A stretch of DNA of 64,000 nucleotides from Syntrophobotulus glycolicus DSM 8271 (GTDB lineage: Bacteria > Bacillota > Desulfitobacteriia > Desulfitobacteriales > Syntrophobotulaceae), in assembly GCF_000190635.1 (NCBI RefSeq), contig NC_015172.1:2666001-2730000 (forward strand), read 5' to 3'. Shown here in pieces: positions 1 through 64,000 of this stretch. The position numbers were made by a program, and so were the translations under genes. Positions within the stretch are counted from its first letter, which is position 1, and each line of letters begins with the position of its first letter. The notes beneath the pieces are model-generated. The model made no database searches. It was not told the DNA's origin and worked only from the letters and a program-made list of their open reading frames with translations.

Positions 1-1139
1 TCCTGCATCTTGCGCTCCTTGCGGTTTTGCCCTGTGTTGGTCTCCGCTGTGTAGTCCTTGCCGTTGTCAATGTGCAGGTGTTTCGGCACGCCGCCCGGAT
101 TGGAGTAGAGCATCTTGACGAGGCTTTCCTTGAGTATCTGCGAGTTGGCGTCGACACACATCACATCGCCCATGATGCAGCGGCTCCGTGTGTCAACCCA
201 TGCAACAAGCTTCGGTCGGATTGCCTTGATTTTCCCGTTCGGGCTTGTGTACTGCACCCAGCAGTCGAAGGTGTGGCCGTCGCCCTGTACGAACTCCATG
301 ACCGCGAGGGCCGAAGCGTCACGCTTACCCTTGAGCATCCGGGCATTTTTGAACTCTCTCATTCCGTTGGCGGCGAGATAGTGGGCGTTGCGTCCCCGGA
401 GCTCGTCCATGATGTACTTGATATACCGGGCCACTGTCTTGATGGAGGGATAGCCTTCCCATCCGCTCTCCTTGGCGACCTCCTCGAATTTCGTGTAAAG
501 CATCTCAATCGTGCCCTGATTCTGTGCGAAGTCCTTATTAAACCAAATGTTCTCAATAATAGCCTTCTGCTTGTCCGTCAAGCTTGGAAAGGTGTACGAC
601 TGCTTCGGTTTCCGGCATAGGGTGAGCACCTTGAAGAAGTCGAAATTCCGGCCCTCTTCCTTTTCAAGCTTCAGAGCCCACGCGCTCGCTTCGAGGTATC
701 CCTCGGCGTAGCGGTAGAGCGTCCGCTGACTGACTCCAAGCCTTGCGGCGAACTCCTCGGCGAAAGCCGTGCGCTCACCTTCTCCATAAGCGACGAACTC
801 CTGAATCTGCTTTGAGAGCTCGACCGCCTCATAATATTCCCGCTTGTGACTCTCTATGTACCAATTGAGGTCGATATCGAGATACCACGGGGCCTCTTGT
901 GCCTTCTGTTCGATAACAACATCCCTCCCGTCTACTTTTTTTGCTGCCTTGTGGGCCTTCCTTGCTTTGGTGGAGAGGGAGGACAGGGCGACCGTTACCC
1001 GGTCTTTGCCGCCGTTCTCTCCCGGCTCCGTTAATGTCTTGAACGCTTTTGGATTGCGCTTGATTCTTTGGACTAATGTGTTGTACTTGATTCCTTCAAG
1101 CTCTGCCGCTGTTTCCAGTGTGACGAATGTTTCCGGCAA
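1..1139 (-). CDS. Mu-type transposase A (DDE family), partial
   Basis: Catalyses DNA strand transfer for a transposable prophage. The reverse strand is open from a TTG codon at 1139 (AGGAGG about nine bases upstream) to the window edge, giving about 379 residues with the C-terminus missing. The N-terminal part looks like a DNA-binding region (an HTH-like VSQRTLYRYAEGYLEAS segment near residue 145). The catalytic domain then begins: QGDGHTFD supplies the first Asp and HIDNGKDY the second, as in MuA-like transposases; the catalytic Glu would lie beyond the window. It is the last gene seen of a leftward early operon that includes a Ner-like HTH gene. Family assignment rests on motif recognition; whether a MuB-like ATPase follows cannot be seen. 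Confidence 0.85.
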   Translation of the reverse strand, partial: MPETFVTLETAAELEGIKYNTLVQRIKRNPKAFKTLTEPGENGGKDRVTVALSSLSTKARKAHKAAKKVDGRDVVIEQKAQEAPWYLDIDLNWYIESHKREYYEAVELSKQIQEFVAYGEGERTAFAEEFAARLGVSQRTLYRYAEGYLEASAWALKLEKEEGRNFDFFKVLTLCRKPKQSYTFPSLTDKQKAIIENIWFNKDFAQNQGTIEMLYTKFEEVAKESGWEGYPSIKTVARYIKYIMDELRGRNAHYLAANGMREFKNARMLKGKRDASALAVMEFVQGDGHTFDCWVQYTSPNGKIKAIRPKLVAWVDTRSRCIMGDVMCVDANSQILKESLVKMLYSNPGGVPKHLHIDNGKDYTAETNTGQNRKERKMQ

Positions 1140-1164
1140 ACCCCTCTCCCTCCTTTCACATTGA

Positions 1165-1297
1165 ACCGTGTCCGCTGCCGTGGTATAATGGCAGGAGAAG
1201 ATTTTTCGTGAGTCTTCTGGTAAGAGAGCCTGTTCGAGTGGTGTCGGTATGGCTCTCTTTCCTTTTGACCTGATTCCTCATGATGCCATCCCCCCGG
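1165..1297. other. Intergenic hairpin between prophage early genes
   Basis: A 133-bp gap between two leftward genes. It contains an inverted repeat pairing AGAGAGCC near 1224 with GGCTCTCT near 1251, a possible RNA structure in the leader of the transposase gene. No U-run follows on the minus strand, so a standard terminator is not supported. Confidence 0.35.
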
Positions 1298-1609
1298 TCA
1301 CGCACTTTTTGTCACCTTTGCCGACTTGATTTTGCCGATGTGCTCCTCAACCTTCCTGAGCTCCTCATGAAGATAGGTGTTTATGTCGCTCAAGGTTTCG
1401 ATGTTTGCCTGTTTTAAGCTGATGCAATCGAACAAGTCCTCAATATCCTTCTGGATTTCCTTTTGAACCTGCTCGGCTTGCCGCTTGAGCTCGTTCTGCT
1501 TCCTTTCCAGAATGATGAGCTTGGTCTCATCGGTGAGCGTCTTACCGCTCATCCCCATCCCGGCCTTGAGACTTTCCAGCTCAAAAAGAAATTCATTGAC
1601 ATTCTTCAA
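1298..1609 (-). CDS. Small coiled-coil prophage protein
   Basis: 103 residues starting at TTG 1609, with AGGAGG seven bases upstream. The protein is rich in Lys/Glu/Gln and its middle part (about residues 25-90) reads as a continuous amphipathic helix, so a coiled coil is likely. I do not recognise the family. It lies between the HTH gene at 1623 and the transposase on the same strand, in the early operon of the Mu-like element. A host-modulating or nucleoid-binding role would be typical of that position but is only inference. Confidence 0.7.
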   Translation of the reverse strand: MKNVNEFLFELESLKAGMGMSGKTLTDETKLIILERKQNELKRQAEQVQKEIQKDIEDLFDCISLKQANIETLSDINTYLHEELRKVEEHIGKIKSAKVTKSA

Positions 1610-1622
1610 AGTTATTCCTCCT

Positions 1623-1841
1623 TCATGCTATTTTTTTAAACGATTCCGGGTCTAAATCAAGCACCCTCGCGATACCTTGGAGGTACTTATCCCCCGACCT
1701 GTCTCCGTATAGGATGAGATTGAGGTACTTGTTGCTTGTTCCGACCTCTTGTGCGAGCTGCACCTGTGTCATGCCTTTTTCTATGAGCGTTTTCTTAACC
1801 AACACGCCGAAGGCGGTCAGTTGTCTCTTGTTGCGCTGCAT
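1623..1841 (-). CDS. Small HTH DNA-binding protein (Ner/Cro-like)
   Basis: About 72 residues from ATG 1841, with AAGGAGG upstream; an in-frame TTG at 1844 is a weaker alternative. A helix-turn-helix of the XRE/lambda-repressor fold is visible in the middle (GMTQVQLAQEVGTSNKYLNLIL, about residues 23-44). It has no other domain. In Mu-like phages a small Ner-type regulator occupies this place between the repressor and the transposase and shuts down early transcription; the position and size fit that role. The DNA target is not known from sequence. Confidence 0.75.
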   Translation of the reverse strand: MQRNKRQLTAFGVLVKKTLIEKGMTQVQLAQEVGTSNKYLNLILYGDRSGDKYLQGIARVLDLDPESFKKIA

Positions 1842-1844
1842 CAA

Positions 1845-1971
1845 GCATCCTCCTTCCTGCGCTCTTAGAATTACTTCCGTTTCAAAGTTTGTGAAGTGTT
1901 TCGAGTAGTTACTTCCACCTTTTGGCTCTATAATGAGATTGCGGCCATATCATAGAGAGGGGGTGGTAATA
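1845..1971 (+). promoter_or_regulatory. Divergent promoter region in prophage early cluster
   Basis: Lies between the leftward HTH gene and the rightward 60-residue ORF. A TATAAT box sits at about 1929-1934 on the plus strand with a poor -35. The octamer TTACTTCC occurs twice (near 1872 and near 1908), and GTTTC occurs beside each, so this may be an operator for the neighbouring HTH protein. Confidence 0.4.
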
Positions 1972-2154
1972 ATGGATGCTAAAGCTTTTGCTCGTGAATT
2001 GGTTGCCGACTTCAAAAAGATGTACCCTGAATACTTCAAGGAAGAAAATGAGTTAATTCCTCAAATGGTCGGCGCAATTTCGCTTATCGCATCTCTGGCG
2101 ATTGAGAAACATGAGCGGGAGAGTCACCCAAAACATAATTCTCAATCTCTTTGA
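1972..2154 (+). CDS. Small prophage protein of unknown function
   Basis: 60 residues from ATG 1972, preceded by a GGGGGTGGT Shine-Dalgarno-like run. It begins MDAKAFARELVADFKKM and contains one hydrophobic stretch (MVGAISLIASLAI). It is the only rightward gene inside the leftward early cluster, and its 3' end overlaps the 3' end of the convergent gene at 2084 by about 70 bp. Both reading frames look used, but the overlap lowers confidence in one of them. No family recognised. Confidence 0.5.
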   Translation: MDAKAFARELVADFKKMYPEYFKEENELIPQMVGAISLIASLAIEKHERESHPKHNSQSL

Positions 2155-2404
2155 GAAACTTCAACAACTTCGCGCCGTCTTTTTCGAAAGGGCAATCGCA
2201 AGGAGACGTCTGTTCCGAAGGCGTCTCTTTTACTTGCACCAATGCGATGAGCTCCTCGACAATCTCGCAGTCTCTGACCGCCTCGGCGAACTCCTTCTCA
2301 TAGCCTTCCTTCGGGGTATCCATGCCATAGGTCTTGGAATAACAAAGGCGGTTATGCCATGCCATATCTTTCTGTTCTTTGAGGTACTGAAGGATTGTTT
2401 TCAT
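2084..2404 (-). CDS. Hypothetical prophage early protein
   Basis: 106 residues, hydrophilic, with a C-x-C pair at CDCPF near residue 73. It is predicted helical, and no family is recognised. The start ATG 2404 has AAGGAGG just upstream (CGGCGAAAGGAGGAAACGG), which supports translation. Its start lies within the last 53 bp of the upstream DUF6906-like gene and its end overlaps the convergent ORF at 1972, so the cluster is tightly packed, as in phage early regions. Confidence 0.6.
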   Translation of the reverse strand: MKTILQYLKEQKDMAWHNRLCYSKTYGMDTPKEGYEKEFAEAVRDCEIVEELIALVQVKETPSEQTSPCDCPFEKDGAKLLKFLKEIENYVLGDSPAHVSQSPEMR

Positions 2405-2594
2405 TCCGTTTCCTCCTTTCGCCGCCGCTCTGTTTTCCGAGCGTTGCGGGGATTGTTCTTGTCTTACCCGAGTATTTGTGTACCACTTCGAGCCCTTCGG
2501 TCGTCGCCTTCACGACGAGCCAGTTCTCATAATTCAGTCCGGCCTCTTTAAGGCGTATCTTCTGAGCCCGTGTCGGACGCTTTCCGTGTTTCAA
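2352..2594 (-). CDS. DUF6906-like small prophage protein
   Basis: 80 residues from TTG 2594, chosen because AGGAGGT precedes it by six bases and because the product then begins with the family-typical KHGKRPTRAQK, followed by LNYENWLVVK and a VVHKYSGKTRTI strand. That pattern is familiar from short phage and mobile-element proteins of Firmicutes of unknown function. The frame is open further upstream, but that stretch covers the repressor operator region and is not coding-like. It is the first gene of the leftward early operon. Confidence 0.65.
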   Translation of the reverse strand: MKHGKRPTRAQKIRLKEAGLNYENWLVVKATTEGLEVVHKYSGKTRTIPATLGKQSGGERRKRNENNPSVPQRTERYGMA

Positions 2595-2686
2595 AATTTT
2601 ACCTCCTTCCTGTTCAATTTTCTTTAATCTTCCTCTCAGGTGTGGTATGATTTCCTTGATATATTTCTCTATCAGTCTTATTTTAT

Positions 2687-2730
2687 ACAACAACTGAGAG
2701 GAAGTCAAGCATAAATCTCTCACTTGTTGT
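2687..2730. promoter_or_regulatory. Inverted pair of operator-like boxes
   Basis: ACAACAACTGAGAG at 2687-2700 and its near-perfect inverted mate CTCTCACTTGTTGT at 2717-2730 (13 of 14 positions match) lie between the divergent repressor and early genes. This is the expected place for the operator of a phage immunity switch. Confidence 0.7.
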
Positions 2731-2748
2731 AAGAAGGGAGGATAAACG

Positions 2749-3183
2749 ATGATAGAAATTGAAAAGGTAGGGGAAAGGATAGCGGCCCGTCTCGCAGAGC
2801 TCAATCAAATACAGGCCGACCTTTGCCGAGCAACTGGAATGTCTAACAACGCTATCAGTCAGTACGTCACAGGAAAGCGCACGCCTGACACGCTCTCGCT
2901 TTATAAAATTGCTTCTTCTTTGGGTGTTTCGATGGAATGGATTCTAACAGGTGAGAACAAACAAGGGAGGGTTAATACAACAAATGAGAGGGCGGGCTTA
3001 ATGGAACTAACCAAAAAGGAGGCCGACCTTATTGCTATGTTTCGCGCGCTGGACGACCGCGACAAGGAGTATGTTAATAGCACTATTGAGATGCTTTACA
3101 GTAAAGCAGTTAAAAAGGGAACGTTATCCGGCTCGATGAGTGGAGGAACAGGGGAAGAGGCAGCCGCAAGTGAAGCTGTTTAA
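2749..3183 (+). CDS. Prophage immunity repressor (XRE family HTH)
   Basis: 144 residues. The N-terminal 70 residues form a lambda-repressor-like HTH domain (QADLCRATGMSNNAISQYVTG recognition region, then SLYKIASSLGVSMEWILTGE). The remainder is a hydrophilic helical tail with a Gly/Ser-rich end and no peptidase-type cleavage domain. It is transcribed away from the early operon, with paired operator boxes just upstream and a third box inside the gene, so it is most likely the CI-type repressor maintaining lysogeny. The start ATG 2749 has AAGGGAGG upstream. Confidence 0.85.
   Translation: MIEIEKVGERIAARLAELNQIQADLCRATGMSNNAISQYVTGKRTPDTLSLYKIASSLGVSMEWILTGENKQGRVNTTNERAGLMELTKKEADLIAMFRALDDRDKEYVNSTIEMLYSKAVKKGTLSGSMSGGTGEEAAASEAV
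2977..2990. promoter_or_regulatory. Third operator-like box inside repressor gene
   Basis: ACAACAAATGAGAG matches the two upstream boxes at 13 of 14 positions but lies about 230 bp into the repressor coding sequence. It could be an auxiliary operator allowing looping or autoregulation. Confidence 0.5.
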
Positions 3184-3845
3184 TTTTTGTGCTTCTTTGA
3201 TAGATTTATCTATCTGTTTTTGTCACATTGAAAATCGCCTTTGACGCGCCGATGTAAGTGCCGAAAACCCTTGATATTACGGCAATGTGACAGCTTTTTT
3301 GCGATTACATAGCTTTGTCACTTTGAATGAGCCGCCTTTTTGCCTCTTTTTGAGGGTTATCCGCACGGGCGCGCACGGGGAAAGTAACGCGCTGACACCT
3401 GAGAAATGCCGTATTTTCGCACTTCTTCGCACGCCCCGCCGCTGCATTTAACACTCACTAACGCTCCGTTAGCACGCCGACCGTCTCGACTTCATTGTCC
3501 TTTGATGTTATAATGCAAATATGAGCCGCGATGATGTCCTTTATCCCCCTTGCTGCTGGGGCTTCCGGGACTATCTGAGTGGCTCACACTTTGTAAAAAT
3601 GCTTATTTTATGCGGTTTTCCGGCCTCGTTGATTAGTTGATAATTGACGCGATGCCCGACAACTCCACGACCACCACGCCCCCTCAAGGCATAAAAAAGA
3701 CGACATCAATTCACTCGATGCCGTTCTCAATATTTCTGTCACGGATTTCCTTCCATATCCCTCACAAACCCGCATAAATACTGTCTTTTCTCGGTGTCTC
3801 CCGACACATCCCGTCTTATCCCGTTTTGTCAATTATCTTGTCTGA
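3184..3845. mobile_element. Non-coding terminal region of Mu-like prophage
   Basis: About 660 bp without a convincing gene between the repressor and the broken host gene. It holds repeated motifs: GTCACATTGAAAATCGCC at 3222, the inverted CAATGTGAC at 3283, and GTCACTTTGAATGAGCCGCC at 3317. Near the far end, GATAATTGAC at about 3641 is mirrored by GTCAATTATC at about 3828, and a tract with repeated ATCCCGT units lies at 3810-3830. Transposase-binding sites cluster at Mu ends, so these are candidates. The exact terminus is probably within 3840-3850; CA at 3849-3850 would be a canonical last dinucleotide. Confidence 0.5.
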
Positions 3846-4472
3846 GTACAATTTAGATCGAGAAAGTTTGATGATTATGCGGCGCAGTCAGGTGGCAAAC
3901 AATATTTTCCTCGAAATATAGCATTTTCAAAAGGATATTTTAGATTTATTGATTGTGGGGCCTATACCGGTGATACAACAAGACAACTATGGGCTGAGAA
4001 AGGGAAAATTAAAAGACTAGCGTTATTTGAACCGTCAACAGAAAATCTGACGGAGCTTAATAATTGGCTTGCTGATGAAAGTGAATTTATTGCCGACGAA
4101 ATAACAGTCTTTCCTTGTGGTGTTTATTCTAAAAACGCAAGTTTTAGGTTTAATTCCAATAAAACCTCGTCTGGCATATCGGATGACGGCACAGAGTGTA
4201 TACAATGTGTCGCAATAGACAATGCGCTATATGATTTTGCGCCGACATTTATTAAAATGGATATTGAAGGTTCAGAGGCCGACGCCCTTTTGGGTGCACA
4301 AAAAACCATTTGCAAATACAAACCGGATCTTGCCATATGTGTATATCATTTTGCTGATGATATTTGGGAAATTCCTTTGTTACTGGATAGCTGGAATTTA
4401 GGCTATAGGTTTTATTTAAGAACCTATTCATCAAACGGATTTGAAACAGTGCTTTATGCTGTCAGCAAATAA
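3846..4472 (+). pseudogene. FkbM-family methyltransferase, 5' end removed by prophage
   Basis: Reading from 3846 without a start codon gives about 208 residues that match the SAM-dependent FkbM methyltransferase fold: FIDCGAYTGDTT (SAM motif I), ALFEPSTENL (acidic end of strand 2), and FIKMDIEGSEADALLGA, the family signature, followed by PDLAICVYH. The frame is closed by TGA at 3843, exactly where the prophage sequence ends, so the first part of the gene was separated by insertion. An internal ATG at 4257 would give only the last 71 residues. The gene belonged to the glycan-modification cluster to its right. Confidence 0.8.
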
Positions 4473-4609
4473 TAAATTAAACATATTTAGCTTAATGTTA
4501 AAGAAAAAGCCAGGTATTAAAAGTTATAAAATTAAGACTAAAAGCAGATTTTGCACTGCGTTAAGTCAAGGGGCTTAAGTCAAGAAATTGATTCTATTGG
4601 AGTGTGAGT

Positions 4610-5512
4610 ATGAATAGGGTATTGATTACTGGAGCAACCGGATTTATCGGTTCAAATCTAGTACGTTACTTCATAAAAAATGAGATTGATGTACATATTA
4701 TCGTTCGTCCATCCTCAAATCTTACTCTAATTAGCGATATTAAGGACAGCTTATACATACATACATTTGGCGGCACTATCACAGAATTAATTGACATCGT
4801 TCGATTGGCCGCTCCAGAAGTTGTTTTTCACTTAGCCGCGCTTTTTATTGCGGAACATAAAACAGAAGACATAAAGCAGCTTATTGAAAGTAATATTCTG
4901 TTTGGGACGCAGCTTTTAGAGGCAACAACAAAAAATAATGTTAAATATTTTATTAATACCGGGACACATTGGCAGCATTATACAAGCGAGCAATATTATC
5001 CTTCTGATTTATATGCGGCAACAAAAAAGGCGTTTGAAGATATAGCGCGATATTATATTTCAGCATTTGACCTTAGATTTATAACTCTAAAATTAATAGA
5101 TACATATGGCCCGTTTGATCCGCGTCCCAAAGTGATTTCTATATTAAAAAAAGCGGCTCAAAGCGGTGAGAAGCTTGGAATGTCAGGCGGAGAACAAGAA
5201 ATGGGTCTGCTATATATTGATGATGTGATCAAAGCCTTTTTAATGGCGTCAGAATATGCTTATAAGTCACCTTCACACACCGAGAAAACGTTTATCGCTT
5301 CATCAAAAGAAATAGTCACCTTGAAAGATTTAGTTAGAATCTATGAAGAGATTATAGGAAGAAAGCTACAGATTATTTTCGGGGAGAGGGAGTATAAGAA
5401 ACGAGAAGTCATGAAAATTTGCTGCACAGACGAAAATATCCTTGCCAAGGCGGATACGTATGGAATCTATGAAGGGTTACAAAAGATGCTGCAGATAGAA
5501 GGTATAGGATAG
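4610..5512 (+). CDS. NAD-dependent sugar epimerase/dehydratase (extended SDR)
   Basis: 300 residues acting on a nucleotide sugar. The Rossmann motif GATGFIGSNLVRYF is near the N-terminus, an FHLAA strand near residue 75, and the Tyr-Lys catalytic pair in DLYAATKKAFED near residue 135; the upstream Ser/Thr is in NTGTHW. ATG 4610 is preferred over GTG 4604 because GGAGTG lies at a proper distance from it. The next gene (RmlC-like) begins three bases after the stop, so the two are co-transcribed. Specific substrate cannot be told; a deoxysugar or CDP/GDP-sugar pathway for surface glycan is likely. Confidence 0.85.
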   Translation: MNRVLITGATGFIGSNLVRYFIKNEIDVHIIVRPSSNLTLISDIKDSLYIHTFGGTITELIDIVRLAAPEVVFHLAALFIAEHKTEDIKQLIESNILFGTQLLEATTKNNVKYFINTGTHWQHYTSEQYYPSDLYAATKKAFEDIARYYISAFDLRFITLKLIDTYGPFDPRPKVISILKKAAQSGEKLGMSGGEQEMGLLYIDDVIKAFLMASEYAYKSPSHTEKTFIASSKEIVTLKDLVRIYEEIIGRKLQIIFGEREYKKREVMKICCTDENILAKADTYGIYEGLQKMLQIEGIG

Positions 5513-5514
5513 GA

Positions 5515-6078
5515 GTGATACTGAAAAAGATGGAAATTATTAAGCAATCAAAAATTTCAGGTTGTTTTTTATTAAAACCTAAAACCTTTGGCGACGAACG
5601 GGGGACTCTGATAAAGCCCTACCATAGCGATAGCTATAAGGCGCTAGGACTTCATAGTGAATATAACGAGGAACTTGTTGTGACCTCGCATAAGAACGTC
5701 ATACGCGGTTTGCATTTTCAGAATCCTCCATTTCCACAGATAAAGGTTGTCTCTTGTGTAATGGGCCGGATTCTTGATGTAGTGGTAGACATTCGCAAGG
5801 GTTCGCCAACTTATGGGGAATGGGAAGGTTTTATACTGGACAACGAAAACAACTATTCTCTATATGTACCCGAAGGTATGGCCCATGGCTATGCGGTATA
5901 TTCAGAAAATACGATAGTATGTTATAGAATGTCGAACGTGTTCATGCCCCAACTTGATAGTGGTATAAAATGGGATTCTGCCGGAGTTTTGTGGGATATT
6001 GAGAGCCCAATTATTTCGCCAAAAGATTCTGGCTTAATATCCTTTGATAAGTTTGAAAGCAGATTCGTTTATAAGTAA
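5515..6078 (+). CDS. dTDP-4-dehydrorhamnose 3,5-epimerase-like protein
   Basis: 187 residues of the RmlC cupin family. Visible motifs are FGDERGTLIKPYH, VIRGLHFQ (catalytic His in the RGLH motif), KVVSCVMGRILDVVVDIRKGSPTYG, and YVPEGMAHGYAV. These are family hallmarks, so it probably epimerises a 4-keto-6-deoxy sugar nucleotide. Start is ambiguous: GTG 5515 or ATG 5530; the only GGAG lies at 5512-5515. It follows the SDR gene immediately, giving a two-gene sugar nucleotide module. Confidence 0.85.
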   Translation: MILKKMEIIKQSKISGCFLLKPKTFGDERGTLIKPYHSDSYKALGLHSEYNEELVVTSHKNVIRGLHFQNPPFPQIKVVSCVMGRILDVVVDIRKGSPTYGEWEGFILDNENNYSLYVPEGMAHGYAVYSENTIVCYRMSNVFMPQLDSGIKWDSAGVLWDIESPIISPKDSGLISFDKFESRFVYK

Positions 6079-6108
6079 ATATGCGCCAGACAAGGACTGA
6101 ATGAACCA

Positions 6109-6138
6109 ATGAAAAATAAAATCAGTGCCTGTATAAAA
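6109..6138 (+). pseudogene. Possible 5' remnant of a family 2 glycosyltransferase
   Basis: ATG 6109 opens MKNKISACI and then runs into the end of the convergent gene at 6139. The same start (MNHKISACLIVKNEE) begins the glycosyltransferase gene at 7807, with similar nucleotides. This may be what is left of a second glycosyltransferase gene after rearrangement. Short, so uncertain. Confidence 0.25.
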
Positions 6139-6501
6139 CTAGCAGAGAACATATGGTTCAAGACATCTTTTAAGTTCGCTGTCATAACAGACAAAGCTGT
6201 CCCTAAAAACATTCAAAAGCTGTTCATCAGGAATGCCGCCTGTTGAACAAACGTTTTTCACCGCGCTCAGCGCGTAAACGAAACCAGTGTGGAATTCGTT
6301 TACGTTGTTGCCGGGGAATTCTTCTTCTATGTCTTTTATTTCCAAAAGGATAGCCTCCAAGGCGTCCACCATAACACTCATAATCCCATTAATGACATCT
6401 GACTTGGCCTCGTCAGCAACCTGTTCCCGGATATAATCCACTCCGGTATCAATTGTGCCTTCCAACTCCAGTATGTTTCTTGCGACAGCAATAATATCCA
6501 T
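6139..6501 (-). CDS. Unknown 120-residue helical protein paired with radical SAM gene
   Basis: The start ATG 6501 has TGAGGT upstream and lies 20 bp after the stop of the radical SAM gene, so the two are one transcript. The protein is acidic and mostly helical, with no signal peptide or membrane segment, and has Cys residues near the C-terminus (NVCSTGG, SFVCYDSELKRCLEPYVLC). I do not recognise a family. A partner or substrate-binding protein for the radical SAM enzyme is possible only from position. Confidence 0.7.
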   Translation of the reverse strand: MDIIAVARNILELEGTIDTGVDYIREQVADEAKSDVINGIMSVMVDALEAILLEIKDIEEEFPGNNVNEFHTGFVYALSAVKNVCSTGGIPDEQLLNVFRDSFVCYDSELKRCLEPYVLC

Positions 6502-6521
6502 CAGATTTACCTCATGTTAAA

Positions 6522-7442
6522 CTAACTTAATGGCAATATCTCATTTATCTGCAACACTCGGTGAAAATCAATATTCAGTTTCCTGCACTCCGTGCAGGCG
6601 CCCGTTTGTTCTCTTAAATTGTTGATATCCTGCGGCTTCAAATCGAATATGCTTCCGAGGTCAACATCGTATCTGCCACAACATTGCAGTGCTCGGCAGT
6701 CCTCATTGAGGGTGATCTGGCTAAACTGGGGGCAGACAAATCCTTCCGGCTTTTTCGCTAGAAATTCCTCTGTAAGATTGTAGAGGAACAGCTCTGTTGA
6801 CGCTTTTTTCAACAATTCATAATCCATTTCAGACTTCATATATTTCTTCATTAATTCGTAATCATTAATGCCGGCGGCATAGGGCCAAAACCCAAGTTTG
6901 TTTTGCCTGGCAAACTCATTTGCTAAGCCCAGCTCCAGTAAATTGTATTGATACATATGGAATATTATAATAACCTTACCTGGAGAGCAACCCATTTTGT
7001 AGTAGTTAGCAGCCATTGCCTTTATGTTTAACAGTATTTTTTCAAAATTAAATCCGTGTGATTTGTCATATGAACTCTGGCTGAAGCCCGGCATGGAAAA
7101 CCATATATGCCGTATGTTTGACAATACGCCCTCTTCCTCAAAGAATACCGGTTTGGAGGCGTTGGTGCTGATGCCCGTTAGAACATTTTCCTGATTAAGA
7201 AATTTGATGATTTCCTTAATTCTTGGATGTAAAAAAGGGTCGCCCCACATATAAAGAGCCAGCCAAGTTCGTCCTTGTTCGATAAAACCGTTTTCAAGCA
7301 AATGGTATATTGTACGTTTAAATTCTTCCACATTGATAAACTTACCCGAACTTTGCTTGTTCCGGTTTCTTCTTCCGCTTACGCACCAAGAACACCTTGC
7401 GTTGCAAATACCGGACACGTCAAACTGGATTACTTCGAACAT
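6522..7442 (-). CDS. Radical SAM/SPASM-type protein
   Basis: 306 residues from ATG 7442 (AAGGA upstream); the frame is open further but the extra N-terminal stretch is not family-like. The product begins MFEVIQFDVSGICNARCSWC, placing the CxxxCxxC [4Fe-4S]-SAM motif near residues 13-20. A C-terminal cysteine set (FVCPQFSQITLNEDC, LQCCGRYD, CTECRKLN) resembles a SPASM/twitch auxiliary cluster. Similar enzymes occur in peptide modification and in surface-glycan loci. Its neighbours are sugar-modifying genes and an unknown small protein, so the substrate is open. Confidence 0.8.
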   Translation of the reverse strand: MFEVIQFDVSGICNARCSWCVSGRRNRNKQSSGKFINVEEFKRTIYHLLENGFIEQGRTWLALYMWGDPFLHPRIKEIIKFLNQENVLTGISTNASKPVFFEEEGVLSNIRHIWFSMPGFSQSSYDKSHGFNFEKILLNIKAMAANYYKMGCSPGKVIIIFHMYQYNLLELGLANEFARQNKLGFWPYAAGINDYELMKKYMKSEMDYELLKKASTELFLYNLTEEFLAKKPEGFVCPQFSQITLNEDCRALQCCGRYDVDLGSIFDLKPQDINNLREQTGACTECRKLNIDFHRVLQINEILPLS

Positions 7443-7806
7443 CGCAATGTGTATCCTTTCTTTATCGGAACATCCTGTTAAAGCATTAATGACATAAATT
7501 ACGAGTATTACCATAATACAACACGAATTCGTAAAATTCAACAATAATTAATAATACAGATCGTAGGGTCGACATTGTATTTCGGAAATGGCGGTTAGTC
7601 TGTCGAAATCGGAGATAAAATATTTAGAAGATTAAATTATGTGTATTATTAGATTTGTTATAGCTATTTTCACATTCAATTTTTAACGGTTTTCTTGCTA
7701 TTTGGCTTGCTATTTGAGCTTTATTTTTAGAAGGGTTTATTCTTCTATTAAGGGATGGGAAAGTGGAATAAGTTGGAGTAAAATAAAATCTGTGGAGGAC
7801 GAGAAA

Positions 7807-8226
7807 ATGAACCATAAAATAAGTGCCTGCCTCATTGTAAAGAATGAGGAATCCTGTATTGAACAATGTCTCAAAAATGCAAGAAATTATGTGGATGAAA
7901 TACTGATGGTGGATACCGGTTCTACCGATAATACGGTGAATCTGGCCAGAAAATACGCGGATAGGATCTTGCATTTTAAATGGAATGATGACTTTTCCTC
8001 AGCCCGGAATTTTTCAATTCAGTCTGCTCAAAATGACTGGATAATTGTACTTGACGCCGATGAAACAGTAAAACAATGGGATGAAAAAAATATTAATCAT
8101 TTTATTAATAAAATGATCCAGACTGTCGACAAAACCGTTTTTAAGCAGAAAGGCTTGGAAATGGTTTTTCTGTGGCGAATAAATTCTGGTGAAGCGAACC
8201 AACAAAAATCAGATAAAAAGGGCTAA
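7807..8226 (+). pseudogene. Family 2 glycosyltransferase, truncated
   Basis: Begins at ATG 7807 (GGAGG upstream) with the typical bacterial GT2 start: SACLIVKNEESCIEQCL, then VDEILMVDTGSTDNTVNLA and WIIVLDADETVKQWDE (DxD at about residues 84-86). After about 100 residues the similarity stops and the frame runs into an unrelated tail of about 40 residues ending at 8226, whereas family members are several hundred residues long. The catalytic N-terminal half is intact, but the rest of the acceptor domain is gone. It probably decorated flagellin or cell-surface glycan. Confidence 0.75.
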
Positions 8227-8462
8227 CAGGTGGCAATAATCCCAGTTTCCTCTTCCACATCGCCAGTTTTTTCAAATTCATGCAAGCAAAAAAGAAGCGT
8301 CATCCCCCATAATAGAATCTGTTAATCATTTTCCACCATTTTTCTTCTTTCTCTCATCAAGAAATTTGTCACAATAGCTAAAGCTTTGTGTGGGAATTTA
8401 CGTATTAATAAAGTGTAAGCCAAAATAGAATTACAAAAATTTACAGGGGAGAAATTGTACAT

Positions 8463-9242
8463 ATGGATATTACCACTATTGTTGGCCTGCTTCTTGGCAT
8501 TATCGCGTTGTTAGGCGGCTTTATTCATGAAGGAGGAACACTTGGTTCTCTTCTTTCCGTATCAGCCTTTATGATTGTATTTGGGGGAACCCTGGGAGCG
8601 ACTTGTATCGGTATCCCGCTTGAGGAACTGAAAAAATTGCCCAAGTGGTTTCAAATTGCTTTCACCAATCAGTCCTTTGGTACGGAAAAGGCTTATCATA
8701 CTTTGGTCCATTTTGCTGAAAAAGCCCGTCAGGAGGGACTGCTCAGTCTTGAGCAGGAGCTGGAAACCGTTGACGATAAATTCACCAAACAGGGAATGCA
8801 GCTGATTATTGACGGGACCGACCCGGAAATCACCCGGAGTATTTTGGAATCCAATATCTCCGTTCTGGAGAACAGGCATAAAGTGGGGACCAGCTTCTTT
8901 GAAGCGGCAGGCGGTTTTGCTCCTACAATGGGGATTATCGGTACTGTGATGGGTCTGATCCAGGTTCTTGGGAATCTGACTGATCCTGACAGTCTCTCCG
9001 CCTCTATTGCGGCGGCCTTCACTGCCACTCTTTACGGCGTGGCTTCGGCAAACATCATGTTTCTGCCGATCGCCAATAAACTGAAAAGCAAAAATAAAAG
9101 TGAAGTTGAGACAATGGAAATGATCATGGATGGAATTATCTCTATTCAATCCGGAGAAAATCCCGCTATCCTGAAAGAAAAACTAAAAACCCATTTGGGG
9201 TATTTGCCTGAAAATAACAATACTCAAGAAATCCCGGAATAG
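8463..9242 (+). CDS. motA: Flagellar motor stator protein MotA
   Basis: 259 residues. Four hydrophobic segments are visible: two near the N-terminus (IVGLLLGIIALLGGFIHEG, LLSVSAFMIVFGG) and two around residues 150-200 (FAPTMGIIGTVMGLIQVL and AAAFTATLYGVASANIMFLPIA), with the large cytoplasmic loop of charged residues between them. This is the MotA/TolQ/ExbB pattern and a normal MotA length. With MotB it conducts ions that drive the flagellar rotor. GGGGAG precedes the ATG. motB follows 13 bp downstream in the same operon. Confidence 0.95.
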   Translation: MDITTIVGLLLGIIALLGGFIHEGGTLGSLLSVSAFMIVFGGTLGATCIGIPLEELKKLPKWFQIAFTNQSFGTEKAYHTLVHFAEKARQEGLLSLEQELETVDDKFTKQGMQLIIDGTDPEITRSILESNISVLENRHKVGTSFFEAAGGFAPTMGIIGTVMGLIQVLGNLTDPDSLSASIAAAFTATLYGVASANIMFLPIANKLKSKNKSEVETMEMIMDGIISIQSGENPAILKEKLKTHLGYLPENNNTQEIPE

Positions 9243-9255
9243 ATGGAGATAAAAT

Positions 9256-10077
9256 ATGGCCAGAAAAAAGCACTCCGAAGCACCAGAAAACCATGAAAGA
9301 TGGCTAATTACATACTCCGACCTGATCACCCTGCTGATGATCTTTTTTGTCGTGATGTATTCTATGAGCAAGGTCGATAACGACAAGTTCCGAGCAATGG
9401 CTGACGCGTTAAACATGACCCTGGGCGGCAGCCCGGGTCGAATCAGTATTGCTCAGACTTCAGGCGGCGACTCTTTGATTGAAACCGGAGGACCGCAAAA
9501 CAACCCTCAGTCCGCAAGCACCGATCCTGAAAGCTCCGGTCAACTGCAAAAAAATAACAGCGGCAATGTGGATATGGAAACCATGACCATCCTGGACATT
9601 AAAGCCAAGCTCGACCAGTTTTCCAAGGCAAACGGAATAGAAAGCAAGCTGATCTCCAGTACCGAAGAACGAGGACTGGTGGTCAGCATCCAGGATACCT
9701 TGCTGTTTCAGCCGGGGTCTGCTGAAATTTCCCCTAATGCCCTTGATATCCTCCAGAAAATCAGTTCGGTTTTAGCTGCGTCCCAAAACTATATTAAGGT
9801 CGAGGGCCACACCTGCACCCTGCCGATCCATACTTCCCAATACCGGAGCAATTGGGAGCTTTCCGTTATTCGGGCAACCAATGTCGTCCATATTCTTGCC
9901 GAAAGCGGGCAAATCAATTCCAAACGTCTTTCGGCGACAGGTTACGGTGAATTCCGTCCCATAGCAAGTAATGATACGGATGAAGGACGAATCAAGAATA
10001 GAAGAGTGGACTTAATCATCCTGCGTTCAAAATATGACGCGGTTGAGCCGGGCTTAGCCACGGCCGCCGCTCAGTAA
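9256..10077 (+). CDS. motB: Flagellar motor stator protein MotB
   Basis: 273 residues. One N-terminal membrane helix follows HERWLITYSDLITLLMIFF, where the Asp of YSD is the essential ion-carrying residue. Linker residues 60-110 are Ser/Gly/Asn-rich, and the C-terminal OmpA-like peptidoglycan-binding domain carries VEGHTCTLP and RIKNRRVDLIIL. Together with MotA it forms the stator anchored to the wall. The last 7 bp overlap the convergent M28 peptidase gene. Confidence 0.95.
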   Translation: MARKKHSEAPENHERWLITYSDLITLLMIFFVVMYSMSKVDNDKFRAMADALNMTLGGSPGRISIAQTSGGDSLIETGGPQNNPQSASTDPESSGQLQKNNSGNVDMETMTILDIKAKLDQFSKANGIESKLISSTEERGLVVSIQDTLLFQPGSAEISPNALDILQKISSVLAASQNYIKVEGHTCTLPIHTSQYRSNWELSVIRATNVVHILAESGQINSKRLSATGYGEFRPIASNDTDEGRIKNRRVDLIILRSKYDAVEPGLATAAAQ

Positions 10078-11108
10078 GCCAAGGCCTTAATCAGCTCACA
10101 GCCGATTCTTACGGTCTTGTCCACTTTGCCGGGATTGATCATGGACATGTTGTCTTCGGGGGTATGGTTCTTGTCCAGCCAATTCCTGCTTAACATTGTC
10201 ACGGCAGGAACACCCATGTTATTGAAACTGATCTCATCACTATGATGCCCGTTTCCCGAAACCAACTGGATACCGGCCCCGTTTTTTTGAACAGCTTCGC
10301 GGACCTTTTCTGTGAGGGGGTTTTTCCCGGAAGCCCACATGATATAATCATTCTGGTCGCCGTTGCCTACCGTGTCTAAATTCACGACGGCCTCAATCGC
10401 TTTTAGGGGAACTGTCGGATGATGAACGAAAAAATCCGATCCGATGTAACCCATTTCTTCAGCACTCCAAAAAGCCGCAATGATTGTTTTGGCGGGACTA
10501 CGCCCGTTATAAGCTTCTTTGGTAAAATACCGCATGATTTCCAAAACACATCCGCAGCCTGAGGCATTATCATTGGCTCCCGCACAGAGTTTTCCCTGAA
10601 AATACCCGAGATGATCATAATGAGCGGATAAGAGAATATATTGGCCTTGCTCCCTTCCGGGAAGCCCTCCCAGAACATTGGCTGAAGGCAAATACAGACC
10701 GCCCGCTTCTTTCGGCCGGAAAAGCGCCCTTCCATTAATCAGCCGTTCTTCCATCGGCGGAAAAGAAAACAGCTGCAAGTATTGATCGTTTCCCATCGGA
10801 TGTAGACCGATCTGGCGAAGTTCGTTTTCTAAATAAATCAAGGCTTTTGTTTCGCCTGATGTTCCGGCCCTGCGGCCTTCCATTTTTGAACCGGAAAGAT
10901 TCTTGATATCATCTATTGCTTTCCGCCCAAATGCTTGTATTTTTTGTTCTGCGCCATTTTCTTCCAATGGCGGCATTTGCAAAGCAGTTTTCGGATCTCC
11001 CAGCCAGTTTTCGACCGCTCCCGCTATTCTGCCCGGAAAAGCTGTCCAAGGCAGCATGAGGGCCCCAAAACCAAAAAGCATTTTCAAAAACGTTCTGCGT
11101 GTCGGCAT
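10071..11108 (-). CDS. M28-family zinc aminopeptidase, Tat-exported
   Basis: 345 residues. The N-terminus MPTRRTFLKMLFGFGALM carries a twin-arginine motif (RRTFLK) and hydrophobic segment, so export by the Tat route is likely. The M28 zinc ligands appear in order: SAHYDHLG (His), GANDNASGCG (Asp), SAEEMGYIGS (catalytic Glu pair), NLDTVG (Asp), NGHHSDEISF (His). Such enzymes remove N-terminal residues from peptides outside the cytoplasm; the exact substrate is unknown. It is divergent from yaaR and convergent with motB. Start ATG 11108 has a weak ribosome binding site. Confidence 0.9.
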   Translation of the reverse strand: MPTRRTFLKMLFGFGALMLPWTAFPGRIAGAVENWLGDPKTALQMPPLEENGAEQKIQAFGRKAIDDIKNLSGSKMEGRRAGTSGETKALIYLENELRQIGLHPMGNDQYLQLFSFPPMEERLINGRALFRPKEAGGLYLPSANVLGGLPGREQGQYILLSAHYDHLGYFQGKLCAGANDNASGCGCVLEIMRYFTKEAYNGRSPAKTIIAAFWSAEEMGYIGSDFFVHHPTVPLKAIEAVVNLDTVGNGDQNDYIMWASGKNPLTEKVREAVQKNGAGIQLVSGNGHHSDEISFNNMGVPAVTMLSRNWLDKNHTPEDNMSMINPGKVDKTVRIGCELIKALAY

Positions 11109-11139
11109 GATTATTTCTACCTTTCAGGGAGGATTTTAT

Positions 11140-11583
11140 ATGGCTATTCGGATCGACAGCTCCAAACAATCGGCAATTTCGGAAAATATTGATACACATT
11201 CTACATCGGAAAAAAACAGGGCTGAGTTTAGCCATATTTTATCTCAAACCACCAAGTTGAACAGCAAGGAGCTTGAGGATTTTTTACTCAAGCTGGACCT
11301 GCAGGGCAAAAAACTTTCCGAATCCCTTTCTGTAACAGATTTGCACGATTTTAAAAATATGGTGAAAAAGTTTCTCCAATCTACTTTTGGTCAAAGCCGC
11401 ACCATGCAGGAAGAATCCTATTGGGATTTTCGCGGCCAGCCGAAGGTCATGGCCAGAGTGACCAAAATCAATCAAGCCCTGGAAGATTTAGGCCGGCAAA
11501 TTCTTTCATCCCAGGCGGAACCTTTGAGAGTTCTGGAGAAAATAGGTGAGATCAGAGGTTTAATTGTTGATTTGTTTGCCTGA
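11140..11583 (+). CDS. YaaR-family protein (DUF327)
   Basis: 147 residues from ATG 11140, with GGGAGG ten bases upstream. Mostly helical and charged; the family-typical C-terminal half reads KNMVKKFLQSTFGQS ... DFRGQPKVMARVTKINQALEDL, ending IGEIRGLIVDLFA. The family is widespread in motile or spore-forming Firmicutes and its function is not settled. Here it lies between motAB and cheR, which suggests a motility-related role. Confidence 0.8.
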   Translation: MAIRIDSSKQSAISENIDTHSTSEKNRAEFSHILSQTTKLNSKELEDFLLKLDLQGKKLSESLSVTDLHDFKNMVKKFLQSTFGQSRTMQEESYWDFRGQPKVMARVTKINQALEDLGRQILSSQAEPLRVLEKIGEIRGLIVDLFA

Positions 11584-11635
11584 TCACTGATATGATATTC
11601 TCAATATTTCATCACCATTATTGGAGGTTACAGCT

Positions 11636-12436
11636 TTGCACAACTCGCCTATCCTGACTTATGAACAATTTATCAAAGCCTTCCTTCATTTGAGCGGGCT
11701 TGACTTAAACTATTATAAAGAGAACCAAATGAGAAGACGGATCAATGCCTTTATGAATAACAATAATTTCCAGGAAAACTATCATGATTTTACCCTTGCC
11801 CTAAAAAGAGATCCGCTCCTCTTTGACTCTTTTTTTAAGCACCTGACAATTAATGTTTCTCAATTTTTTCGTGATCAAAGGCTGTGGGATATTTTGAGAA
11901 CAACGATTTTGCCCCTGATCGTAAACAACCGGCCTTCTGTCAGGCTCTGGAGCGCCGGGTGTTCAAGCGGCCAGGAAGCTTATAGTCTCGGGATAATGAT
12001 GCAATCGTCCTTTCCCCAGGTGAAATACAATATCCTGGCGAGTGACATTGATGTCAATGTGCTCAAACATGCTCAAAACGGTTTGTATGAAGAAAGGGAT
12101 TTTATCAGCACCCCCCCGGAGTTTTTGGAGAAATATTTTACTCAATCAAATGGCAAATATCAAATTAAAGAGATCATCAAAAAAAATGTCCGCTTTGTCG
12201 AACAAAATCTCTTGACCGACCGCTTTGATTCAGGGTTTGACTTCATCGCCTGCCGCAATGTGGTGATCTATTTTACTGATGAAGCCAAAGAAATTCTATA
12301 TAAAAAATTTATTGCTTCTTTGAATCCCGGAGGTATCCTGTTTACCGGCAGCACGGAGCATCTATTCGGCTACAATCTGCTCGGATTGAAGCCTATCGCT
12401 TCTTTTTTCTATCAAAAGAAAGAGAAAACCGGATGA
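11636..12436 (+). CDS. cheR: Chemotaxis receptor methyltransferase CheR
   Basis: 266 residues from TTG 11636, chosen because GGAGG at 11623-11627 is correctly spaced; an in-frame TTG at 11621 would overlap that site. An N-terminal helical CheR domain (LDLNYYKENQMRRRINAFM) is followed by the SAM-binding domain with VSQFFRD, LWSAGCSSGQEAYSLGIMM and FDFIACRNVVIYF. It methylates glutamates of chemoreceptors at the membrane. No other che gene is adjacent, but motAB and yaaR are. A terminator follows at 12493. Confidence 0.9.
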   Translation: MHNSPILTYEQFIKAFLHLSGLDLNYYKENQMRRRINAFMNNNNFQENYHDFTLALKRDPLLFDSFFKHLTINVSQFFRDQRLWDILRTTILPLIVNNRPSVRLWSAGCSSGQEAYSLGIMMQSSFPQVKYNILASDIDVNVLKHAQNGLYEERDFISTPPEFLEKYFTQSNGKYQIKEIIKKNVRFVEQNLLTDRFDSGFDFIACRNVVIYFTDEAKEILYKKFIASLNPGGILFTGSTEHLFGYNLLGLKPIASFFYQKKEKTG

Positions 12437-12492
12437 CCGCCACTCCAAATCATGACCACCTGCTCTGGGGGTGTTTTCGTTAACCAATAAAG

Positions 12493-12518
12493 CCGCACTT
12501 TCAAAAAGAAGTGCGGCT
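12493..12518 (+). terminator. Rho-independent terminator after cheR
   Basis: Stem GCCGCACTT / AAGTGCGGC with an 8-base loop, followed by a short T-containing tract. It separates cheR from the ytvI-like gene. Confidence 0.65.
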
Positions 12519-12604
12519 ATTGTATCTTCCTGATGATATCCTATGATATAATTTGTCTGATCAACTCAGATCAATCGAATATTATTAGAGAAAGCGAAAA
12601 ACCT

Positions 12605-13711
12605 ATGAAAGATCCTGATACCTTTGATCAAAAAAGAGATCTTATTTTATTTGCGAAAAAAGTCCTGATTACTGTCGGCATACTTTTGGCCACAGTTGCG
12701 ATCCCTTATGTACTGATGAAAACTTTTCCCTTTTTTCTGCCGTTTATTCTCGCTTATGTCACAGCTTTGTTTCTGGAACCGGCTATTGCTTTTATGGTCA
12801 ATAAATGGTCTTTCCAAAGAAGTCTTGCCGTAACCCTGATTTATTTGATCTTTGTCGGGATTCTCGCTGTATTGGCTTATTTCATTACGCATAAAATATA
12901 TCTTGAAATATTGAATGTCATCAGTTATTTTCAGGAGCATTCCATCCAGACCCTAAGCAATCAGTTTCTTCTCACCTGGAAAGGTTATGTAGGTAACACC
13001 TATTCATTGCTGCCGGCAGAAGTGATCATCAGAATCAATGAAGGGGTCAGCCAGTTTGTCAACAGCTTGGCTAGTTTAAATATCGCCGCAAATATTGTTG
13101 CTTATACCTCAGCCTTTTCTCTCAAAATCCCTAATTTTTTCTTTGACAGCCTGATCTATTTTATCTCGGTATTCTTGTTTTGCCAAACCTTGACCTCCAT
13201 GCACAGTTGGCTTTTTGGTTTATTCCGATACTCTTCCAAGAAGAAAATTATTGTTGTGCTGAGCGACCTGCGCCGGGCATTATTAGGCTTTATTATCGCC
13301 CACTTTATTTTAAGCGCTGTAACCCTTCTCGTCAGCTTTATCGGACTGACCCTGCTGGGAATCAAATTTAAGGTTTCCCTTGGCTTCATCATTTTTATCT
13401 TTGACTTTATTCCGATCATCGGAATCAGCACGATCTATTTTATTTGGGCTCTGCTCTCCTTCATTCAGGGGGAAATATTTCTTGGAACCGGCCTGCTGGT
13501 CTTGCTGGTCCTGGCAATTGTCATCAGAAAAATTATCGAACCGAAGGTCCTCAGTGAGCAACTGGGCCTGAGCGCCCTGACTACCTTAATCTGCATTTGG
13601 GTCGGCCTGAAAACATTGGGAATTGTCGGGGTGATCCTGTTCCCTCTCACTCTGATCTTGATAAAGACCTTGATAAAGGTCGGGCTGATTGACTATAAGA
13701 TAAAATTTTGA
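12605..13711 (+). CDS. AI-2E family permease (YtvI-like, sporulation-associated)
   Basis: 368 residues from ATG 12605; the frame opens at 12533 but the extra N-terminal residues are not family-like. About eight membrane segments can be picked out, starting with KKVLITVGILLATVAIPYVL and FILAYVTALFLEPAIAF, then a soluble stretch and a C-terminal run ending GVILFPLTLILIKTLIKVGLI. The motif FIFDFIPIIGI is typical of the AI-2E/PerM family. Members called YtvI are made in sporulating Firmicutes; transported substrate is unknown. A bidirectional terminator follows. Confidence 0.8.
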   Translation: MKDPDTFDQKRDLILFAKKVLITVGILLATVAIPYVLMKTFPFFLPFILAYVTALFLEPAIAFMVNKWSFQRSLAVTLIYLIFVGILAVLAYFITHKIYLEILNVISYFQEHSIQTLSNQFLLTWKGYVGNTYSLLPAEVIIRINEGVSQFVNSLASLNIAANIVAYTSAFSLKIPNFFFDSLIYFISVFLFCQTLTSMHSWLFGLFRYSSKKKIIVVLSDLRRALLGFIIAHFILSAVTLLVSFIGLTLLGIKFKVSLGFIIFIFDFIPIIGISTIYFIWALLSFIQGEIFLGTGLLVLLVLAIVIRKIIEPKVLSEQLGLSALTTLICIWVGLKTLGIVGVILFPLTLILIKTLIKVGLIDYKIKF

Positions 13712-13718
13712 GTTGATG

Positions 13719-13746
13719 CCCGAGCTGTCCATCCGTACAGCTCGGG
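13719..13746. terminator. Bidirectional terminator between convergent genes
   Basis: Perfect 10-bp stem CCCGAGCTGT / ACAGCTCGGG with an 8-base loop between the 3' ends of the permease and the leftward ABC ATPase gene. Confidence 0.7.
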
Positions 13747-13761
13747 TACACCATCTTCGTA

Positions 13762-14775
13762 CTATTTCCAACTGGAATACACGCTGGCAATCACCTGCTC
13801 AATCGGAGCTTTTTTTATTTCGACATCACAAACCCCGTCAAATTCAGATAGGAGCCGCATAAGAGTTTTAATCGGAGTTTGGGCAAGGTCAATCTCAAAC
13901 TCATGAACACCATTTTCCGATGACAATAGCGCCGCGTTTTGAAGCGCCGGCCTAAATCCATTTTCCGTAGTCACAACAACACGAGTCAGATTTCCGGTGA
14001 TTTTTCTTAATCCATCAAAGTCGCCATCATAGGCGATCTTGCCATCTGCAATCATTAGAATACGTTGCGCCATTTCCTCAAGGTCATCCATGTCATGGCT
14101 TGTAACGATGATGGTAACTCCGTCCTCACGATTGATCTTTTTGAGGAAGTCAATCATCTGACGTTTTGCGACAACGTCAAGTCCAAGTGTTGGCTCATCA
14201 AGCAAGATGATTTCAGGCGAATGCAATAGCATCATGGCAAGATCGGCCCGCATGCGTTGTCCGAGACTGAGCTCTCTGGCAAATGTTTTGAGCAGCCCGC
14301 CGATATCCAGAAGTTCCGTCATCATGGCAAGATTTTTACGGTACAGCGGCTCTGGAATGTTCCACACCACCTTTTTCCACTCAAAACTTTGGATGACCGG
14401 ATGATCCCACCAAAGTTCGGTGCGATTGCCAAACAACACTCCCAGCTTTGACATCAACTCCCTGCGCTGCTTTTGGGGAGACATGGACAGCACAGAGATT
14501 TCGCCGGAAGTGGGCAGCAACATCCCTGACAATAGTTTCATGGTCGTGCTTTTTCCCGCGCCATTCGGCCCGGCATAAGCGACAAATTCTCCTTTTCCAA
14601 TGTCAAATGCAACATCCGAAAGCGCCGCTATGACTTTCTTCTCGGGCTTAATAAGGTTTCTCAAAATGCCTTTGCCCGAATTGTCCCTTTGCCATTGTGT
14701 AAAGTTTTTTGTTACATTGAATAAGCTAACGGCGGAAGCCGTAGGGAACGTATCTGTTAGAGCCTTTTCTGACAT
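13762..14775 (-). CDS. ABC transporter ATP-binding protein (ABC-2 exporter)
   Basis: 337 residues. All nucleotide-binding motifs are present: Walker A GPNGAGKSTTMK, Q-loop region FGNRTELWW, signature LSLGQRMRADLAMML, Walker B IILLDEPTLGLD and switch His in TSHDMDD. A C-terminal extension of about 80 residues with a small ferredoxin-like end resembles the drug-export (DrrA/NatA type) group. It is the last gene of a three-gene exporter operon and overlaps the preceding permease gene by 50 bp. Substrate unknown; the small upstream ORF is the only clue. Confidence 0.9.
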   Translation of the reverse strand: MSEKALTDTFPTASAVSLFNVTKNFTQWQRDNSGKGILRNLIKPEKKVIAALSDVAFDIGKGEFVAYAGPNGAGKSTTMKLLSGMLLPTSGEISVLSMSPQKQRRELMSKLGVLFGNRTELWWDHPVIQSFEWKKVVWNIPEPLYRKNLAMMTELLDIGGLLKTFARELSLGQRMRADLAMMLLHSPEIILLDEPTLGLDVVAKRQMIDFLKKINREDGVTIIVTSHDMDDLEEMAQRILMIADGKIAYDGDFDGLRKITGNLTRVVVTTENGFRPALQNAALLSSENGVHEFEIDLAQTPIKTLMRLLSEFDGVCDVEIKKAPIEQVIASVYSSWK

Positions 14776-15574
14776 AGTCGTTCAGTCCTCTCTTGAAAAT
14801 ATAACTTGCAATAAAAGATAGAATGATCGCATACAGCATGGGATAGTAGGCGCTTAACCCCAGAGGGGGCTTGCCCAAGAGGCATAACGACGGGAACCAT
14901 GCCATCAATCCTTCGGGGAGAATCGTTAATAGTGGGATTTGAACAAACAGGGGCATCCCAGACAATGGGAATGTGCTCATGAACCATGTTCCTTCTATCG
15001 CCGTATAGGAGATTTCTTCAGCGGCTACGGGCGCATAAAACGCCATGCTTGATACGAGATAGGCCCGCGCCACAATAACTGCCATCGTCATCAGCAGATA
15101 TGCGGCCAGAGATAATATCCAGCCGAACGAAACCTGCAATCCCAATCTGCTGACCGCGATAATCATCAAAATCACGCCGACAACAAAATTGCTGCCGCCC
15201 GTAAATGGAGTAAAGCCGCATGTGGCCAATTGTACTTTTATCGGCAAGGGTTGGGTAAACAGGTGCTCAAGCTGTCCTCTCCCGATAATCCTTGAGATAT
15301 GAATGTTGTTCGCCGAGCCGAACATCATGAAGATGCCGGTTGTCAACGTGGAATAGGCCATCATAAACAACACTTCATCAGCGCTCATCCCACCGATGCC
15401 ACCAAACCGGACTGAGATTAGAAATACACCGGACACAATAGAGAGATTGGAAATCATATCTGCGCTAATGATGGCCAAGGCATATTTGGTGTCGCGCAGG
15501 AGCCATGCCAAATCCATTTTTGCCGATATGCCAAGCAGTTTTATCATGCGTACGAACGTAATTTTATCCGCCAT
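14726..15574 (-). CDS. ABC-2 type permease, second subunit
   Basis: 282 residues from ATG 15574 (AGGAAGGA upstream). About six membrane segments, for example ADMISNLSIVSGVFLISV, TGGSNFVVGVILMIIAVS and YYPMLYAIILSFIASYIF, with the family-typical GRGQLEHLFTQPLPIKVQL in the first cytoplasmic loop. It forms the membrane channel with the permease encoded just upstream; the two genes overlap by about 10 bp, so they are translationally coupled. Substrate unknown. Confidence 0.85.
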   Translation of the reverse strand: MADKITFVRMIKLLGISAKMDLAWLLRDTKYALAIISADMISNLSIVSGVFLISVRFGGIGGMSADEVLFMMAYSTLTTGIFMMFGSANNIHISRIIGRGQLEHLFTQPLPIKVQLATCGFTPFTGGSNFVVGVILMIIAVSRLGLQVSFGWILSLAAYLLMTMAVIVARAYLVSSMAFYAPVAAEEISYTAIEGTWFMSTFPLSGMPLFVQIPLLTILPEGLMAWFPSLCLLGKPPLGLSAYYPMLYAIILSFIASYIFKRGLNDYVRKGSNRYVPYGFRR

Positions 15575-16331
15575 AACTGACCATTCCTTCCTGAGATTTT
15601 CGAAACGCAAGTAGGGCCAGCGGCCAAAGAATTAAATTCCAGATAATCTGTAAGGTCATTGTTTCACCTGCGTTCGCCGCCCCTGCAAATATGGATAGCG
15701 GCGCCCCACCGAGTGATGCAAAAGGCTGGTACCTCATGGCCTCCGCAAGTCCGAACGGCAATAGGCTAATCGGAATAACTGTTCCTGAAAGAATGGAAAC
15801 AATCGCCATGCGTATTCGGTAAATCAGCCAGTTCATATTTCTCAGCTTAATGGATAAACACGCGAACAGAAAATCCACAGCAAATCCAAGGGAGATACAA
15901 AGCAAGAGGCTGAATAGAAAGTATGGCGATGCCGGCATCAGATTGACGCCCAATAACGGCGAGAAAAACGCCATCGGCAGAGAAAACAACAGCAGCATCG
16001 GCATCCAGCCTCCTGCCGTCAGAGCTGCGAGCTGGCCGAGCACCGGAAGCGGTCTGCCGTAGAGCTTCAGCAACACTCCTTCGGAAAGCCATCCGGACGC
16101 AGGTGTTTTAACAACCAGCATATCTGCCAGAAGCGCACTGGCGACGGTATATGTGAGCATTTGCTCAAGGGTCATATCAACTTTTGCACCTGACGACATG
16201 ACCACCTTCCATAAAAAGACCAGAGGAATGAGTGTGGATATCCTGATGATGATGTCCGGCAGCAGATAAATGATGCCACCGTTTGTCTTTTCAAGCGCAG
16301 ATAACTGCGCGGTTTTCAAATATTTCGTCAT
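15564..16331 (-). CDS. ABC-2 type permease, first subunit
   Basis: 255 residues from ATG 16331, selected because CAAGGAG lies nine bases upstream; the frame is open to 16415 but that stretch overlaps the attenuator hairpin. About six membrane helices, with SEGVLLKLYGRPLPVLGQLAAL matching the loop seen in the partner permease. It heads the transporter part of the operon, downstream of a 67-codon ORF and a terminator-like hairpin. Confidence 0.85.
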   Translation of the reverse strand: MTKYLKTAQLSALEKTNGGIIYLLPDIIIRISTLIPLVFLWKVVMSSGAKVDMTLEQMLTYTVASALLADMLVVKTPASGWLSEGVLLKLYGRPLPVLGQLAALTAGGWMPMLLLFSLPMAFFSPLLGVNLMPASPYFLFSLLLCISLGFAVDFLFACLSIKLRNMNWLIYRIRMAIVSILSGTVIPISLLPFGLAEAMRYQPFASLGGAPLSIFAGAANAGETMTLQIIWNLILWPLALLAFRKSQEGMVSYGG

Positions 16332-16364
16332 ATAGAGTTGCTCCTTGTGCGTAATTTTGGACGC

Positions 16365-16399
16365 AAAAATGCCCGGATATCCGTTTGAATACCCGGGCA
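16365..16399 (-). terminator. Attenuator-like terminator between small ORF and ABC genes
   Basis: On the minus strand TGCCCGG pairs with CCGGGCA across a 16-base loop and is followed directly by TTTTTG. It lies after the 67-codon ORF and 34 bp before the first permease start, so partial termination would set the ratio of small peptide to transporter. Confidence 0.65.
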
Positions 16400-16425
16400 A
16401 CTCACACAGCAGCAAACCTGACTAA

Positions 16426-16629
16426 TCAGGCAAAACTATGATGAGGCAAGAGGCATTCAAAACGGCCAAATTGGGCGTAATTATCCTGTGAAAGCCCAAT
16501 CCCGGCACAAATAACCGGCAAAAGGGCACAATTCTCCCCTACCGCCGCATTTTTGAATGCATAACCTTTAATGCACTCGCAATAATTTGCAAACACGTTT
16601 TCTCGGCTTGCGAATAACGTAGTGTTCAT
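16426..16629 (-). CDS. 67-residue Cys-containing peptide upstream of ABC exporter
   Basis: The start ATG 16629 has AAGGTGGT, a full match to the 16S rRNA tail, eight bases upstream, and a good promoter lies further upstream. The product begins MNTTLFASRENVFANYCECIKG and contains five Cys (NYCECI, ENCALL, VICAG, FECLL) in a moderately hydrophobic C-terminal half ending LPHHSFA. No signal peptide and no recognised family. It could be a regulatory leader peptide, an exported peptide or a peptide precursor. The in-frame GTG at 16638 is a weaker start. No modification gene lies beside it. Confidence 0.55.
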   Translation of the reverse strand: MNTTLFASRENVFANYCECIKGYAFKNAAVGENCALLPVICAGIGLSQDNYAQFGRFECLLPHHSFA

Positions 16630-16662
16630 ACCTCTCACCACCTTTCATCAACAATTAGACTT

Positions 16663-16691
16663 AATTTACCATGAGGGGATAATAAAGTCAA
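16663..16691 (-). promoter_or_regulatory. Sigma-A type promoter for peptide/ABC operon
   Basis: TTGACT (-35, minus strand at 16691-16686) and TAAATT (-10, 16668-16663) are separated by 17 bp, about 35 bp upstream of the small ORF start. Confidence 0.6.
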
Positions 16692-16740
16692 TTCCCAATT
16701 TTCATTCATCAACTCGCTTTTTTGTTTAATATCTTCTTTT

Positions 16741-17027
16741 CTAAGGCGTAGTATCACTATTTAAAGGTACCACGGCAAGTGTTTTTCCCAGCGGTCGGAG
16801 AATTTTTAGGATTGTGGTCAGGTGTGGGGATCCGTATCTCCATTTTCAAGACGAGCAATTACAGGCTGCCGAACACCGCTTAACTCTTCCAATGCCATTT
16901 GAGTAATCTGTTGCTCTTGTCTGGCCTGCAATATTTCTCCTACTATTTTTACTTTCAAAGCTATTTCGTCCTGCTCGTCTTCAGTAAGGTTAGACACCAG
17001 GTCTTTTCTTAATTCATCCCATTTCAT
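16741..17027 (-). pseudogene. HigA-type XRE antitoxin with frameshift
   Basis: From ATG 17027 the frame runs 69 residues with an HTH (TQMALEELSGVRQPVIARLENG) and stops at 16818 after GDTDPHT. Shifting one base at about 16830 restores LTTILKILRPLGKTLAVV and continues to a stop at 16741. The intact paralogue at 19360 reads ADPQLSTIFKILRPLGKTLAVV at the same place, so a single-base indel is clear. The HTH part is still made, so the truncated protein might bind DNA but lacks its C-terminus. Overlaps the toxin gene by ATGA. Confidence 0.8.
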
Positions 17028-17348
17028 AATTCTTCCTTGCTCCTTTCAAGCCAATATGCAAGATTGCGTTTTGCTTGCTCAATCTCACGGGGAGGAAGTC
17101 TTTTGCGTCTTCTTAATACAGTGACGCAGCATCATAAATATATTATCCTTCCAATAGGCGAAGAAGAATCTGTAATTCTTTGGCCGAAGCTCCCATATAT
17201 CATCCTCAATGTGCTTTACATAGGGCTTTCTGGCCCGGGTTCCATACTCAGCCAACACATCAAAGTACTCAATGATTTTCTTATGGCGAACCCGCTCTTT
17301 TTTACTGGTCACGGACTTGCTTTGCAAATCTTTTAAATACTCAATCAT
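17024..17348 (-). pseudogene. HigB/RelE-type toxin (Gp49-like) with frameshift
   Basis: The present reading frame (17085-17348) gives 87 residues with the family core KHIEDDIWELRPKNYRFFFAYWKDN and stops after KKTQKTSSP. A one-base shift at about 17095 recovers PPREIEQAKRNLAYWLERSKEEL and a stop that overlaps the antitoxin start (ATGA). The intact copy at 19679 reads KAPRQEIEQAKRNLKDFLERS. Compared with that copy the N-terminal strand (about 15 residues) is also missing. It therefore probably makes no active ribosome-dependent mRNA endonuclease. Confidence 0.8.
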
Positions 17349-17414
17349 AGGTTGTTGGCCAAATTGATTAGAATTTCAAGACCAAAAACACCGGTTGCAA
17401 GACAACGTTCGTCA

Positions 17415-17840
17415 CTATTTCTGCTCCTGAGTAGACATCTGATTTAATCCAAGATAATCCATCAGGGCTGTTTGAAACACTTTTGAATAGTTGACTCCTT
17501 GAGCCTCTGCCAGTTCCTTCAGCCACGCAGGTATTGTCAGGTTTGTTTTTACGGCCCTATTATCAAGTTCATTTCTTACAATGTCCGGAAAGACAGTAAT
17601 AGGGGACACCATATAATTGGCCGCTGTGTCAGGATCCACTTGTGGGGATTTAGATGGAGCAGGCACTTCATCTCCATCCTTTTCCATACCGTATATATGC
17701 AACCCTAAAGCATCTACAGCTTGCTTTTGTGCCTTTTCAAAATCCTCTCCAAAACTTACACACCCGGGAAGGTCTGGAAAGTAAACACTATAACCTGATT
17801 CTGTCGGTTCAAATACCGCTAAATAAGTGAGTTTACGCAT
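17415..17840 (-). CDS. hicB: HicB-family antitoxin
   Basis: 141 residues with AAAGGAG before ATG 17840. The N-terminal half is a HicB partial-RNase-H fold (LTYLAVFEPTESGYSVYFPDLPGCVSFGEDFEKA), the C-terminal part a DNA-binding segment (TNLTIPAWLKELAEAQGVNYSKVFQTAL). It should neutralise HicA and repress the operon. The frame looks intact while the toxin gene just upstream is frameshifted, so an orphan antitoxin is left. Confidence 0.85.
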   Translation of the reverse strand: MRKLTYLAVFEPTESGYSVYFPDLPGCVSFGEDFEKAQKQAVDALGLHIYGMEKDGDEVPAPSKSPQVDPDTAANYMVSPITVFPDIVRNELDNRAVKTNLTIPAWLKELAEAQGVNYSKVFQTALMDYLGLNQMSTQEQK

Positions 17841-17875
17841 AGTTAATATCTCCTTTCTATTGTTCAGGCCAGGGC

Positions 17876-18063
17876 TTATTTGAGCCCTGCCTGCTTATAT
17901 ATGTTGTTTAGAGTTCCAGGAGCAATATCTCTTTATGACTTGGGACTGTGACCTTACCTGGCTTTGTTGGATGTTTCAGTTGAATATGAGAACCTTCTGT
18001 TCTTGCTTCAACTTCTTTCCATCCATCATTATGCAAGATTCTTAATAATTCTATGACGGTCAT
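17876..18063 (-). pseudogene. hicA: HicA toxin with frameshift
   Basis: From ATG 18063 the product reads MTVIELLRILHNDGWKEVE, then GSHIQLKHPTKPGKVTVPSHKE, the HicA dsRBD-like fold with its catalytic His (GSH). It then stops early at 17908. A one-base shift near 17930 restores DIAPGTLNNIYKQAGLK and a stop at 17876, the usual HicA ending. The gene is too short for a standard search and is broken at the C-terminus. A mRNA interferase in its intact form. Confidence 0.75.
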
Positions 18064-18135
18064 CTATGCTCCCCTCCCTACAATTAATATTATACGCCTA
18101 AATTATACGCATGTAAAGTACTTCGGCTGGCTCCT

Positions 18136-18294
18136 AAAATTCACGCGCGGGATACGACGAATATATCGCCAATGTCCAACCGCTCACAAAAGGTAAAGGG
18201 GCCCCGATATACATATTCTCGGGCGGGTACAGCCTAATTGATGAATATGAAATCATTCCTACGAGACGCAGCACCGGACACGGTACCCTCCTAT
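18136..18294 (+). pseudogene. Unrecognised coding fragment before integrase
   Basis: A reading frame without start codon reads GYDEYIANVQPLTKGKGAPIY then IFSGGYSLIDEYEIIP before a stop. It looks protein-like but I cannot place it; it probably is debris joined to the broken 5' end of the integrase gene. Confidence 0.2.
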
Positions 18295-19137
18295 AGAGAT
18301 TCTCCGGACCGAAAAACCCATAATAAGTGGTTATCGGCACTGATAATCCCGTTATCGGAGGGCTTCCGGGCCATATTAAACTTCGCTGTGGAATACTACG
18401 ACCTTCCCAAGAACCCCTGTAACCGGGTGAAGTCCATCGGTAAGAAACGGGCCGATGAAATGAAGTTTTGGACATTAGATCAGTTCAACGAGGTCATCGA
18501 GTGCGAAGAGCATCCGGGGTATCATGCCGCCTTTATGACGCTCTACTGGACCGGCATCCGGGAGGGTGAATGCCTTGCTTTAAGCCCCAAAAAGGTACTT
18601 GATTCTATCCAATCCTTTGACATCACTGAAACATTCAAGCGCAAAGACGGCGAAGACATCTTCGATGATCCCAAGACCGAAAATAGCGTCCGGGTAGTCT
18701 CAATGCCGGACTTCCTATACCAGGAGCTGAAGTATTATATGCAAGCTCTCTATGGCCTGAAAAAGGATGACCGGATTTTCTTCTTCACGAAAACGGCATT
18801 AAATAAAGAGCTGGATCGTCTGGCGGAGAAAGCCGGTATCGAACGTATCCGGGTACATGACTTAAGACACTCCCCTGTTGCCTTGCTGATCGAGCTCGGG
18901 TACCGGACCCATGCCATCGCCAAACGGATCGGCGATACCCCGGAAGAGGTAGACCGTACCTATGCTCATCTTTATCCAAACAAGGGCCAGGACATCGCCC
19001 GGGAACTCAGTAGACATCAAAACGGTATTGTCCGGGACGCTGCACCCCTGGATGACGACGGCGAGGTGTATAACGAGAAAGAGGTCGCCGAAAGTTTGGA
19101 AGCTGAGCATGTTTTTCATGATTTAAAGGTAGTTTAA
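18238..19137 (+). CDS. Tyrosine recombinase (integrase), N-terminus replaced
   Basis: 299 residues. From about residue 45 the sequence is a phage-type integrase: end of the core-binding domain (AILNFAVEYYDLPKNPC), the first catalytic Arg in LYWTGIREGECLAL, HDLRHS (His-x-x-Arg box) and the tyrosine region VDRTYAHLYP. The first 45 residues are unrelated; homology with the second copy at 21662 starts abruptly at 18370, so the AP2-like DNA-binding and SAM-like N-terminal part is lost. Position: immediately before a copy of the guaA 3' end, as expected for an integrase next to its att site. Activity is doubtful. Confidence 0.8.
   Translation: MMNMKSFLRDAAPDTVPSYRDSPDRKTHNKWLSALIIPLSEGFRAILNFAVEYYDLPKNPCNRVKSIGKKRADEMKFWTLDQFNEVIECEEHPGYHAAFMTLYWTGIREGECLALSPKKVLDSIQSFDITETFKRKDGEDIFDDPKTENSVRVVSMPDFLYQELKYYMQALYGLKKDDRIFFFTKTALNKELDRLAEKAGIERIRVHDLRHSPVALLIELGYRTHAIAKRIGDTPEEVDRTYAHLYPNKGQDIARELSRHQNGIVRDAAPLDDDGEVYNEKEVAESLEAEHVFHDLKVV
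18370..18704 (+). repeat. 335-bp direct repeat, copy 1 (integrase core)
   Basis: Nearly identical to 22082-22416 (a handful of substitutions, for example CGGGTGAAG versus CGGGTAAAG). Both boundaries are abrupt: the flanks on the left are unrelated, and on the right copy 1 goes on as integrase while copy 2 has a deletion. Confidence 0.85.
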
Positions 19138-19157
19138 GATATTAGTGCCAAATTAAT

Positions 19158-19235
19158 GCCACGAGACAAAAAACAAAGCCGGAAATCCAGTGTTCATGCT
19201 GGTTTCCGGCTTTATCGTGCTTACTCCCATTCAAT
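19158..19235. repeat. Internal attachment-site repeat carrying guaA 3' end and terminator
   Basis: This 78-bp stretch aligns without gaps to 22478-22555. It contains a terminator hairpin (AGCCGGA ... TCCGGCT, 19177-19211) and, on the minus strand, codons for I-I-E-W-E-stop, a guaA C-terminus differing slightly from the resident T-I-E-W-E-stop. It therefore marks an att site left by integration of the inner element. Confidence 0.75.
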
Positions 19236-19359
19236 AATAGAAAGGTGTTTTCCTTTAGTTTCTAATGTTTTTCAGCCTTTTTCATCCCTGTAACACCCTT
19301 ATTTTCTACCTATTATTTTTATTCTATGAAATTTTCAGTATCATAATAGTATCACTCAA

Positions 19360-19677
19360 TTACCTTACTTCTTGTGCTCCGGTGGGAGTTGATACTGCTG
19401 GAGGAACATCTACCACTGCCAGAGTTTTCCCAAGTGGACGCAGAATTTTGAAAATAGTTGAAAGCTGCGGATCCGCTTTGTTATTTTCAATCCGCGCGAT
19501 ATGAGTCTGATTGATTCCACAGAGTGCATCAAGCTCGGCTTGGGTCATTCCCTTTTCTTTTCGGGCAGACAGAATCTCACCCACAAGCTTCACTTGGAAG
19601 TCAATTTCATCCTTTTCATCTTGCGACAAGGAGGTCAAACCGTTTTTTACATCATCCCAATTTCTACCGATAGCCAT
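19360..19677 (-). CDS. higA: HigA-type XRE antitoxin
   Basis: 105 residues, intact. HTH region KGMTQAELDALCGINQTHIARIENN is in the middle, followed by ADPQLSTIFKILRPLGKTLAVV, the usual C-terminal strand of this antitoxin group. It follows the toxin gene by two bases, the toxin-first order typical of higBA. It should bind HigB and repress the promoter at 20062-20091. Confidence 0.9.
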   Translation of the reverse strand: MAIGRNWDDVKNGLTSLSQDEKDEIDFQVKLVGEILSARKEKGMTQAELDALCGINQTHIARIENNKADPQLSTIFKILRPLGKTLAVVDVPPAVSTPTGAQEVR

Positions 19678-19678
19678 A

Positions 19679-20038
19679 TCACCTGCTCCTTTCCAAAAAA
19701 TCTTTCAGATTTCGTTTTGCTTGCTCAATCTCTTGCCGCGGCGCTTTTTGGGTTTTCTTTATGTAATGGTGAAGGATAACAAATGTATCCTCTTTCCAGT
19801 ATGCATAAAAAAACCGATCATTGGTAGGCCGCAGCTCCCAAATATCATCTTCAATGTGCTTTGATGCCGGCAGACCAGCCCGAGAACCATACATTTTCAG
19901 CAACTCAAAATATTGGTATATTTTTTTGAGCCGAATACGACTGTCTTTGCTCGTTAGGGCCTTCAAATCCAAATCATCAATATATTCAGTAACCGGCGAT
20001 TTGCCGCTTTTGTCCTCGTAAATTATTACGATGAACAT
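19679..20038 (-). CDS. higB: HigB/RelE-family toxin (phage-derived Gp49-like)
   Basis: 119 residues. Family pattern: N-terminal MFIVIIYEDKSGKSPVTEYI, KHIEDDIWELRPTNDRFFYAYWKED, then HHYIKKTQKAPRQEIEQAKRNL with the basic C-terminal helix. Predicted ribosome-dependent mRNA endonuclease, neutralised by the HigA protein encoded next. The frame is complete, in contrast to the decayed paralogue at 17024. Confidence 0.9.
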   Translation of the reverse strand: MFIVIIYEDKSGKSPVTEYIDDLDLKALTSKDSRIRLKKIYQYFELLKMYGSRAGLPASKHIEDDIWELRPTNDRFFYAYWKEDTFVILHHYIKKTQKAPRQEIEQAKRNLKDFLERSR

Positions 20039-20061
20039 CCTTAGTGTTCCCCACCTTCTAC

Positions 20062-20116
20062 ACTATATAACTAATTCGTTCTTTTTGTCAATGATTGGAA
20101 CCAATTAGTTCTTTTT
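20062..20116 (-). promoter_or_regulatory. Promoter and repeated operator for higBA
   Basis: On the minus strand TTGACA (20091-20086) and TATAGT (20067-20062) are 18 bp apart. The 14-mer AATT[C/A]GTTCTTTTT occurs at 20073 and 20103, 30 bp apart, overlapping the promoter; this fits autoregulation by HigA or by the neighbouring HTH protein. Confidence 0.55.
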
Positions 20117-20308
20117 TATTTCTACGACATCTTCAATGTTGCAATCGAGAGCAATGCATATCTTTTCTAATACCGCCAGTGCCACATATTCGTTCTTGCT
20201 GAGCTTTGCAAGGGTAGCGGTAGAAAATCCTGCGGCTTTCGCCAATTCCAGCTTGTTCATTTTTTTATCAATGAGCTTCTTCCATAGCGGATCATACGAT
20301 AAAGCCAT
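20105..20308 (-). CDS. Small Cro/C1-type HTH regulator
   Basis: 67 residues, essentially one HTH domain (KKMNKLELAKAAGFSTATLAKLSKN, then LEKICIALDCNIEDVVEI). This is the short Cro/C1 type found in mobile elements. It lies upstream of higBA on the same strand and divergent from the rightward operon at 20.4 kb, so it may control the element's own genes. Confidence 0.85.
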   Translation of the reverse strand: MALSYDPLWKKLIDKKMNKLELAKAAGFSTATLAKLSKNEYVALAVLEKICIALDCNIEDVVEIKKN

Positions 20309-20385
20309 ATAATCACCTCCACGCTTATCCTACCACATATGTTTTACTATATCAAAATATTTTTTTATATTCTCTCAAAAAAGTA

Positions 20386-20414
20386 TTGACATCCCTTGCT
20401 TGATGCTGTAATAT
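20386..20414 (+). promoter_or_regulatory. Strong sigma-A type promoter
   Basis: TTGACA (20386-20391) and TAATAT (20409-20414) are separated by exactly 17 bp, facing the lipoprotein operon. The start of the HTH gene is about 80 bp away on the other strand. Confidence 0.7.
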
Positions 20415-20528
20415 GAAACATAATATAAAGCAAAAGAATATTTTAATAAAACAAAATATACCGTAGGGAACACAAAATGTCAACGAAGCAGCAAGAGCGA
20501 GCAGCTTCTCCAGCGCCTCGACCGTGAG

Positions 20529-20699
20529 CAGGAGTGGAAACCTTACGAAAGCGACCGTAATGTAAAGCAGGCCGATTATGAAAGATTAACGGATAATGAC
20601 ATTGAGCCCAATCTATTTGATGAATACCTTACATTAAGCCAATTAGCCTCAGCTCTGGAAGTATCCGAACAATTACTGGAATATAAAATAAAATACTGA
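20529..20699 (+). pseudogene. Coding fragment without start
   Basis: Between the promoter at 20386 and the lipoprotein gene, one frame reads LDREQEWKPYESDRNVKQADY and then ERLTDNDIEPNLFDEYLTL before the stop at 20699. It looks like real protein sequence but no start codon in frame is visible. A short ORF from ATG 20478 ends after 16 codons in another frame. Probably a frameshifted small gene. No family recognised. Confidence 0.3.
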
Positions 20700-20713
20700 C
20701 CGGGAGAATAACG

Positions 20714-21091
20714 ATGAAATCAAGATTGTTAATAGCCTTGGTTGTTTTAATTTTCACTTTCATGGCCTTGAGCGGCTGCTCAAAAGAGAATCCACCGGCG
20801 GCTGATCCGGGAGTTACCCAGCCGGAGGCAAACTACAGTATCAAATATGAAGTTATAAACGACCAGGACTACGGCACGGACCTGAAAAATCATTCGTTCC
20901 GGGTCGTCGTGGCCGCCGATGCATCCGATGACCAGCTGCTTTGGTTGTTCAATAAGCTGGACAATAAGAAATATACGGACGTCACGGTCTGGTTTTTCTC
21001 AGATAAAAAGCTGGTCGACAACGGCGATCCTTATGATGTCGCTATCGCTAAAAGAATCGGCCGGGCCGGAGAACCGAAGATAACGAAATGA
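20714..21091 (+). CDS. Small lipoprotein of unknown function
   Basis: 125 residues with a lipoprotein signal: MKSRLLIALVVLIFTFMAL then the lipobox LSGC. The mature part is Pro-rich at first and then a small alpha/beta domain (YSIKYEVINDQDYG ... FRVVVAADASDDQLLWLFNK ... DVTVWFFSDKKLV) resembling small secreted stress or inhibitor proteins of mobile elements, without a clear family. The stop overlaps the next start (ATGA), so the genes are translationally coupled. Confidence 0.75.
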   Translation: MKSRLLIALVVLIFTFMALSGCSKENPPAADPGVTQPEANYSIKYEVINDQDYGTDLKNHSFRVVVAADASDDQLLWLFNKLDNKKYTDVTVWFFSDKKLVDNGDPYDVAIAKRIGRAGEPKITK

Positions 21092-21681
21092 CAGGGCACC
21101 TCGTAACACACATCTGGCAATACAAGTATCCATTTCTCGTGTTAAGGCTCCTGCTTTCCTATCCCCTGTGCAACTGGACGGCCGAATATTATCTCCGAAG
21201 CCGCGAATATGAGACGGGCCTGGAGTTTATCAGGTTTGCCCGCAAGATTCTGGACGCTAATGTCGGTCGGATCCCGGCGCTGGAATTGGAAATCTATGAC
21301 CGTAAGCTTATAACCATGAACCTGGTCCTACTGGACTACCTAAACCGCTGGAATTCTTATATTGAATACTTTGACTCTACGCTCGCCTCGAAACCCTACG
21401 TCATTCAATATAAGAAGGAAAAACAGCCGGCCGTAAACGATAAATATATGATCGGCGAGGATAGCCGATTCGTCCAGGTTCATTTTCTTTACCCAATGGA
21501 TCAGAGATACGACATCACCTGCAGGAAGCTCTCCCGGCAGAGTGCCGGCAAAAATGTTGAACATCTGAAAAGACACAGCCGGTCTATGCTGCAGTGGGAA
21601 GACCTCGATCGACGCTACGCTCAAATTATTGATAGACTGAACTGGCTGCTGAAGGGAGAATATGCCTTTGCCGGCATATAA
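21088..21681 (+). CDS. Hypothetical protein of guaA-island operon
   Basis: 197 residues starting at ATG 21088 in the lipoprotein stop codon. The N-terminal 35 residues are hydrophobic and aromatic (YPFLVLRLLLSYPLCNW). The rest is a basic, Tyr/Arg-rich helical protein. Its end overlaps the start of the broken integrase gene by 20 bp. No motif recognised. It is translationally coupled on both sides, so it belongs to the element rather than to the chromosome. Confidence 0.6.
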   Translation: MTGHLVTHIWQYKYPFLVLRLLLSYPLCNWTAEYYLRSREYETGLEFIRFARKILDANVGRIPALELEIYDRKLITMNLVLLDYLNRWNSYIEYFDSTLASKPYVIQYKKEKQPAVNDKYMIGEDSRFVQVHFLYPMDQRYDITCRKLSRQSAGKNVEHLKRHSRSMLQWEDLDRRYAQIIDRLNWLLKGEYAFAGI

Positions 21682-22457
21682 AGACGAAACGCGCAAAACC
21701 TGGTATGTCAAATTTTATTATCCAAACTGGAAGGGTGAGTACAAGCAGAAGAAAAAGAGAGGCTTTAAATTAGAAAGAGATGCTAAGGAGTTTGAAAGGC
21801 AATTTTTGCTTAAAGTCAGCGGCAGTCTGAACATGGCCTTTCAGTCCCTGGTCGAACTTTATTATGAAGACTTCGAGCACCGGGTCAGGGGCTCCACCCA
21901 GGACACCAAAAAAGTATGATCGACACGCACGTCCTGCCGACCTTTTAAAGCAAAGATTATCTCTGAGATTTCAAACGCTGATATTCGGCGCTGGCAAAAC
22001 CTCATGCTAAAAAAGAAAAATCCCCGGAATGGGAATCCATATAAGCCTACCTACCTACGGTCTATCAACAGCCAGCTGAGTGCCATATTAAACTTCGCTG
22101 TGGAATACTACGACCTTCCCAAGAACCCCTGTAATCGGGTAAAGTCCATCGGTAAGAAACGGGCCGATGAAATGAAGTTTTGGACGTTGGATCAGTTCAA
22201 CGAGGTCATCGAGTGCGAAGAGCATCCGGGGTATCATGCCGCCTTTATGACGCTCTACTGGACCGGCATCCGGGAGGGTGAATGCCTTGCTTTAAGCCCC
22301 AAAAAGGTACTTGATTCTATCCAATCCTTTGACATCACTGAAACATTCAAGCGCAAAGACGGCGAAGACATCTTCGATGATCCCAAGACCGAAAATAGCG
22401 TCCGGGTAGTCTCAATTGGAGGCCGAGCGTATTTTTCATGATTTAAAGGTCGTTTAA
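21662..22457 (+). pseudogene. Tyrosine recombinase, broken second copy
   Basis: Starts at ATG 21662 with the N-terminal Arm-binding domain (MPLPAYKDETRKTWYVKFYY ... QKKKRGFKLERDAKEF). A frameshift or stop occurs at 21919, the frame resumes with ISNADIRRWQNLMLKKKNPR, and it then matches the other integrase from 22082 to 22416. At that point about 390 bp encoding the His-x-x-Arg box and catalytic Tyr are deleted, leaving only the last codons (FHDLKVV) in another frame. It cannot be active. Confidence 0.85.
22082..22416 (+). repeat. 335-bp direct repeat, copy 2 (integrase core)
   Basis: Second copy of 18370-18704, 3,712 bp apart, in the same orientation. Recombination between the two would delete the inner element. 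Confidence 0.85.
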
Positions 22458-22477
22458 ATTTATAGAGCCAAAGTAGA

Positions 22478-22555
22478 GCCACGAGACAAAAAACAAAGCC
22501 GGAAATCCAGTATTCATGCTGGTCTCCGGCTTTTTTCTTCTTATTCCCACTCAAT
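22478..22555. repeat. Attachment-site repeat at the resident guaA 3' end
   Basis: Pairs with 19158-19235. It includes the guaA terminator hairpin (22497-22531, with TTTGTTTTTTG after it on the guaA strand) and the last codons of guaA. On the plus strand it also terminates the integrase transcript with a T6 run. Confidence 0.75.
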
Positions 22556-24079
22556 CGTCCCGGGAGGCTTACTGGTAATGTCATAAACAACCCTGTTGAT
22601 TCCCGGAATCTCGTTCACAATCCGGTTGGAGATGACCTCCAGGAGCTCATACGGGAGTTTCGCCCAATCTGCAGTCATGGCATCATCACTGGTTACCGCC
22701 CTGAGAATGACGGGATAACCGTAAGTCCGGCCGTCCCCCATGACCCCTACACTGCGGATGCTGGGCAGAACCGCGAAGTACTGCCAAATATCCCGATGCA
22801 GGTTGGCTTTTCTGATTTCTTCCCTGACGACGGCATCTGCTTCCCGCAAAAGGTCGAGTTTTTCCCGGGTGATCTCTCCTATGATTCTGATGGCAAGACC
22901 CGGTCCCGGGAACGGCTGGCGCCAGACGATTTCTTCAGGCAGGCCGAGCTCAATCCCCACTTTGCGGACTTCATCTTTAAACAGCATCCGCAAAGGCTCG
23001 ATCAGTTCGAACTTCATGTCCTCTGGAAGTCCGCCGACATTATGATGAGTTTTAATCGTTTCAGCTGTTTCTGTCCCGCTTTCAACAATATCCGGATACA
23101 ATGTTCCCTGCACGAGGAAATCAACCTGGCCAAGCTTGCGGGCCTCATCTTCAAAGAGCCTGATAAATTCGTTGCCGATAAGCTTTCTTTTTTCCTCAGG
23201 CTCGGATACTCCGCTTACCTTAGCCATAAAACGTTCATCGGCTTCGACGAAGTCAAGGTTTAAATGAAATTGTTCGGTAAAAGTCTTTTTTACCTGCACG
23301 GATTCATCTTTCCGCATAAACCCGTGATCAACATAAATGCAGGTCAACTGGTCCCCGATGGCCTTATGGACAAGTACTGCCGCTACCGAAGAATCCACAC
23401 CGCCGCTCAAGGCGCAAAGAACCTTTTTTCCTCCTACTCTTTGCCGGATTTCACTGATTTGAGTTTGGATAAAAGATTCCATTGTCCAATTACCCCTGCA
23501 CCCGCAAATACGATAAAGAAAATTCTCCAGCATAGCCTGTCCGTCCGGAGTATGCTTTACTTCAGGATGATACTGCACGGCGTAGAGTTTCTTTTCTTTG
23601 TTGAACATGGCTGCCACTGGTGTATTTCCAGTATGGGCGGCCCTTTCAAACCCTTCGGGGATGACCTTTACCGCATCTCCATGACTCATCAGACATTGAC
23701 GTTTTCCGATCAGCCCTTCCCATATCCCTTCATTGACATCAATCGTCACCTCGGTCATTCCATATTCATGGGCTTGAGGCCTTTCTACTTCCCCCCCAAA
23801 CTGAATGGTCATCAGCTGCATGCCGTAACAGATTCCAAGAATCGGTATCCCCAGTTCATATATTTCCTTATCGATCCTCGGAGCATTTTCCTGGTTGACA
23901 CTTGCCCCACCACCTGAAAAGATGATCCCTTTAGGGTTCATCTCTTTAATCTTTTCGATCGGGGTTTTATAGGAGATCATTTCCGAGTATACATTGGCTT
24001 CCCTCACTCTGCGCGCAATAAGCTGGTTATACTGCCCGCCAAAATCGAGCACCAAGACTAGTTCCCTTTCCATATTCAA
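22541..24079 (-). CDS. guaA: GMP synthase (glutamine-hydrolysing)
   Basis: 512 residues: class I glutamine amidotransferase domain (residues 1-190, catalytic Cys in GICYGMQLM, His/Glu in VQYHPEV), ATP pyrophosphatase domain with the P-loop [14 protein letters not shown], and the C-terminal dimerisation domain ending in PPGTIEWE. It converts XMP to GMP in the cytoplasm. Complete length. Its last codons serve as the attachment site for the integrative elements to the left, which keep the reading frame. Encoded downstream of hpt. Confidence 0.97.
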
Positions 24080-24143
24080 TCACCTTTCTCTGATCAGATC
24101 GATTTACAGTATTTCGGGCATTTTATCGTTATTCAACATCCGC

Positions 24144-24689
24144 CTAATCCTGCTCAGTATATACCTCCGGCTTAAGTGCCCCTATGTAAGGAAGGTTCCG
24201 ATAAGCTTCATTGTAATCCAGTCCATAGCCAACCACAAATTCGTCGGGAATGACGAAGCAATTGTAATTGGGATATACTTCTGTTCTCCTGCGCCCCGGC
24301 TTGTCCAGCAAGGCAGCGATCTTCATGCTCAAAGGCTTTCTCCTGCCCAGATTTTCCTGAAGGTATTTTAGTGTCAATCCGGTATCTACAATGTCCTCAA
24401 CAATAATAATATGCCTGTCTTCAATACTGGAATCGAGATCTTTCAGAATCCTGACCTCACCTGAGGACTTGGCTGAGGCCCCATAACTTGATACTGCCAT
24501 AAAATCATATCTTAAAGGAAGCTTTATCTCCCTGATTAAATCCGCCAGAAAGGGAACAGCTCCCTTTAATATTCCAATCACCAATAAATCTTTACCTTGA
24601 TACTCCTCTGTAATCTGCGCTCCTAACTGAGCAACCCGTTTTTTTATTTGATCTTCGGAAAGTAAAATCCGGTCCAGATATTCCTCCAT
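24144..24689 (-). CDS. hpt: Hypoxanthine phosphoribosyltransferase
   Basis: 181 residues. The PRPP-binding motif is IIIVEDIVDTGLTLKYL; the base-binding end VVGYGLDYNEAYRNLPYIGAL is the standard one for this family. It salvages hypoxanthine and guanine to IMP/GMP. Located 65 bp upstream of guaA on the same strand, so purine salvage and GMP synthesis are grouped. Confidence 0.95.
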   Translation of the reverse strand: MEEYLDRILLSEDQIKKRVAQLGAQITEEYQGKDLLVIGILKGAVPFLADLIREIKLPLRYDFMAVSSYGASAKSSGEVRILKDLDSSIEDRHIIIVEDIVDTGLTLKYLQENLGRRKPLSMKIAALLDKPGRRRTEVYPNYNCFVIPDEFVVGYGLDYNEAYRNLPYIGALKPEVYTEQD

Positions 24690-24842
24690 TTTTTCAGCTC
24701 CCTAATAAAGAATCTATCACGCATTATAGCATAAATACCCACATTTGAGTATGGATAAGATTCTTTGCCGCAATGATCTCCTTTCGTGATCTAAGCCTCC
24801 TGATCTAAGTAAGATAAGATGTAAGCTCATGTCTTATCTCTT

Positions 24843-25511
24843 TTATTTTGCGCCTTCAGGAGCCTGGATCAGAAATTTCTTGCCCATTTCGCTGAATTCT
24901 ATTTCTATGGTCATCGGCTCGCCGCTTTCTTTGTTTTTTGCCTGAATCACCGCTTTGTTTACTGTCTTGCTCCTTTTATCTATATACAGAGTGTAATCAA
25001 AACCGGTCCAAAACCGCTCCAGTATCTGGTTCTGAATACTTGGCTGAAGACTAACTACCCAGCAATTCCTCTTATTCAAGACCTCCTGTCCCTTAAGGAC
25101 CACCCCGCCGGCTTCTTTTAACTGTAAGACAGATAATGGGTTAAGCTCTAGCAAAAAAGCTTCCTGCAAAACAGAAATATCCGAATATTTTACCCATTCC
25201 TTGCTAAAGGGATCCTTATGGTAAAGAACATCCTGGATTTTGATCATCTCGATATTGGTTCCGGCCAGTTGTCCATAAATCCGAATATTTTCCCCGCCCT
25301 TTTCACCAAGAATTGTCGTCAATTGACGGTTGTTGCCGTCAACCCATTGCTGCTGACTTATGGTATAAGCAAAAGAATCGGCTTCATTCATGTTTTGCAG
25401 ACTGACCGAAAGCAGATTATTCGGATTGGGCTGACGGGTCTGTATATATATTGCGCCTGCCGCGATCAAGCTCAGAATGATCATGGATAGGATGAATACC
25501 TTTTTTTTCAT
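24843..25511 (-). CDS. Membrane-anchored LolA-like protein of unknown function
   Basis: 222 residues with an N-terminal membrane anchor (KKVFILSMIILSLIAAGAIYI). The remainder alternates strands typical of LolA/RseB-fold proteins (DSFAYTISQQQWV, ENIRIYGQLAGTNIEMIKIQ, YTLYIDKRSKTVNKAVIQAK). There is no lipobox. In Firmicutes such proteins occur in envelope stress contexts, but here it is monocistronic. The assignment to the fold is inference. Confidence 0.65.
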   Translation of the reverse strand: MKKKVFILSMIILSLIAAGAIYIQTRQPNPNNLLSVSLQNMNEADSFAYTISQQQWVDGNNRQLTTILGEKGGENIRIYGQLAGTNIEMIKIQDVLYHKDPFSKEWVKYSDISVLQEAFLLELNPLSVLQLKEAGGVVLKGQEVLNKRNCWVVSLQPSIQNQILERFWTGFDYTLYIDKRSKTVNKAVIQAKNKESGEPMTIEIEFSEMGKKFLIQAPEGAK

Positions 25512-25771
25512 TTTCTGCCCTCCCGGCTGAGTTCTTGCTTAATCATATTCTCAGACAGCCGAAACTATTACTATGCATCGTGACTTATCTGTTTTAACGC
25601 ATTAATCATTATCCTTATTTGTATTGATTTATGGTATTATTTAGATTAATTCCATTCTCGGATCTGCTGTACCGATCACCTGTTCTTGTTTCATTGATCG
25701 CATCTGTTCTTCATCTGATTTTAGTGTTATAATTTAGTGTTGCAAAATATTTTTTTGAAGGAAAGATAAAC

Positions 25772-27385
25772 ATGATCAGTACCAATGGCGTTACCTTAAG
25801 GTTTGGCAAACGAGCCCTTTTTGAAGATGTCAATGTGAAATTCACACCCGGAAACTGTTACGGGTTGATCGGTGCAAATGGCGCGGGGAAATCCACCTTT
25901 TTAAAAATACTTTCCGGGGAGATTGAACCAACCAATGGTGAAGTTGTCATCACCCCAGGTGAAAGAATTGCCGTCTTGAAACAAGACCACTTTGAATTTG
26001 ATGAATATACTGTCCTTCATACCGTTATCATGGGGCATGCCAGATTATACGAGATTATGGTGGAAAAAGACTCCTTATACGCAAAACCGGATTTTTCCGA
26101 AGAAGATGGCCTGAAAGCCTCCGAGCTTGAAGGAGAATTTGCCGAATTAAATGGCTGGCAGGCTGAATCGGAAGCTGCGGAATTATTAATGGGCTTGGGA
26201 ATTCCCAAAGACCTCCATGATAAAACAATGCATTCCCTCAACGGCAATGAGAAGGTTCGTGTACTCTTGGCCCAGGCCCTGTTCGGAAACCCCAATATCC
26301 TGTTATTGGACGAGCCGACCAACCATCTTGACCTGCAATCCATTGTCTGGCTGGAAAAATTTCTTTATAACTTTGAAAGCACAGTTATTGTCGTCTCCCA
26401 TGACCGTCACTTTCTGAACAAAGTATGTACCCATATCGCCGATATCGACTTTGGAAAGATCCAGCTCTATGTAGGAAATTATGATTTCTGGTATGAGTCC
26501 AGTCAACTGGCACAAAAACTTATGCGGGAATCAAATAAGAAGAAAGAGGATAAGATTGCTGAATTACAAAGGTTCATTGAGCGTTTTAGTTCTAACGCTT
26601 CTAAAGCCAAGCAAGCAACTTCCCGGAAAAAACAACTGGAGAAGCTGACCCTTGACGATATCAAGCCCTCTTCACGTAAGTATCCCTATATTGCTTTTTC
26701 CTCCGACAGGGAGGCGGGCAATGATCTCTTAACTGTACAGAATATCAGTAAAACGATTGGCGATGAAAAAATTCTGAATGATCTCAGCTTTATGGTCAAT
26801 AAAGGAGATAAGATTGCTTTTGTCGGCCCTGACAGCCATGCGAAGACTACTCTGTTTAGGACTCTGATGGGTGAGCTCGCTCCTGATCAGGGAGAATATA
26901 AGTGGGGAATTACCACAACCCAGGCCTATTTCCCCAAAGATAATACGGAATATTTCCAGAAAAACCTCAGTTTGGTTGATTGGCTCCGCCAGTTCTCCAG
27001 AGACCCTGATGAGACTTTTGTACGGGGTTTTCTGGGCAGAATGCTTTTTTCAGGTGATGAATCCCTCAAATCTGCCAATGTCATATCAGGGGGGGAGAAA
27101 GTCCGCTGTATGCTTTCAAGAATGATGCTGAGCGGCGCCAATGTTTTGATCCTGGATGAACCGACCAATCATCTGGATTTAGAATCGATCACCGCGCTAA
27201 ATAACGGTTTAATCAATTTCAGCGGAACTGTACTCTTTGTTTCTCAGGATCATCAATTCGTCCAAACGATAGCGAACAGGATTATTGAGATCACTCCTCA
27301 AGGATTGATTGACAGGCAAATGGAATATGACGAATACTTGGATAATGAAAACGTTAAGGCTTTACAGGAGTCCATGTACAGTTAA
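25772..27385 (+). CDS. ABC-F family ATPase (YkpA/YbiT-like)
   Basis: 537 residues with two ATP-binding cassettes and no membrane segments. Cassette 1: GANGAGKSTFLK, signature LNGNEKVRVLLAQAL, LLLDEPTNHLDL. Cassette 2: GPDSHAKTTLFR, ISGGEKVRCMLSRMM, LILDEPTNHLDLES. The Ala in place of the last Walker A Gly in cassette 2 is normal for this subgroup. ABC-F proteins act on the ribosome to rescue stalled translation or protect against antibiotics; the YbiT/YkpA type is a general translation factor. AAGGA precedes the ATG. Confidence 0.92.
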   Translation: MISTNGVTLRFGKRALFEDVNVKFTPGNCYGLIGANGAGKSTFLKILSGEIEPTNGEVVITPGERIAVLKQDHFEFDEYTVLHTVIMGHARLYEIMVEKDSLYAKPDFSEEDGLKASELEGEFAELNGWQAESEAAELLMGLGIPKDLHDKTMHSLNGNEKVRVLLAQALFGNPNILLLDEPTNHLDLQSIVWLEKFLYNFESTVIVVSHDRHFLNKVCTHIADIDFGKIQLYVGNYDFWYESSQLAQKLMRESNKKKEDKIAELQRFIERFSSNASKAKQATSRKKQLEKLTLDDIKPSSRKYPYIAFSSDREAGNDLLTVQNISKTIGDEKILNDLSFMVNKGDKIAFVGPDSHAKTTLFRTLMGELAPDQGEYKWGITTTQAYFPKDNTEYFQKNLSLVDWLRQFSRDPDETFVRGFLGRMLFSGDESLKSANVISGGEKVRCMLSRMMLSGANVLILDEPTNHLDLESITALNNGLINFSGTVLFVSQDHQFVQTIANRIIEITPQGLIDRQMEYDEYLDNENVKALQESMYS

Positions 27386-27470
27386 AATTCTGTGCGAGAA
27401 GACACGGCATCTGTATGCGAGAATACTTTCGTTTCCTAAAAGGAAATAAACCGCCCCTGCCCATCGATTG

Positions 27471-27531
27471 ATATGCTCCCTTCGTAGTAGACAGTTAAAT
27501 TAATGAAACTGTTTCTATGAAGGGAGCATAT
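27471..27531. repeat. 13-bp perfect inverted repeat with nested arms
   Basis: ATATGCTCCCTTC (27471-27483) and GAAGGGAGCATAT (27519-27531) enclose a second, inner inverted pair (ACAGTT / AACTGT). On the outer strands each arm reads as TGTCTAC...GAAGGGAGCATAT or TGTTTC...GAAGGGAGCATAT, resembling two insertion-sequence ends back to back. It could also be a terminator for the ABC-F gene. Confidence 0.45.
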
Positions 27532-27613
27532 TTTATGGATGCCCAGCCTGTCCATGATCCTGCTGGATGGCACCGCTGCCGTTGCTGTCTCTATTACTTG
27601 TTATCTATCTTTC

Positions 27614-27817
27614 TCAGTCCTCTTCAACTTCTGTCATCTTGCCTCCATCGATACGTAAATCTATATCGCTGTCCTGAAAAGCTTCCCCGCGTGCATAAGA
27701 GCCAAATAGATAAGCTCTGCTCACACCATAGCTCTTTAGAATGGGAGCTATGATACTGCTGATTTCCTCTACCGCATAAATCTTATCGTTTAATTTATCG
27801 TTATAATCCTGATTCCG
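27614..27817 (-). pseudogene. Nucleotidyltransferase (MNT-type) remnant
   Basis: The reverse strand reads VSRAYLFGSYARGEAFQDSDIDLRI, the GS-x10-DxD core of minimal nucleotidyltransferases, and then stops after about 20 more residues. Upstream there is a stop and no start codon. These proteins usually act as the antitoxin of a HEPN/MNT toxin-antitoxin pair. A remnant of about 65 codons; the HEPN partner is not visible. Confidence 0.65.
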
Positions 27818-27942
27818 CTACCCCTTGGCTACCCCTTAGTTCCAATGCATTACAGTATTTCCATGGCTCACGTTCAAACTTTTTAATTTCTTGATCATTA
27901 CCTTAAATTTTCTATAATTTGATCTTTAGCTAACATTCTTCT

Positions 27943-28323
27943 TTACACCCTCTTTAAAATATTCTCATCTACAAAAAGATTTCTATGTTTAAACTCTGCC
28001 GGTGAAATATACATGAAGAGCAGTTTGAGATTCCCCTTAGCGTTACAGTCAAAATAAGGTTCACTTGAATAATAGTCTTTCTTGAATACCCAAGATGGTA
28101 CATTCAAATTATAATCATTTGCCAGTTTATGAACAGCAGCAGCCATGAAAGCTTTTTGATATACCGGCAAATCGTAATTACTCGGTTCTTCCTCAATCAT
28201 CTTTTGCTGATTTTCTGAATCTTGCCGGTAAAATTCATCCAAGAAATTCCCTAGAACAATGTAAAAATCCTTTCCCTGATGAATTTCGTTAAAAACTTGA
28301 TCTATGGTTTCATTAGCGTTCAT
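27943..28323 (-). CDS. Hypothetical protein in decayed island
   Basis: 126 residues from ATG 28323 (GAAGG nine bases upstream; an in-frame start at 28362 has no ribosome binding site). It begins NANETIDQVFNEIHQGKDFYIVLGNFLDEFY, is acidic and helical, and ends FKHRNLFVDENILKRV. No recognised family. The nucleotidyltransferase remnant lies about 130 bp downstream; whether they once formed a pair is unknown. Confidence 0.65.
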   Translation of the reverse strand: MNANETIDQVFNEIHQGKDFYIVLGNFLDEFYRQDSENQQKMIEEEPSNYDLPVYQKAFMAAAVHKLANDYNLNVPSWVFKKDYYSSEPYFDCNAKGNLKLLFMYISPAEFKHRNLFVDENILKRV

Positions 28324-28524
28324 AGACGGATACCTTCTTTCGATTACGCCTGCCATTCTCATGCTAAAGCAAGGTGTTGTTATTAAGTATTATACATTAC
28401 CGTTTTTTTTACAGTAAAGTTTCTTTATCTTTTTGCAACTGATTGATATTTCCGCTCCAATGAGGAAAGCTTCATATCTTTTTTCAGTAACCTTTTGGGG
28501 GGTATGGGGGCAAAGCCTCCAGAA

Positions 28525-28576
28525 GGGGTTTGGGGGAACCCCAACAAGCTATTTGGGTGCGTGAGCACCCAAATAG
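28525..28576. repeat. Adjacent strong hairpins
   Basis: GGGGTT/AACCCC (28525-28542) and CTATTTGGGTGC-GTGA-GCACCCAAATAG (28549-28576, 12-bp perfect stem with a 4-base loop). They precede an integrase remnant. Such structures occur at transfer origins or element ends, but no mobilisation gene is present here. Confidence 0.5.
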
Positions 28577-28589
28577 GAAAGGCTTCGTT

Positions 28590-28793
28590 TTTATTTTTCT
28601 GGAGAAAGACATCGGCTACCCAATATATGTGAAGCACGTGGATTACCGAATGTCCAGAATTCTGAAGTTCGCAGGATTAGACGAGGGCCCAACGCCACAT
28701 AGCTTAAGGCACACTCACGCTTCATTATGTGCCGAGGCCGGAGTACCTTTGCACGAAAAAAAGAAGCCGCTCAAAGGTTCAGCAACCTCATGA
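28590..28793 (+). pseudogene. Tyrosine recombinase C-terminal remnant
   Basis: An open frame (28530-28793) contains IGYPIYVKHVDYRMSRILKFAG and then PTPHSLRHTHASLCAEAGVPLHE, the His-x-x-Arg box region of Tn916-like integrases. After HEK the sequence diverges and stops, so the catalytic Tyr is missing; the N-terminal part is absent too. A leftover of a third integrative element, not related to the guaA integrases. Confidence 0.7.
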
Positions 28794-28895
28794 ACGACCT
28801 CTTATCAATCTTTACAAAATTTCTGTCGCTACCCCCGCGTTACCCCGCAGGGTTTTTCATTACCTAAAAAGGCTTGGGACTTTTCCAGCGGTTCC

Positions 28896-30578
<1,683 letters not shown>

Positions 30579-30605
30579 TCATCTTCTTCACTTAAACAGT
30601 TCCAT

Positions 30606-30890
30606 TTAGCCGATGACAGCCTGAATGTCTGATTCACGCAGAATCAGATATTCTTCCCCGTCAAATTTGACTTCGGTTCCTGCGTATTTGGAATAAATGA
30701 CTTTGTCTCCGACTTGAACATCAACAGCGATTCTTTCACCCTTTTCAATTCTCCCCGGACCTACTGCAATGATTTCCCCTTCCTGGGGCTTTTCTTTGGC
30801 AGTATCGGGCATAATAATACCGCTCTTTGTTCTTTCCTCTGATGGAACAGCTTTGATGATGACCCTGTCGGCCAGTGGTCTAAGTTTCAT
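30606..30890 (-). CDS. groES: Co-chaperonin GroES
   Basis: 94 residues from ATG 30890 (GGAGGG upstream); an in-frame start at 30920 would add ten residues overlapping the leader. [19 protein letters not shown], mobile loop [16 protein letters not shown] and the end [14 protein letters not shown] are typical. It caps GroEL. groEL follows 66 bp downstream. Confidence 0.97.
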
Positions 30891-30932
30891 ATTGAGATTT
30901 CCCTCCTTAAATATTATCATGTTTTGATATTG

Positions 30933-30959
30933 TTAGCACTCATCTTGATCGAGTGCTAA
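30933..30959. promoter_or_regulatory. CIRCE element (HrcA operator)
   Basis: Perfect TTAGCACTC-N9-GAGTGCTAA inverted repeat between the groES start and its promoter. HrcA binding here represses groESL until heat shock. Confidence 0.97.
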
Positions 30960-30971
30960 CACCTAGGTATA

Positions 30972-31000
30972 ATAATATGCAAGGATATGATCTTATGCAA
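30972..31000 (-). promoter_or_regulatory. groESL promoter
   Basis: Minus-strand TTGCAT (31000-30995) and TATTAT (30977-30972), 17-bp spacer, just upstream of CIRCE. Confidence 0.65.
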
Positions 31001-31131
31001 ATCTACCCAAGCACTATTATTTAAGAATATACCACGATTACTTAATATTTCTTCATTTTCCTTAAGATTACTATACCTAATAATAATCGGTATCAAAACC
31101 TTAATTTTCCGTACTTCTATATTAATTGCCT

Positions 31132-31542
31132 TTAATGAGGAAATTTATTCGCTCCGGCTAAAGAAAACGTTACTCCGCTGAAGGTTAAAACCTCATCAAA
31201 TTCCAGAAAATCAGTATTCTTTTCTTGAGCCGCCGACACCAGGTCGGAAATTGGTTTAGCCGTAATGATCATGTCCCGGGGTTCCATGAAATGAGCGATC
31301 AGCTTAAAATGCTGGGAATTAAACCTGACGGCCATATCGACTCCATTGTCCCACTTGAACTGGACGACATAGGAGTCTCCATTTTCAGTCGAAAACCAGT
31401 TATAGGTATATTTTGATAGCCCTGAGTTTTTGACACCGGCAATCTGTTCGGCAAATTCCTTCACATAGAGGATCACGACATCCCGCCCGTCTTCCAGCTT
31501 ACCGAAGCCCGCCTGCTCAGGGGAATAGGCCTTAGTCAGCAT
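31132..31542 (-). CDS. Hypothetical protein downstream of PII gene
   Basis: 136 residues with no signal peptide or membrane helix; beta-rich in its middle (DSYVVQFKWDNGVDMAVRF) and ending VLTFSGVTFSLAGANKFPH. It starts 30 bp after the stop of the PII-like gene, so it is probably in the same operon as mobA. No family recognised. Confidence 0.65.
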   Translation of the reverse strand: MLTKAYSPEQAGFGKLEDGRDVVILYVKEFAEQIAGVKNSGLSKYTYNWFSTENGDSYVVQFKWDNGVDMAVRFNSQHFKLIAHFMEPRDMIITAKPISDLVSAAQEKNTDFLEFDEVLTFSGVTFSLAGANKFPH

Positions 31543-31571
31543 ACCTTCCCCTCCTTCTTGCTCTCGGCAGC

Positions 31572-31904
31572 TTATTTCTCCTGTTCACCGGTACGAATAC
31601 GGGTAAGCTCCTCAACAGGTGAAATCCAGATTACCCCGTCCCCGACATTCCCTGTTCCGGCAATCTTCATAATCAATTCCTTGACTTTTTGGCTGTCTTC
31701 TTCCGGAACAACAGTTTCAAGCTTGATTTTATTTAATAAACGGGTTTTGAACTCTTTGCCTCGATAAATTTCCGTCGTGCTCCCTTTTTGTCTCCCCCAG
31801 CCCAAAACTTGAGAAATTGTGATTCCGCTTACGCCCATTTCTGCAAGAGCCTTTTCAACCTCCTCCAGTTTATTTGGTCTGATCACCGCTTCAATTTTCT
31901 TCAT
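31572..31904 (-). CDS. PII-family signal protein with altered T-loop
   Basis: 110 residues. Canonical beginning (MKKIEAVIRPNKLEEVEKAL), T-loop base GWGRQKG, B-loop TGNVGDGVIW and C-terminal RIRTGE. The T-loop has one residue more than GlnB and the uridylylated Tyr51 position is Phe (YRGKEF). It should therefore sense ATP/ADP and 2-oxoglutarate without uridylylation. Its gene overlaps mobA by 14 bp, an unusual partner; amtB or nif genes are not adjacent. Confidence 0.85.
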   Translation of the reverse strand: MKKIEAVIRPNKLEEVEKALAEMGVSGITISQVLGWGRQKGSTTEIYRGKEFKTRLLNKIKLETVVPEEDSQKVKELIMKIAGTGNVGDGVIWISPVEELTRIRTGEQEK

Positions 31905-32523
31905 CTTCCTTCATCCTCTCCATATGATTTCTGATTTCATTCCATTCCTCCGGGGTATTCACATTGGTTAATGAACCGGCATACTCCTCAAACCGGAATA
32001 TCTTCGTGTTGGATTCGCCGGCCAGTGCGCTCAGGCTCAGTCTGCCTTCCCTGAGATGCTTAAACGCTGTTCCCTGCAGTCTCTGATGATAAAAAGCATG
32101 CAGCGGATGCAGCCTTCCGGAAGCATACGGCATGACAAGGTCATAGTCCTCGGTCTCCCCAGCCAGTTTGATGATCGCCTCAGGGCTCAGAAATGGCATA
32201 TCACAGGCCGCTGCAAAAACATAATTGTAATTTGACGCCTGCAAACCAGAGTATATCCCGGATAAAGGTCCTTTTCCGGGAAACAGGTCCTTAACGACCT
32301 TAAACCCAAACTCTTCATACATTTCACCATCCCGGGCACTGATTAATACTTCGGCAAAGACACCGGATAATACCTTCAAGCTTTTCTTGAGCACCGGTAT
32401 TCCCCTGATTTCCAGAAAAGCCTTGTCCCTCCCCATCCTTGAGCTGTTTCCTCCCACAAGAAGCAGTCCCGTCATCTGCAGCTTAGTTTCAGACTTATCC
32501 CAATCATCTTCAATCCTGTTCAT
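31891..32523 (-). CDS. mobA: Molybdenum cofactor guanylyltransferase MobA
   Basis: 210 residues; the nucleotidyltransferase motif is GLLLVGGNSSRMGRDKAFL, and KDLFPGKGPLSGIYSGL, AACDMPFLSPE (metal-binding Asp) and NVNTPEEW follow. It attaches GMP to molybdopterin to form the bis-MGD cofactor needed, for example, by the formate dehydrogenase encoded at 35.3 kb. ATG 32523 overlaps the glutaredoxin-like stop (ATGA); an internal ATG at residue 17 is an alternative start. Confidence 0.9.
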   Translation of the reverse strand: MNRIEDDWDKSETKLQMTGLLLVGGNSSRMGRDKAFLEIRGIPVLKKSLKVLSGVFAEVLISARDGEMYEEFGFKVVKDLFPGKGPLSGIYSGLQASNYNYVFAAACDMPFLSPEAIIKLAGETEDYDLVMPYASGRLHPLHAFYHQRLQGTAFKHLREGRLSLSALAGESNTKIFRFEEYAGSLTNVNTPEEWNEIRNHMERMKEDEEN

Positions 32524-32777
32524 TCTTTCTCCGGATGATTAATGTCATACGAAGAAAAAGCCTGCTGGTATTTTTTCCGGTTAAATCCTGAAAGGACTTC
32601 ATCCCCCACTTTCATCACCGGTACCCTGAGGGAATTTGTTATTTTCCTCATTTCTTTGAAAACAGAGGAATGAATCACCTTTTTCTCCTCAAAAGCAACA
32701 CCCTTATTTTTCAAGAATTGCTTAGCCTGAAAACAAATCGGACATAAAGGAAGTGTGTACATTATCAGCTTTTCCAT
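32520..32777 (-). CDS. Glutaredoxin-like protein
   Basis: 85 residues, a single thioredoxin fold with the redox motif CPIC near residue 12 (TLPLCPICFQAKQFL) and the cis-Pro strand in SLRVPVMKVGD. Probably a thiol/disulfide reductant of the NrdH/GrxC type. It is translationally coupled to mobA. Confidence 0.85.
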   Translation of the reverse strand: MEKLIMYTLPLCPICFQAKQFLKNKGVAFEEKKVIHSSVFKEMRKITNSLRVPVMKVGDEVLSGFNRKKYQQAFSSYDINHPEKE

Positions 32778-32870
32778 GACTGTCCCTGCCTTTCATTGCC
32801 AGAATCTCTTGAGGTTTCAGGAGGACACCTGAATAAGATTATCCCTGAATGATATTATACCAAAAGATCA

Positions 32871-33704
32871 TCACATGATTACACCTAATCCTACACAACC
32901 TGCTCCTAAATGAGTCCCAATCACAGCACCTAGTTCAAAAATAATCACTTCTCCGATCTTGTATTCTTTAAAAAGAACTTCCTGAAAATCCATCAGACTC
33001 TCTTTATTTACGCCATGGGCCAGGGCAACCGTCCGACCCTCAAGATCGATTCCCTTATTTTTGAGGTCCTCGATTACCCAGGCAAAAGCTTTTTTCTGTC
33101 CCCTTGCTTTGCCGACCATGGAAACCGTACTGTCCGCTACTGAAACAATCGGTTTGACGCCAAGCAGATTTGCAGCCATAGTCGCTGTCAGCCTGCCACC
33201 CTTGACCAAGTTTTCCAGGGTGTCCAAAATCGCGTAAAAGTTCACTTTGTCCCTGGCCGTTTCCAGCCGGGCCGCAATTTCCTCAAAGGATTTGCCTTTC
33301 TGCGCCATTCTGGCCGCTTCAATAACCAGCAATCCCAAGCCGAAACTCGCCGTATGGGAATCAATCAACTCGATTTTTCCCCTGCCTATGGTGTCCCGGG
33401 CAATTAAAGACGAGTTATAAGTACCGCTCAGAGCGGCCGCAATAAATATTCCAATGACCTCATCACCCTGATCAATCATTTTGGTGAACTCTTCAATAAA
33501 CTGACTGGGATTCACCTGAGCTGTCGTCGGCAGTTTTTCCGCCTGAGCCATCTTCGTGAAAAACTCTTCTGATGTGATCTCTTCCCCGTCCAGAAAAGAC
33601 TCTTCTCCAAATAAGACTCTCAAAGGAACGATTGTGATTCCTAATTCCCGGGCTAAGTCTTTCGGCAGATCACAAGTGCTGTCCGTCAAAATTTTTACTC
33701 CCAT
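32871..33704 (-). CDS. DegV-family fatty-acid-binding protein
   Basis: 277 residues with the family start KILTDSTCDLPKDLARELGI and the fatty-acid headgroup segments SGTYNSS and GKARGQKKAF. DegV/FakB proteins present fatty acids to FakA kinase for phospholipid synthesis. No FakA gene is adjacent. Monocistronic. Confidence 0.9.
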   Translation of the reverse strand: MGVKILTDSTCDLPKDLARELGITIVPLRVLFGEESFLDGEEITSEEFFTKMAQAEKLPTTAQVNPSQFIEEFTKMIDQGDEVIGIFIAAALSGTYNSSLIARDTIGRGKIELIDSHTASFGLGLLVIEAARMAQKGKSFEEIAARLETARDKVNFYAILDTLENLVKGGRLTATMAANLLGVKPIVSVADSTVSMVGKARGQKKAFAWVIEDLKNKGIDLEGRTVALAHGVNKESLMDFQEVLFKEYKIGEVIIFELGAVIGTHLGAGCVGLGVIM

Positions 33705-33761
33705 TTTTACCTCCGAACATCTCCTGATTTTTTATTGGACATTCTTCACTGGTTCTGGCCT

Positions 33762-34229
33762 CTAATCATTATTTTTTATTTTTGTCAGCTCATATTTCTC
33801 CCTGAAATATTCATTAATATTTTCCAGGGCTAAAATCAAAACGTTCATTTCTTCCTCTGACAGTTTATTCATTGTTGTATTAATCATATCCTTGTGAAAA
33901 TCCGCATGCCGCTGGTATACGGCTAAGCCTTTTTCAGTCAGAGAAAGCAAGACGATCCTGCGGTCTTCCTCACTCTTCGCTCTCTGAACATAGCCTTTGC
34001 GCACAAGATTATTGACCGCAATGGTCAATGTCCCTATCGTAATGTCCAAATCTTTAGCTGCCGAAGACATATTCCGGGGTTCACCTATTCCAATAACTTC
34101 GATAATATGTATTTCAGTGATGGACAAGTTTTTGAATTTCTCACATCTTAACGATTTTTCCTCGATATTAGGGATCTGATTAAACAGTTTGACCAATATT
34201 TCATTGAGGGTCCCATAGACACTGCTCAT
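33762..34229 (-). CDS. MarR-family transcriptional regulator
   Basis: 155 residues from ATG 34229; the frame continues upstream through a terminator into a hydrophobic stretch that is unlikely to be translated. The winged HTH spans MSSAAKDLDITIGTLTIAVNNLVRKGYVQRAKSEEDRRIVLLSLTE in outline (about residues 60-105), with the DRR wing. It resembles the FabT-like group that controls fatty acid synthesis; the ligand is not known. The adjacent DegV gene may be a target. Confidence 0.85.
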   Translation of the reverse strand: MSSVYGTLNEILVKLFNQIPNIEEKSLRCEKFKNLSITEIHIIEVIGIGEPRNMSSAAKDLDITIGTLTIAVNNLVRKGYVQRAKSEEDRRIVLLSLTEKGLAVYQRHADFHKDMINTTMNKLSEEEMNVLILALENINEYFREKYELTKIKNND

Positions 34230-34315
34230 CTTCTGCACCCGCCAATATATTTTGAATATCAAAATAACTAATCCTACTATAAATAGTATTAGAAACAATG
34301 TCAATTTTCCAGCCA

Positions 34316-34341
34316 CAAAAAAACGCATCTTTAATGATGCG
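34316..34341 (-). terminator. Terminator of NYN gene
   Basis: Stem CGCATC/GATGCG with a 6-base loop, followed on the minus strand by GTTTTTTT; it lies between the NYN-domain gene and marR. Confidence 0.75.
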
Positions 34342-34373
34342 AAATTTTTGATGATTTTCCTCAATTTCAGTCC

Positions 34374-35198
34374 TTACTCTTGTTCCAACAATGCGCTCCG
34401 TTTCAAAATTAATTCAAGATCATCTCCCAAAGCTTCTTTGACCAGAGAATTATCGCAATTCAGCAAATAAGCCTTGGTCTTTCTTATCTTAAGGTTGGGA
34501 TCGACATGCTCTTTTTCTAAAATGATCCCTTTATCCAGCATATATTGGACAAGCTCTTTTACTTCAGTCATGTTGCGTGATAATCCCCTGCTCAATTCAT
34601 TCCTCACCTTGGTGGAAGCCAAATAGGGAAGTTTGATCTGCATATCAATAATAATTTTCAAGCTAAGTAGAATATCTTTTTCCGGCTCATAACTTTCTGT
34701 CATACAGCTTTTCGTTAATTCCAGAAAAACATCCATACTTTCACAGAAAGGTTCTAAATCATGATGGATTTTGCCCTTGACACCGATAATTTTTACTTTC
34801 TTGCCCCAAGCTCGGATTTTTCTTACTAGAGACATAAAATCACCGTCTCCGGTAAAAAGAAGGAAGATATCAAAGGAGTCCGGTCTTGTCAGAAGGATCT
34901 CCTGGGCTTCCAGCATTAACTCGTGGTCTGCCGCATTCGGTCTTAATTCAGTCTGGGCAAAACTATTTTTCCCGTAAACATGGCGGGTAATGATCGATTT
35001 TTTTTCAAAAACAGTCTGCATGCGCCAAAATTCTTCTTTGTCAAAATTTGCGTAGAGAAAAATCACTGATAATTCCACATCGATGCTTTGCGCATACTTA
35101 TGAAGAGCTTCAATAAATACTTCCGGCATGATTCGGCAACCTTTTTCAGCTAACCCTGTCCAGATATTTTCATAATCAATAAAAGCTACTGCCTTCAA
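34374..35198 (-). CDS. NYN-domain (LabA/DUF88-type) putative ribonuclease
   Basis: 274 residues from TTG 35198, chosen for GGAAGGAGG nine bases upstream and because the domain begins right away (KAVAFIDYENIWTGL). Acidic active-site residues of the PIN-like NYN fold appear: D in FIDYEN, D in AADHELMLEA and D in LLFTGDGDFMSLV. The C-terminal part is helical and may hold a winged helix. These proteins are thought to be RNases or RNA-binding factors. Monocistronic with a terminator after it. Confidence 0.85.
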   Translation of the reverse strand: MKAVAFIDYENIWTGLAEKGCRIMPEVFIEALHKYAQSIDVELSVIFLYANFDKEEFWRMQTVFEKKSIITRHVYGKNSFAQTELRPNAADHELMLEAQEILLTRPDSFDIFLLFTGDGDFMSLVRKIRAWGKKVKIIGVKGKIHHDLEPFCESMDVFLELTKSCMTESYEPEKDILLSLKIIIDMQIKLPYLASTKVRNELSRGLSRNMTEVKELVQYMLDKGIILEKEHVDPNLKIRKTKAYLLNCDNSLVKEALGDDLELILKRSALLEQE

Positions 35199-35265
35199 AG
35201 AATATAACCTCCTTCCATCCCTATGTTCTACTATATGCATGGAAGGACAAGAAGTGACAAGCGAC

Positions 35266-35307
35266 CAAAAAGGATGCCTCAAGCCTTAACGCCTCTGAGA
35301 CATCCTT
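35266..35307 (-). terminator. Terminator after formate dehydrogenase operon
   Basis: Stem AAGGATG(C)CTC / GAG(A)CATCCTT, then CTTTTTGG on the minus strand, downstream of the fdhA stop. Confidence 0.65.
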
Positions 35308-35342
35308 GAAAACCCGAGCCCTGAAATGAATAGATTATATGG

Positions 35343-38027
35343 TCATTCCTCTATCTTCTTGATCTTAACTGCGCAGACCTTGTATTCATACGTCCCGGAA
35401 ACCTTGTCACAGGCCCCGCTCGTGATAAAATTGGCCGGAGCGTCCTTATAATGGAAGGTCATGAAGACCATCCCGGGCAAAACCTTGTCCGTAACCACTA
35501 TTCTGGACCTGATTTCTCCGCGCCGCGAAGCCACCGCAACAATCTCCCCATCTTTTATCCCCAGTTTCTCCGCATCCAGAGGGTTGACCTCCGCCAGCTC
35601 CTCAGGAGCATGCTCAAACAAGGATGCCGAATAGAGGGTAGAGACATTATAATGCTGGAGCTTACGGCCCGTACTTAACAGCAGCGGATACTCCTCATCA
35701 GGCATTTCTTTGGCATAAGCGGCTTCAATCGGCATAAAGAGACCCTTGCCACGGGTGAATTTATCCTTATGCAGATATGGTGTCCCCTCATGGTCTTCTC
35801 CAAAGACAGGCCATTGCATCCCTTTGATTCCCAGCCTTTCGTGTCTGATTCCGGCATACTGAGGAGTAAGAGAAGAAATCTCCTTCATGATTTCCGCCGG
35901 GGCTTCGTAGTCAAAGTGATGGCCCATAATCGCCGCCAGATCACAAATAATCTTCCAATCCGCTTTGGCATTGCCGACAGGGTCAATAGCCTGATTGACC
36001 ATTTGCACCCGGCGTTCAGTGTTGGTGAATGTTCCCGTTTTTTCCGCAAAACTTGCTCCCGGCAAGACCACATCGGCCAGTTTCGCTGTTTCAGTCAGAA
36101 AAATATCCTGAACAACAAGAAAATCCAAAGCTTGCAGTCCGCGGCGCACATGGTTGGAATCAGCATCAGTTGTCGCCGGATCTTCACCCATAATATACAT
36201 GGCTTTAAGCTGACCGGCTAAAGAAGCCTCAAACATATCAGGGATCATGTATCCCTTTTGAGCGCTCAGTGTCACACCCCAGGCCCCTTCAAATTTTCTC
36301 CGGACACCAGGGTCAGTCACCTGTTGATATCCCGGATAGACATTGGGCAGTGCTCCCATATCACAGCCGCCCTGAACATTATTTTGACCGCGCAGAGGGT
36401 TTACACCGGAGTTCTCCTTGCCGACATTCCCTGTCAGCATGGCGAGGTTAGCCAAGCTCATGACATTATCCGTGCCATGGGTATGCTCAGTAATCCCCAA
36501 TGTATAGAAAATCTGGGCCCTCTCCGCACAAGCATAGATCTCTGCCGCCCGGTAGAGCTGTTCCTCGGGGACGCCCGTAATTTTGCTGACCTTATCCGGA
36601 GTGTACTCTCTCAGCAGTTCCCTCAGATTTTCAAACCCTGTGGTCCGTTCTTCAATAAATGCTTTGTCTTCCCAGCCATGAGCCAAAATGATCTGCATGA
36701 TCCCATTGATTAATGCAATATCCGTTCCCGGCTTCAGCCTCAGCCAAAGCTCGGCATGGTTAACCAATTCGATCCTGCGGGGATCAACAACAATTAGACG
36801 GCAGCCATTGCGTACAGCCTGTTTGATCTTGGTCCCGATGATTGGGTGAGCTTCCGTAGCATTGGTCCCGATTGCAAAAATCACCTTGGAATCAGGGATT
36901 TCTTTGATTGAATTGGTCATCGCGCCTGATCCAAAGGAGGTCGCCAATCCGGCCACACTCGGAGCATGGCAGACCCGGGCACAGTGGTCTACATTATTTG
37001 TTCCGATTACGACCCGCATAAATTTCTGCATCACATAATTATCTTCATTGGTACAGCGGGCTGAGCTTAATGCCCCCAGGGAATCGGCTCCGTATTTGTT
37101 CTTGATTTCCTTGAATTTAGAGGCGATCAGCTCTAAAGCCTCATCCCATTCCGCTTCCACCAATTCATTGTTTTTTCTAATTAGCGGTGTGGTCAGGCGT
37201 TCAGGGCTATGCACCAGATCAATTCCGAAACGTCCCTTGACACAGAGAAACCTTCCATTGACGGGAGCGCTGGCATCAGTCGTAACCCCGACGATCTTAC
37301 CGTCCCGCACATTGAGGTCAAAACCACATCCCGTTCCACAAAACGGACAGGTTGTTCTGACCTTTTTCAGCTCCCAGGGTCTCCCCCCGGCAATCATTTT
37401 CTTCTCCGTCAGAGCACCGACAGGACAAACAGCCAGGCATGTCCCGCAGAATACACACTCTGATTTGCCGTATGGAAGATTAAAAGCGGGACCGACTCTG
37501 GATTCAAAACCCCGGTTAACATAACCGAGCACATTATTGACCTGAATTTCCGAACAGGCCCGCACACATTTACCGCAGAGGATACACTTATTCAGATCCC
37601 GTAAAATAAAAGGATTACTGTCATCAATCTCATCTTCTCTTTTTTGCCCTTGAAAGACATCTTTCTTTACCCCGTACTCATAAGCGTATTGAGCGAGCTC
37701 ACAATTCCCCATTTTTTCGCAGGTCAGACAGTCAATATCATGATTGGCAATCATCAATTCCAGTATTGTCCGCCGGGCTTCCCTGACCTCAGGGGTATTG
37801 GTCCTGATCACCATACCCTTCTGGACCTTGGTCGAACAGGAAGCAACCAGTCCGCGCGCGCCCTCAACTTCAACCATACATAATCGGCACGCCCCTGAAT
37901 CCGTGAGCTCCGGATCATGACAGAGTGTCGGGATCTGGATATGGCTTTCTCGGCAGGCTTCAAGGATGGAGAGATTTGCCGGAACCTGCCTCTTTTTTTC
38001 ATCAACTGTAATTGTGATCCATTCCAT
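35343..38027 (-). CDS. fdhA: NAD(P)-linked formate dehydrogenase catalytic subunit, Cys type
   Basis: 894 residues. Order of domains: [2Fe-2S] ferredoxin (residues 1-80), NuoG-like His-Cys cluster (DCLTCEKMGNCELAQ), two [4Fe-4S] ferredoxin motifs (CILCGKCVRAC and CVFCGTCLAVCPVGA), then the molybdopterin oxidoreductase with CPFCGTGCGFDLNV. The active-site metal ligand is Cys in HCARVCHAPSVAGL (selenocysteine in many relatives). It oxidises formate to CO2, or the reverse, with electrons passing to the NuoF/NuoE-like subunits. The operon order on the minus strand is cyclo-ligase, NuoE-like, NuoF-like, fdhA. Confidence 0.92.
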   Translation of the reverse strand: MEWITITVDEKKRQVPANLSILEACRESHIQIPTLCHDPELTDSGACRLCMVEVEGARGLVASCSTKVQKGMVIRTNTPEVREARRTILELMIANHDIDCLTCEKMGNCELAQYAYEYGVKKDVFQGQKREDEIDDSNPFILRDLNKCILCGKCVRACSEIQVNNVLGYVNRGFESRVGPAFNLPYGKSECVFCGTCLAVCPVGALTEKKMIAGGRPWELKKVRTTCPFCGTGCGFDLNVRDGKIVGVTTDASAPVNGRFLCVKGRFGIDLVHSPERLTTPLIRKNNELVEAEWDEALELIASKFKEIKNKYGADSLGALSSARCTNEDNYVMQKFMRVVIGTNNVDHCARVCHAPSVAGLATSFGSGAMTNSIKEIPDSKVIFAIGTNATEAHPIIGTKIKQAVRNGCRLIVVDPRRIELVNHAELWLRLKPGTDIALINGIMQIILAHGWEDKAFIEERTTGFENLRELLREYTPDKVSKITGVPEEQLYRAAEIYACAERAQIFYTLGITEHTHGTDNVMSLANLAMLTGNVGKENSGVNPLRGQNNVQGGCDMGALPNVYPGYQQVTDPGVRRKFEGAWGVTLSAQKGYMIPDMFEASLAGQLKAMYIMGEDPATTDADSNHVRRGLQALDFLVVQDIFLTETAKLADVVLPGASFAEKTGTFTNTERRVQMVNQAIDPVGNAKADWKIICDLAAIMGHHFDYEAPAEIMKEISSLTPQYAGIRHERLGIKGMQWPVFGEDHEGTPYLHKDKFTRGKGLFMPIEAAYAKEMPDEEYPLLLSTGRKLQHYNVSTLYSASLFEHAPEELAEVNPLDAEKLGIKDGEIVAVASRRGEIRSRIVVTDKVLPGMVFMTFHYKDAPANFITSGACDKVSGTYEYKVCAVKIKKIEE

Positions 38028-38050
38028 GTGCTCACCCCTTTCTGATCCGG

Positions 38051-40003
38051 TCAGGATACCGTAACAGCCCCAAATTTACATCGCTCAAGACATGTTTGGC
38101 ATTGAATACAATTTTCCGTTTCAATCTCATAAGGAGTATTTTTATCTCCGAAAATGCAGCCGGCCGGACAATGTTTGGCACATAACCCGCAGCGCTTGCA
38201 TTTTTCATGATCAATGGAGTATTTCAGAAGAGTAGTACAAACATGGGCTGGGCAGCGTTTTTCTTTAATGTGGGCTTCATATTCCGGCCTGAAGTATTTT
38301 ATTGTGGCCGAAACAGGATTGGGGGCAGTCTGGCCCAACCCGCACAAGGAAGTCTTCCTGATCACACCGGCCAGCCTCTCCAGATTCTCCAGATCTCCTT
38401 CTTTGCCTTCTCCTTTTGTGATCCTCACTAATATTTCCAGCATTCTCTTGGTTCCCTCGCGACAAGGCGTACATTTGCCACAGGACTCATTCTGGGTAAA
38501 ATTCAGGAAATACCTGGCCATATCCACCATACAGGTTGTTTCATCCAAAATGGTCAGCCCCCCGGAACCAACCATGGCCCCGACAGCGCCCAGACTGTCA
38601 AAATCAACCGGGATGTCCAGCATGCTTTCAGGAAGGCAGCCTCCGGACGGGCCGCCGATCTGGGCGGCCTTGAATTTCTTGCCGCCTTTTATGCCCCCGC
38701 CGATATCAAAAATGATTTCGCGCAGGGTGATCCCCATCGGAACTTCCACAAGTCCGGTATTGTTTACTTTTCCCGTCATGGCAAAAATTTTGGTTCCCTT
38801 GCTCTTCTCCGTGCCGAACTGGCTATACCAACCGGCACCGTTCAGGATAATATGCGGAACATTGGCCCAAGTCTCGACATTATTGATATTCGTCGGTTTG
38901 CCCCAAAGCCCCTTGACCGCAGGGTAAGGAGGCCGTACTCTCGGCATACCCCGCTGTCCCTCGATCGAAGCGATCAGGGCTGTCTCTTCACCACAGACAA
39001 ATGCCCCTGCTCCTTCTTTGATTCTCAGCTTAAAATGAAAACCGGAATTGAGAATATTCTTCCCCAGCAAGCCGTATTTTTCCGCCTGTCCAATCGCTGT
39101 TTTCAGGCGCTCGACAGCCAGGGGATATTCGGCGCGGCAATAAATATAGCCTTCAGCGGCCCCGATCGCGTAAGCGCCAATCAGCATACCCTCGATCACC
39201 GCATGCGGGTCCCCTTCCAGGACACTGCGGTCCATAAACGCTCCGGGGTCCCCTTCATCCGCATTGCAGATCAAATATTTTTTATCCCCTTCGGCAGCAC
39301 GGCAAAAGCTCCATTTCAGTCCTGTCGGGAACCCCGCTCCGCCCCGGCCGCGCAAACCGGACTGTTTCACCTCTTCAATGACTTCCTCGGGCTTCATTTT
39401 TTGCAGGACCTTTTCCAGCGCCCGGTATCCCTGATGCGCAAAATACTGACTTACCCTCTCCGGATCAATTAAACCGCACTTCTTGAGAATTACTCTGTTC
39501 TGTTTGGCATAAAAATTCACCGATTCGTAGGTAGAGGCCGTTTCTCCTGAAAGCGGATCTTTAAATAACAGTCTTTCGATTTTCTCTCCGCCGACAATAT
39601 CCCTGGCTACAATCTCCGGGATATCCGACGGCTTAACTTTTGTATAGAAGGTTTTATCCGGTTCAATAATCAGGATAGGTCCCTGCTCACAAAAACCATG
39701 GCATCCTGTTGAACGGACCTGAATATGCTCATCTAAACCCTGCGCGGCAAGTTCCTCTCGGATCAGATCGATTAAACGGTTAGAACCTGAGGACGCGCAG
39801 CCTGTACCGGTACAGATCAGGACCTGTCTCATGCCGCCACCGCGGGGATTGGTCATTTTAGCCAGCAACCGGGCTCTTTCGCTGCGACAGATCTCATCAT
39901 CATGACATAAAGGCCCTTCGGTTCTGCATCTCACATATTGATTGCAGGGAGCTTGCACAGAATGACCACATTTCTCACAGCAATGATGCGATAAGGCTTC
40001 CAT
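38051..40003 (-). CDS. NuoF/HydB-like NADH-binding flavoprotein subunit
   Basis: 650 residues. After a Cys-rich extension of about 57 residues, an N-terminal [2Fe-2S] thioredoxin-like domain (CTGTGCASSGS, STGCHGFCEQGP), the NADH/FMN domain (GRGGAGFPTGLKW, CNADEGDPGAF), the C-terminal [4Fe-4S] site ESCGKCTPCREG and two ferredoxin motifs (CKRCGLCAKHCPAGC, CIQCQTCLERC). It is the diaphorase subunit that passes electrons between NAD(P)H and the formate dehydrogenase. ATG 40003 has GGAGTG upstream. The complex could be electron-bifurcating, as in related hydrogenases, but that is not shown here. Confidence 0.92.
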   Translation of the reverse strand: MEALSHHCCEKCGHSVQAPCNQYVRCRTEGPLCHDDEICRSERARLLAKMTNPRGGGMRQVLICTGTGCASSGSNRLIDLIREELAAQGLDEHIQVRSTGCHGFCEQGPILIIEPDKTFYTKVKPSDIPEIVARDIVGGEKIERLLFKDPLSGETASTYESVNFYAKQNRVILKKCGLIDPERVSQYFAHQGYRALEKVLQKMKPEEVIEEVKQSGLRGRGGAGFPTGLKWSFCRAAEGDKKYLICNADEGDPGAFMDRSVLEGDPHAVIEGMLIGAYAIGAAEGYIYCRAEYPLAVERLKTAIGQAEKYGLLGKNILNSGFHFKLRIKEGAGAFVCGEETALIASIEGQRGMPRVRPPYPAVKGLWGKPTNINNVETWANVPHIILNGAGWYSQFGTEKSKGTKIFAMTGKVNNTGLVEVPMGITLREIIFDIGGGIKGGKKFKAAQIGGPSGGCLPESMLDIPVDFDSLGAVGAMVGSGGLTILDETTCMVDMARYFLNFTQNESCGKCTPCREGTKRMLEILVRITKGEGKEGDLENLERLAGVIRKTSLCGLGQTAPNPVSATIKYFRPEYEAHIKEKRCPAHVCTTLLKYSIDHEKCKRCGLCAKHCPAGCIFGDKNTPYEIETENCIQCQTCLERCKFGAVTVS

Positions 40004-40015
40004 TTTGCTTCACTC

Positions 40016-40501
40016 CTACTCGTATTTGTCCAACGTTTGCATTACGGCCTGGGGAGTCATATTTCCATAAACCATGTTATTGATGGAAATAACAGGAGCC
40101 AAACCACAGGCACCGATACAGGCGACGGTTTCCAACGTAAAACGGCCGTCCTGCGTCGTTTCTCCCGCCTTAATGCCCAGCCCCCGTTCAATCGTTCTTA
40201 ACACGTTCAAGGCACCTCTGACATGACAGGCCGTCCCCATACAGACCCTGATGACATTACGCCCCATGGGGGTAAATCTGAATTGAGAATAGAATGTAGC
40301 CACCCCGAACACTTCTGCTGCCGGAATCTCTAATTTTTCAGAGATCACACGCATGATCTCTTCCGATAAATGGCCATATATCTCTTGGGCTTTCTGAAGA
40401 ACAGTGATCAAATTGCCCGGTTCTTTCTTATTTTCCGCAATCATTCCAAGAAGCTCGTCCTTTTTCCGGTCAGGCTGCTCCAATGTCTTTTCCTTACACA
40501 C
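40016..40501 (-). CDS. NuoE/HndA-like [2Fe-2S] subunit
   Basis: 161 residues from GTG 40501 (AAGGGG six bases upstream); ATG 40534 would add 11 residues but has no ribosome binding site. Family features: AENKKEPGNLITVLQKAQEIYG, VATFYSQFRF, and the [2Fe-2S] ligands in CMGTACHVRGA and CIGACGLAP. It is the thioredoxin-like electron relay of the complex. The NuoF-like start lies 12 bp downstream. Confidence 0.9.
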   Translation of the reverse strand: MCKEKTLEQPDRKKDELLGMIAENKKEPGNLITVLQKAQEIYGHLSEEIMRVISEKLEIPAAEVFGVATFYSQFRFTPMGRNVIRVCMGTACHVRGALNVLRTIERGLGIKAGETTQDGRFTLETVACIGACGLAPVISINNMVYGNMTPQAVMQTLDKYE

Positions 40502-40547
40502 GCCGTTCCCCTTCTTTCTCTTCAAATACGGCATATTATCAGCAATT

Positions 40548-41144
40548 CTATCTTTGATAGATTACACCATTTTCAGTAACGAGTAAAGACATTCTCTGAT
40601 CATGCTCCTCCGTGCTGATCTTACCTAAAACCTGGCACTCAAACGCCAGGCCGATGATTGGGGTCCCTGCGGGAAGCAGGGGCAGAAACCGGTCATAATA
40701 CCCCCCGCCATAGCCTATCCTGCGGCCTTCCTGATCAAAAACCAGCCCGGGCACAAGGACGGCCTCAATCTCTTCCGGTTGAACCGGTCTGGCGCAAGTT
40801 TCCTTAGGTTCCCGGATACCCATGTAGCCGGCCGCCAGATCATCTTCCAGGGAAGCTATCTCACAGGGAATAATCCTGTTCTCCTTACAAAGAGGAACCA
40901 CTAATCTTTTCCCCATCCCAATTGTTTTTCTGGCCAAAGAGGTCGTTTCAACTTCATCCCGGATCTCCAAGTATAACATGACAGATTGTGCCTGGCAGAA
41001 CTGAGGCAGGGTCAGAACACACTCCATAATCCGACGACTTTTTGTCCTGCGTTCTTCAGGAGTCAGGTTGGCCCGGTATCGCCCGATTTTTTGGCGCAGG
41101 TTATCTTTTTCTTCAGCAGCCATCTTTTTCTCCTTAATCATCAA
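40548..41144 (-). CDS. 5-formyltetrahydrofolate cyclo-ligase
   Basis: 198 residues. ATP-binding and substrate motifs include RYRANLTPEERRTKSRRIM and VLVPGLVFDQEGRRIGYGGGYYDRFL, the family signature. It converts 5-formyl-THF to 5,10-methenyl-THF. It is the first gene of the formate dehydrogenase operon, so formate oxidation/reduction and folate one-carbon metabolism are co-expressed. An internal ATG eight codons in is an alternative start. Confidence 0.92.
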   Translation of the reverse strand: MMIKEKKMAAEEKDNLRQKIGRYRANLTPEERRTKSRRIMECVLTLPQFCQAQSVMLYLEIRDEVETTSLARKTIGMGKRLVVPLCKENRIIPCEIASLEDDLAAGYMGIREPKETCARPVQPEEIEAVLVPGLVFDQEGRRIGYGGGYYDRFLPLLPAGTPIIGLAFECQVLGKISTEEHDQRMSLLVTENGVIYQR

Positions 41145-41459
41145 TCCCCGAATCAGTGATCACTTGTAAGCTTTTTGTTCAATTCGACATATATTTTTTA
41201 TTTTCAAGTAAATGATGGATTATTTTTATTTATTTTTTAAACTTTAAGCGTTATCCCCAGATCAAGTCTGGAAAAGCAGGGCGATTGATCACTCTTATCC
41301 ACATTATCCACAAGTCCTGTGGATAAGTTATTCTTTCCTTTATCTTGAATAAGGCTCTTAAAATTTAAAAAATAACTGTCCAACGAAAAAATAATTCCAT
41401 CATTATTCAAAAAAGATTAAAGTTCAGCGAGTCATTTCTACAGAAATATTACAATTTTC
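41145..41459. other. 315-bp AT-rich intergenic region with DnaA boxes
   Basis: No gene seen. It has long T/A runs (about 41185-41245 and 41360-41410) on both sides of the DnaA-box cluster at 41251-41326. It holds the promoter side of the cyclo-ligase operon. Confidence 0.6.
41251..41326. promoter_or_regulatory. DnaA-box cluster
   Basis: Two tandem consensus boxes TTATCCACA (41295-41303 and 41304-41312), an inverted one TGTGGATAA (41318-41326) and a near match TTATCCCCA (41251-41259). DnaA probably binds here; there is no dnaA or dnaN gene in the window. Confidence 0.75.
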
Positions 41460-42479
41460 CTATAAATTTAAACCCGGAACAGCATTTAATTTCCAATTTG
41501 CATAATCTCCGGCCAAAAAGTGAAAATAGCCCGCCATGGCAATCATGGCTCCATTATCCGTGCAGAAAACCGGCGAAGGGAAAATCAAGGGAATATTTCT
41601 TGCCGACAATTCACTCCCCATGCTTTTTCTCAGCAGAGAATTGGCCGCTACCCCCCCGGCCAGGGCAAAGGTCCTCACTTCATACCTGTCCAAGGCCCGG
41701 ATGGATTTTCGGACCAGTACATCTATTGCCGCTTGCTGAAAAGAAGCCGCAAGATGATTAACATCCACAGGTTCTTTTTTCATTTTGGCTTTGTTGAGAA
41801 TATTGAGGGCGGCAGACTTCATTCCACTGAAACTGAAATCAAGGCTGCCCGGTTCAAGCATCGCCCTTGGCAATTCATAAGCACAAGGGTCCCCCTGCAA
41901 GGCCGCTTTCTCGATTAACGGCCCTCCGGGATATCCAAACCCCAGAGCCCGGGCAATCTTGTCCAGCGCTTCACCGGCGGCATCGTCCCTGGTCCCCCCA
42001 AGGACTTCATAATCCAAATGACCCCGAAAAAGAATAAGATTGGTATGCCCTCCCGAAACCAAAAGGGCCATCATCGGAAAAACAATCTCCTGCCGTTCTA
42101 TAAAATTGGCATAAATATGCCCCTCCAAATGATTGACTGCGATTAAGGGTATCCCTGCCGCATAAGCCATTGCTTTTGCTCCGGCAACTCCCACCAGTAA
42201 GGAACCCACAAGTCCCGGTCCATAAGTAACGGCAATAGCGGAAAGATCGGAAAATCCAATTCCGGCTTCCCTCAATGCCTGTCCGACAACCTCTCCCAAA
42301 TGAAGACAATGTTCCCTTGAAGCAATTTCAGGCACAACCCCTCCATATTTTTGGTGGGTTTTGACTTGTGAAGAAATCACATGGCTCTTCAAATCCGTTC
42401 CATTAAATAAAACAGCTGCCGATGTTTCATCACAGCTTGTCTCAATTCCGAGAATCACAACATCTTTAGTTGCTTTCAA
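41460..42479 (-). CDS. tsaD: tRNA N6-threonylcarbamoyladenosine transferase TsaD
   Basis: 339 residues. ILGIETSCDETSAAVLF, the metal-binding HxxxH motif in SREHCLHL, YGPGLVGSLLVG, and ALAGGVAANSLLR are family signatures. It transfers threonylcarbamoyl to A37 of ANN-decoding tRNAs, with TsaB and TsaE. It is the last gene of the tsaE-tsaB-rimI-tsaD cluster, and a DnaA-box cluster follows. Confidence 0.97.
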   Translation of the reverse strand: MKATKDVVILGIETSCDETSAAVLFNGTDLKSHVISSQVKTHQKYGGVVPEIASREHCLHLGEVVGQALREAGIGFSDLSAIAVTYGPGLVGSLLVGVAGAKAMAYAAGIPLIAVNHLEGHIYANFIERQEIVFPMMALLVSGGHTNLILFRGHLDYEVLGGTRDDAAGEALDKIARALGFGYPGGPLIEKAALQGDPCAYELPRAMLEPGSLDFSFSGMKSAALNILNKAKMKKEPVDVNHLAASFQQAAIDVLVRKSIRALDRYEVRTFALAGGVAANSLLRKSMGSELSARNIPLIFPSPVFCTDNGAMIAMAGYFHFLAGDYANWKLNAVPGLNL

Positions 42480-42509
42480 AGCCTTTTCTCCTTTTCCGGC
42501 CCCGGTAAA

Positions 42510-43001
42510 TTAAAGTGAAGCCCACATAATCAAGGCATCTTCACGGTTATCAGTATAGTATTTACGGCGGAATCCCGCCGGGCGAAAACCAAGTTTGGTA
42601 TATAGTTTCTGGGCGGTGTAGTTTGATACTCTTACCTCAAGGGTAACCCGGCTCATGTGCTCCGTCCTTTTCAGGGTTTCCATAACTGTCTTTAAGAGAT
42701 ATTCTCCCCAGCCCTGACCTCGATAAGCAGGACTGACGGCAATGTTGGTAATATGACCTTCTCCCATTACATTCCATAACCCCATATATCCGATCATTAA
42801 ACCATCCAGTTCCAATCCGAAATATCTTGCCAGATAATTATCCACCAGCTCCGACCGGAAGGATTCCGCTTTCCAGGGGGTTGGGAAAGAAGCTTCTTCA
42901 ATCTCAACCACTTTAGAGATGTCTTCCAGCGTCAGAGGCCTGATCATTCCATGGAGTCGTTTCCCTTCTGCGGGGATGCTGCCCAGTTCAGTTTGATCCA
43001 T
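42510..43001 (-). CDS. rimI: Ribosomal protein S18 N-acetyltransferase RimI
   Basis: 163 residues of the GNAT family; acetyl-CoA binding motif SPAYRGQGWGEYLL, and ASFPTPWKAESFRSEL and YTAQKLYTKLGFRPAG as in RimI. It acetylates the S18 N-terminus. Lies between tsaB and tsaD, the usual Firmicute order. Confidence 0.92.
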   Translation of the reverse strand: MDQTELGSIPAEGKRLHGMIRPLTLEDISKVVEIEEASFPTPWKAESFRSELVDNYLARYFGLELDGLMIGYMGLWNVMGEGHITNIAVSPAYRGQGWGEYLLKTVMETLKRTEHMSRVTLEVRVSNYTAQKLYTKLGFRPAGFRRKYYTDNREDALIMWASL

Positions 43002-43012
43002 ATCGTTCCCAC

Positions 43013-43765
43013 CTATAATCTTTGTTTTGTTAAAATATGTTCTGAACCGGCCATCTGCTCCATTTTTTTGTGATAATTTACTTCGGCTTCAGAAAAACGT
43101 ATATAGCAAGGTTCAACAGCTGCAGGCAATTCTATCCCCTCTATCTGAAACTGTTGATATTCACTCCATACTTCCTGTACGGCATATGCTCCGCGGGGCA
43201 AGGCCTGATACCGGGGAAGGACAACTCCCTGACCGTCCATGATGTCCAAAATTTTTGTTTCCGCAGCCTGGGCCGCGTCTCCGGCAAAAAGAACCTTACG
43301 CCCTCTTTCCTGCAGCTCGGCTAGCAGTCTTTCGGGAGCTTTGGCGCAGGGACCGGTGATTTGTCTGCGGCTATCCCCCCGCCAGCTGTAAACAGCTGTA
43401 TACCATTCATTTTTGCGAGCGTCAAGGATGACTGCGATATCCTCACCATGGGCATAGCCTGCCCAGGAAATGACGTCCAGAGAAAGCACTCCCAGCAAAG
43501 GAATATTTAAGACCTGAGCTAATCCCTGGGCAGTCGCGATTCCGATCCTGATTCCTGTAAAAGACCCCGGGCCGCGGACAACTCCGATAAAATCAAGCTC
43601 CGCCAGACTCCACTCCGCTGCTTCCAGCAGTTGGTGAAGCATGGGCACCAGCCGCTCCGAATGGGTCTTTCCCGTATCAAGAAAAACTTCCTCGACAAGC
43701 TTGCTATTTTCGCCCAGTGCTAAAGCGGTAACTTTTGTTGTGGTATCGATCGTTAAGTACTTCAT
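43013..43765 (-). CDS. tsaB: t6A biosynthesis dimerisation protein TsaB
   Basis: 250 residues from ATG 43765 (AAGGACGG upstream); the frame runs further but would overlap tsaE. MKYLTIDTTTKVTALALG, HSERLVPMLHQLLE and VRGPGSFTGIRIGIATAQGLA are diagnostic. It partners TsaD in t6A formation. Confidence 0.95.
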   Translation of the reverse strand: MKYLTIDTTTKVTALALGENSKLVEEVFLDTGKTHSERLVPMLHQLLEAAEWSLAELDFIGVVRGPGSFTGIRIGIATAQGLAQVLNIPLLGVLSLDVISWAGYAHGEDIAVILDARKNEWYTAVYSWRGDSRRQITGPCAKAPERLLAELQERGRKVLFAGDAAQAAETKILDIMDGQGVVLPRYQALPRGAYAVQEVWSEYQQFQIEGIELPAAVEPCYIRFSEAEVNYHKKMEQMAGSEHILTKQRL

Positions 43766-43830
43766 TTTTCCGTCCTTATTGAACTTCACTCGGAATGGTT
43801 TGCCAAAGACAATTCCGCCCCGCTTAAATC

Positions 43831-44292
43831 TCAAGTCTTGAGCGCCCGGCAAATCTGCTCGTCCGCTCTGATCAGAATCTCTCTTTCTTCTTCCCCGCTG
43901 CCCAAGATAGAGATATCGATCTTTTCCTCAGGCAGGATGTCTTCAATCACTTCCGGCCACTCCAAAAGACAGATACAATCCTCCCGGAAATAATCCGGTA
44001 CCCCGATGATTTCAGCTTCTTCAGCATTTCGAAGTCTGTAGAGGTCCATATGGACCAGGCGGACAGGCTGACCCTTGATTTGGCCCTGGTATTCCTGAAT
44101 CATGGTGAATGTCGGACTTGTCACCTGCTCTTTGACTGCCAGAGCCTTTGCCAGCCCCTTGGCCAAGACCGTTTTTCCGGCCCCCAGTTCTCCGTTCAAA
44201 CAGAGAACCTCTCCCCCGCTAAAAAGAGAACCCAGCTTACTTCCGAAAGCAAAAGTTTGTTCCGGGGTTTTTGATTGCAGTGTCATTTCCAT
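43831..44292 (-). CDS. tsaE: t6A biosynthesis ATPase TsaE
   Basis: 153 residues. P-loop GELGAGKTVLAKGLAKAL, LVHMDLYRL (Walker B-like region) and LLEWPEVI are typical. Hydrolyses ATP to support the TsaBD complex. It follows the amidohydrolase gene by five bases. Confidence 0.95.
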   Translation of the reverse strand: MEMTLQSKTPEQTFAFGSKLGSLFSGGEVLCLNGELGAGKTVLAKGLAKALAVKEQVTSPTFTMIQEYQGQIKGQPVRLVHMDLYRLRNAEEAEIIGVPDYFREDCICLLEWPEVIEDILPEEKIDISILGSGEEEREILIRADEQICRALKT

Positions 44293-44297
44293 GCTTT

Positions 44298-45545
44298 TTA
44301 TTCCACATCCTGTTTTTTGATCTCATCCTGCCCTGACTTAATCAGTTGACCATTGATGACGACGATAACAGGATCAGAGTTTAAATCCAAAGGCCTGCCA
44401 TTCCAAACCACAAGATCCGCATCTTTGCCTTCGGCCAGGGAACCGATCCGCCCATCCACCCCCAATATTTCCGCGGGCCAAATCGTGAGAGCCTTGAGGG
44501 CATCTTCCTCTTTCATTCCATTTTTCACGGCTAAAGCGGCACATAAGGGCAGCTGTTCAATAGGGGTCACCGAATGATCGGTCATAATCGCCACCTTAAT
44601 TCCTGCTTGAGCTAAAATCCCCGGGGTTCTAAAGGTTTTATCCTTCAGCTCTACCTTAGCCCGGTTCACAAAGGACGGGCCCACTATAGCGGGATATCCC
44701 GTCTCCGCGAGAATATCGGCAATTTTATGCCCTTCGGTACAATGCTCAAGAACCAGATCAACATTAAATTCCCTGGCAATCCGCACAGCGGTCATAATAT
44801 CATCCGCCCTGTGCGCATGAGCCCTCAGAGGGATTTTTTTATCGAGCACCAAGCCGATGACCTCCATGCCCAGATCTCTCTCCGGCAATTTATCGGGATC
44901 CTTTTTGCCCTCTGTCATTTTTCCCTTATACGTCTGGGCGTCAACAAGAGTCTGACGAAGAAGCGCCGCTGTGCCCATCCTGGTCATCGGCATCTTTTTC
45001 TGTTCGCCGTAAACAACTTTGGGGTTCTCTCCGAAAGCCACCTTCAAGCCCGCCGGCTCCCTTAAAATCATTTCCTCAATAATCCGTCCTGCTGTTTTCA
45101 GCACCACCCCCGTCCCGCCAATAACATTGGCACTTCCGGGGCAGGTGAACACCGCGGTGACTCCTCCCATCCGGGCATCATGAAAACCAAGGTCCTCGGG
45201 ATTAACACCGTCTATGGCCCTGAGCTCAGGTGTCACAGGATCGGTCATTTCATTCACGTCATCCCCTTCAGACTGATAAATCTCTTCCCCTATTCCGACA
45301 TGACAATGGGCATCGATAAAACCGGGAAGAATATAATTTCCCCCGGCGTCAATAACACGGACGTTCTCCCCGTTCCGGCCCAGCACTGCCTTGGTTTCCG
45401 ATTCCTTTTCAGATTCTTTCCAAAGCGTATGCCTGATGATTTTTTTGATTTTACCGTTTTCAATCAAGATGCTTCCGGTAAATTCAGTTTCTCCGGTCAT
45501 TGGAACGATTTTGCCGTTTGTCAGAAGGATACTGTTTGCTTTCAT
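44298..45545 (-). CDS. Amidohydrolase (imidazolonepropionase-like)
   Basis: 415 residues. Metal-binding motifs of the superfamily: GFIDAHCHVG (HxH), PLRAHAHRADD, LEHCTEGH and MTDHSVTP; the C-terminal barrel end is KDADLVVWNGRPLDL. It probably hydrolyses a cyclic amide or a dipeptide-like compound in the cytoplasm. It is the first gene of the tsa operon; the link is unclear. Confidence 0.85.
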   Translation of the reverse strand: MKANSILLTNGKIVPMTGETEFTGSILIENGKIKKIIRHTLWKESEKESETKAVLGRNGENVRVIDAGGNYILPGFIDAHCHVGIGEEIYQSEGDDVNEMTDPVTPELRAIDGVNPEDLGFHDARMGGVTAVFTCPGSANVIGGTGVVLKTAGRIIEEMILREPAGLKVAFGENPKVVYGEQKKMPMTRMGTAALLRQTLVDAQTYKGKMTEGKKDPDKLPERDLGMEVIGLVLDKKIPLRAHAHRADDIMTAVRIAREFNVDLVLEHCTEGHKIADILAETGYPAIVGPSFVNRAKVELKDKTFRTPGILAQAGIKVAIMTDHSVTPIEQLPLCAALAVKNGMKEEDALKALTIWPAEILGVDGRIGSLAEGKDADLVVWNGRPLDLNSDPVIVVINGQLIKSGQDEIKKQDVE

Positions 45546-45710
45546 CTTTTGCTCATTACCTCTCTATCTTTGCCTGATCATCTTTCAGATTTTCTCTTTT
45601 TCCTTTAGATTTTCTTTTTATTTTTTATCATTCAGACCTTTTCCCGGAAAAAAATAAGTCCAGCGTCAGGTCCTTAAGTCCCAAGCACTGAACAGCCGTG
45701 TTCACCTATT

Positions 45711-46061
45711 TCAAATCTCAGTCAAACCCAGACTGACTTCGATCGCTTCATCAACCCTGAGCATAACCTCCGGGTCTAAAACCGCAACTTTTTCTTTTAA
45801 CCTGCTTTTATCGATCGTCCTGATTTGCTCAGTAAGAATTACGGAATCCTTTTCTAATCCGCTGCGCTTTGATTTCACTTCCACATGTGTCGGCAGCTTG
45901 GCCTTGGAAATTTGGGACGTGATTGCCGCAATAATGGTCGTCGGACTGTATTGATTCCCAATATTGTTTTGGATAACCAACACAGGTCTGGTTCCCCCCT
46001 GTTCCGAGCCAATGACGGGGTTTAATTCAGCATAGTATATTTCCCCGCGTTTAATACTCAT
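45711..46061 (-). CDS. ndoA: mRNA interferase EndoA (MazF/PemK family)
   Basis: 116 residues from ATG 46061 (GGAG upstream). [45 protein letters not shown] and [15 protein letters not shown] match chromosomal EndoA of Firmicutes. Sequence-specific RNase. It overlaps its antitoxin gene by 11 bp. Confidence 0.95.
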
Positions 46062-46338
46062 ATCCCACGCTCCATGCCATTTTCCTTTCATAGCATATTG
46101 TGGCTTCTTCTTCTGCAATGCACAAATCCTTTGCTATTCTCAAATTAATATTTGCCATCTCCTGATATCCTAAACGCATTTGCTCTCGTATTCCCGCCCT
46201 TCGTCTCTCCAGCAGCACACTGTATATCGCCTCTATAATAAAATCGTTTCTATCTTTTTTTTCTGTTGAGACTAAAATATCCACTTCCTCAATAAGGCTT
46301 TGCGGTAAAGACACGATAATGCGTTTATGTTCCGCCAC
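46051..46338 (-). CDS. ndoAI: EndoAI antitoxin (ribbon-helix-helix)
   Basis: 95 residues from GTG 46338, which has AGGAGGT seven bases upstream; an ORF start at 46365 would include that site. N-terminal RHH segment [25 protein letters not shown] binds DNA; the helical C-terminus blocks EndoA. In Bacilli this pair follows alr; here alr is 11 kb away. Confidence 0.9.
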
Positions 46339-46486
46339 GCCAAGCACCTCCTGACAATTAGACACACTATATTTTATTATAGCTATTTACTAGGAAAAGT
46401 GTCAACGATCTCACGCCTTCAGATGGGTGATTCGGAAGAAAAAGTCCTCCTGAACGCCATGTAAATTATGGTAATGGCCTGATTTC

Positions 46487-47221
46487 TCAGCCATTTTTAA
46501 GAAACCTGTTTACTACAGCCTGATGTGCCGCGATTTCCCAGGAATCATCCAACTGCCTCAATTCGCTGTCAACCCCTTTTCTTTCTAAAGCGAGTCTTAA
46601 AAGGAGATCGGCCAGATGAGGATTTTTGGGCAGCAAAGGCCCGTGCAGGTATGTACCGAAAACATTTTTATACCGCACCCCCTCCGTCCCATCCTCTCCA
46701 TTATTGCCATACCCTCTTAAAATCCTGGCCAATGGCTGCACTTCACTTCCCAAGTAGGTCTTGCCGGAATGGTTTTCAAACCCGACGATGGTTTTCAAGG
46801 AGGACGGCAAATCAGACTCAGCGATCACATTGCCAATCAGACGCTTTTGACCGGCGACCGTGTATAAATCAAGGATAGAAAGACCGGGAATTCTGATGTC
46901 CTCACCAGTTTGATAGTATTGTCCCAGCATTTGGTACCCGCCGCAGATGGCCAAAACTACCAGGCCGTCTTCAACAGCCTCTTTGATCTCCTCCCGGCGC
47001 TTACCAAGATCCTCGACAAGGATATTCTGCTCACGGTCCGACCCTCCCCCCATAAACAGGATATCCGCTTTTTCTATCCTCAGAGGATCTCCTAAGGATA
47101 TTTTATGGACCTCAGTCTCCACGCCCCTCCATTTACTTCTGGCCGTCAAAGCGAGAATATTGCCCCTGTCACCGTAGAGATCCAAAAGATCGGGGTATAA
47201 GTGATAAATATGAAGCTTCAT
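46487..47221 (-). CDS. gatD: Lipid II isoglutaminyl synthase glutaminase subunit GatD
   Basis: 244 residues of the CobB/CobQ-like amidotransferase family: FMGGGSDREQNILV, catalytic Cys in ILAICGGYQMLG (printed VLAICGG), and the His region FGTYLHGPLLPKN. It supplies ammonia to MurT for amidation of D-Glu in lipid II. Overlaps murT by four bases. Confidence 0.93.
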   Translation of the reverse strand: MKLHIYHLYPDLLDLYGDRGNILALTARSKWRGVETEVHKISLGDPLRIEKADILFMGGGSDREQNILVEDLGKRREEIKEAVEDGLVVLAICGGYQMLGQYYQTGEDIRIPGLSILDLYTVAGQKRLIGNVIAESDLPSSLKTIVGFENHSGKTYLGSEVQPLARILRGYGNNGEDGTEGVRYKNVFGTYLHGPLLPKNPHLADLLLRLALERKGVDSELRQLDDSWEIAAHQAVVNRFLKNG

Positions 47222-48618
47222 CCCGCAGCGGCCTCCTTCCTGGTCCCGGCGGAAGCCTGATCCCTTGCCAGGATATCCCGCAGCGGAAAGAGCATAGTAT
47301 ATGTCGGCAGGATGAACAACGCTTCGTCAGGTTCTGTCCGCATCTCCAGTTTTCTTACAGCGAGCTCCGCAGCATGCTCTATCTCAATCATGCTCTCAGG
47401 CAAACCCGCGTATTTCAACCTCAACGCCATATCCTCCGCTCTAAGACCAGAACAGATGATCTGCCTGATCTTTTGAGTGTTCCCAAAAGCCTCGAAATCA
47501 ACATCCCATAGCCAGGAGATGTCCCTCCCGTCGGCGGCCAAGTCATTAATCGCAATCAGCAGCCTGAGATCCTGATTCAGATGGATCAGGGTCTGAATGA
47601 CCTGATTGAACCCCATCGGATTTTTGACCAGAGTCAGAGTAGCCCTTTTGCCGTTCAAAACAAAGTTCTCCATTCTGCCCGCATCAGATACAAAGCCTGC
47701 CAGACCCTTGCGAATATCTCCCGGGTCAATCCCCAGCCTCATCGCCGAACAAAAAGCGGCCAAGCCGTTATAAAGATTATAATAGCCCTGAAGAGGCAAG
47801 AAGAATTCCTGCTCATTATCCCGCAAATCCTTGGCCAGAACGGAAAATTGTATTCCATCGGTCCGTGTATTGATATCATCGGCCGTAAGATCCGGCTCAG
47901 GGCGTCTGAAGCCACAGCCCCGGCAATAATATAATCCAAGCTGCCCATAGTGGAAAAGCTCATAGGAAAGTTCTTCTCCGCAAAGCGCGCAGTATTTTCC
48001 TTCCCTGGTTTCATCACTGGTTTGCGCACTGCCCGGAAGACTTTTTACGCCATAATAGTAAACATGCTCTCTGCCAATCCCCATCCTGGTCACCAAAGGA
48101 TCATCGGCATTTAAGATCAACTCGGTTTGTTCGGGCAAAGCTTCTTTTACCAGCCGCACCGTCGTATCCAGTTCTCCGTATCTGTCCAGTTGATCACGGA
48201 AAAAATTGGTGACCACCGCCATTCGGGGCCGGATATCTCTGCATAGCACCGGAACGGTTGCTTCATCGACCTCCAGCAGGAGAATATCCGCCAGAGGTTT
48301 CCCTCCGAAGCTTGTATTTTGAAGGAGGGCTCCGGCAATCCCCGTGATCATATTGGCTCCTTCTCTGTTGAACGCCACTCTGATTCCGGCCGAGCGTAAA
48401 ATTGCCGCCAATAAGTTATTAGAGGTCGTCTTGCCATTGGTCCCGGTAATGATGACTGTTCCCCTGGCAAAGGACATCCCAAGTTGGTTAACGACATACG
48501 GATTTAACTTGCTTGCCAGCAGGCCCGGAAAAGTCGTCCCTTTTCTGCCTGTCATTTTCATTAATATTCCCACTGTTTTTCCGATCCAAAGAGCCAGCCA
48601 AAATCGAATCCCTTTCAC
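47218..48618 (-). CDS. murT: Lipid II isoglutaminyl synthase subunit MurT
   Basis: 466 residues from GTG 48618 (AGGAGA upstream). Mur ligase P-loop ITGTNGKTTSNNLL, a Cys4 zinc ribbon inserted in the middle (CALCGEEL ... YYCRGCGFRRP) and a DUF1727 C-terminal domain. With GatD it amidates the stem-peptide glutamate of peptidoglycan precursor at the inner membrane face. Confidence 0.95.
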   Translation of the reverse strand: MKGIRFWLALWIGKTVGILMKMTGRKGTTFPGLLASKLNPYVVNQLGMSFARGTVIITGTNGKTTSNNLLAAILRSAGIRVAFNREGANMITGIAGALLQNTSFGGKPLADILLLEVDEATVPVLCRDIRPRMAVVTNFFRDQLDRYGELDTTVRLVKEALPEQTELILNADDPLVTRMGIGREHVYYYGVKSLPGSAQTSDETREGKYCALCGEELSYELFHYGQLGLYYCRGCGFRRPEPDLTADDINTRTDGIQFSVLAKDLRDNEQEFFLPLQGYYNLYNGLAAFCSAMRLGIDPGDIRKGLAGFVSDAGRMENFVLNGKRATLTLVKNPMGFNQVIQTLIHLNQDLRLLIAINDLAADGRDISWLWDVDFEAFGNTQKIRQIICSGLRAEDMALRLKYAGLPESMIEIEHAAELAVRKLEMRTEPDEALFILPTYTMLFPLRDILARDQASAGTRKEAAAG

Positions 48619-48907
48619 AACGGTATCTCCTATTACTTCTTATTGTCATTAAAAGTATTATCAACAAAACTTCCTTCTGCTTAAACATCTGCAGAGCATT
48701 AATCACCAAACAGCCTTCTCCCAGGCAGCCCCACGTAACAAAACCCTGGAAGCAAAACTCTTTGCCAGGCGGAAATACTGATCTGGACATTGAATTACTT
48801 AATATATATAATGTTTTTGGATATCATTCAAGAAAATTTACCGGATATACCTGTTTAAATCATAAGGTATGTCAAACAGCCGGTATGCATAAGAAAGGAA
48901 GTATCCC

Positions 48908-49423
48908 ATGATTATCCCTTATCAAGATAAAGTCCCCTCCCTTGGCGAAAACGTTTTTATTGCCGATGGGGCTAAGGTCGTAGGCAATGTCACAATTGGC
49001 GACTATTCCAGTGTCTGGTTCAACAGTGTGATCAGGGGCGATGTCGATTCTGTAACAATCGGCCGGCGGGTTAATATCCAGGATATGACCGTAATCCACG
49101 AAAACGGCGGTCAGCCGACCCTGATTGAAGATGATGTCACGATTGGTCACTCCAGCATCCTGCATGGCTGCACCATTCGCAAAGGCTGCCTGATCGGCAT
49201 GGGAGCCTTGATTCTCAACGATGCGGAGATCGGGGAATATTCCATGGTCGCCGCAGGTGCCCTGGTTACCGAAAGAAAAGTCTTTCCTCCCCGTTCCCTT
49301 ATCATGGGTTCCCCGGCCAAGGTAGTACGGGAATTAAGCGCTCAGGAAATTGAGTCCATTCAGGAATCGGCACTCCGCTACATGGAAAAGGGACAGGAAT
49401 ACAAAGGAAGCAGTAAGAAGTGA
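48908..49423 (+). CDS. Gamma-carbonic-anhydrase-like hexapeptide protein
   Basis: 171 residues with left-handed beta-helix repeats (VFIADGAKVVGNVTIGDYSSVWFNSVIRGD). Metal ligands: His in TVIHENG, HSSILHG. Family members (YrdA/PaaY/gamma-CA) include active carbonic anhydrases. AAGGAAG upstream. Divergent from murT by 290 bp without other genes. Confidence 0.88.
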   Translation: MIIPYQDKVPSLGENVFIADGAKVVGNVTIGDYSSVWFNSVIRGDVDSVTIGRRVNIQDMTVIHENGGQPTLIEDDVTIGHSSILHGCTIRKGCLIGMGALILNDAEIGEYSMVAAGALVTERKVFPPRSLIMGSPAKVVRELSAQEIESIQESALRYMEKGQEYKGSSKK

Positions 49424-49531
49424 CATTGAACTTTCCCCTAATCACTGTTTAAACAGTATCATTATAGCATATCATCATGAGTGCTATCCCAAATATTGCT
49501 CTTTGTCCGCATCATTCTTATTTTTACAAAT

Positions 49532-49565
49532 AAAAAAACCACTTGAACTTCATGTAAAAGTGGTT
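49532..49565 (-). terminator. Terminator after HD-GYP gene
   Basis: Stem AACCACTT/AAGTGGTT; on the minus strand followed by TTTTTTTA. Terminates the leftward DUF2325/HD-GYP pair. Confidence 0.75.
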
Positions 49566-49607
49566 ACAAAACAAATTTCCTTTATGATCATGGCAGACCA
49601 ATCACTT

Positions 49608-50234
49608 CTATGATATTTCTTTAATCGTTTTGATTTGCTTTTGTGTCTGGAACTGAATCTGCCACCTATTCATCAGCTTAATGCCCTCTTCTACGATTAT
49701 GGGATCAAATTGTATCCCCTGGTTCACCATGAGTTCTTTTCTGCACTCTTCCCAGGACATCGCCTCCCGGTATGGCCGTTGGGAAGTCATGGCATCAATG
49801 GAATCAGCGACCGCAATAATTCTTGACCCGACCGGAATCCGCTCCTGCTTTATTCCTTCCGGATAGCCCCTTCCATCCCAGCGCTCATGATGGTAAAGTA
49901 CAATCTCCGCAATCTGGTGCAGTCTTTTCGATTTATTCAGGATATTATAGCCGATCTCCGGATGTCTTTTTATCTGTTCCCATTCATAGGGGAGCAGTTT
50001 TTCTTCTTTATTCAGGATATGTTCGGGAATACCCAGCTTACCAATATCATGTAAATGTGCCGCCAAATGAATATTCTTTAGTCTGATGCCTCTCATTCCA
50101 AGGTTCCTTGCTATATCCTGTGTCATATCTGCAACACGTGTCGAATGTCCGCTTGTATAGGAATCACTTACTTCTAAAGCTGTAGTAAGGCATTCTATGG
50201 CATCATGCAATGCATCTTTTTCGATAAAAAACAT
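49608..50234 (-). CDS. HD-GYP domain phosphodiesterase-like protein
   Basis: 208 residues, essentially one HD-GYP domain: HSTRVADMTQDIARN, LHDIGKLGIPEHILN (HD), HPEIGYNIL, LYHHERWDGRGYPEGI (HHE and GYP) and AVADSIDAMTSQRPYR. Expected to hydrolyse cyclic di-GMP or a related dinucleotide in the cytoplasm. No sensor domain. It follows the DUF2325 gene by nine bases and is likely coupled with it. Confidence 0.9.
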   Translation of the reverse strand: MFFIEKDALHDAIECLTTALEVSDSYTSGHSTRVADMTQDIARNLGMRGIRLKNIHLAAHLHDIGKLGIPEHILNKEEKLLPYEWEQIKRHPEIGYNILNKSKRLHQIAEIVLYHHERWDGRGYPEGIKQERIPVGSRIIAVADSIDAMTSQRPYREAMSWEECRKELMVNQGIQFDPIIVEEGIKLMNRWQIQFQTQKQIKTIKEIS

Positions 50235-50243
50235 TATTACCCG

Positions 50244-50552
50244 TTACATAGTGGACGGCTTACTGCTGAATGTTGTTTCCATCTGTTGGATCAGCCCTTC
50301 CAGGGAACTTGTACTACAGCTATGACTGCGGATAATCTTTATATTATTCTTTTTTGCTTCTTTGACAGCAGTAACGATCATTTTGTGGGACACTGTTCCG
50401 GTAAACAGTATCACCCCATCCGGTTTGCCGATAGCTTTTTCAAACCGCGGCGGCATTTGTGTATATACTTTGGCCTGATGACCCCTTCTGCCAATGATTT
50501 CTTTGTACTCTTTATGCATTCCGTCATGTCCCCCGATCACTACAATACTCAT
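50244..50552 (-). CDS. DUF2325 protein
   Basis: 102 residues from ATG 50552 (AAAGGA upstream). IVVIGGHDGMHKEYKEIIGRRG, MPPRFEKAIGKPDGVILFTGTVSHKM and the Cys in HSCSTSSLEGLI are family features of small Rossmann-like Firmicute proteins of unknown function. In one operon with an HD-GYP gene. Confidence 0.85.
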   Translation of the reverse strand: MSIVVIGGHDGMHKEYKEIIGRRGHQAKVYTQMPPRFEKAIGKPDGVILFTGTVSHKMIVTAVKEAKKNNIKIIRSHSCSTSSLEGLIQQMETTFSSKPSTM

Positions 50553-50706
50553 CACTACCCATCCTTTCCTATCCTCAATAGCCCCGATCACCGATTATTT
50601 GATATTGAAAATCATTATCAATACCATGTGTATTAGTTTACCAGTTTTATTTTTGGGTGTCAACAGAAAACTGCATAACCGTCCTCCAAATGCTGGCGCA
50701 TTTAAG

Positions 50707-50733
50707 AAAAAAACCGCCGCTCAAGCAGCCGTT
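50707..50733 (-). terminator. Terminator of gltBD
   Basis: On the minus strand a GC-rich imperfect stem (AACGGCTGC / GCGGCGGTT) precedes seven T residues, about 115 bp beyond the gltD stop. Confidence 0.55.
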
Positions 50734-50847
50734 TGATCTCAAGATTAAAGACCCTTCCACGGCGCTCGGCGACGGATATATGAATAATGGATTAATCATC
50801 AATTTTCGTCAAAAACAGACCCTGTTCTCCGGTTCCGGAGACAAGAA

Positions 50848-52332
50848 CTATTTGATCAGGCTTTTCCCCATAAGGTATTTATCTACTTCCCGGGCAGCCA
50901 GCTTTCCCTCTTGAAAAGCCCAGACAACCAGGCTCTGTCCCCTGCGCATATCCCCTGCGGCAAATACTTTTTCCACACTGGTTTCAAAAACCTCGTATTC
51001 CGCATTGACATTGCTCCTGGGGTCACGTTCCAATTGAAGCTCTTCCGGAATCGCATCTTCCGGACCTAAAAATCCCATAGCAAGAAGCACAAGATCCGCC
51101 TTCCACACTTTTTCGCTGCCCGGAACCTCCTGCGGAACAAATCTCCCCAAAGCATCTTTTTCCCAGGTTACGTTTACCGTATGGACTTCTTTGACCTCTC
51201 CCCGTTCATTCCCCACAATTTTTTTGGTCGATAAAAGATAATTTCTGGGATCTTTTCCATACAGGCTGATCGCCTCTTCCTGGCCGTAATCCACTTTGAG
51301 TTTCTTCGGCCATTCAGGCCAGGGATTGGATTGCTCTATTCTCTTTGCGGGGGGTTCAGGCATAATCTCAAACTGGAAAACGCTTGCACAGCCATGCCTG
51401 ATCGAGGTCGCCACACAGTCAGTCCCTGTATCGCCGCCCCCGATAATAATGACATTCTTCCCTTTGGCACTGATGTATTTGCCATCCTTAAGACTGGAAT
51501 CCAAAAGACTTTTGGTGGTTGCTTTCAGGAAATCCACTGCATAGTAAACTCCCTTGAGATCTTTTCCTTCCACATTCAGTCCTCGGGGTTTCGTTGCTCC
51601 CGCGCATAAGACTACGGCATCGTATTGGTCCACCAGCTCCTGGGCTTTGATGTCTCTGCCGATTTCCGTGTTGAAGACAAATTTTATTCCAGAGGCTTTC
51701 ATGGACTCCAGCCGTCTTTCAATAAACCGCTTCTCCAGCTTCATGTTCGGTATTCCATACATCATTAAGCCCCCGGCCCGGTCATCCCTCTCATATACCG
51801 TAACATCATGACCTACGGCATTCAGATAGTAAGCGGCTGACAATCCCGCCGGACCAGAACCGACAACAGCAACCCTCTTTCCGGTTTCCTTGGCTTGATT
51901 GGGTTTGACCCACCCTTCGGCAAACGCTTTTTCAATGATCTCATATTCAATACTGTTGATGGTCACCGGGTCCATAATGTAGCCCTCTGTACAGGCTCCT
52001 TCACATGGCGCCGGACATACTCTGGAGGTAAACTCCGGAAAAGGGGTCGTTCTGATTAGTCTTCTGTATGCTTCTTTCCATTGTCCCTTATAGACCAAAC
52101 CGTTCCACTCAGGAATAAGGTTATGCACGGGACATCCTGAAGCAGCTCCGTTTAAGATCACTCCCCCATGGCAGAAAGGGACGCCACAGTCCATACATCT
52201 AGCCCCTTGGGTTTTTAAGGTCTCAGGGTCCTGGGGCAACCGTATCTCATTCCAATCTTTGATCCTCTCTTTGGGAGGCCTCTTTTTCGGGTCTATTCTT
52301 TGATATTCTAAAAATCCAGTCGTTTTTCCCAT
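50848..52332 (-). CDS. gltD: Glutamate synthase small (beta) subunit
   Basis: 494 residues from ATG 52332; an in-frame start four codons earlier is possible. N-terminal Fe-S cysteines ([34 protein letters not shown]), then FAD motif [17 protein letters not shown] and NADPH motif [12 protein letters not shown]. It feeds electrons from NADPH to the large subunit encoded just upstream (40 bp). Confidence 0.96.
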
Positions 52333-52371
52333 GATCAGTCCCACCTTAATTCCTGTAGTACTTGAAACCTC

Positions 52372-55300
52372 TTAACACTCGCCCTTAAATGCAGCCATCA
52401 GTGCTTCCTCGCCTTTTAACCCAGCCTTGTGGGCCCTATCAATATTTTCAAGCATACGTTTGTAGTCTTTAGGTATTACCTTGGTAAATTTCCGCCCATA
52501 GGTTTTCCAGTCCTCAAGAATTTTCCTGCCCAGAGGGCTGCCGGTGTATTCCGCATGTTTCTGAATCATTGCTTGAATTTCCTTTAGCTCCTCTTCGGAA
52601 CTGACGCTTTCCAGCAATACTATAGATTGATTACAGTTTATTTCATCAAAGTTTAAGACATAAGCGACACCGCCGGACATCCCTGCCGCAAAATTTCTGC
52701 CGGTCTTACCCAGGATCACCACTTTGCCCCCGGTCATATATTCGCAGCCGTGATCACCTACTCCTTCAACAACGGCCTTGACCCCGCTGTTGCGGACACA
52801 GAATCTTTCCCCTGCGATACCATTGATATATGCTTCACCTGAAGTGGCGCCGTAGAAAGCGACATTACCGATTAAGATATTTTCTTCAGGTACAAAATCG
52901 GAATTTTTGGGAGGATAGACGACAATCTTACCACCGGAAAGCCCTTTCCCGATATAATCATTGGAATCCCCTTCTAATTCAAGAGACATTCCCTTGGGAA
53001 CAAATGCTCCGAAGCTCTGACCGGCTGAACCTACAAAAGTCAGCTTGATGGTATCCTCAGGAAGTCCTTCTTCCCCGTATCTTTTGGATATTTCATTCCC
53101 TATGATGGTTCCGACCACTCTGTCCACATTATTAATTTTCAATTTAGCCCGAATGGATTTTTTGGATTCCAAAGCAGGCTTGCACATTCTGAGAAGCTTT
53201 TTCATATCCAGAGATTCTTCGATCATATGATTCTGAGGCTGTGTTTTGTATCTGCCGATATCCGAACCGGCATAAGGCTGATAAAGAATCTTGGATAGAT
53301 CCAGCTGCGAAGCCTTCCAATTTTTTATATTTTCCTTATTCTTCAGCTTATCCGTACGGCCAACCATTTCATTGACCGTTCTAAATCCAAGCTTAGCCAT
53401 GATTTCACGCATTTCCTGAGCAACAAACCTCATGAAATTTTCCACATGCTCCGGTTTACCTGCAAAATATTTTCTTAACTTCTCATCCTGGGTGGCAATG
53501 CCCACCGGACAAGTGTTGAGATTACATACCCTCATCATGACACAACCCATAGCAATCAGCGGTGTTGTGGAGAATCCGTACTCTTCGGCCCCCAGCATCG
53601 CCGCAATAACAACGTCTCTTCCCGAGAGCAGCTTGCCGTCTGTTTCCAAAACCACCCTGTCCCTCAGCTTGTTCAGGACCAGAGTCTGATGGGTCTCGGC
53701 CAGACCAAGTTCCCATGGAAGTCCTGTATTCTTGATGCTGGTTCTGGGTGAAGCCCCTGTTCCGCCGTCATAACCGCTGATCAGGATGACATCTGCTTTG
53801 CCCTTGGCTACCCCTGCCGCAATTGTCCCCACACCCACTTCGGAAACAAGCTTGACATTAATGTTTGCTTCTCTGTTGGCATTTTTCAGATCGTGAATGA
53901 GTTCGGCCAAATCTTCAATCGAATAAATGTCATGGTGGGGCGGAGGTGAAATCAGATCGACACCAGGTGTGGAATGCCTGACCTTGGCAATGGCCGGGTA
54001 GACCTTGCGCCCGGGAAGCTGTCCGCCCTCACCCGGTTTTGCTCCTTGGGCCATTTTGATTTGAATTTCCACAGCATTAGACAAATAGTTGCTGGTCACC
54101 CCAAAACGCCCCGAAGCAACCTGCTTAATCGCGCTGCAGATAGAATCTCCATTAACCAACGGTTCAAACCTGTCCGGGTCTTCTCCGCCTTCACCGCTGT
54201 TGCTTTTCCCTCCCAGCCTGTTCATGGCCGTGGCCAGACATTCATGGGCCTCCCTGCTGATCGAACCGTAAGACATGGCCCCTGTCTTAAACCTCTTCAC
54301 AATAGCCTCAACAGACTCCACTTCTTCAATCGGGATCGTGTCCCCGGCAGAGATGTTAAATGCAAGCAGATTCCTCAAGGTATAGATTTCCTCATTATTG
54401 ATCTTTTTGGAATATTCCTTGTAAAGACCATAATTGCCCTCCCGGCAGGCCCTCTGCAGCATATAGATGGTTTCCGGATTATACATGTGGATTTCTCCGT
54501 CGTCCTTACATTGGAAAAACCCGCCTGTTTCCAAGGTTTCGGCATAAAGGATATTTTCCTCAAAAGCACTCTGGTGTCTCATTTGATTTTCCAGAGCGAT
54601 TTCTTCCAGGCCGATCCCCTCAATTCTGGATGAGGTAAACGTAAAGTATTTGTCAATCAAGTCCTTTTTCAGCCCGACCGCTTCAAAGATCTGGGCCCCA
54701 TGGTAGCTGCGCATCGTTGATATGCCCATTTTTGTCAGGACTTTCAGAATGCCCTTGACCGCCGCCTTGATATAATTCTTTTTCGCTTCCGCGTAGCTTC
54801 GTCCGTTTGTCTGGCCTTTTTCCGCAAGGTCCCTGATGGTTTCATAGGCAAGATAAGGGTTGATCGCGGTCACGCCATAACCGATTAACGTGCAGAAATG
54901 ATGAACTTCCCTTGCTTCTCCGGATTCCAGAACAATACCGACATTGGTTCTGTTTTCTCTTCTGATCAGGTGGTGATGCAGACCGGCAGAGGCTAAAAGG
55001 GCGGGGATTGCGGCGTATTCTTTATTGACGCCCCTGTCTGAAAGGATCACAATATTAACCCCTTCACTGATGGCCTTGTCCGCTTCCCGGAAAATTCTGT
55101 TTAAAGCCTTTTCCATAGCTTTAGCCCCATCAGCTGCTTTATATAAAATCGATATTGTTGTTATTTTAAACTGCTCGTGGCGCAAACATTGAATCGCCTT
55201 TAACTGTTCATTGGTCAGGATCGGAGACTCCAGAAAAATACTGGCTGTGTTTTCCCGGTGCGGGTCCAGCAGATTTCCGGCATTTCCGAGCAGCATACTG

Positions 55301-56928
55301 CTTGAGGTAATGATTTCTTCCCTGATTCCGTCAATCGGCGGGTTGGTGACTTGGGCAAAAAGCTGTTTGAAATAAAGGTACAGCATCTGCGGTTTCTCAG
55401 ATAATACAGCCAGCGGAGAATCCGCGCCCATCGCCCCGACAGGGTCGAGAGCGTCGACAGCCATCGGATAGATCATTTTCTCAATATCTTCAGAAGTATA
55501 ACCAAATGCTTTCTGCTGCTGAATAAGCTCCTCCCCGGCTTCCTTTTCTTCAGCCTTCTCCACCGGGACATCACTTAATTTTACAATATGCTGATTAATC
55601 CATTCTTCATAAGGATAAGACACGGCGACACTCTTTTTTATTTCCTCATCGGAAATAATTCTTTTGGCCGCGGTATCGATCAGCAGCATTTTACCTGGTT
55701 CCAGCCTGCCTTTGTATTCTACGTTTTCCGGTTTAATATCCAAAACCCCTACTTCGGAAGCCAGGATGACCTTATCGTCTTTGGTGACATAATACCTGGA
55801 AGGCCTGAGTCCGTTCCTGTCCAATACCCCGCCAATCACCGTACCGTCGGTGAAACCCATGGCAGCGGGTCCGTCCCAGGGTTCCATCACAAAATTATGG
55901 AATTCGTAAAAATCGGTTTTTTCTTTGGACATCAACTCATTCTTTTCCCAGGGTTCAGGAATCATCATCATCACGGCATGCGGAAGAGACCTTCCGGCCA
56001 GGTGGATAAACTCCAGGCTGTTGTCAAACATGGCCGAGTCACTGCCCGACTCGTCAACAATGGGATAAACTTTGGAAATATCGTCAAACAAGGAGGAATC
56101 AATACATTTCTGTCTCGCCCTCATCCAGTTTACATTGCCTCGTATGGTGTTGATTTCACCATTGTGCACAAGATATCTGTTGGGATGCGCTCTCTCCCAG
56201 CTGGGGAAAGTGTTGGTGCTGAACCTGGAATGAACCATCGCCAATGCCGATATAAAGTCCAAATCGGAAAGGTCCAGATAGAAATTTCTGAGCTGTTCCG
56301 CCGTAAGCATCCCTTTATAGACGATCGTCTTTGCCGAGAGACTGGCAACATAGAATGTTCCGCCTTTTTCTTCACACATTGGAACGATCGCTTTTTCCGC
56401 TCTTTTTCTTATCACATAAAGCTTTCTCTCAAAAGCCATTTCATCGGTAATTCCGGGACTTTTTTCAATAAAGACCTGAATAAAACGCGGCATGACCGCT
56501 TTGGCGCTTTCGCCGATTTCCAACATATTAATAGGAACTTCGCGCCACCCCAGAATTTTCTGGCCTTCTTCTTCCACAATCTTCTCAAAGGTTTCCATCT
56601 GCGTCCTGCGGAAATCATCGTAGCGGTGGGCAAAGATCATCCCTACCCCATAGCTTCCCTTTTCAGGCAAATCAAAGCCAAGCACCTCACATTCTCTTGT
56701 GAAGAAATCGTGAGGGATCTGAACCAGAATACCCGCTCCGTCACCGGTTTTTTCATCAGCTCCGCTCGCGCCCCTGTGAGACAGGTTTTCCAGGACAGTT
56801 AAAGCTTCCTCAACAATGTCATGTGATTTCTCACCCTTAATGTTTACGACAAACCCCATCCCACACGCATCATGCTCAAATGCCGGATCGTAAAGACCCT
56901 GTTTTTTTGGTAATCCATAATTTTCCAT
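52372..56928 (-). CDS. gltB: Glutamate synthase large (alpha) subunit
   Basis: 1,518 residues from ATG 56928. A propeptide of 21 residues precedes the catalytic Cys22 (HDACGMGF), which becomes N-terminal after cleavage. The glutaminase domain runs to about residue 430, followed by the central domain, the FMN synthase domain ([26 protein letters not shown]) with the [3Fe-4S] cysteines ([15 protein letters not shown]), and the C-terminal beta-helix ([13 protein letters not shown]). It forms glutamate from glutamine and 2-oxoglutarate. Confidence 0.97.
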
Positions 56929-57151
56929 AATACACACCCTTTATTGGAGTTTACACATTATGCTGTTTTAGATTCTATCAAAAATTCATCTATAAAATAA
57001 CTATTTTCGTCAAAATATTTTGTATTCATTTAGGATTTCCCAGATAAAGATCGTCATCATCATCTTAATGAATCCCCTATGTATGTTAACACATTAATTA
57101 TATATTTTTCTACTTTTTTATTCGAACCGGAAACAGGGATAAAATAACATC

Positions 57152-57177
57152 AAAAAATGTCTCAATTAAATGAGACA
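57152..57177 (-). terminator. Terminator after alr
   Basis: Stem TGTCTCA/TGAGACA with a 6-base loop, followed on the minus strand by TTTTTTG. Confidence 0.8.
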
Positions 57178-57232
57178 ACTGATTTTGGGCCCTCTTTGTC
57201 GTCCACGCAGATTGAAGCAATTTCTCAGTAGA

Positions 57233-58363
57233 TTATTTCGGAATCTGACTTGTATCGATATAGACCCGGGGCACTCTCTGTGAAATGCCGCAGAGGATTT
57301 CATAACTGATGGTCCCCGCGCATTCAGCCATTTGAGCGGCAGTGAGACTGCTTTTTCCTTCAGAACCTAAAATGGTTACTTCATCACCTATTTCGACCCC
57401 TTCGATACCGGTAACATCAATCATTGTCTGATCCATACAAATTCGCCCGATAACCGGCGCATACCGGCCTTTGACGATGACATTCCAATTATTGGACAAT
57501 GATCTTCTCAGTCCGTCCGCATAGCCTAAAGGCAGAGTCGCCACCAAGGTCGGAGCTTGCGCAATAAAGGTCCTGCCATAGCTCACACTGTCTCCCGCCG
57601 CGATTTTTTTCAGATGAACAATCCTGGCCTTTAAGGACATCAGCGGTTCAAACCCGTTTTCCCCTTCCCAATGATTCATGGGCAGCTGCCCGTAAAGCAT
57701 GAGTCCCGGGCGGCATAATTCATATTCTTGATCCCTAAGCTGCAGGATCGCGGCACTGTTGGCGACATGCCTCATGGGAATATTTAATCCGGCTGTTTTT
57801 AAGCTTTCATAAAGACCGTCAAATCTTTTTAACTGCGTAAAAGCAAAGCCAAGGTCAATTTCATCGGCTGTCGCCAGATGAGTATAGATTCCTTCGATCT
57901 CGATACCGGGAAGCTGCGCTATTTTCAAAATATTCTCCAAAGCATCTTCCTGAAAGCCAATCCTGCCCATCCCCGTATCAACCTTAATGTGCAAAATTGC
58001 GGGAATCCCCTTCTTTTCTGCCTCCAATGAAAATGCTTCCGCCTGTTCCAACCGGAAAACCTCCGGAATGATTCCTTCGGCAACGATTCTCTCCGCCTGG
58101 TCAGGCATCGTCGGGCCAATGAGCATCACTGTTACTTCCGGGAATTTTTCCCGGATTTGCAAGGCTTCTTCTAAAATCGCCACTCCAAAGCGCCTGACCC
58201 CTTCTTCTTTGAGTGTGCGGACAATCTCAAGCGCTCCATGTCCGTAAGCATTCGCTTTGACAATGGCCATCACTTCACTGTTGGTCTGCCGACAGATTCG
58301 CCGGTAATTTCTGCGTAAGGCTCCAAGATCTATACAAGCCCAAGCAGGACGCATTCCGTGCAT
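57233..58363 (-). CDS. alr: Alanine racemase
   Basis: 376 residues from ATG 58363 (GGAGGAGG upstream); an earlier open stretch overlaps the nnr gene. PLP lysine in AIVKANAYGHGALEI, catalytic Tyr in DSVSYGRTFIA, and RICMDQTMIDVTG. Makes D-alanine for peptidoglycan. Last gene of acpS-nnr-alr, with a terminator after it. Confidence 0.96.
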   Translation of the reverse strand: MHGMRPAWACIDLGALRRNYRRICRQTNSEVMAIVKANAYGHGALEIVRTLKEEGVRRFGVAILEEALQIREKFPEVTVMLIGPTMPDQAERIVAEGIIPEVFRLEQAEAFSLEAEKKGIPAILHIKVDTGMGRIGFQEDALENILKIAQLPGIEIEGIYTHLATADEIDLGFAFTQLKRFDGLYESLKTAGLNIPMRHVANSAAILQLRDQEYELCRPGLMLYGQLPMNHWEGENGFEPLMSLKARIVHLKKIAAGDSVSYGRTFIAQAPTLVATLPLGYADGLRRSLSNNWNVIVKGRYAPVIGRICMDQTMIDVTGIEGVEIGDEVTILGSEGKSSLTAAQMAECAGTISYEILCGISQRVPRVYIDTSQIPK

Positions 58364-58394
58364 TATTCCCTCCTCCAATCCTACCGAATTCGGA

Positions 58395-59966
58395 TTATTC
58401 TTCAACTTCCAGGGTCTTCCTGACCTTAGGAAGCATATCGGCGACTTCCGCAGCCGTAAACCCGGCAGACCCATAAATCCCGCTTAATTCATCGGCTGCC
58501 CGGCCATGCAGAAATGTCCCCAGACAGGCTGCCCCGAGCAAAGGGACTCCCTGAGCGGCATAAGCCATGATGCATCCTGTCAGCACATCACCTGTCCCTC
58601 CGGTACCGAGCCCGGGGTTGCCGGTCGGATTAAGGAATACCCGGCCATCCGGGGAAGCAATGACCGTTACCGCTCCTTTTAAGACAACGATAGCACCCCA
58701 TTCTATGGCCTTAGCCAAAGCCAGTTCCACTCTGCTCTCCTGAACCTCCAAAACAGTGCATTGACAAAGCCGGGCCATTTCTCCCGGATGGGGAGTCACG
58801 ACCAGAGATCCCTGCCCTTTTCGCAGGGAAAGCAGCTCGGGCTGTCCGGCGACCAGATTTAAGGCGTCGGCATCAAGAATGACCGGAACTGAAGTATCCG
58901 CCAGGATACTCTTGATCACGGGAAGAAAACCGCTGTTTGGCTTTAACCCGGGACCAACCGCACAGGCATCAGCTTCGGTCAGTCTTTCCAATACAGCATT
59001 CCAGGCGCCCTGCCCCAGCATTTCGTAATCAGGCGCAGGCCAGACTGTTCCTTCAATCACACCCCGGTCAACCGTTTCCACAATTCCCTCCGGGACAACC
59101 ATTTGCAGCAGCCCAATCCCGCTGCGCAAAGCACCGCGCCCCCCCAGAACTACCGCTCCGCTCATCCCTACCGATCCCCCGATAAAGACGCCTGTACCAT
59201 GTGTTCCCTTATGTCCCTGCCGGTTCCTGACCGGAATAAGGGGCTGAATAATCTCAGCTGTTAATAAATAGGTCGTAATTTTTTCTTCATATATGATATT
59301 CTCCGGGATAGAAATTTGATCAATCAGCAGTTCACCGGTATAGACCGGCCCTTCCCCGAGAAAATGCCCAAGCTTGGCCAGTCCAAAGGTTACGGTATAG
59401 TCAGCCTTGACCGCTGTGCTTGATACTTTACCACTATCCGCTTCCAAACCGCTTGCAATATCTACCGCCAATACCGGAGCACTGCATTTGTTCATTTCCG
59501 CGACATACTTTTGCGTAAGGTCAGGCAAGCTTCCTTTAAATCCCGTCCCATAGAGAGCGTCAATGACAATATCGGCCTGGATCAGAGCCAGTCTGAAAAG
59601 GCGAATCTGCATTTCATCTTCGACCTGAACGATCTTACCGCCCATTTTTAAATAAAGCTCATAATTCAAACGGGCATCCCCGCCCAGTTCTCCTCCCCCG
59701 GCAAAGAAAAAAACGGTAACTTCCATCCCGGATACAGAAAGATGACGGGCAACCGCAAAGCCGTCTCCGCCATTATTTCCTTTACCGATTAAGATGACCG
59801 CCTTTTTCCCCGGTATTTTGGGTTGTCTTTCCCCATGTAATATTTTTCTGACCTGACGGACTACAGCCAGGGCGGCATTTTCCATCAGGACTATCCCGGG
59901 TATGCCAAATTTATTGATGGTATTGGCATCGATATTCCTCATCTGGCCGGCAGTGACTAAACGCAT
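58395..59966 (-). CDS. nnr: Bifunctional NAD(P)HX epimerase/dehydratase
   Basis: 523 residues from ATG 59966 (AAGGAGG upstream). N-terminal YjeF_N epimerase domain (NIDANTINKFGIPGIVLMENAA, LIGKGNNGGDGFAVARHL) and C-terminal ADP-dependent dehydratase domain (VVTPHPGEMARL, GNPGLGTGGTGDVLTG). Repairs hydrated NAD(P)H. Confidence 0.95.
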   Translation of the reverse strand: MRLVTAGQMRNIDANTINKFGIPGIVLMENAALAVVRQVRKILHGERQPKIPGKKAVILIGKGNNGGDGFAVARHLSVSGMEVTVFFFAGGGELGGDARLNYELYLKMGGKIVQVEDEMQIRLFRLALIQADIVIDALYGTGFKGSLPDLTQKYVAEMNKCSAPVLAVDIASGLEADSGKVSSTAVKADYTVTFGLAKLGHFLGEGPVYTGELLIDQISIPENIIYEEKITTYLLTAEIIQPLIPVRNRQGHKGTHGTGVFIGGSVGMSGAVVLGGRGALRSGIGLLQMVVPEGIVETVDRGVIEGTVWPAPDYEMLGQGAWNAVLERLTEADACAVGPGLKPNSGFLPVIKSILADTSVPVILDADALNLVAGQPELLSLRKGQGSLVVTPHPGEMARLCQCTVLEVQESRVELALAKAIEWGAIVVLKGAVTVIASPDGRVFLNPTGNPGLGTGGTGDVLTGCIMAYAAQGVPLLGAACLGTFLHGRAADELSGIYGSAGFTAAEVADMLPKVRKTLEVEE

Positions 59967-59986
59967 CTCCTTTTCCTCCTTCGTGA

Positions 59987-60343
59987 TTAAAAGATCATCG
60001 CTGTCGCCGCAGCTTGCGTCTGATTGTGGGTAAGGCTTACACGGGCTTTTGTGCATCCCCTGTTGATCGCTATGGTCCGGGCCTTTTCACTTAAAATTAC
60101 CTCTGGTTCACCATTTTCACTGCTGATTATTTCTATATCATGCCAGGAAATCCCTCTTATTCCCGTCCCCAATGCTTTTAAAACAGCCTCTTTCCCCGCA
60201 AACCTGACTGCGAATGAGGAGATGTTCCGTCCTTTTAAAGCCTCCAGCTCCCTTGCCGAAAATAGTCTTTCCAGAATACGAGGATGTCTCCGGCAAGAAT
60301 CGGCAAACCTTTGTATTTCGATGATATCTATACCCGGATACAA
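59987..60343 (-). CDS. acpS: Holo-[acyl-carrier-protein] synthase
   Basis: 118 residues from TTG 60343 (GGAGGA upstream). Metal-binding Asp in GIDIIEIQRF and Glu in FAGKEAVLKALGTG. Adds the phosphopantetheine arm to ACP. First gene of the three-gene operon. Confidence 0.95.
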   Translation of the reverse strand: MYPGIDIIEIQRFADSCRRHPRILERLFSARELEALKGRNISSFAVRFAGKEAVLKALGTGIRGISWHDIEIISSENGEPEVILSEKARTIAINRGCTKARVSLTHNQTQAAATAMIF

Positions 60344-60426
60344 CTCGATTCCTCCTCTTTTTAAGAAAGCTGTTCCTGTCCAAATCCGGCCTGTCGTCCA
60401 TTTTCGTTTACTTTGTCCAGTACGTT

Positions 60427-61026
60427 CTATATTAAATCCCTTACTTTTATCTGTTCCTGAACTGAACTGACAACCAGAAGAATATCTCCTTCTGTCAGAA
60501 CAAACCCCGGACCGGGCGAAAAATTTTCGATTCCATTGCGGACAATCCCCACGACGGTTGCCCCGGTCAGCTCCCTGACCTTAAGTTCCCGCAATGATTT
60601 ACCGATCGCCTCAGAGTTCTTTTCTATCTCAATTTCTTCGACATCATTCCATCTGGAAATAAACCTGTCCGCATAGGTTTGAACCTTATTGAGCAAGATA
60701 TCGATTTCCCGGTCAATCGCTCTTCTGTTATCGATCAGTTTTCTCAGTTCTCCTAAAAAAGTCTGAATTTCGTTTTTTTGATTATAGGATCTTAAAAATT
60801 TCTCTGCCTGAAGCTTTGACCTGACAATGATTCCGACTCCCTGTCTGACATCAACAACATCTTCGTTCTGCAATATCGCAATAGCTCTGCGTATGGTTTC
60901 CGGGGAAACATTGAACCGTCCGGCCAATGTTGAACGTCCATGAATTTTTTCCCCTTCCCGGTATTCCCCGAGAACAACCGAATGGGCAATTTCGTTTGCT
61001 ATCTCCTGATACTTCGCTGGTTCCAA
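60427..61026 (-). CDS. GntR-type regulator with TrkA-C domain
   Basis: 199 residues from TTG 61026 (AGGACAGGG upstream); an open frame extends to 61149. The winged HTH comprises AKYQEIANEIAHSVVLGEY, GRSTLAGRFNVSPETIRRAIAIL and VVDVRQGVGIIVRS; after a helical linker comes a TrkA-C (RCK-C) domain (LRELKVRELTGATVVGIVRNG and PGFVLTEGDILLVVSS). RCK-C domains bind nucleotides such as c-di-AMP, so control of ion or osmolyte genes is plausible. It lies divergent from the aminomutase gene, a candidate target. Confidence 0.85.
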   Translation of the reverse strand: MEPAKYQEIANEIAHSVVLGEYREGEKIHGRSTLAGRFNVSPETIRRAIAILQNEDVVDVRQGVGIIVRSKLQAEKFLRSYNQKNEIQTFLGELRKLIDNRRAIDREIDILLNKVQTYADRFISRWNDVEEIEIEKNSEAIGKSLRELKVRELTGATVVGIVRNGIENFSPGPGFVLTEGDILLVVSSVQEQIKVRDLI

Positions 61027-61302
61027 GTTAATCCCTGTCCTTCCAATTATTGATATGACCTTAAAGATATTGAATAGATCAAAATACTTTTCCATACATT
61101 TTACTTCAGATACAAACGAATAACAACAGACGTTCTTTCCTCCTGCCAAGAGAAAAGATCCGACAATTAGACATTATTTCCTAAAATATGTCTATTGACA
61201 TCAGACAACTTATACTTTAATATGTAGTTGTCAGTTCGTTATTTGTCATTAATCCTGTCTTCATATCATATATTGAGTGATCTTTTTTTTTGAGAAAGGA
61301 AG

Positions 61303-62559
61303 ATGAACATGGCATTGGAAGATAAACAGATATATGAAGAATTAAGCAACCGCTACTCCATCCTACGCACGGAAGAACTCAAAAAAAAGATTGAACCCTA
61401 TCTGAAATCTCTGGAAACAATCCCTGCCGGCCTCAAGTCGGAAGAATTGTTTCAGATCAATAAGAACAATATCCTAGCCTATTTTAAAGCAGAGCCCGAA
61501 AAGTGGAATGACTGGCACTGGCAGCTGAAGCACCGGATCACTGATGTGGAAACTCTGGATGGTATCGTCGGTCTTTCCGCCGTTCAAAAAAAAGAAATCT
61601 CCAAGGTCGGCCGGGTCTATCGCTGGGCTATTTCTCCTTATTATCTCAGCCTGGCCGATTTCTCCAATCCGCTTGACCCCGTTCTGATGCAAGGGCTGCC
61701 GACAGGAATGGAATTAGAAGATGACAAGGGAGAGGAAGACCCTATGGCAGAGGCCCTGACATCTCCCGCTCCCTGTATCACAAGAAGATACCCCGACCGC
61801 CTGATCATTAATGTGACCAATATGTGCGGGATGTATTGCCGGCACTGTCAGCGCCGGCGTAACATCGGCGAAATCGATTCCCATAAAAACAGACAGGACC
61901 TCAGCGCCGCTCTCGCTTATGTCCGGGAGAACCCCGAAATCAGGGATGTCTTGATTACCGGTGGGGACGCCCTATTGCTAAGCGACGAAACCCTGGACTG
62001 GCTGTTAAACGAATTGCATCAAATTCCTCATGTTGAAATCAAACGGCTTGGCACCAGAGTCCCCGTAACCCTGCCGGCGAGAATCACAGACCACTTGGTC
62101 AACATACTGGCAAAGTATCCACCCTTATATCTGAATACTCAGTTCAACCATCCAATAGAGGTAACTTTGGAGGCTAAACAAGCCGTTGACCGGTTGATCT
62201 CGGCGGGAGTCATTCTGGGTAATCAGGCTGTTCTCCTCAAAGGAATCAACAACCATCCCAATATCATGAAAAAGCTCAATCAGGAGCTTTTGAAAATAAG
62301 GGTCCGTCCCTATTACATTTTTCATGCCAAAAATATTAAAGGAACAAAGCATTTCATTCCCTCTATTCAGGAGGGGCTTGCCGTGATGGAGCATCTCCGC
62401 GGCTATACTTCAGGATTAGCCGTTCCTACTTATATTATCAATGCTCCCAAAGGCGGAGGGAAGATACCCCTTCTGCCCCAGTATCTCCTGTCCCTCAATG
62501 AAAATAAAGCGGTTTTCCGTTCCTGGGAAGGCAATGTCGTGCATTATGAGACTCCATAA
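61303..62559 (+). CDS. Glutamate 2,3-aminomutase (KamA family)
   Basis: 418 residues. Radical SAM motif CGMYCRHC (CxxxCxxC) near residue 174. The PLP region is YIINAPKGGGK. Two substrate-recognition residues differ from lysine 2,3-aminomutase: the Asp in the YYIYxCD motif is Lys here (YYIFHAKNIKG), and the Asp of YVVDAPGGGGK is Asn. This Lys/Asn pair is the one reported for glutamate 2,3-aminomutase, which makes beta-glutamate, an osmolyte. The start ATG 61303 has AAAGGA upstream; ATG 61309 is an alternative. Confidence 0.8.
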   Translation: MNMALEDKQIYEELSNRYSILRTEELKKKIEPYLKSLETIPAGLKSEELFQINKNNILAYFKAEPEKWNDWHWQLKHRITDVETLDGIVGLSAVQKKEISKVGRVYRWAISPYYLSLADFSNPLDPVLMQGLPTGMELEDDKGEEDPMAEALTSPAPCITRRYPDRLIINVTNMCGMYCRHCQRRRNIGEIDSHKNRQDLSAALAYVRENPEIRDVLITGGDALLLSDETLDWLLNELHQIPHVEIKRLGTRVPVTLPARITDHLVNILAKYPPLYLNTQFNHPIEVTLEAKQAVDRLISAGVILGNQAVLLKGINNHPNIMKKLNQELLKIRVRPYYIFHAKNIKGTKHFIPSIQEGLAVMEHLRGYTSGLAVPTYIINAPKGGGKIPLLPQYLLSLNENKAVFRSWEGNVVHYETP

Positions 62560-63482
62560 TTTTTGCCTTGCCAGCTGTCCCGATTTTCAAGTTCTTTTTC
62601 GATCGCATTAATGACCTCCCATTTTTTCCTGGTCCACTGAGGTGCAATGACCTGTCCCAGTGGGCCATCTCCCATTAATCGGTGTATGATAACGGCCGGA
62701 GGGAGGATTTCCACAATATCAGCGATCAGCTCAATATACTCCTCTAAGGTCATTAATTTGAATTCTTTTCGTTCAAAGAGCCCGGCAAGAGCCGTCCCTT
62801 TTAATACGTGCAAGGAATGGAGCTTTATTCCCTGAATATCCAATTTGCTCATTTCTCTTGCCGTTGCCAGCATCTGGCTGCGGTCCTCACAGGGAAGCCC
62901 TAAAATCACATGCACACAAACCCTGATGCCCCGTGCTCTCAGCTTGTGGAAAGCTTCCAGAAAACAGGCATAGTCATGTCCCCGGTTAAGCCAGGCCAAG
63001 GTGGAATCATGTATCGACTGCAGGCCCAGTTCTATCCATAAATAAGTTTTCCGGTTGATTTTTTCAAGAACATGGAGTACTTCTTCATTGATGCAGTCCG
63101 GTCTTGTGGAGACCGCTAACCCTACAACATCCTTTAGCGCCAAAGCCTCGTCATAAAGCTTTTGCAAATCATCGGGGTCGGCATATGTGCCTGTAAATGA
63201 CTGAAAGTAGGCTATATATTTTGCTTTCGGCCATTTTTTTTTGGTCCTCTCTCTGACTTCACCGAACTGTTCGGCAAGCGTCAATGCCCTGTCTCCGGCA
63301 AAATCGCCCGAACCTTTGGTACTGCAGAATATACAGCCATGTGTGCTCAGGCTCCCATCCCTGTTCGGACAGGTAAATCCTCCGTCGAAGGCTACCTTGA
63401 TGACCTTTTCACCAAAGACCTGACGCAGGTGGTGATTAAACCCATGATATCTTTTCTTGTCCCATCTTCTACATTCAGTCAT
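62544..63482 (-). CDS. TIGR01212-family radical SAM protein
   Basis: 312 residues. Cluster cysteines in FTCPNRDGSLSTHGCIFC; further motifs SFTGTYADPDDLQ, VGLAVSTRPDCI, LWIELGLQSIHD. YtqA-like proteins are widespread in Firmicutes; their function is uncertain. The 3' end overlaps that of the aminomutase by 16 bp. Confidence 0.9.
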   Translation of the reverse strand: MTECRRWDKKRYHGFNHHLRQVFGEKVIKVAFDGGFTCPNRDGSLSTHGCIFCSTKGSGDFAGDRALTLAEQFGEVRERTKKKWPKAKYIAYFQSFTGTYADPDDLQKLYDEALALKDVVGLAVSTRPDCINEEVLHVLEKINRKTYLWIELGLQSIHDSTLAWLNRGHDYACFLEAFHKLRARGIRVCVHVILGLPCEDRSQMLATAREMSKLDIQGIKLHSLHVLKGTALAGLFERKEFKLMTLEEYIELIADIVEILPPAVIIHRLMGDGPLGQVIAPQWTRKKWEVINAIEKELENRDSWQGKNYGVS

Positions 63483-63650
63483 AGCTGCTCCCTTTGCTCT
63501 TTGGGGGACTTTTCATTTTTCTTTGCCCGCAAAAACGATGATTTATTCATCCAAAAGATAAATATTCCCCTGATAAATTACGATAAATTATTATCGGATT
63601 TATTTTTTATTATAGCAGGAAAAAATTTTTTTGATAAATGGTGAACATTT

Positions 63651-64000
63651 ATGATCATAAACACACAGGACAGTCTTAAATTTCTGGTGGAAAATACAAA
63701 TGATGCTTATATTCTGTTCCAAACGATTGGAAGAGAAGACCGGACCATTGATTTAACGATAGTGGAAATCAGTGCGTCATTTGAAAAGATTGCCGGATAT
63801 CAGAGAGAGGAGCTTCTCCATAAAGACCTTAAAGAGCTCTTTCCGGACTCCCGCTCTGATCATCCGGACTGGGCTGAAGTATTAAAAAATACTGTCTTAC
63901 ATCATCAGCTCCTGTCTTTTGAATATTTCTCCAATCTAAATGAAACGTACTATTCTGTCATCATCATTCCCTTCACCTCAAAGCAACGGCTGGTTTATTT
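63651..64000 (+). CDS. PAS-domain signalling protein, partial
   Basis: At least 116 residues, open at the window edge. A PAS domain is seen: KFLVENTNDAYILFQ, VEISASFEKIAGYQREELLHKD, LKELFPDSRSD and FEYFSNLNETYYSVIIIPF. The output domain (diguanylate cyclase, histidine kinase or HD-GYP) lies beyond the window. The ribosome binding site is weak. Confidence 0.8.
   Translation, partial: MIINTQDSLKFLVENTNDAYILFQTIGREDRTIDLTIVEISASFEKIAGYQREELLHKDLKELFPDSRSDHPDWAEVLKNTVLHHQLLSFEYFSNLNETYYSVIIIPFTSKQRLVY

Follow-up and report, generated by a model that had tools for sequence, protein, structure and literature searches.

A conserved DnaA-box cluster downstream of tsaD in Syntrophobotulus glycolicus and other Bacillota as a candidate DnaA-sequestering locus

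Main finding

A cluster of DnaA boxes is located outside oriC and directly 3' of tsaD (gcp) in Syntrophobotulus glycolicus, as is the gcp-type cluster of Bacillus subtilis. Judging from sequence comparison, the tsaD locus is very probably a selected DnaA-binding site. With a probability of roughly two in three, it would be a B. subtilis-type DnaA-sequestering locus, the positional ortholog of gcp/ydiF, and would delay re-initiation of replication.

DnaA boxes in the S. glycolicus window

The analyzed window is a 64-kb stretch (2666001-2730000) of the closed 3,406,739-bp chromosome. An exact match scan confirmed the three consensus boxes, two in tandem and one inverted, and the near match which the earlier note on this DNA had described by tsaD (Table 1). 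No further exact match to TTATCCACA was found anywhere in the window. Boxes with one mismatch numbered 23 vs. 15.6 expected, which is no overall enrichment, and it is the clustering that is unusual. In the whole genome, 61 exact copies of TTATCCACA were found vs. 22 for the reversed control. At least three exact boxes per ~100 bp occurred at three places in the genome: 2440649-2440745 (L081:8650-8746), which follows a YqfO/Nif3-like gene near an apparent RNase P RNA; 2707295-2707326, which is the tsaD cluster in genome coordinates; and 3299097-3299156 (L082:9098-9157), a second conserved cluster located after comFC. Another cluster was seen in relatives of the same order (L250:7047-7142, L248:7438-7532, and L265:6816-6991), located between an argininosuccinate lyase-like gene and nicotinate phosphoribosyltransferase/NAD synthase genes.

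Table 1. Features of the region 3' of tsaD in S. glycolicus, given in window positions.
Feature	Position	Strand	Remarks
5-formyltetrahydrofolate (5-FTHF) cyclo-ligase gene, downstream neighbour	40548-41144	-	Pfam PF01812, E 1.9e-37
AT-rich intergenic gap holding the cluster	41145-41459	.	315 bp, from tsaD to the cyclo-ligase gene
Whole DnaA-box cluster 3' of tsaD	41251-41326	.	Three exact boxes and one near match
Near-match box TTATCCCCA	41251-41259	+	One mismatch; 44 bp from the doublet
Exact DnaA box TTATCCACA	41295-41303	+	Reads against tsaD; first box in the abutted doublet TTATCCACATTATCCACA
Exact DnaA box TTATCCACA	41304-41312	+	Reads against tsaD; second half of the doublet TTATCCACATTATCCACA
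Exact DnaA box TTATCCACA, inverted	41318-41326	-	Reads with tsaD
tsaD (gcp), anchor gene	41460-42479	-	TIGR03723, E 3.1e-127; match at genome 2707520-2708455

The inverted box beside the doublet is also present in related loci (e.g., L088, L093, and L112). A terminator-like hairpin was called at 41304-41326, so the inverted pair could be read as an intrinsic terminator, or the whole arrangement as chance. The hairpin lies on the + strand with both neighbouring genes on the - strand, boxes in relatives are mostly direct repeats, and shuffled sequences are expected to hold none, which makes this account extremely unlikely. As a terminator, the site was rejected, the sole box-made hairpin being on the wrong strand and not the conserved feature. 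No Rfam match to a structured RNA was found at the cluster. Elsewhere in the window, near the tsaE-tsaB-rimI-tsaD run, positions 45711-46365 appear from the sequence to encode a MazF-like toxin, preceded by a small partner resembling ribbon-helix-helix proteins.

Position on the chromosome

The gene dnaA is found at 89-1384, at the start of the chromosome, and the cluster lies 699 kb from oriC, which corresponds to 0.41 of the replication arm. GC skew is negative throughout 10-64 kb of the window. The observation that no oriC genes are near was thereby borne out, and the GC-skew check that had been proposed for excluding an origin gave no sign switch at the cluster, with dnaA elsewhere. Because of the dnaA position and the GC skew, the cluster is not regarded as an origin; neither the dnaA/dnaN neighbourhood nor the skew switch of an oriC was found there. 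It resembles oriC in that DnaA boxes are clustered within AT-rich DNA. The AT-rich flanks and a number of exact boxes no lower than at oriC would suit a secondary or relic replication origin, a reading that is hardly credible given the distance of dnaA, the skew without a switch, and the co-direction of tsaD with replication from oriC in all 26 genomes with a placed dnaA. At the organism's own oriC, upstream of dnaA, a single exact TTATCCACA occurs alongside two TTATACACA boxes, so that the tsaD cluster is the richer of the two in consensus boxes.

Along the arm, tsaD was positioned at about 0.19-0.73 (median 0.35), with a value of 0.30 in B. subtilis. A fixed distance from the origin was rejected, as tsaD is origin-proximal yet variable; genomes lacking boxes were too few for comparison.

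Conservation across Bacillota

Loci were gathered regardless of boxes from close relatives, the class, an even draw over the phylum, the class of a Clostridia genome (Oribacterium), and a Bacilli-like class, the latter labelled by strong YabA matches and a convergent ABC-F gene in several members, as in B. subtilis. The phylum grouping takes in all these sets, several genomes recur between lists with identical coordinates, and the sets overlap slightly, with a few genomes counted in two. The phylum set consists of 70 genomes from 47 families of Bacillota.

Of the 70 phylum genomes, 47 had one or more exact boxes (111 in total) in the first 500 bp past the tsaD stop, and 35 had at least two. 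The same interval held an exact box in 24/35 genomes of the class (95 boxes), 16/35 of the Clostridia set, and 21/30 of the Bacilli-like set. Dinucleotide-shuffled versions of this interval gave 0.05-0.6 expected boxes per set (0.6 for the phylum) and never two or more. Box density after tsaD was 1.7-5.4 per kb vs. 0.02-0.05 elsewhere in the same Bacillota loci, a difference of ~100-fold; the enrichment relative to the shuffles was likewise ~100-fold. By family, 33 of 47 included a genome carrying one or more exact boxes in the 700 bp after tsaD, and 26 included one carrying at least two. About one third of the sampled genomes have no exact box after tsaD, some of them with ordinary GC content. 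Some absences are displacements, since in L156 and L168 the cluster was found 2.1-2.8 kb further downstream. Among tsaD loci outside Bacillota, an exact box within 500 bp occurred in 0/68, a count that is indicative only because the base composition of this outgroup differs. Dependence on YabA was not clear, as boxes were present in 32/41 genomes with YabA and 15/29 without; YabA is present in the S. glycolicus genome.

The earlier note had mentioned a B. subtilis cluster near gcp and conjectured that the position is conserved over a long distance. The former corresponds to the published gcp/ydiF region (PMC4447404), and the latter holds for most Bacillota families sampled. The comparison of tsaD downstream regions in Firmicutes that it had proposed went beyond the claim, with conservation that is phylum-wide and extends to orientation and helical phasing.

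Controls and motif-first search

Upstream of tsaD, only 0-1 boxes were found in sets of 30 and 29 genomes. The tsaC/ywlC gene of B. subtilis has a DnaA-box cluster. Nevertheless, none of 30 tsaC loci carried a box in either 500-bp flank, and a general rule by which t6A genes carry DnaA boxes was rejected. After comFC, a box was present within 500 bp in 12 of 28 phylum genomes, six of which had at least two. A second conserved site thus exists at comFC, yet the effect is not a general one. The comFC cluster was also seen in L246, L247, L252, L253, and L255, often between comFC and hpf and in a mostly fixed orientation.

In a search that started from the motif, all exact doublets TTATCCACATTATCCACA were listed in 159 genomes, yielding 83 doublets and none for the reversed control. 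Thirty-six of the 83, in 35 genomes, lay 67-302 bp beyond the end of the tsaD match, in every case oriented opposite to tsaD. The remaining doublets include one displaced from tsaD and seven after comFC.

Footprint and helical phasing

In an alignment of 16 tsaD 3' regions of one genus, box columns were 97% conserved vs. 68% for the other columns. Spacings between boxes of the same orientation were collected from 65 distinct genomes with at least two boxes reading against tsaD, and included 9, 21-22, 42-44, 52-54, 62-64, and 74 bp. With the abutted 9-bp doublet excluded, these spacings followed a period of ~10.8 bp (R 0.51 vs. a null mean of 0.09 and maximum of 0.21), and none of the 2000 jittered nulls reached this value. 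The arrangement of a doublet with a further box 42-45 bp on is shared by 26 of 126 distinct genomes, including S. glycolicus. The footprint and phasing indicate that the boxes of the relatives are under selection as binding sites, and we infer that boxes on one face fit a cooperative assembly of DnaA. Between the box groups of one genus (L088, L090, L093, and others), a non-box motif, GCGG(T/C)TT, is conserved and could bind a second factor.

Neighbouring genes

While tsaD is constant, its neighbours vary. Among 68 sampled loci, the downstream ORF encoded Lgt (11), a radical SAM protein (11), ABC-F (7), 5-FTHF cyclo-ligase (4), or others, so that the neighbour seen in S. glycolicus is not conserved. 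Because the downstream gene varies, the cluster is taken to travel with tsaD. Downstream ORFs were found in both orientations, and in 23 of 106 box-bearing loci with such an ORF it was convergent, as is ydiF.

These findings bear on the possibility that bound DnaA controls expression of the next gene or stops transcripts running on out of the tsaD operon, coupling expression to replication. In B. subtilis, several of the clusters are places where DnaA acts as a transcription factor (PMC4447404), and the S. glycolicus cluster lies upstream of the cyclo-ligase gene, which reads in the same direction. The variety of downstream genes speaks against such control, as do the 23 convergent loci, which leave no promoter to regulate; transcription control is thus considered improbable. 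A promoter of a fixed downstream gene was rejected, as the downstream genes vary. The constancy of tsaD, co-directional with replication and origin-proximal, beside changing neighbours speaks for a site set by its chromosomal place rather than for control of a single target gene. As an anchor, the end of a stable, origin-proximal gene may simply be a safe place.

Comparison with known systems

The B. subtilis region listed as "downstream of gcp; downstream of ydiF" ranked fourth among the top 20 DnaA-binding regions in vitro. It has 10 sites and a Kd of 0.15 uM for ATP-DnaA vs. 0.33 for ADP-DnaA, and at 55 nM recovery differed 16-fold in favour of ATP-DnaA (PMC4447404). The S. glycolicus cluster shares with it (Okumura 2012; Smith and Grossman 2015) the location 3' of tsaD/gcp and several consensus boxes, and in several Bacilli-like relatives the neighbour is still a convergent ABC-F gene matching ydiF. 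It differs in having three exact boxes and one near match vs. 10 sites and another downstream gene, and in being known here from sequence. Removal of six non-oriC clusters led to early initiation in the work of Okumura 2012, as covered by reviews (PMC5295017, PMC13220808), while one review states that no cluster with a significant regulatory role has been identified in B. subtilis (PMC5295017).

Like E. coli datA, the tsaD cluster is a non-oriC DnaA-box cluster thought to reduce free ATP-DnaA; unlike it, datA uses IHF and sits elsewhere. The Streptomyces D78 cluster is another set of DnaA boxes outside oriC, proposed to titrate DnaA, but it belongs to another phylum and occupies another place. 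The S. glycolicus DnaA aligned end to end with 8btg, which we take to be B. subtilis DnaA, including the motif GGRDHTTVIHA of the DNA-binding domain IV.

Beyond holding DnaA, the complex might speed nucleotide hydrolysis or exchange in the manner of E. coli datA/DARS. The ordered, helically phased boxes, a possible partner at the conserved GCGG motif of one genus, and the preference for ATP-DnaA in B. subtilis (PMC4447404) are in keeping with such an active nucleotide switch. However, IHF and datA/DARS loci are reported absent from B. subtilis in a 2026 review (PMC13220808), and the literature search turned up no biochemical work showing that any Bacillota cluster promotes hydrolysis or exchange, leaving the switch a quite improbable reading.

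Proposed role in replication control

The sequestering locus would work through cooperative binding of DnaA to the boxes. Because boxes of the same orientation are spaced by whole helical turns, the monomers would share one face of the DNA within an ordered complex. Since the locus lies ~0.2-0.6 along the replication arm, it would be duplicated midway through replication, and the extra copies would keep ATP-DnaA, probably the preferred form at the cluster as in B. subtilis, from oriC and so delay re-initiation. For S. glycolicus, that DnaA binds the boxes and that this restrains initiation are both presumed by analogy with B. subtilis. A wider proposal, that the tsaD and comFC clusters together form an ancestral, Bacillota-wide replication control in which an ordered ATP-DnaA nucleoprotein switch is the counterpart of datA, is unlikely.

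The kind of cluster is known from B. subtilis, and to our knowledge its phylum-wide conserved position, orientation, and phasing have not been described, though an earlier statement for Bacillus is possible. The limited collection of literature searched yielded no description of such conservation by tsaD beyond Bacillus.

Bacillota are not known to have Hda, SeqA, or a datA counterpart with which to limit initiation, and the role of the B. subtilis clusters is disputed. The tsaD cluster is probably an old, shared replication brake across most of Bacillota, hitherto known only from B. subtilis. If its place, orientation, and helical phasing are kept throughout the phylum, the cluster is probably important, and it would offer a single, easily located site for tests in any Bacillota species, with the conserved spacing as a concrete model of the DnaA complex.
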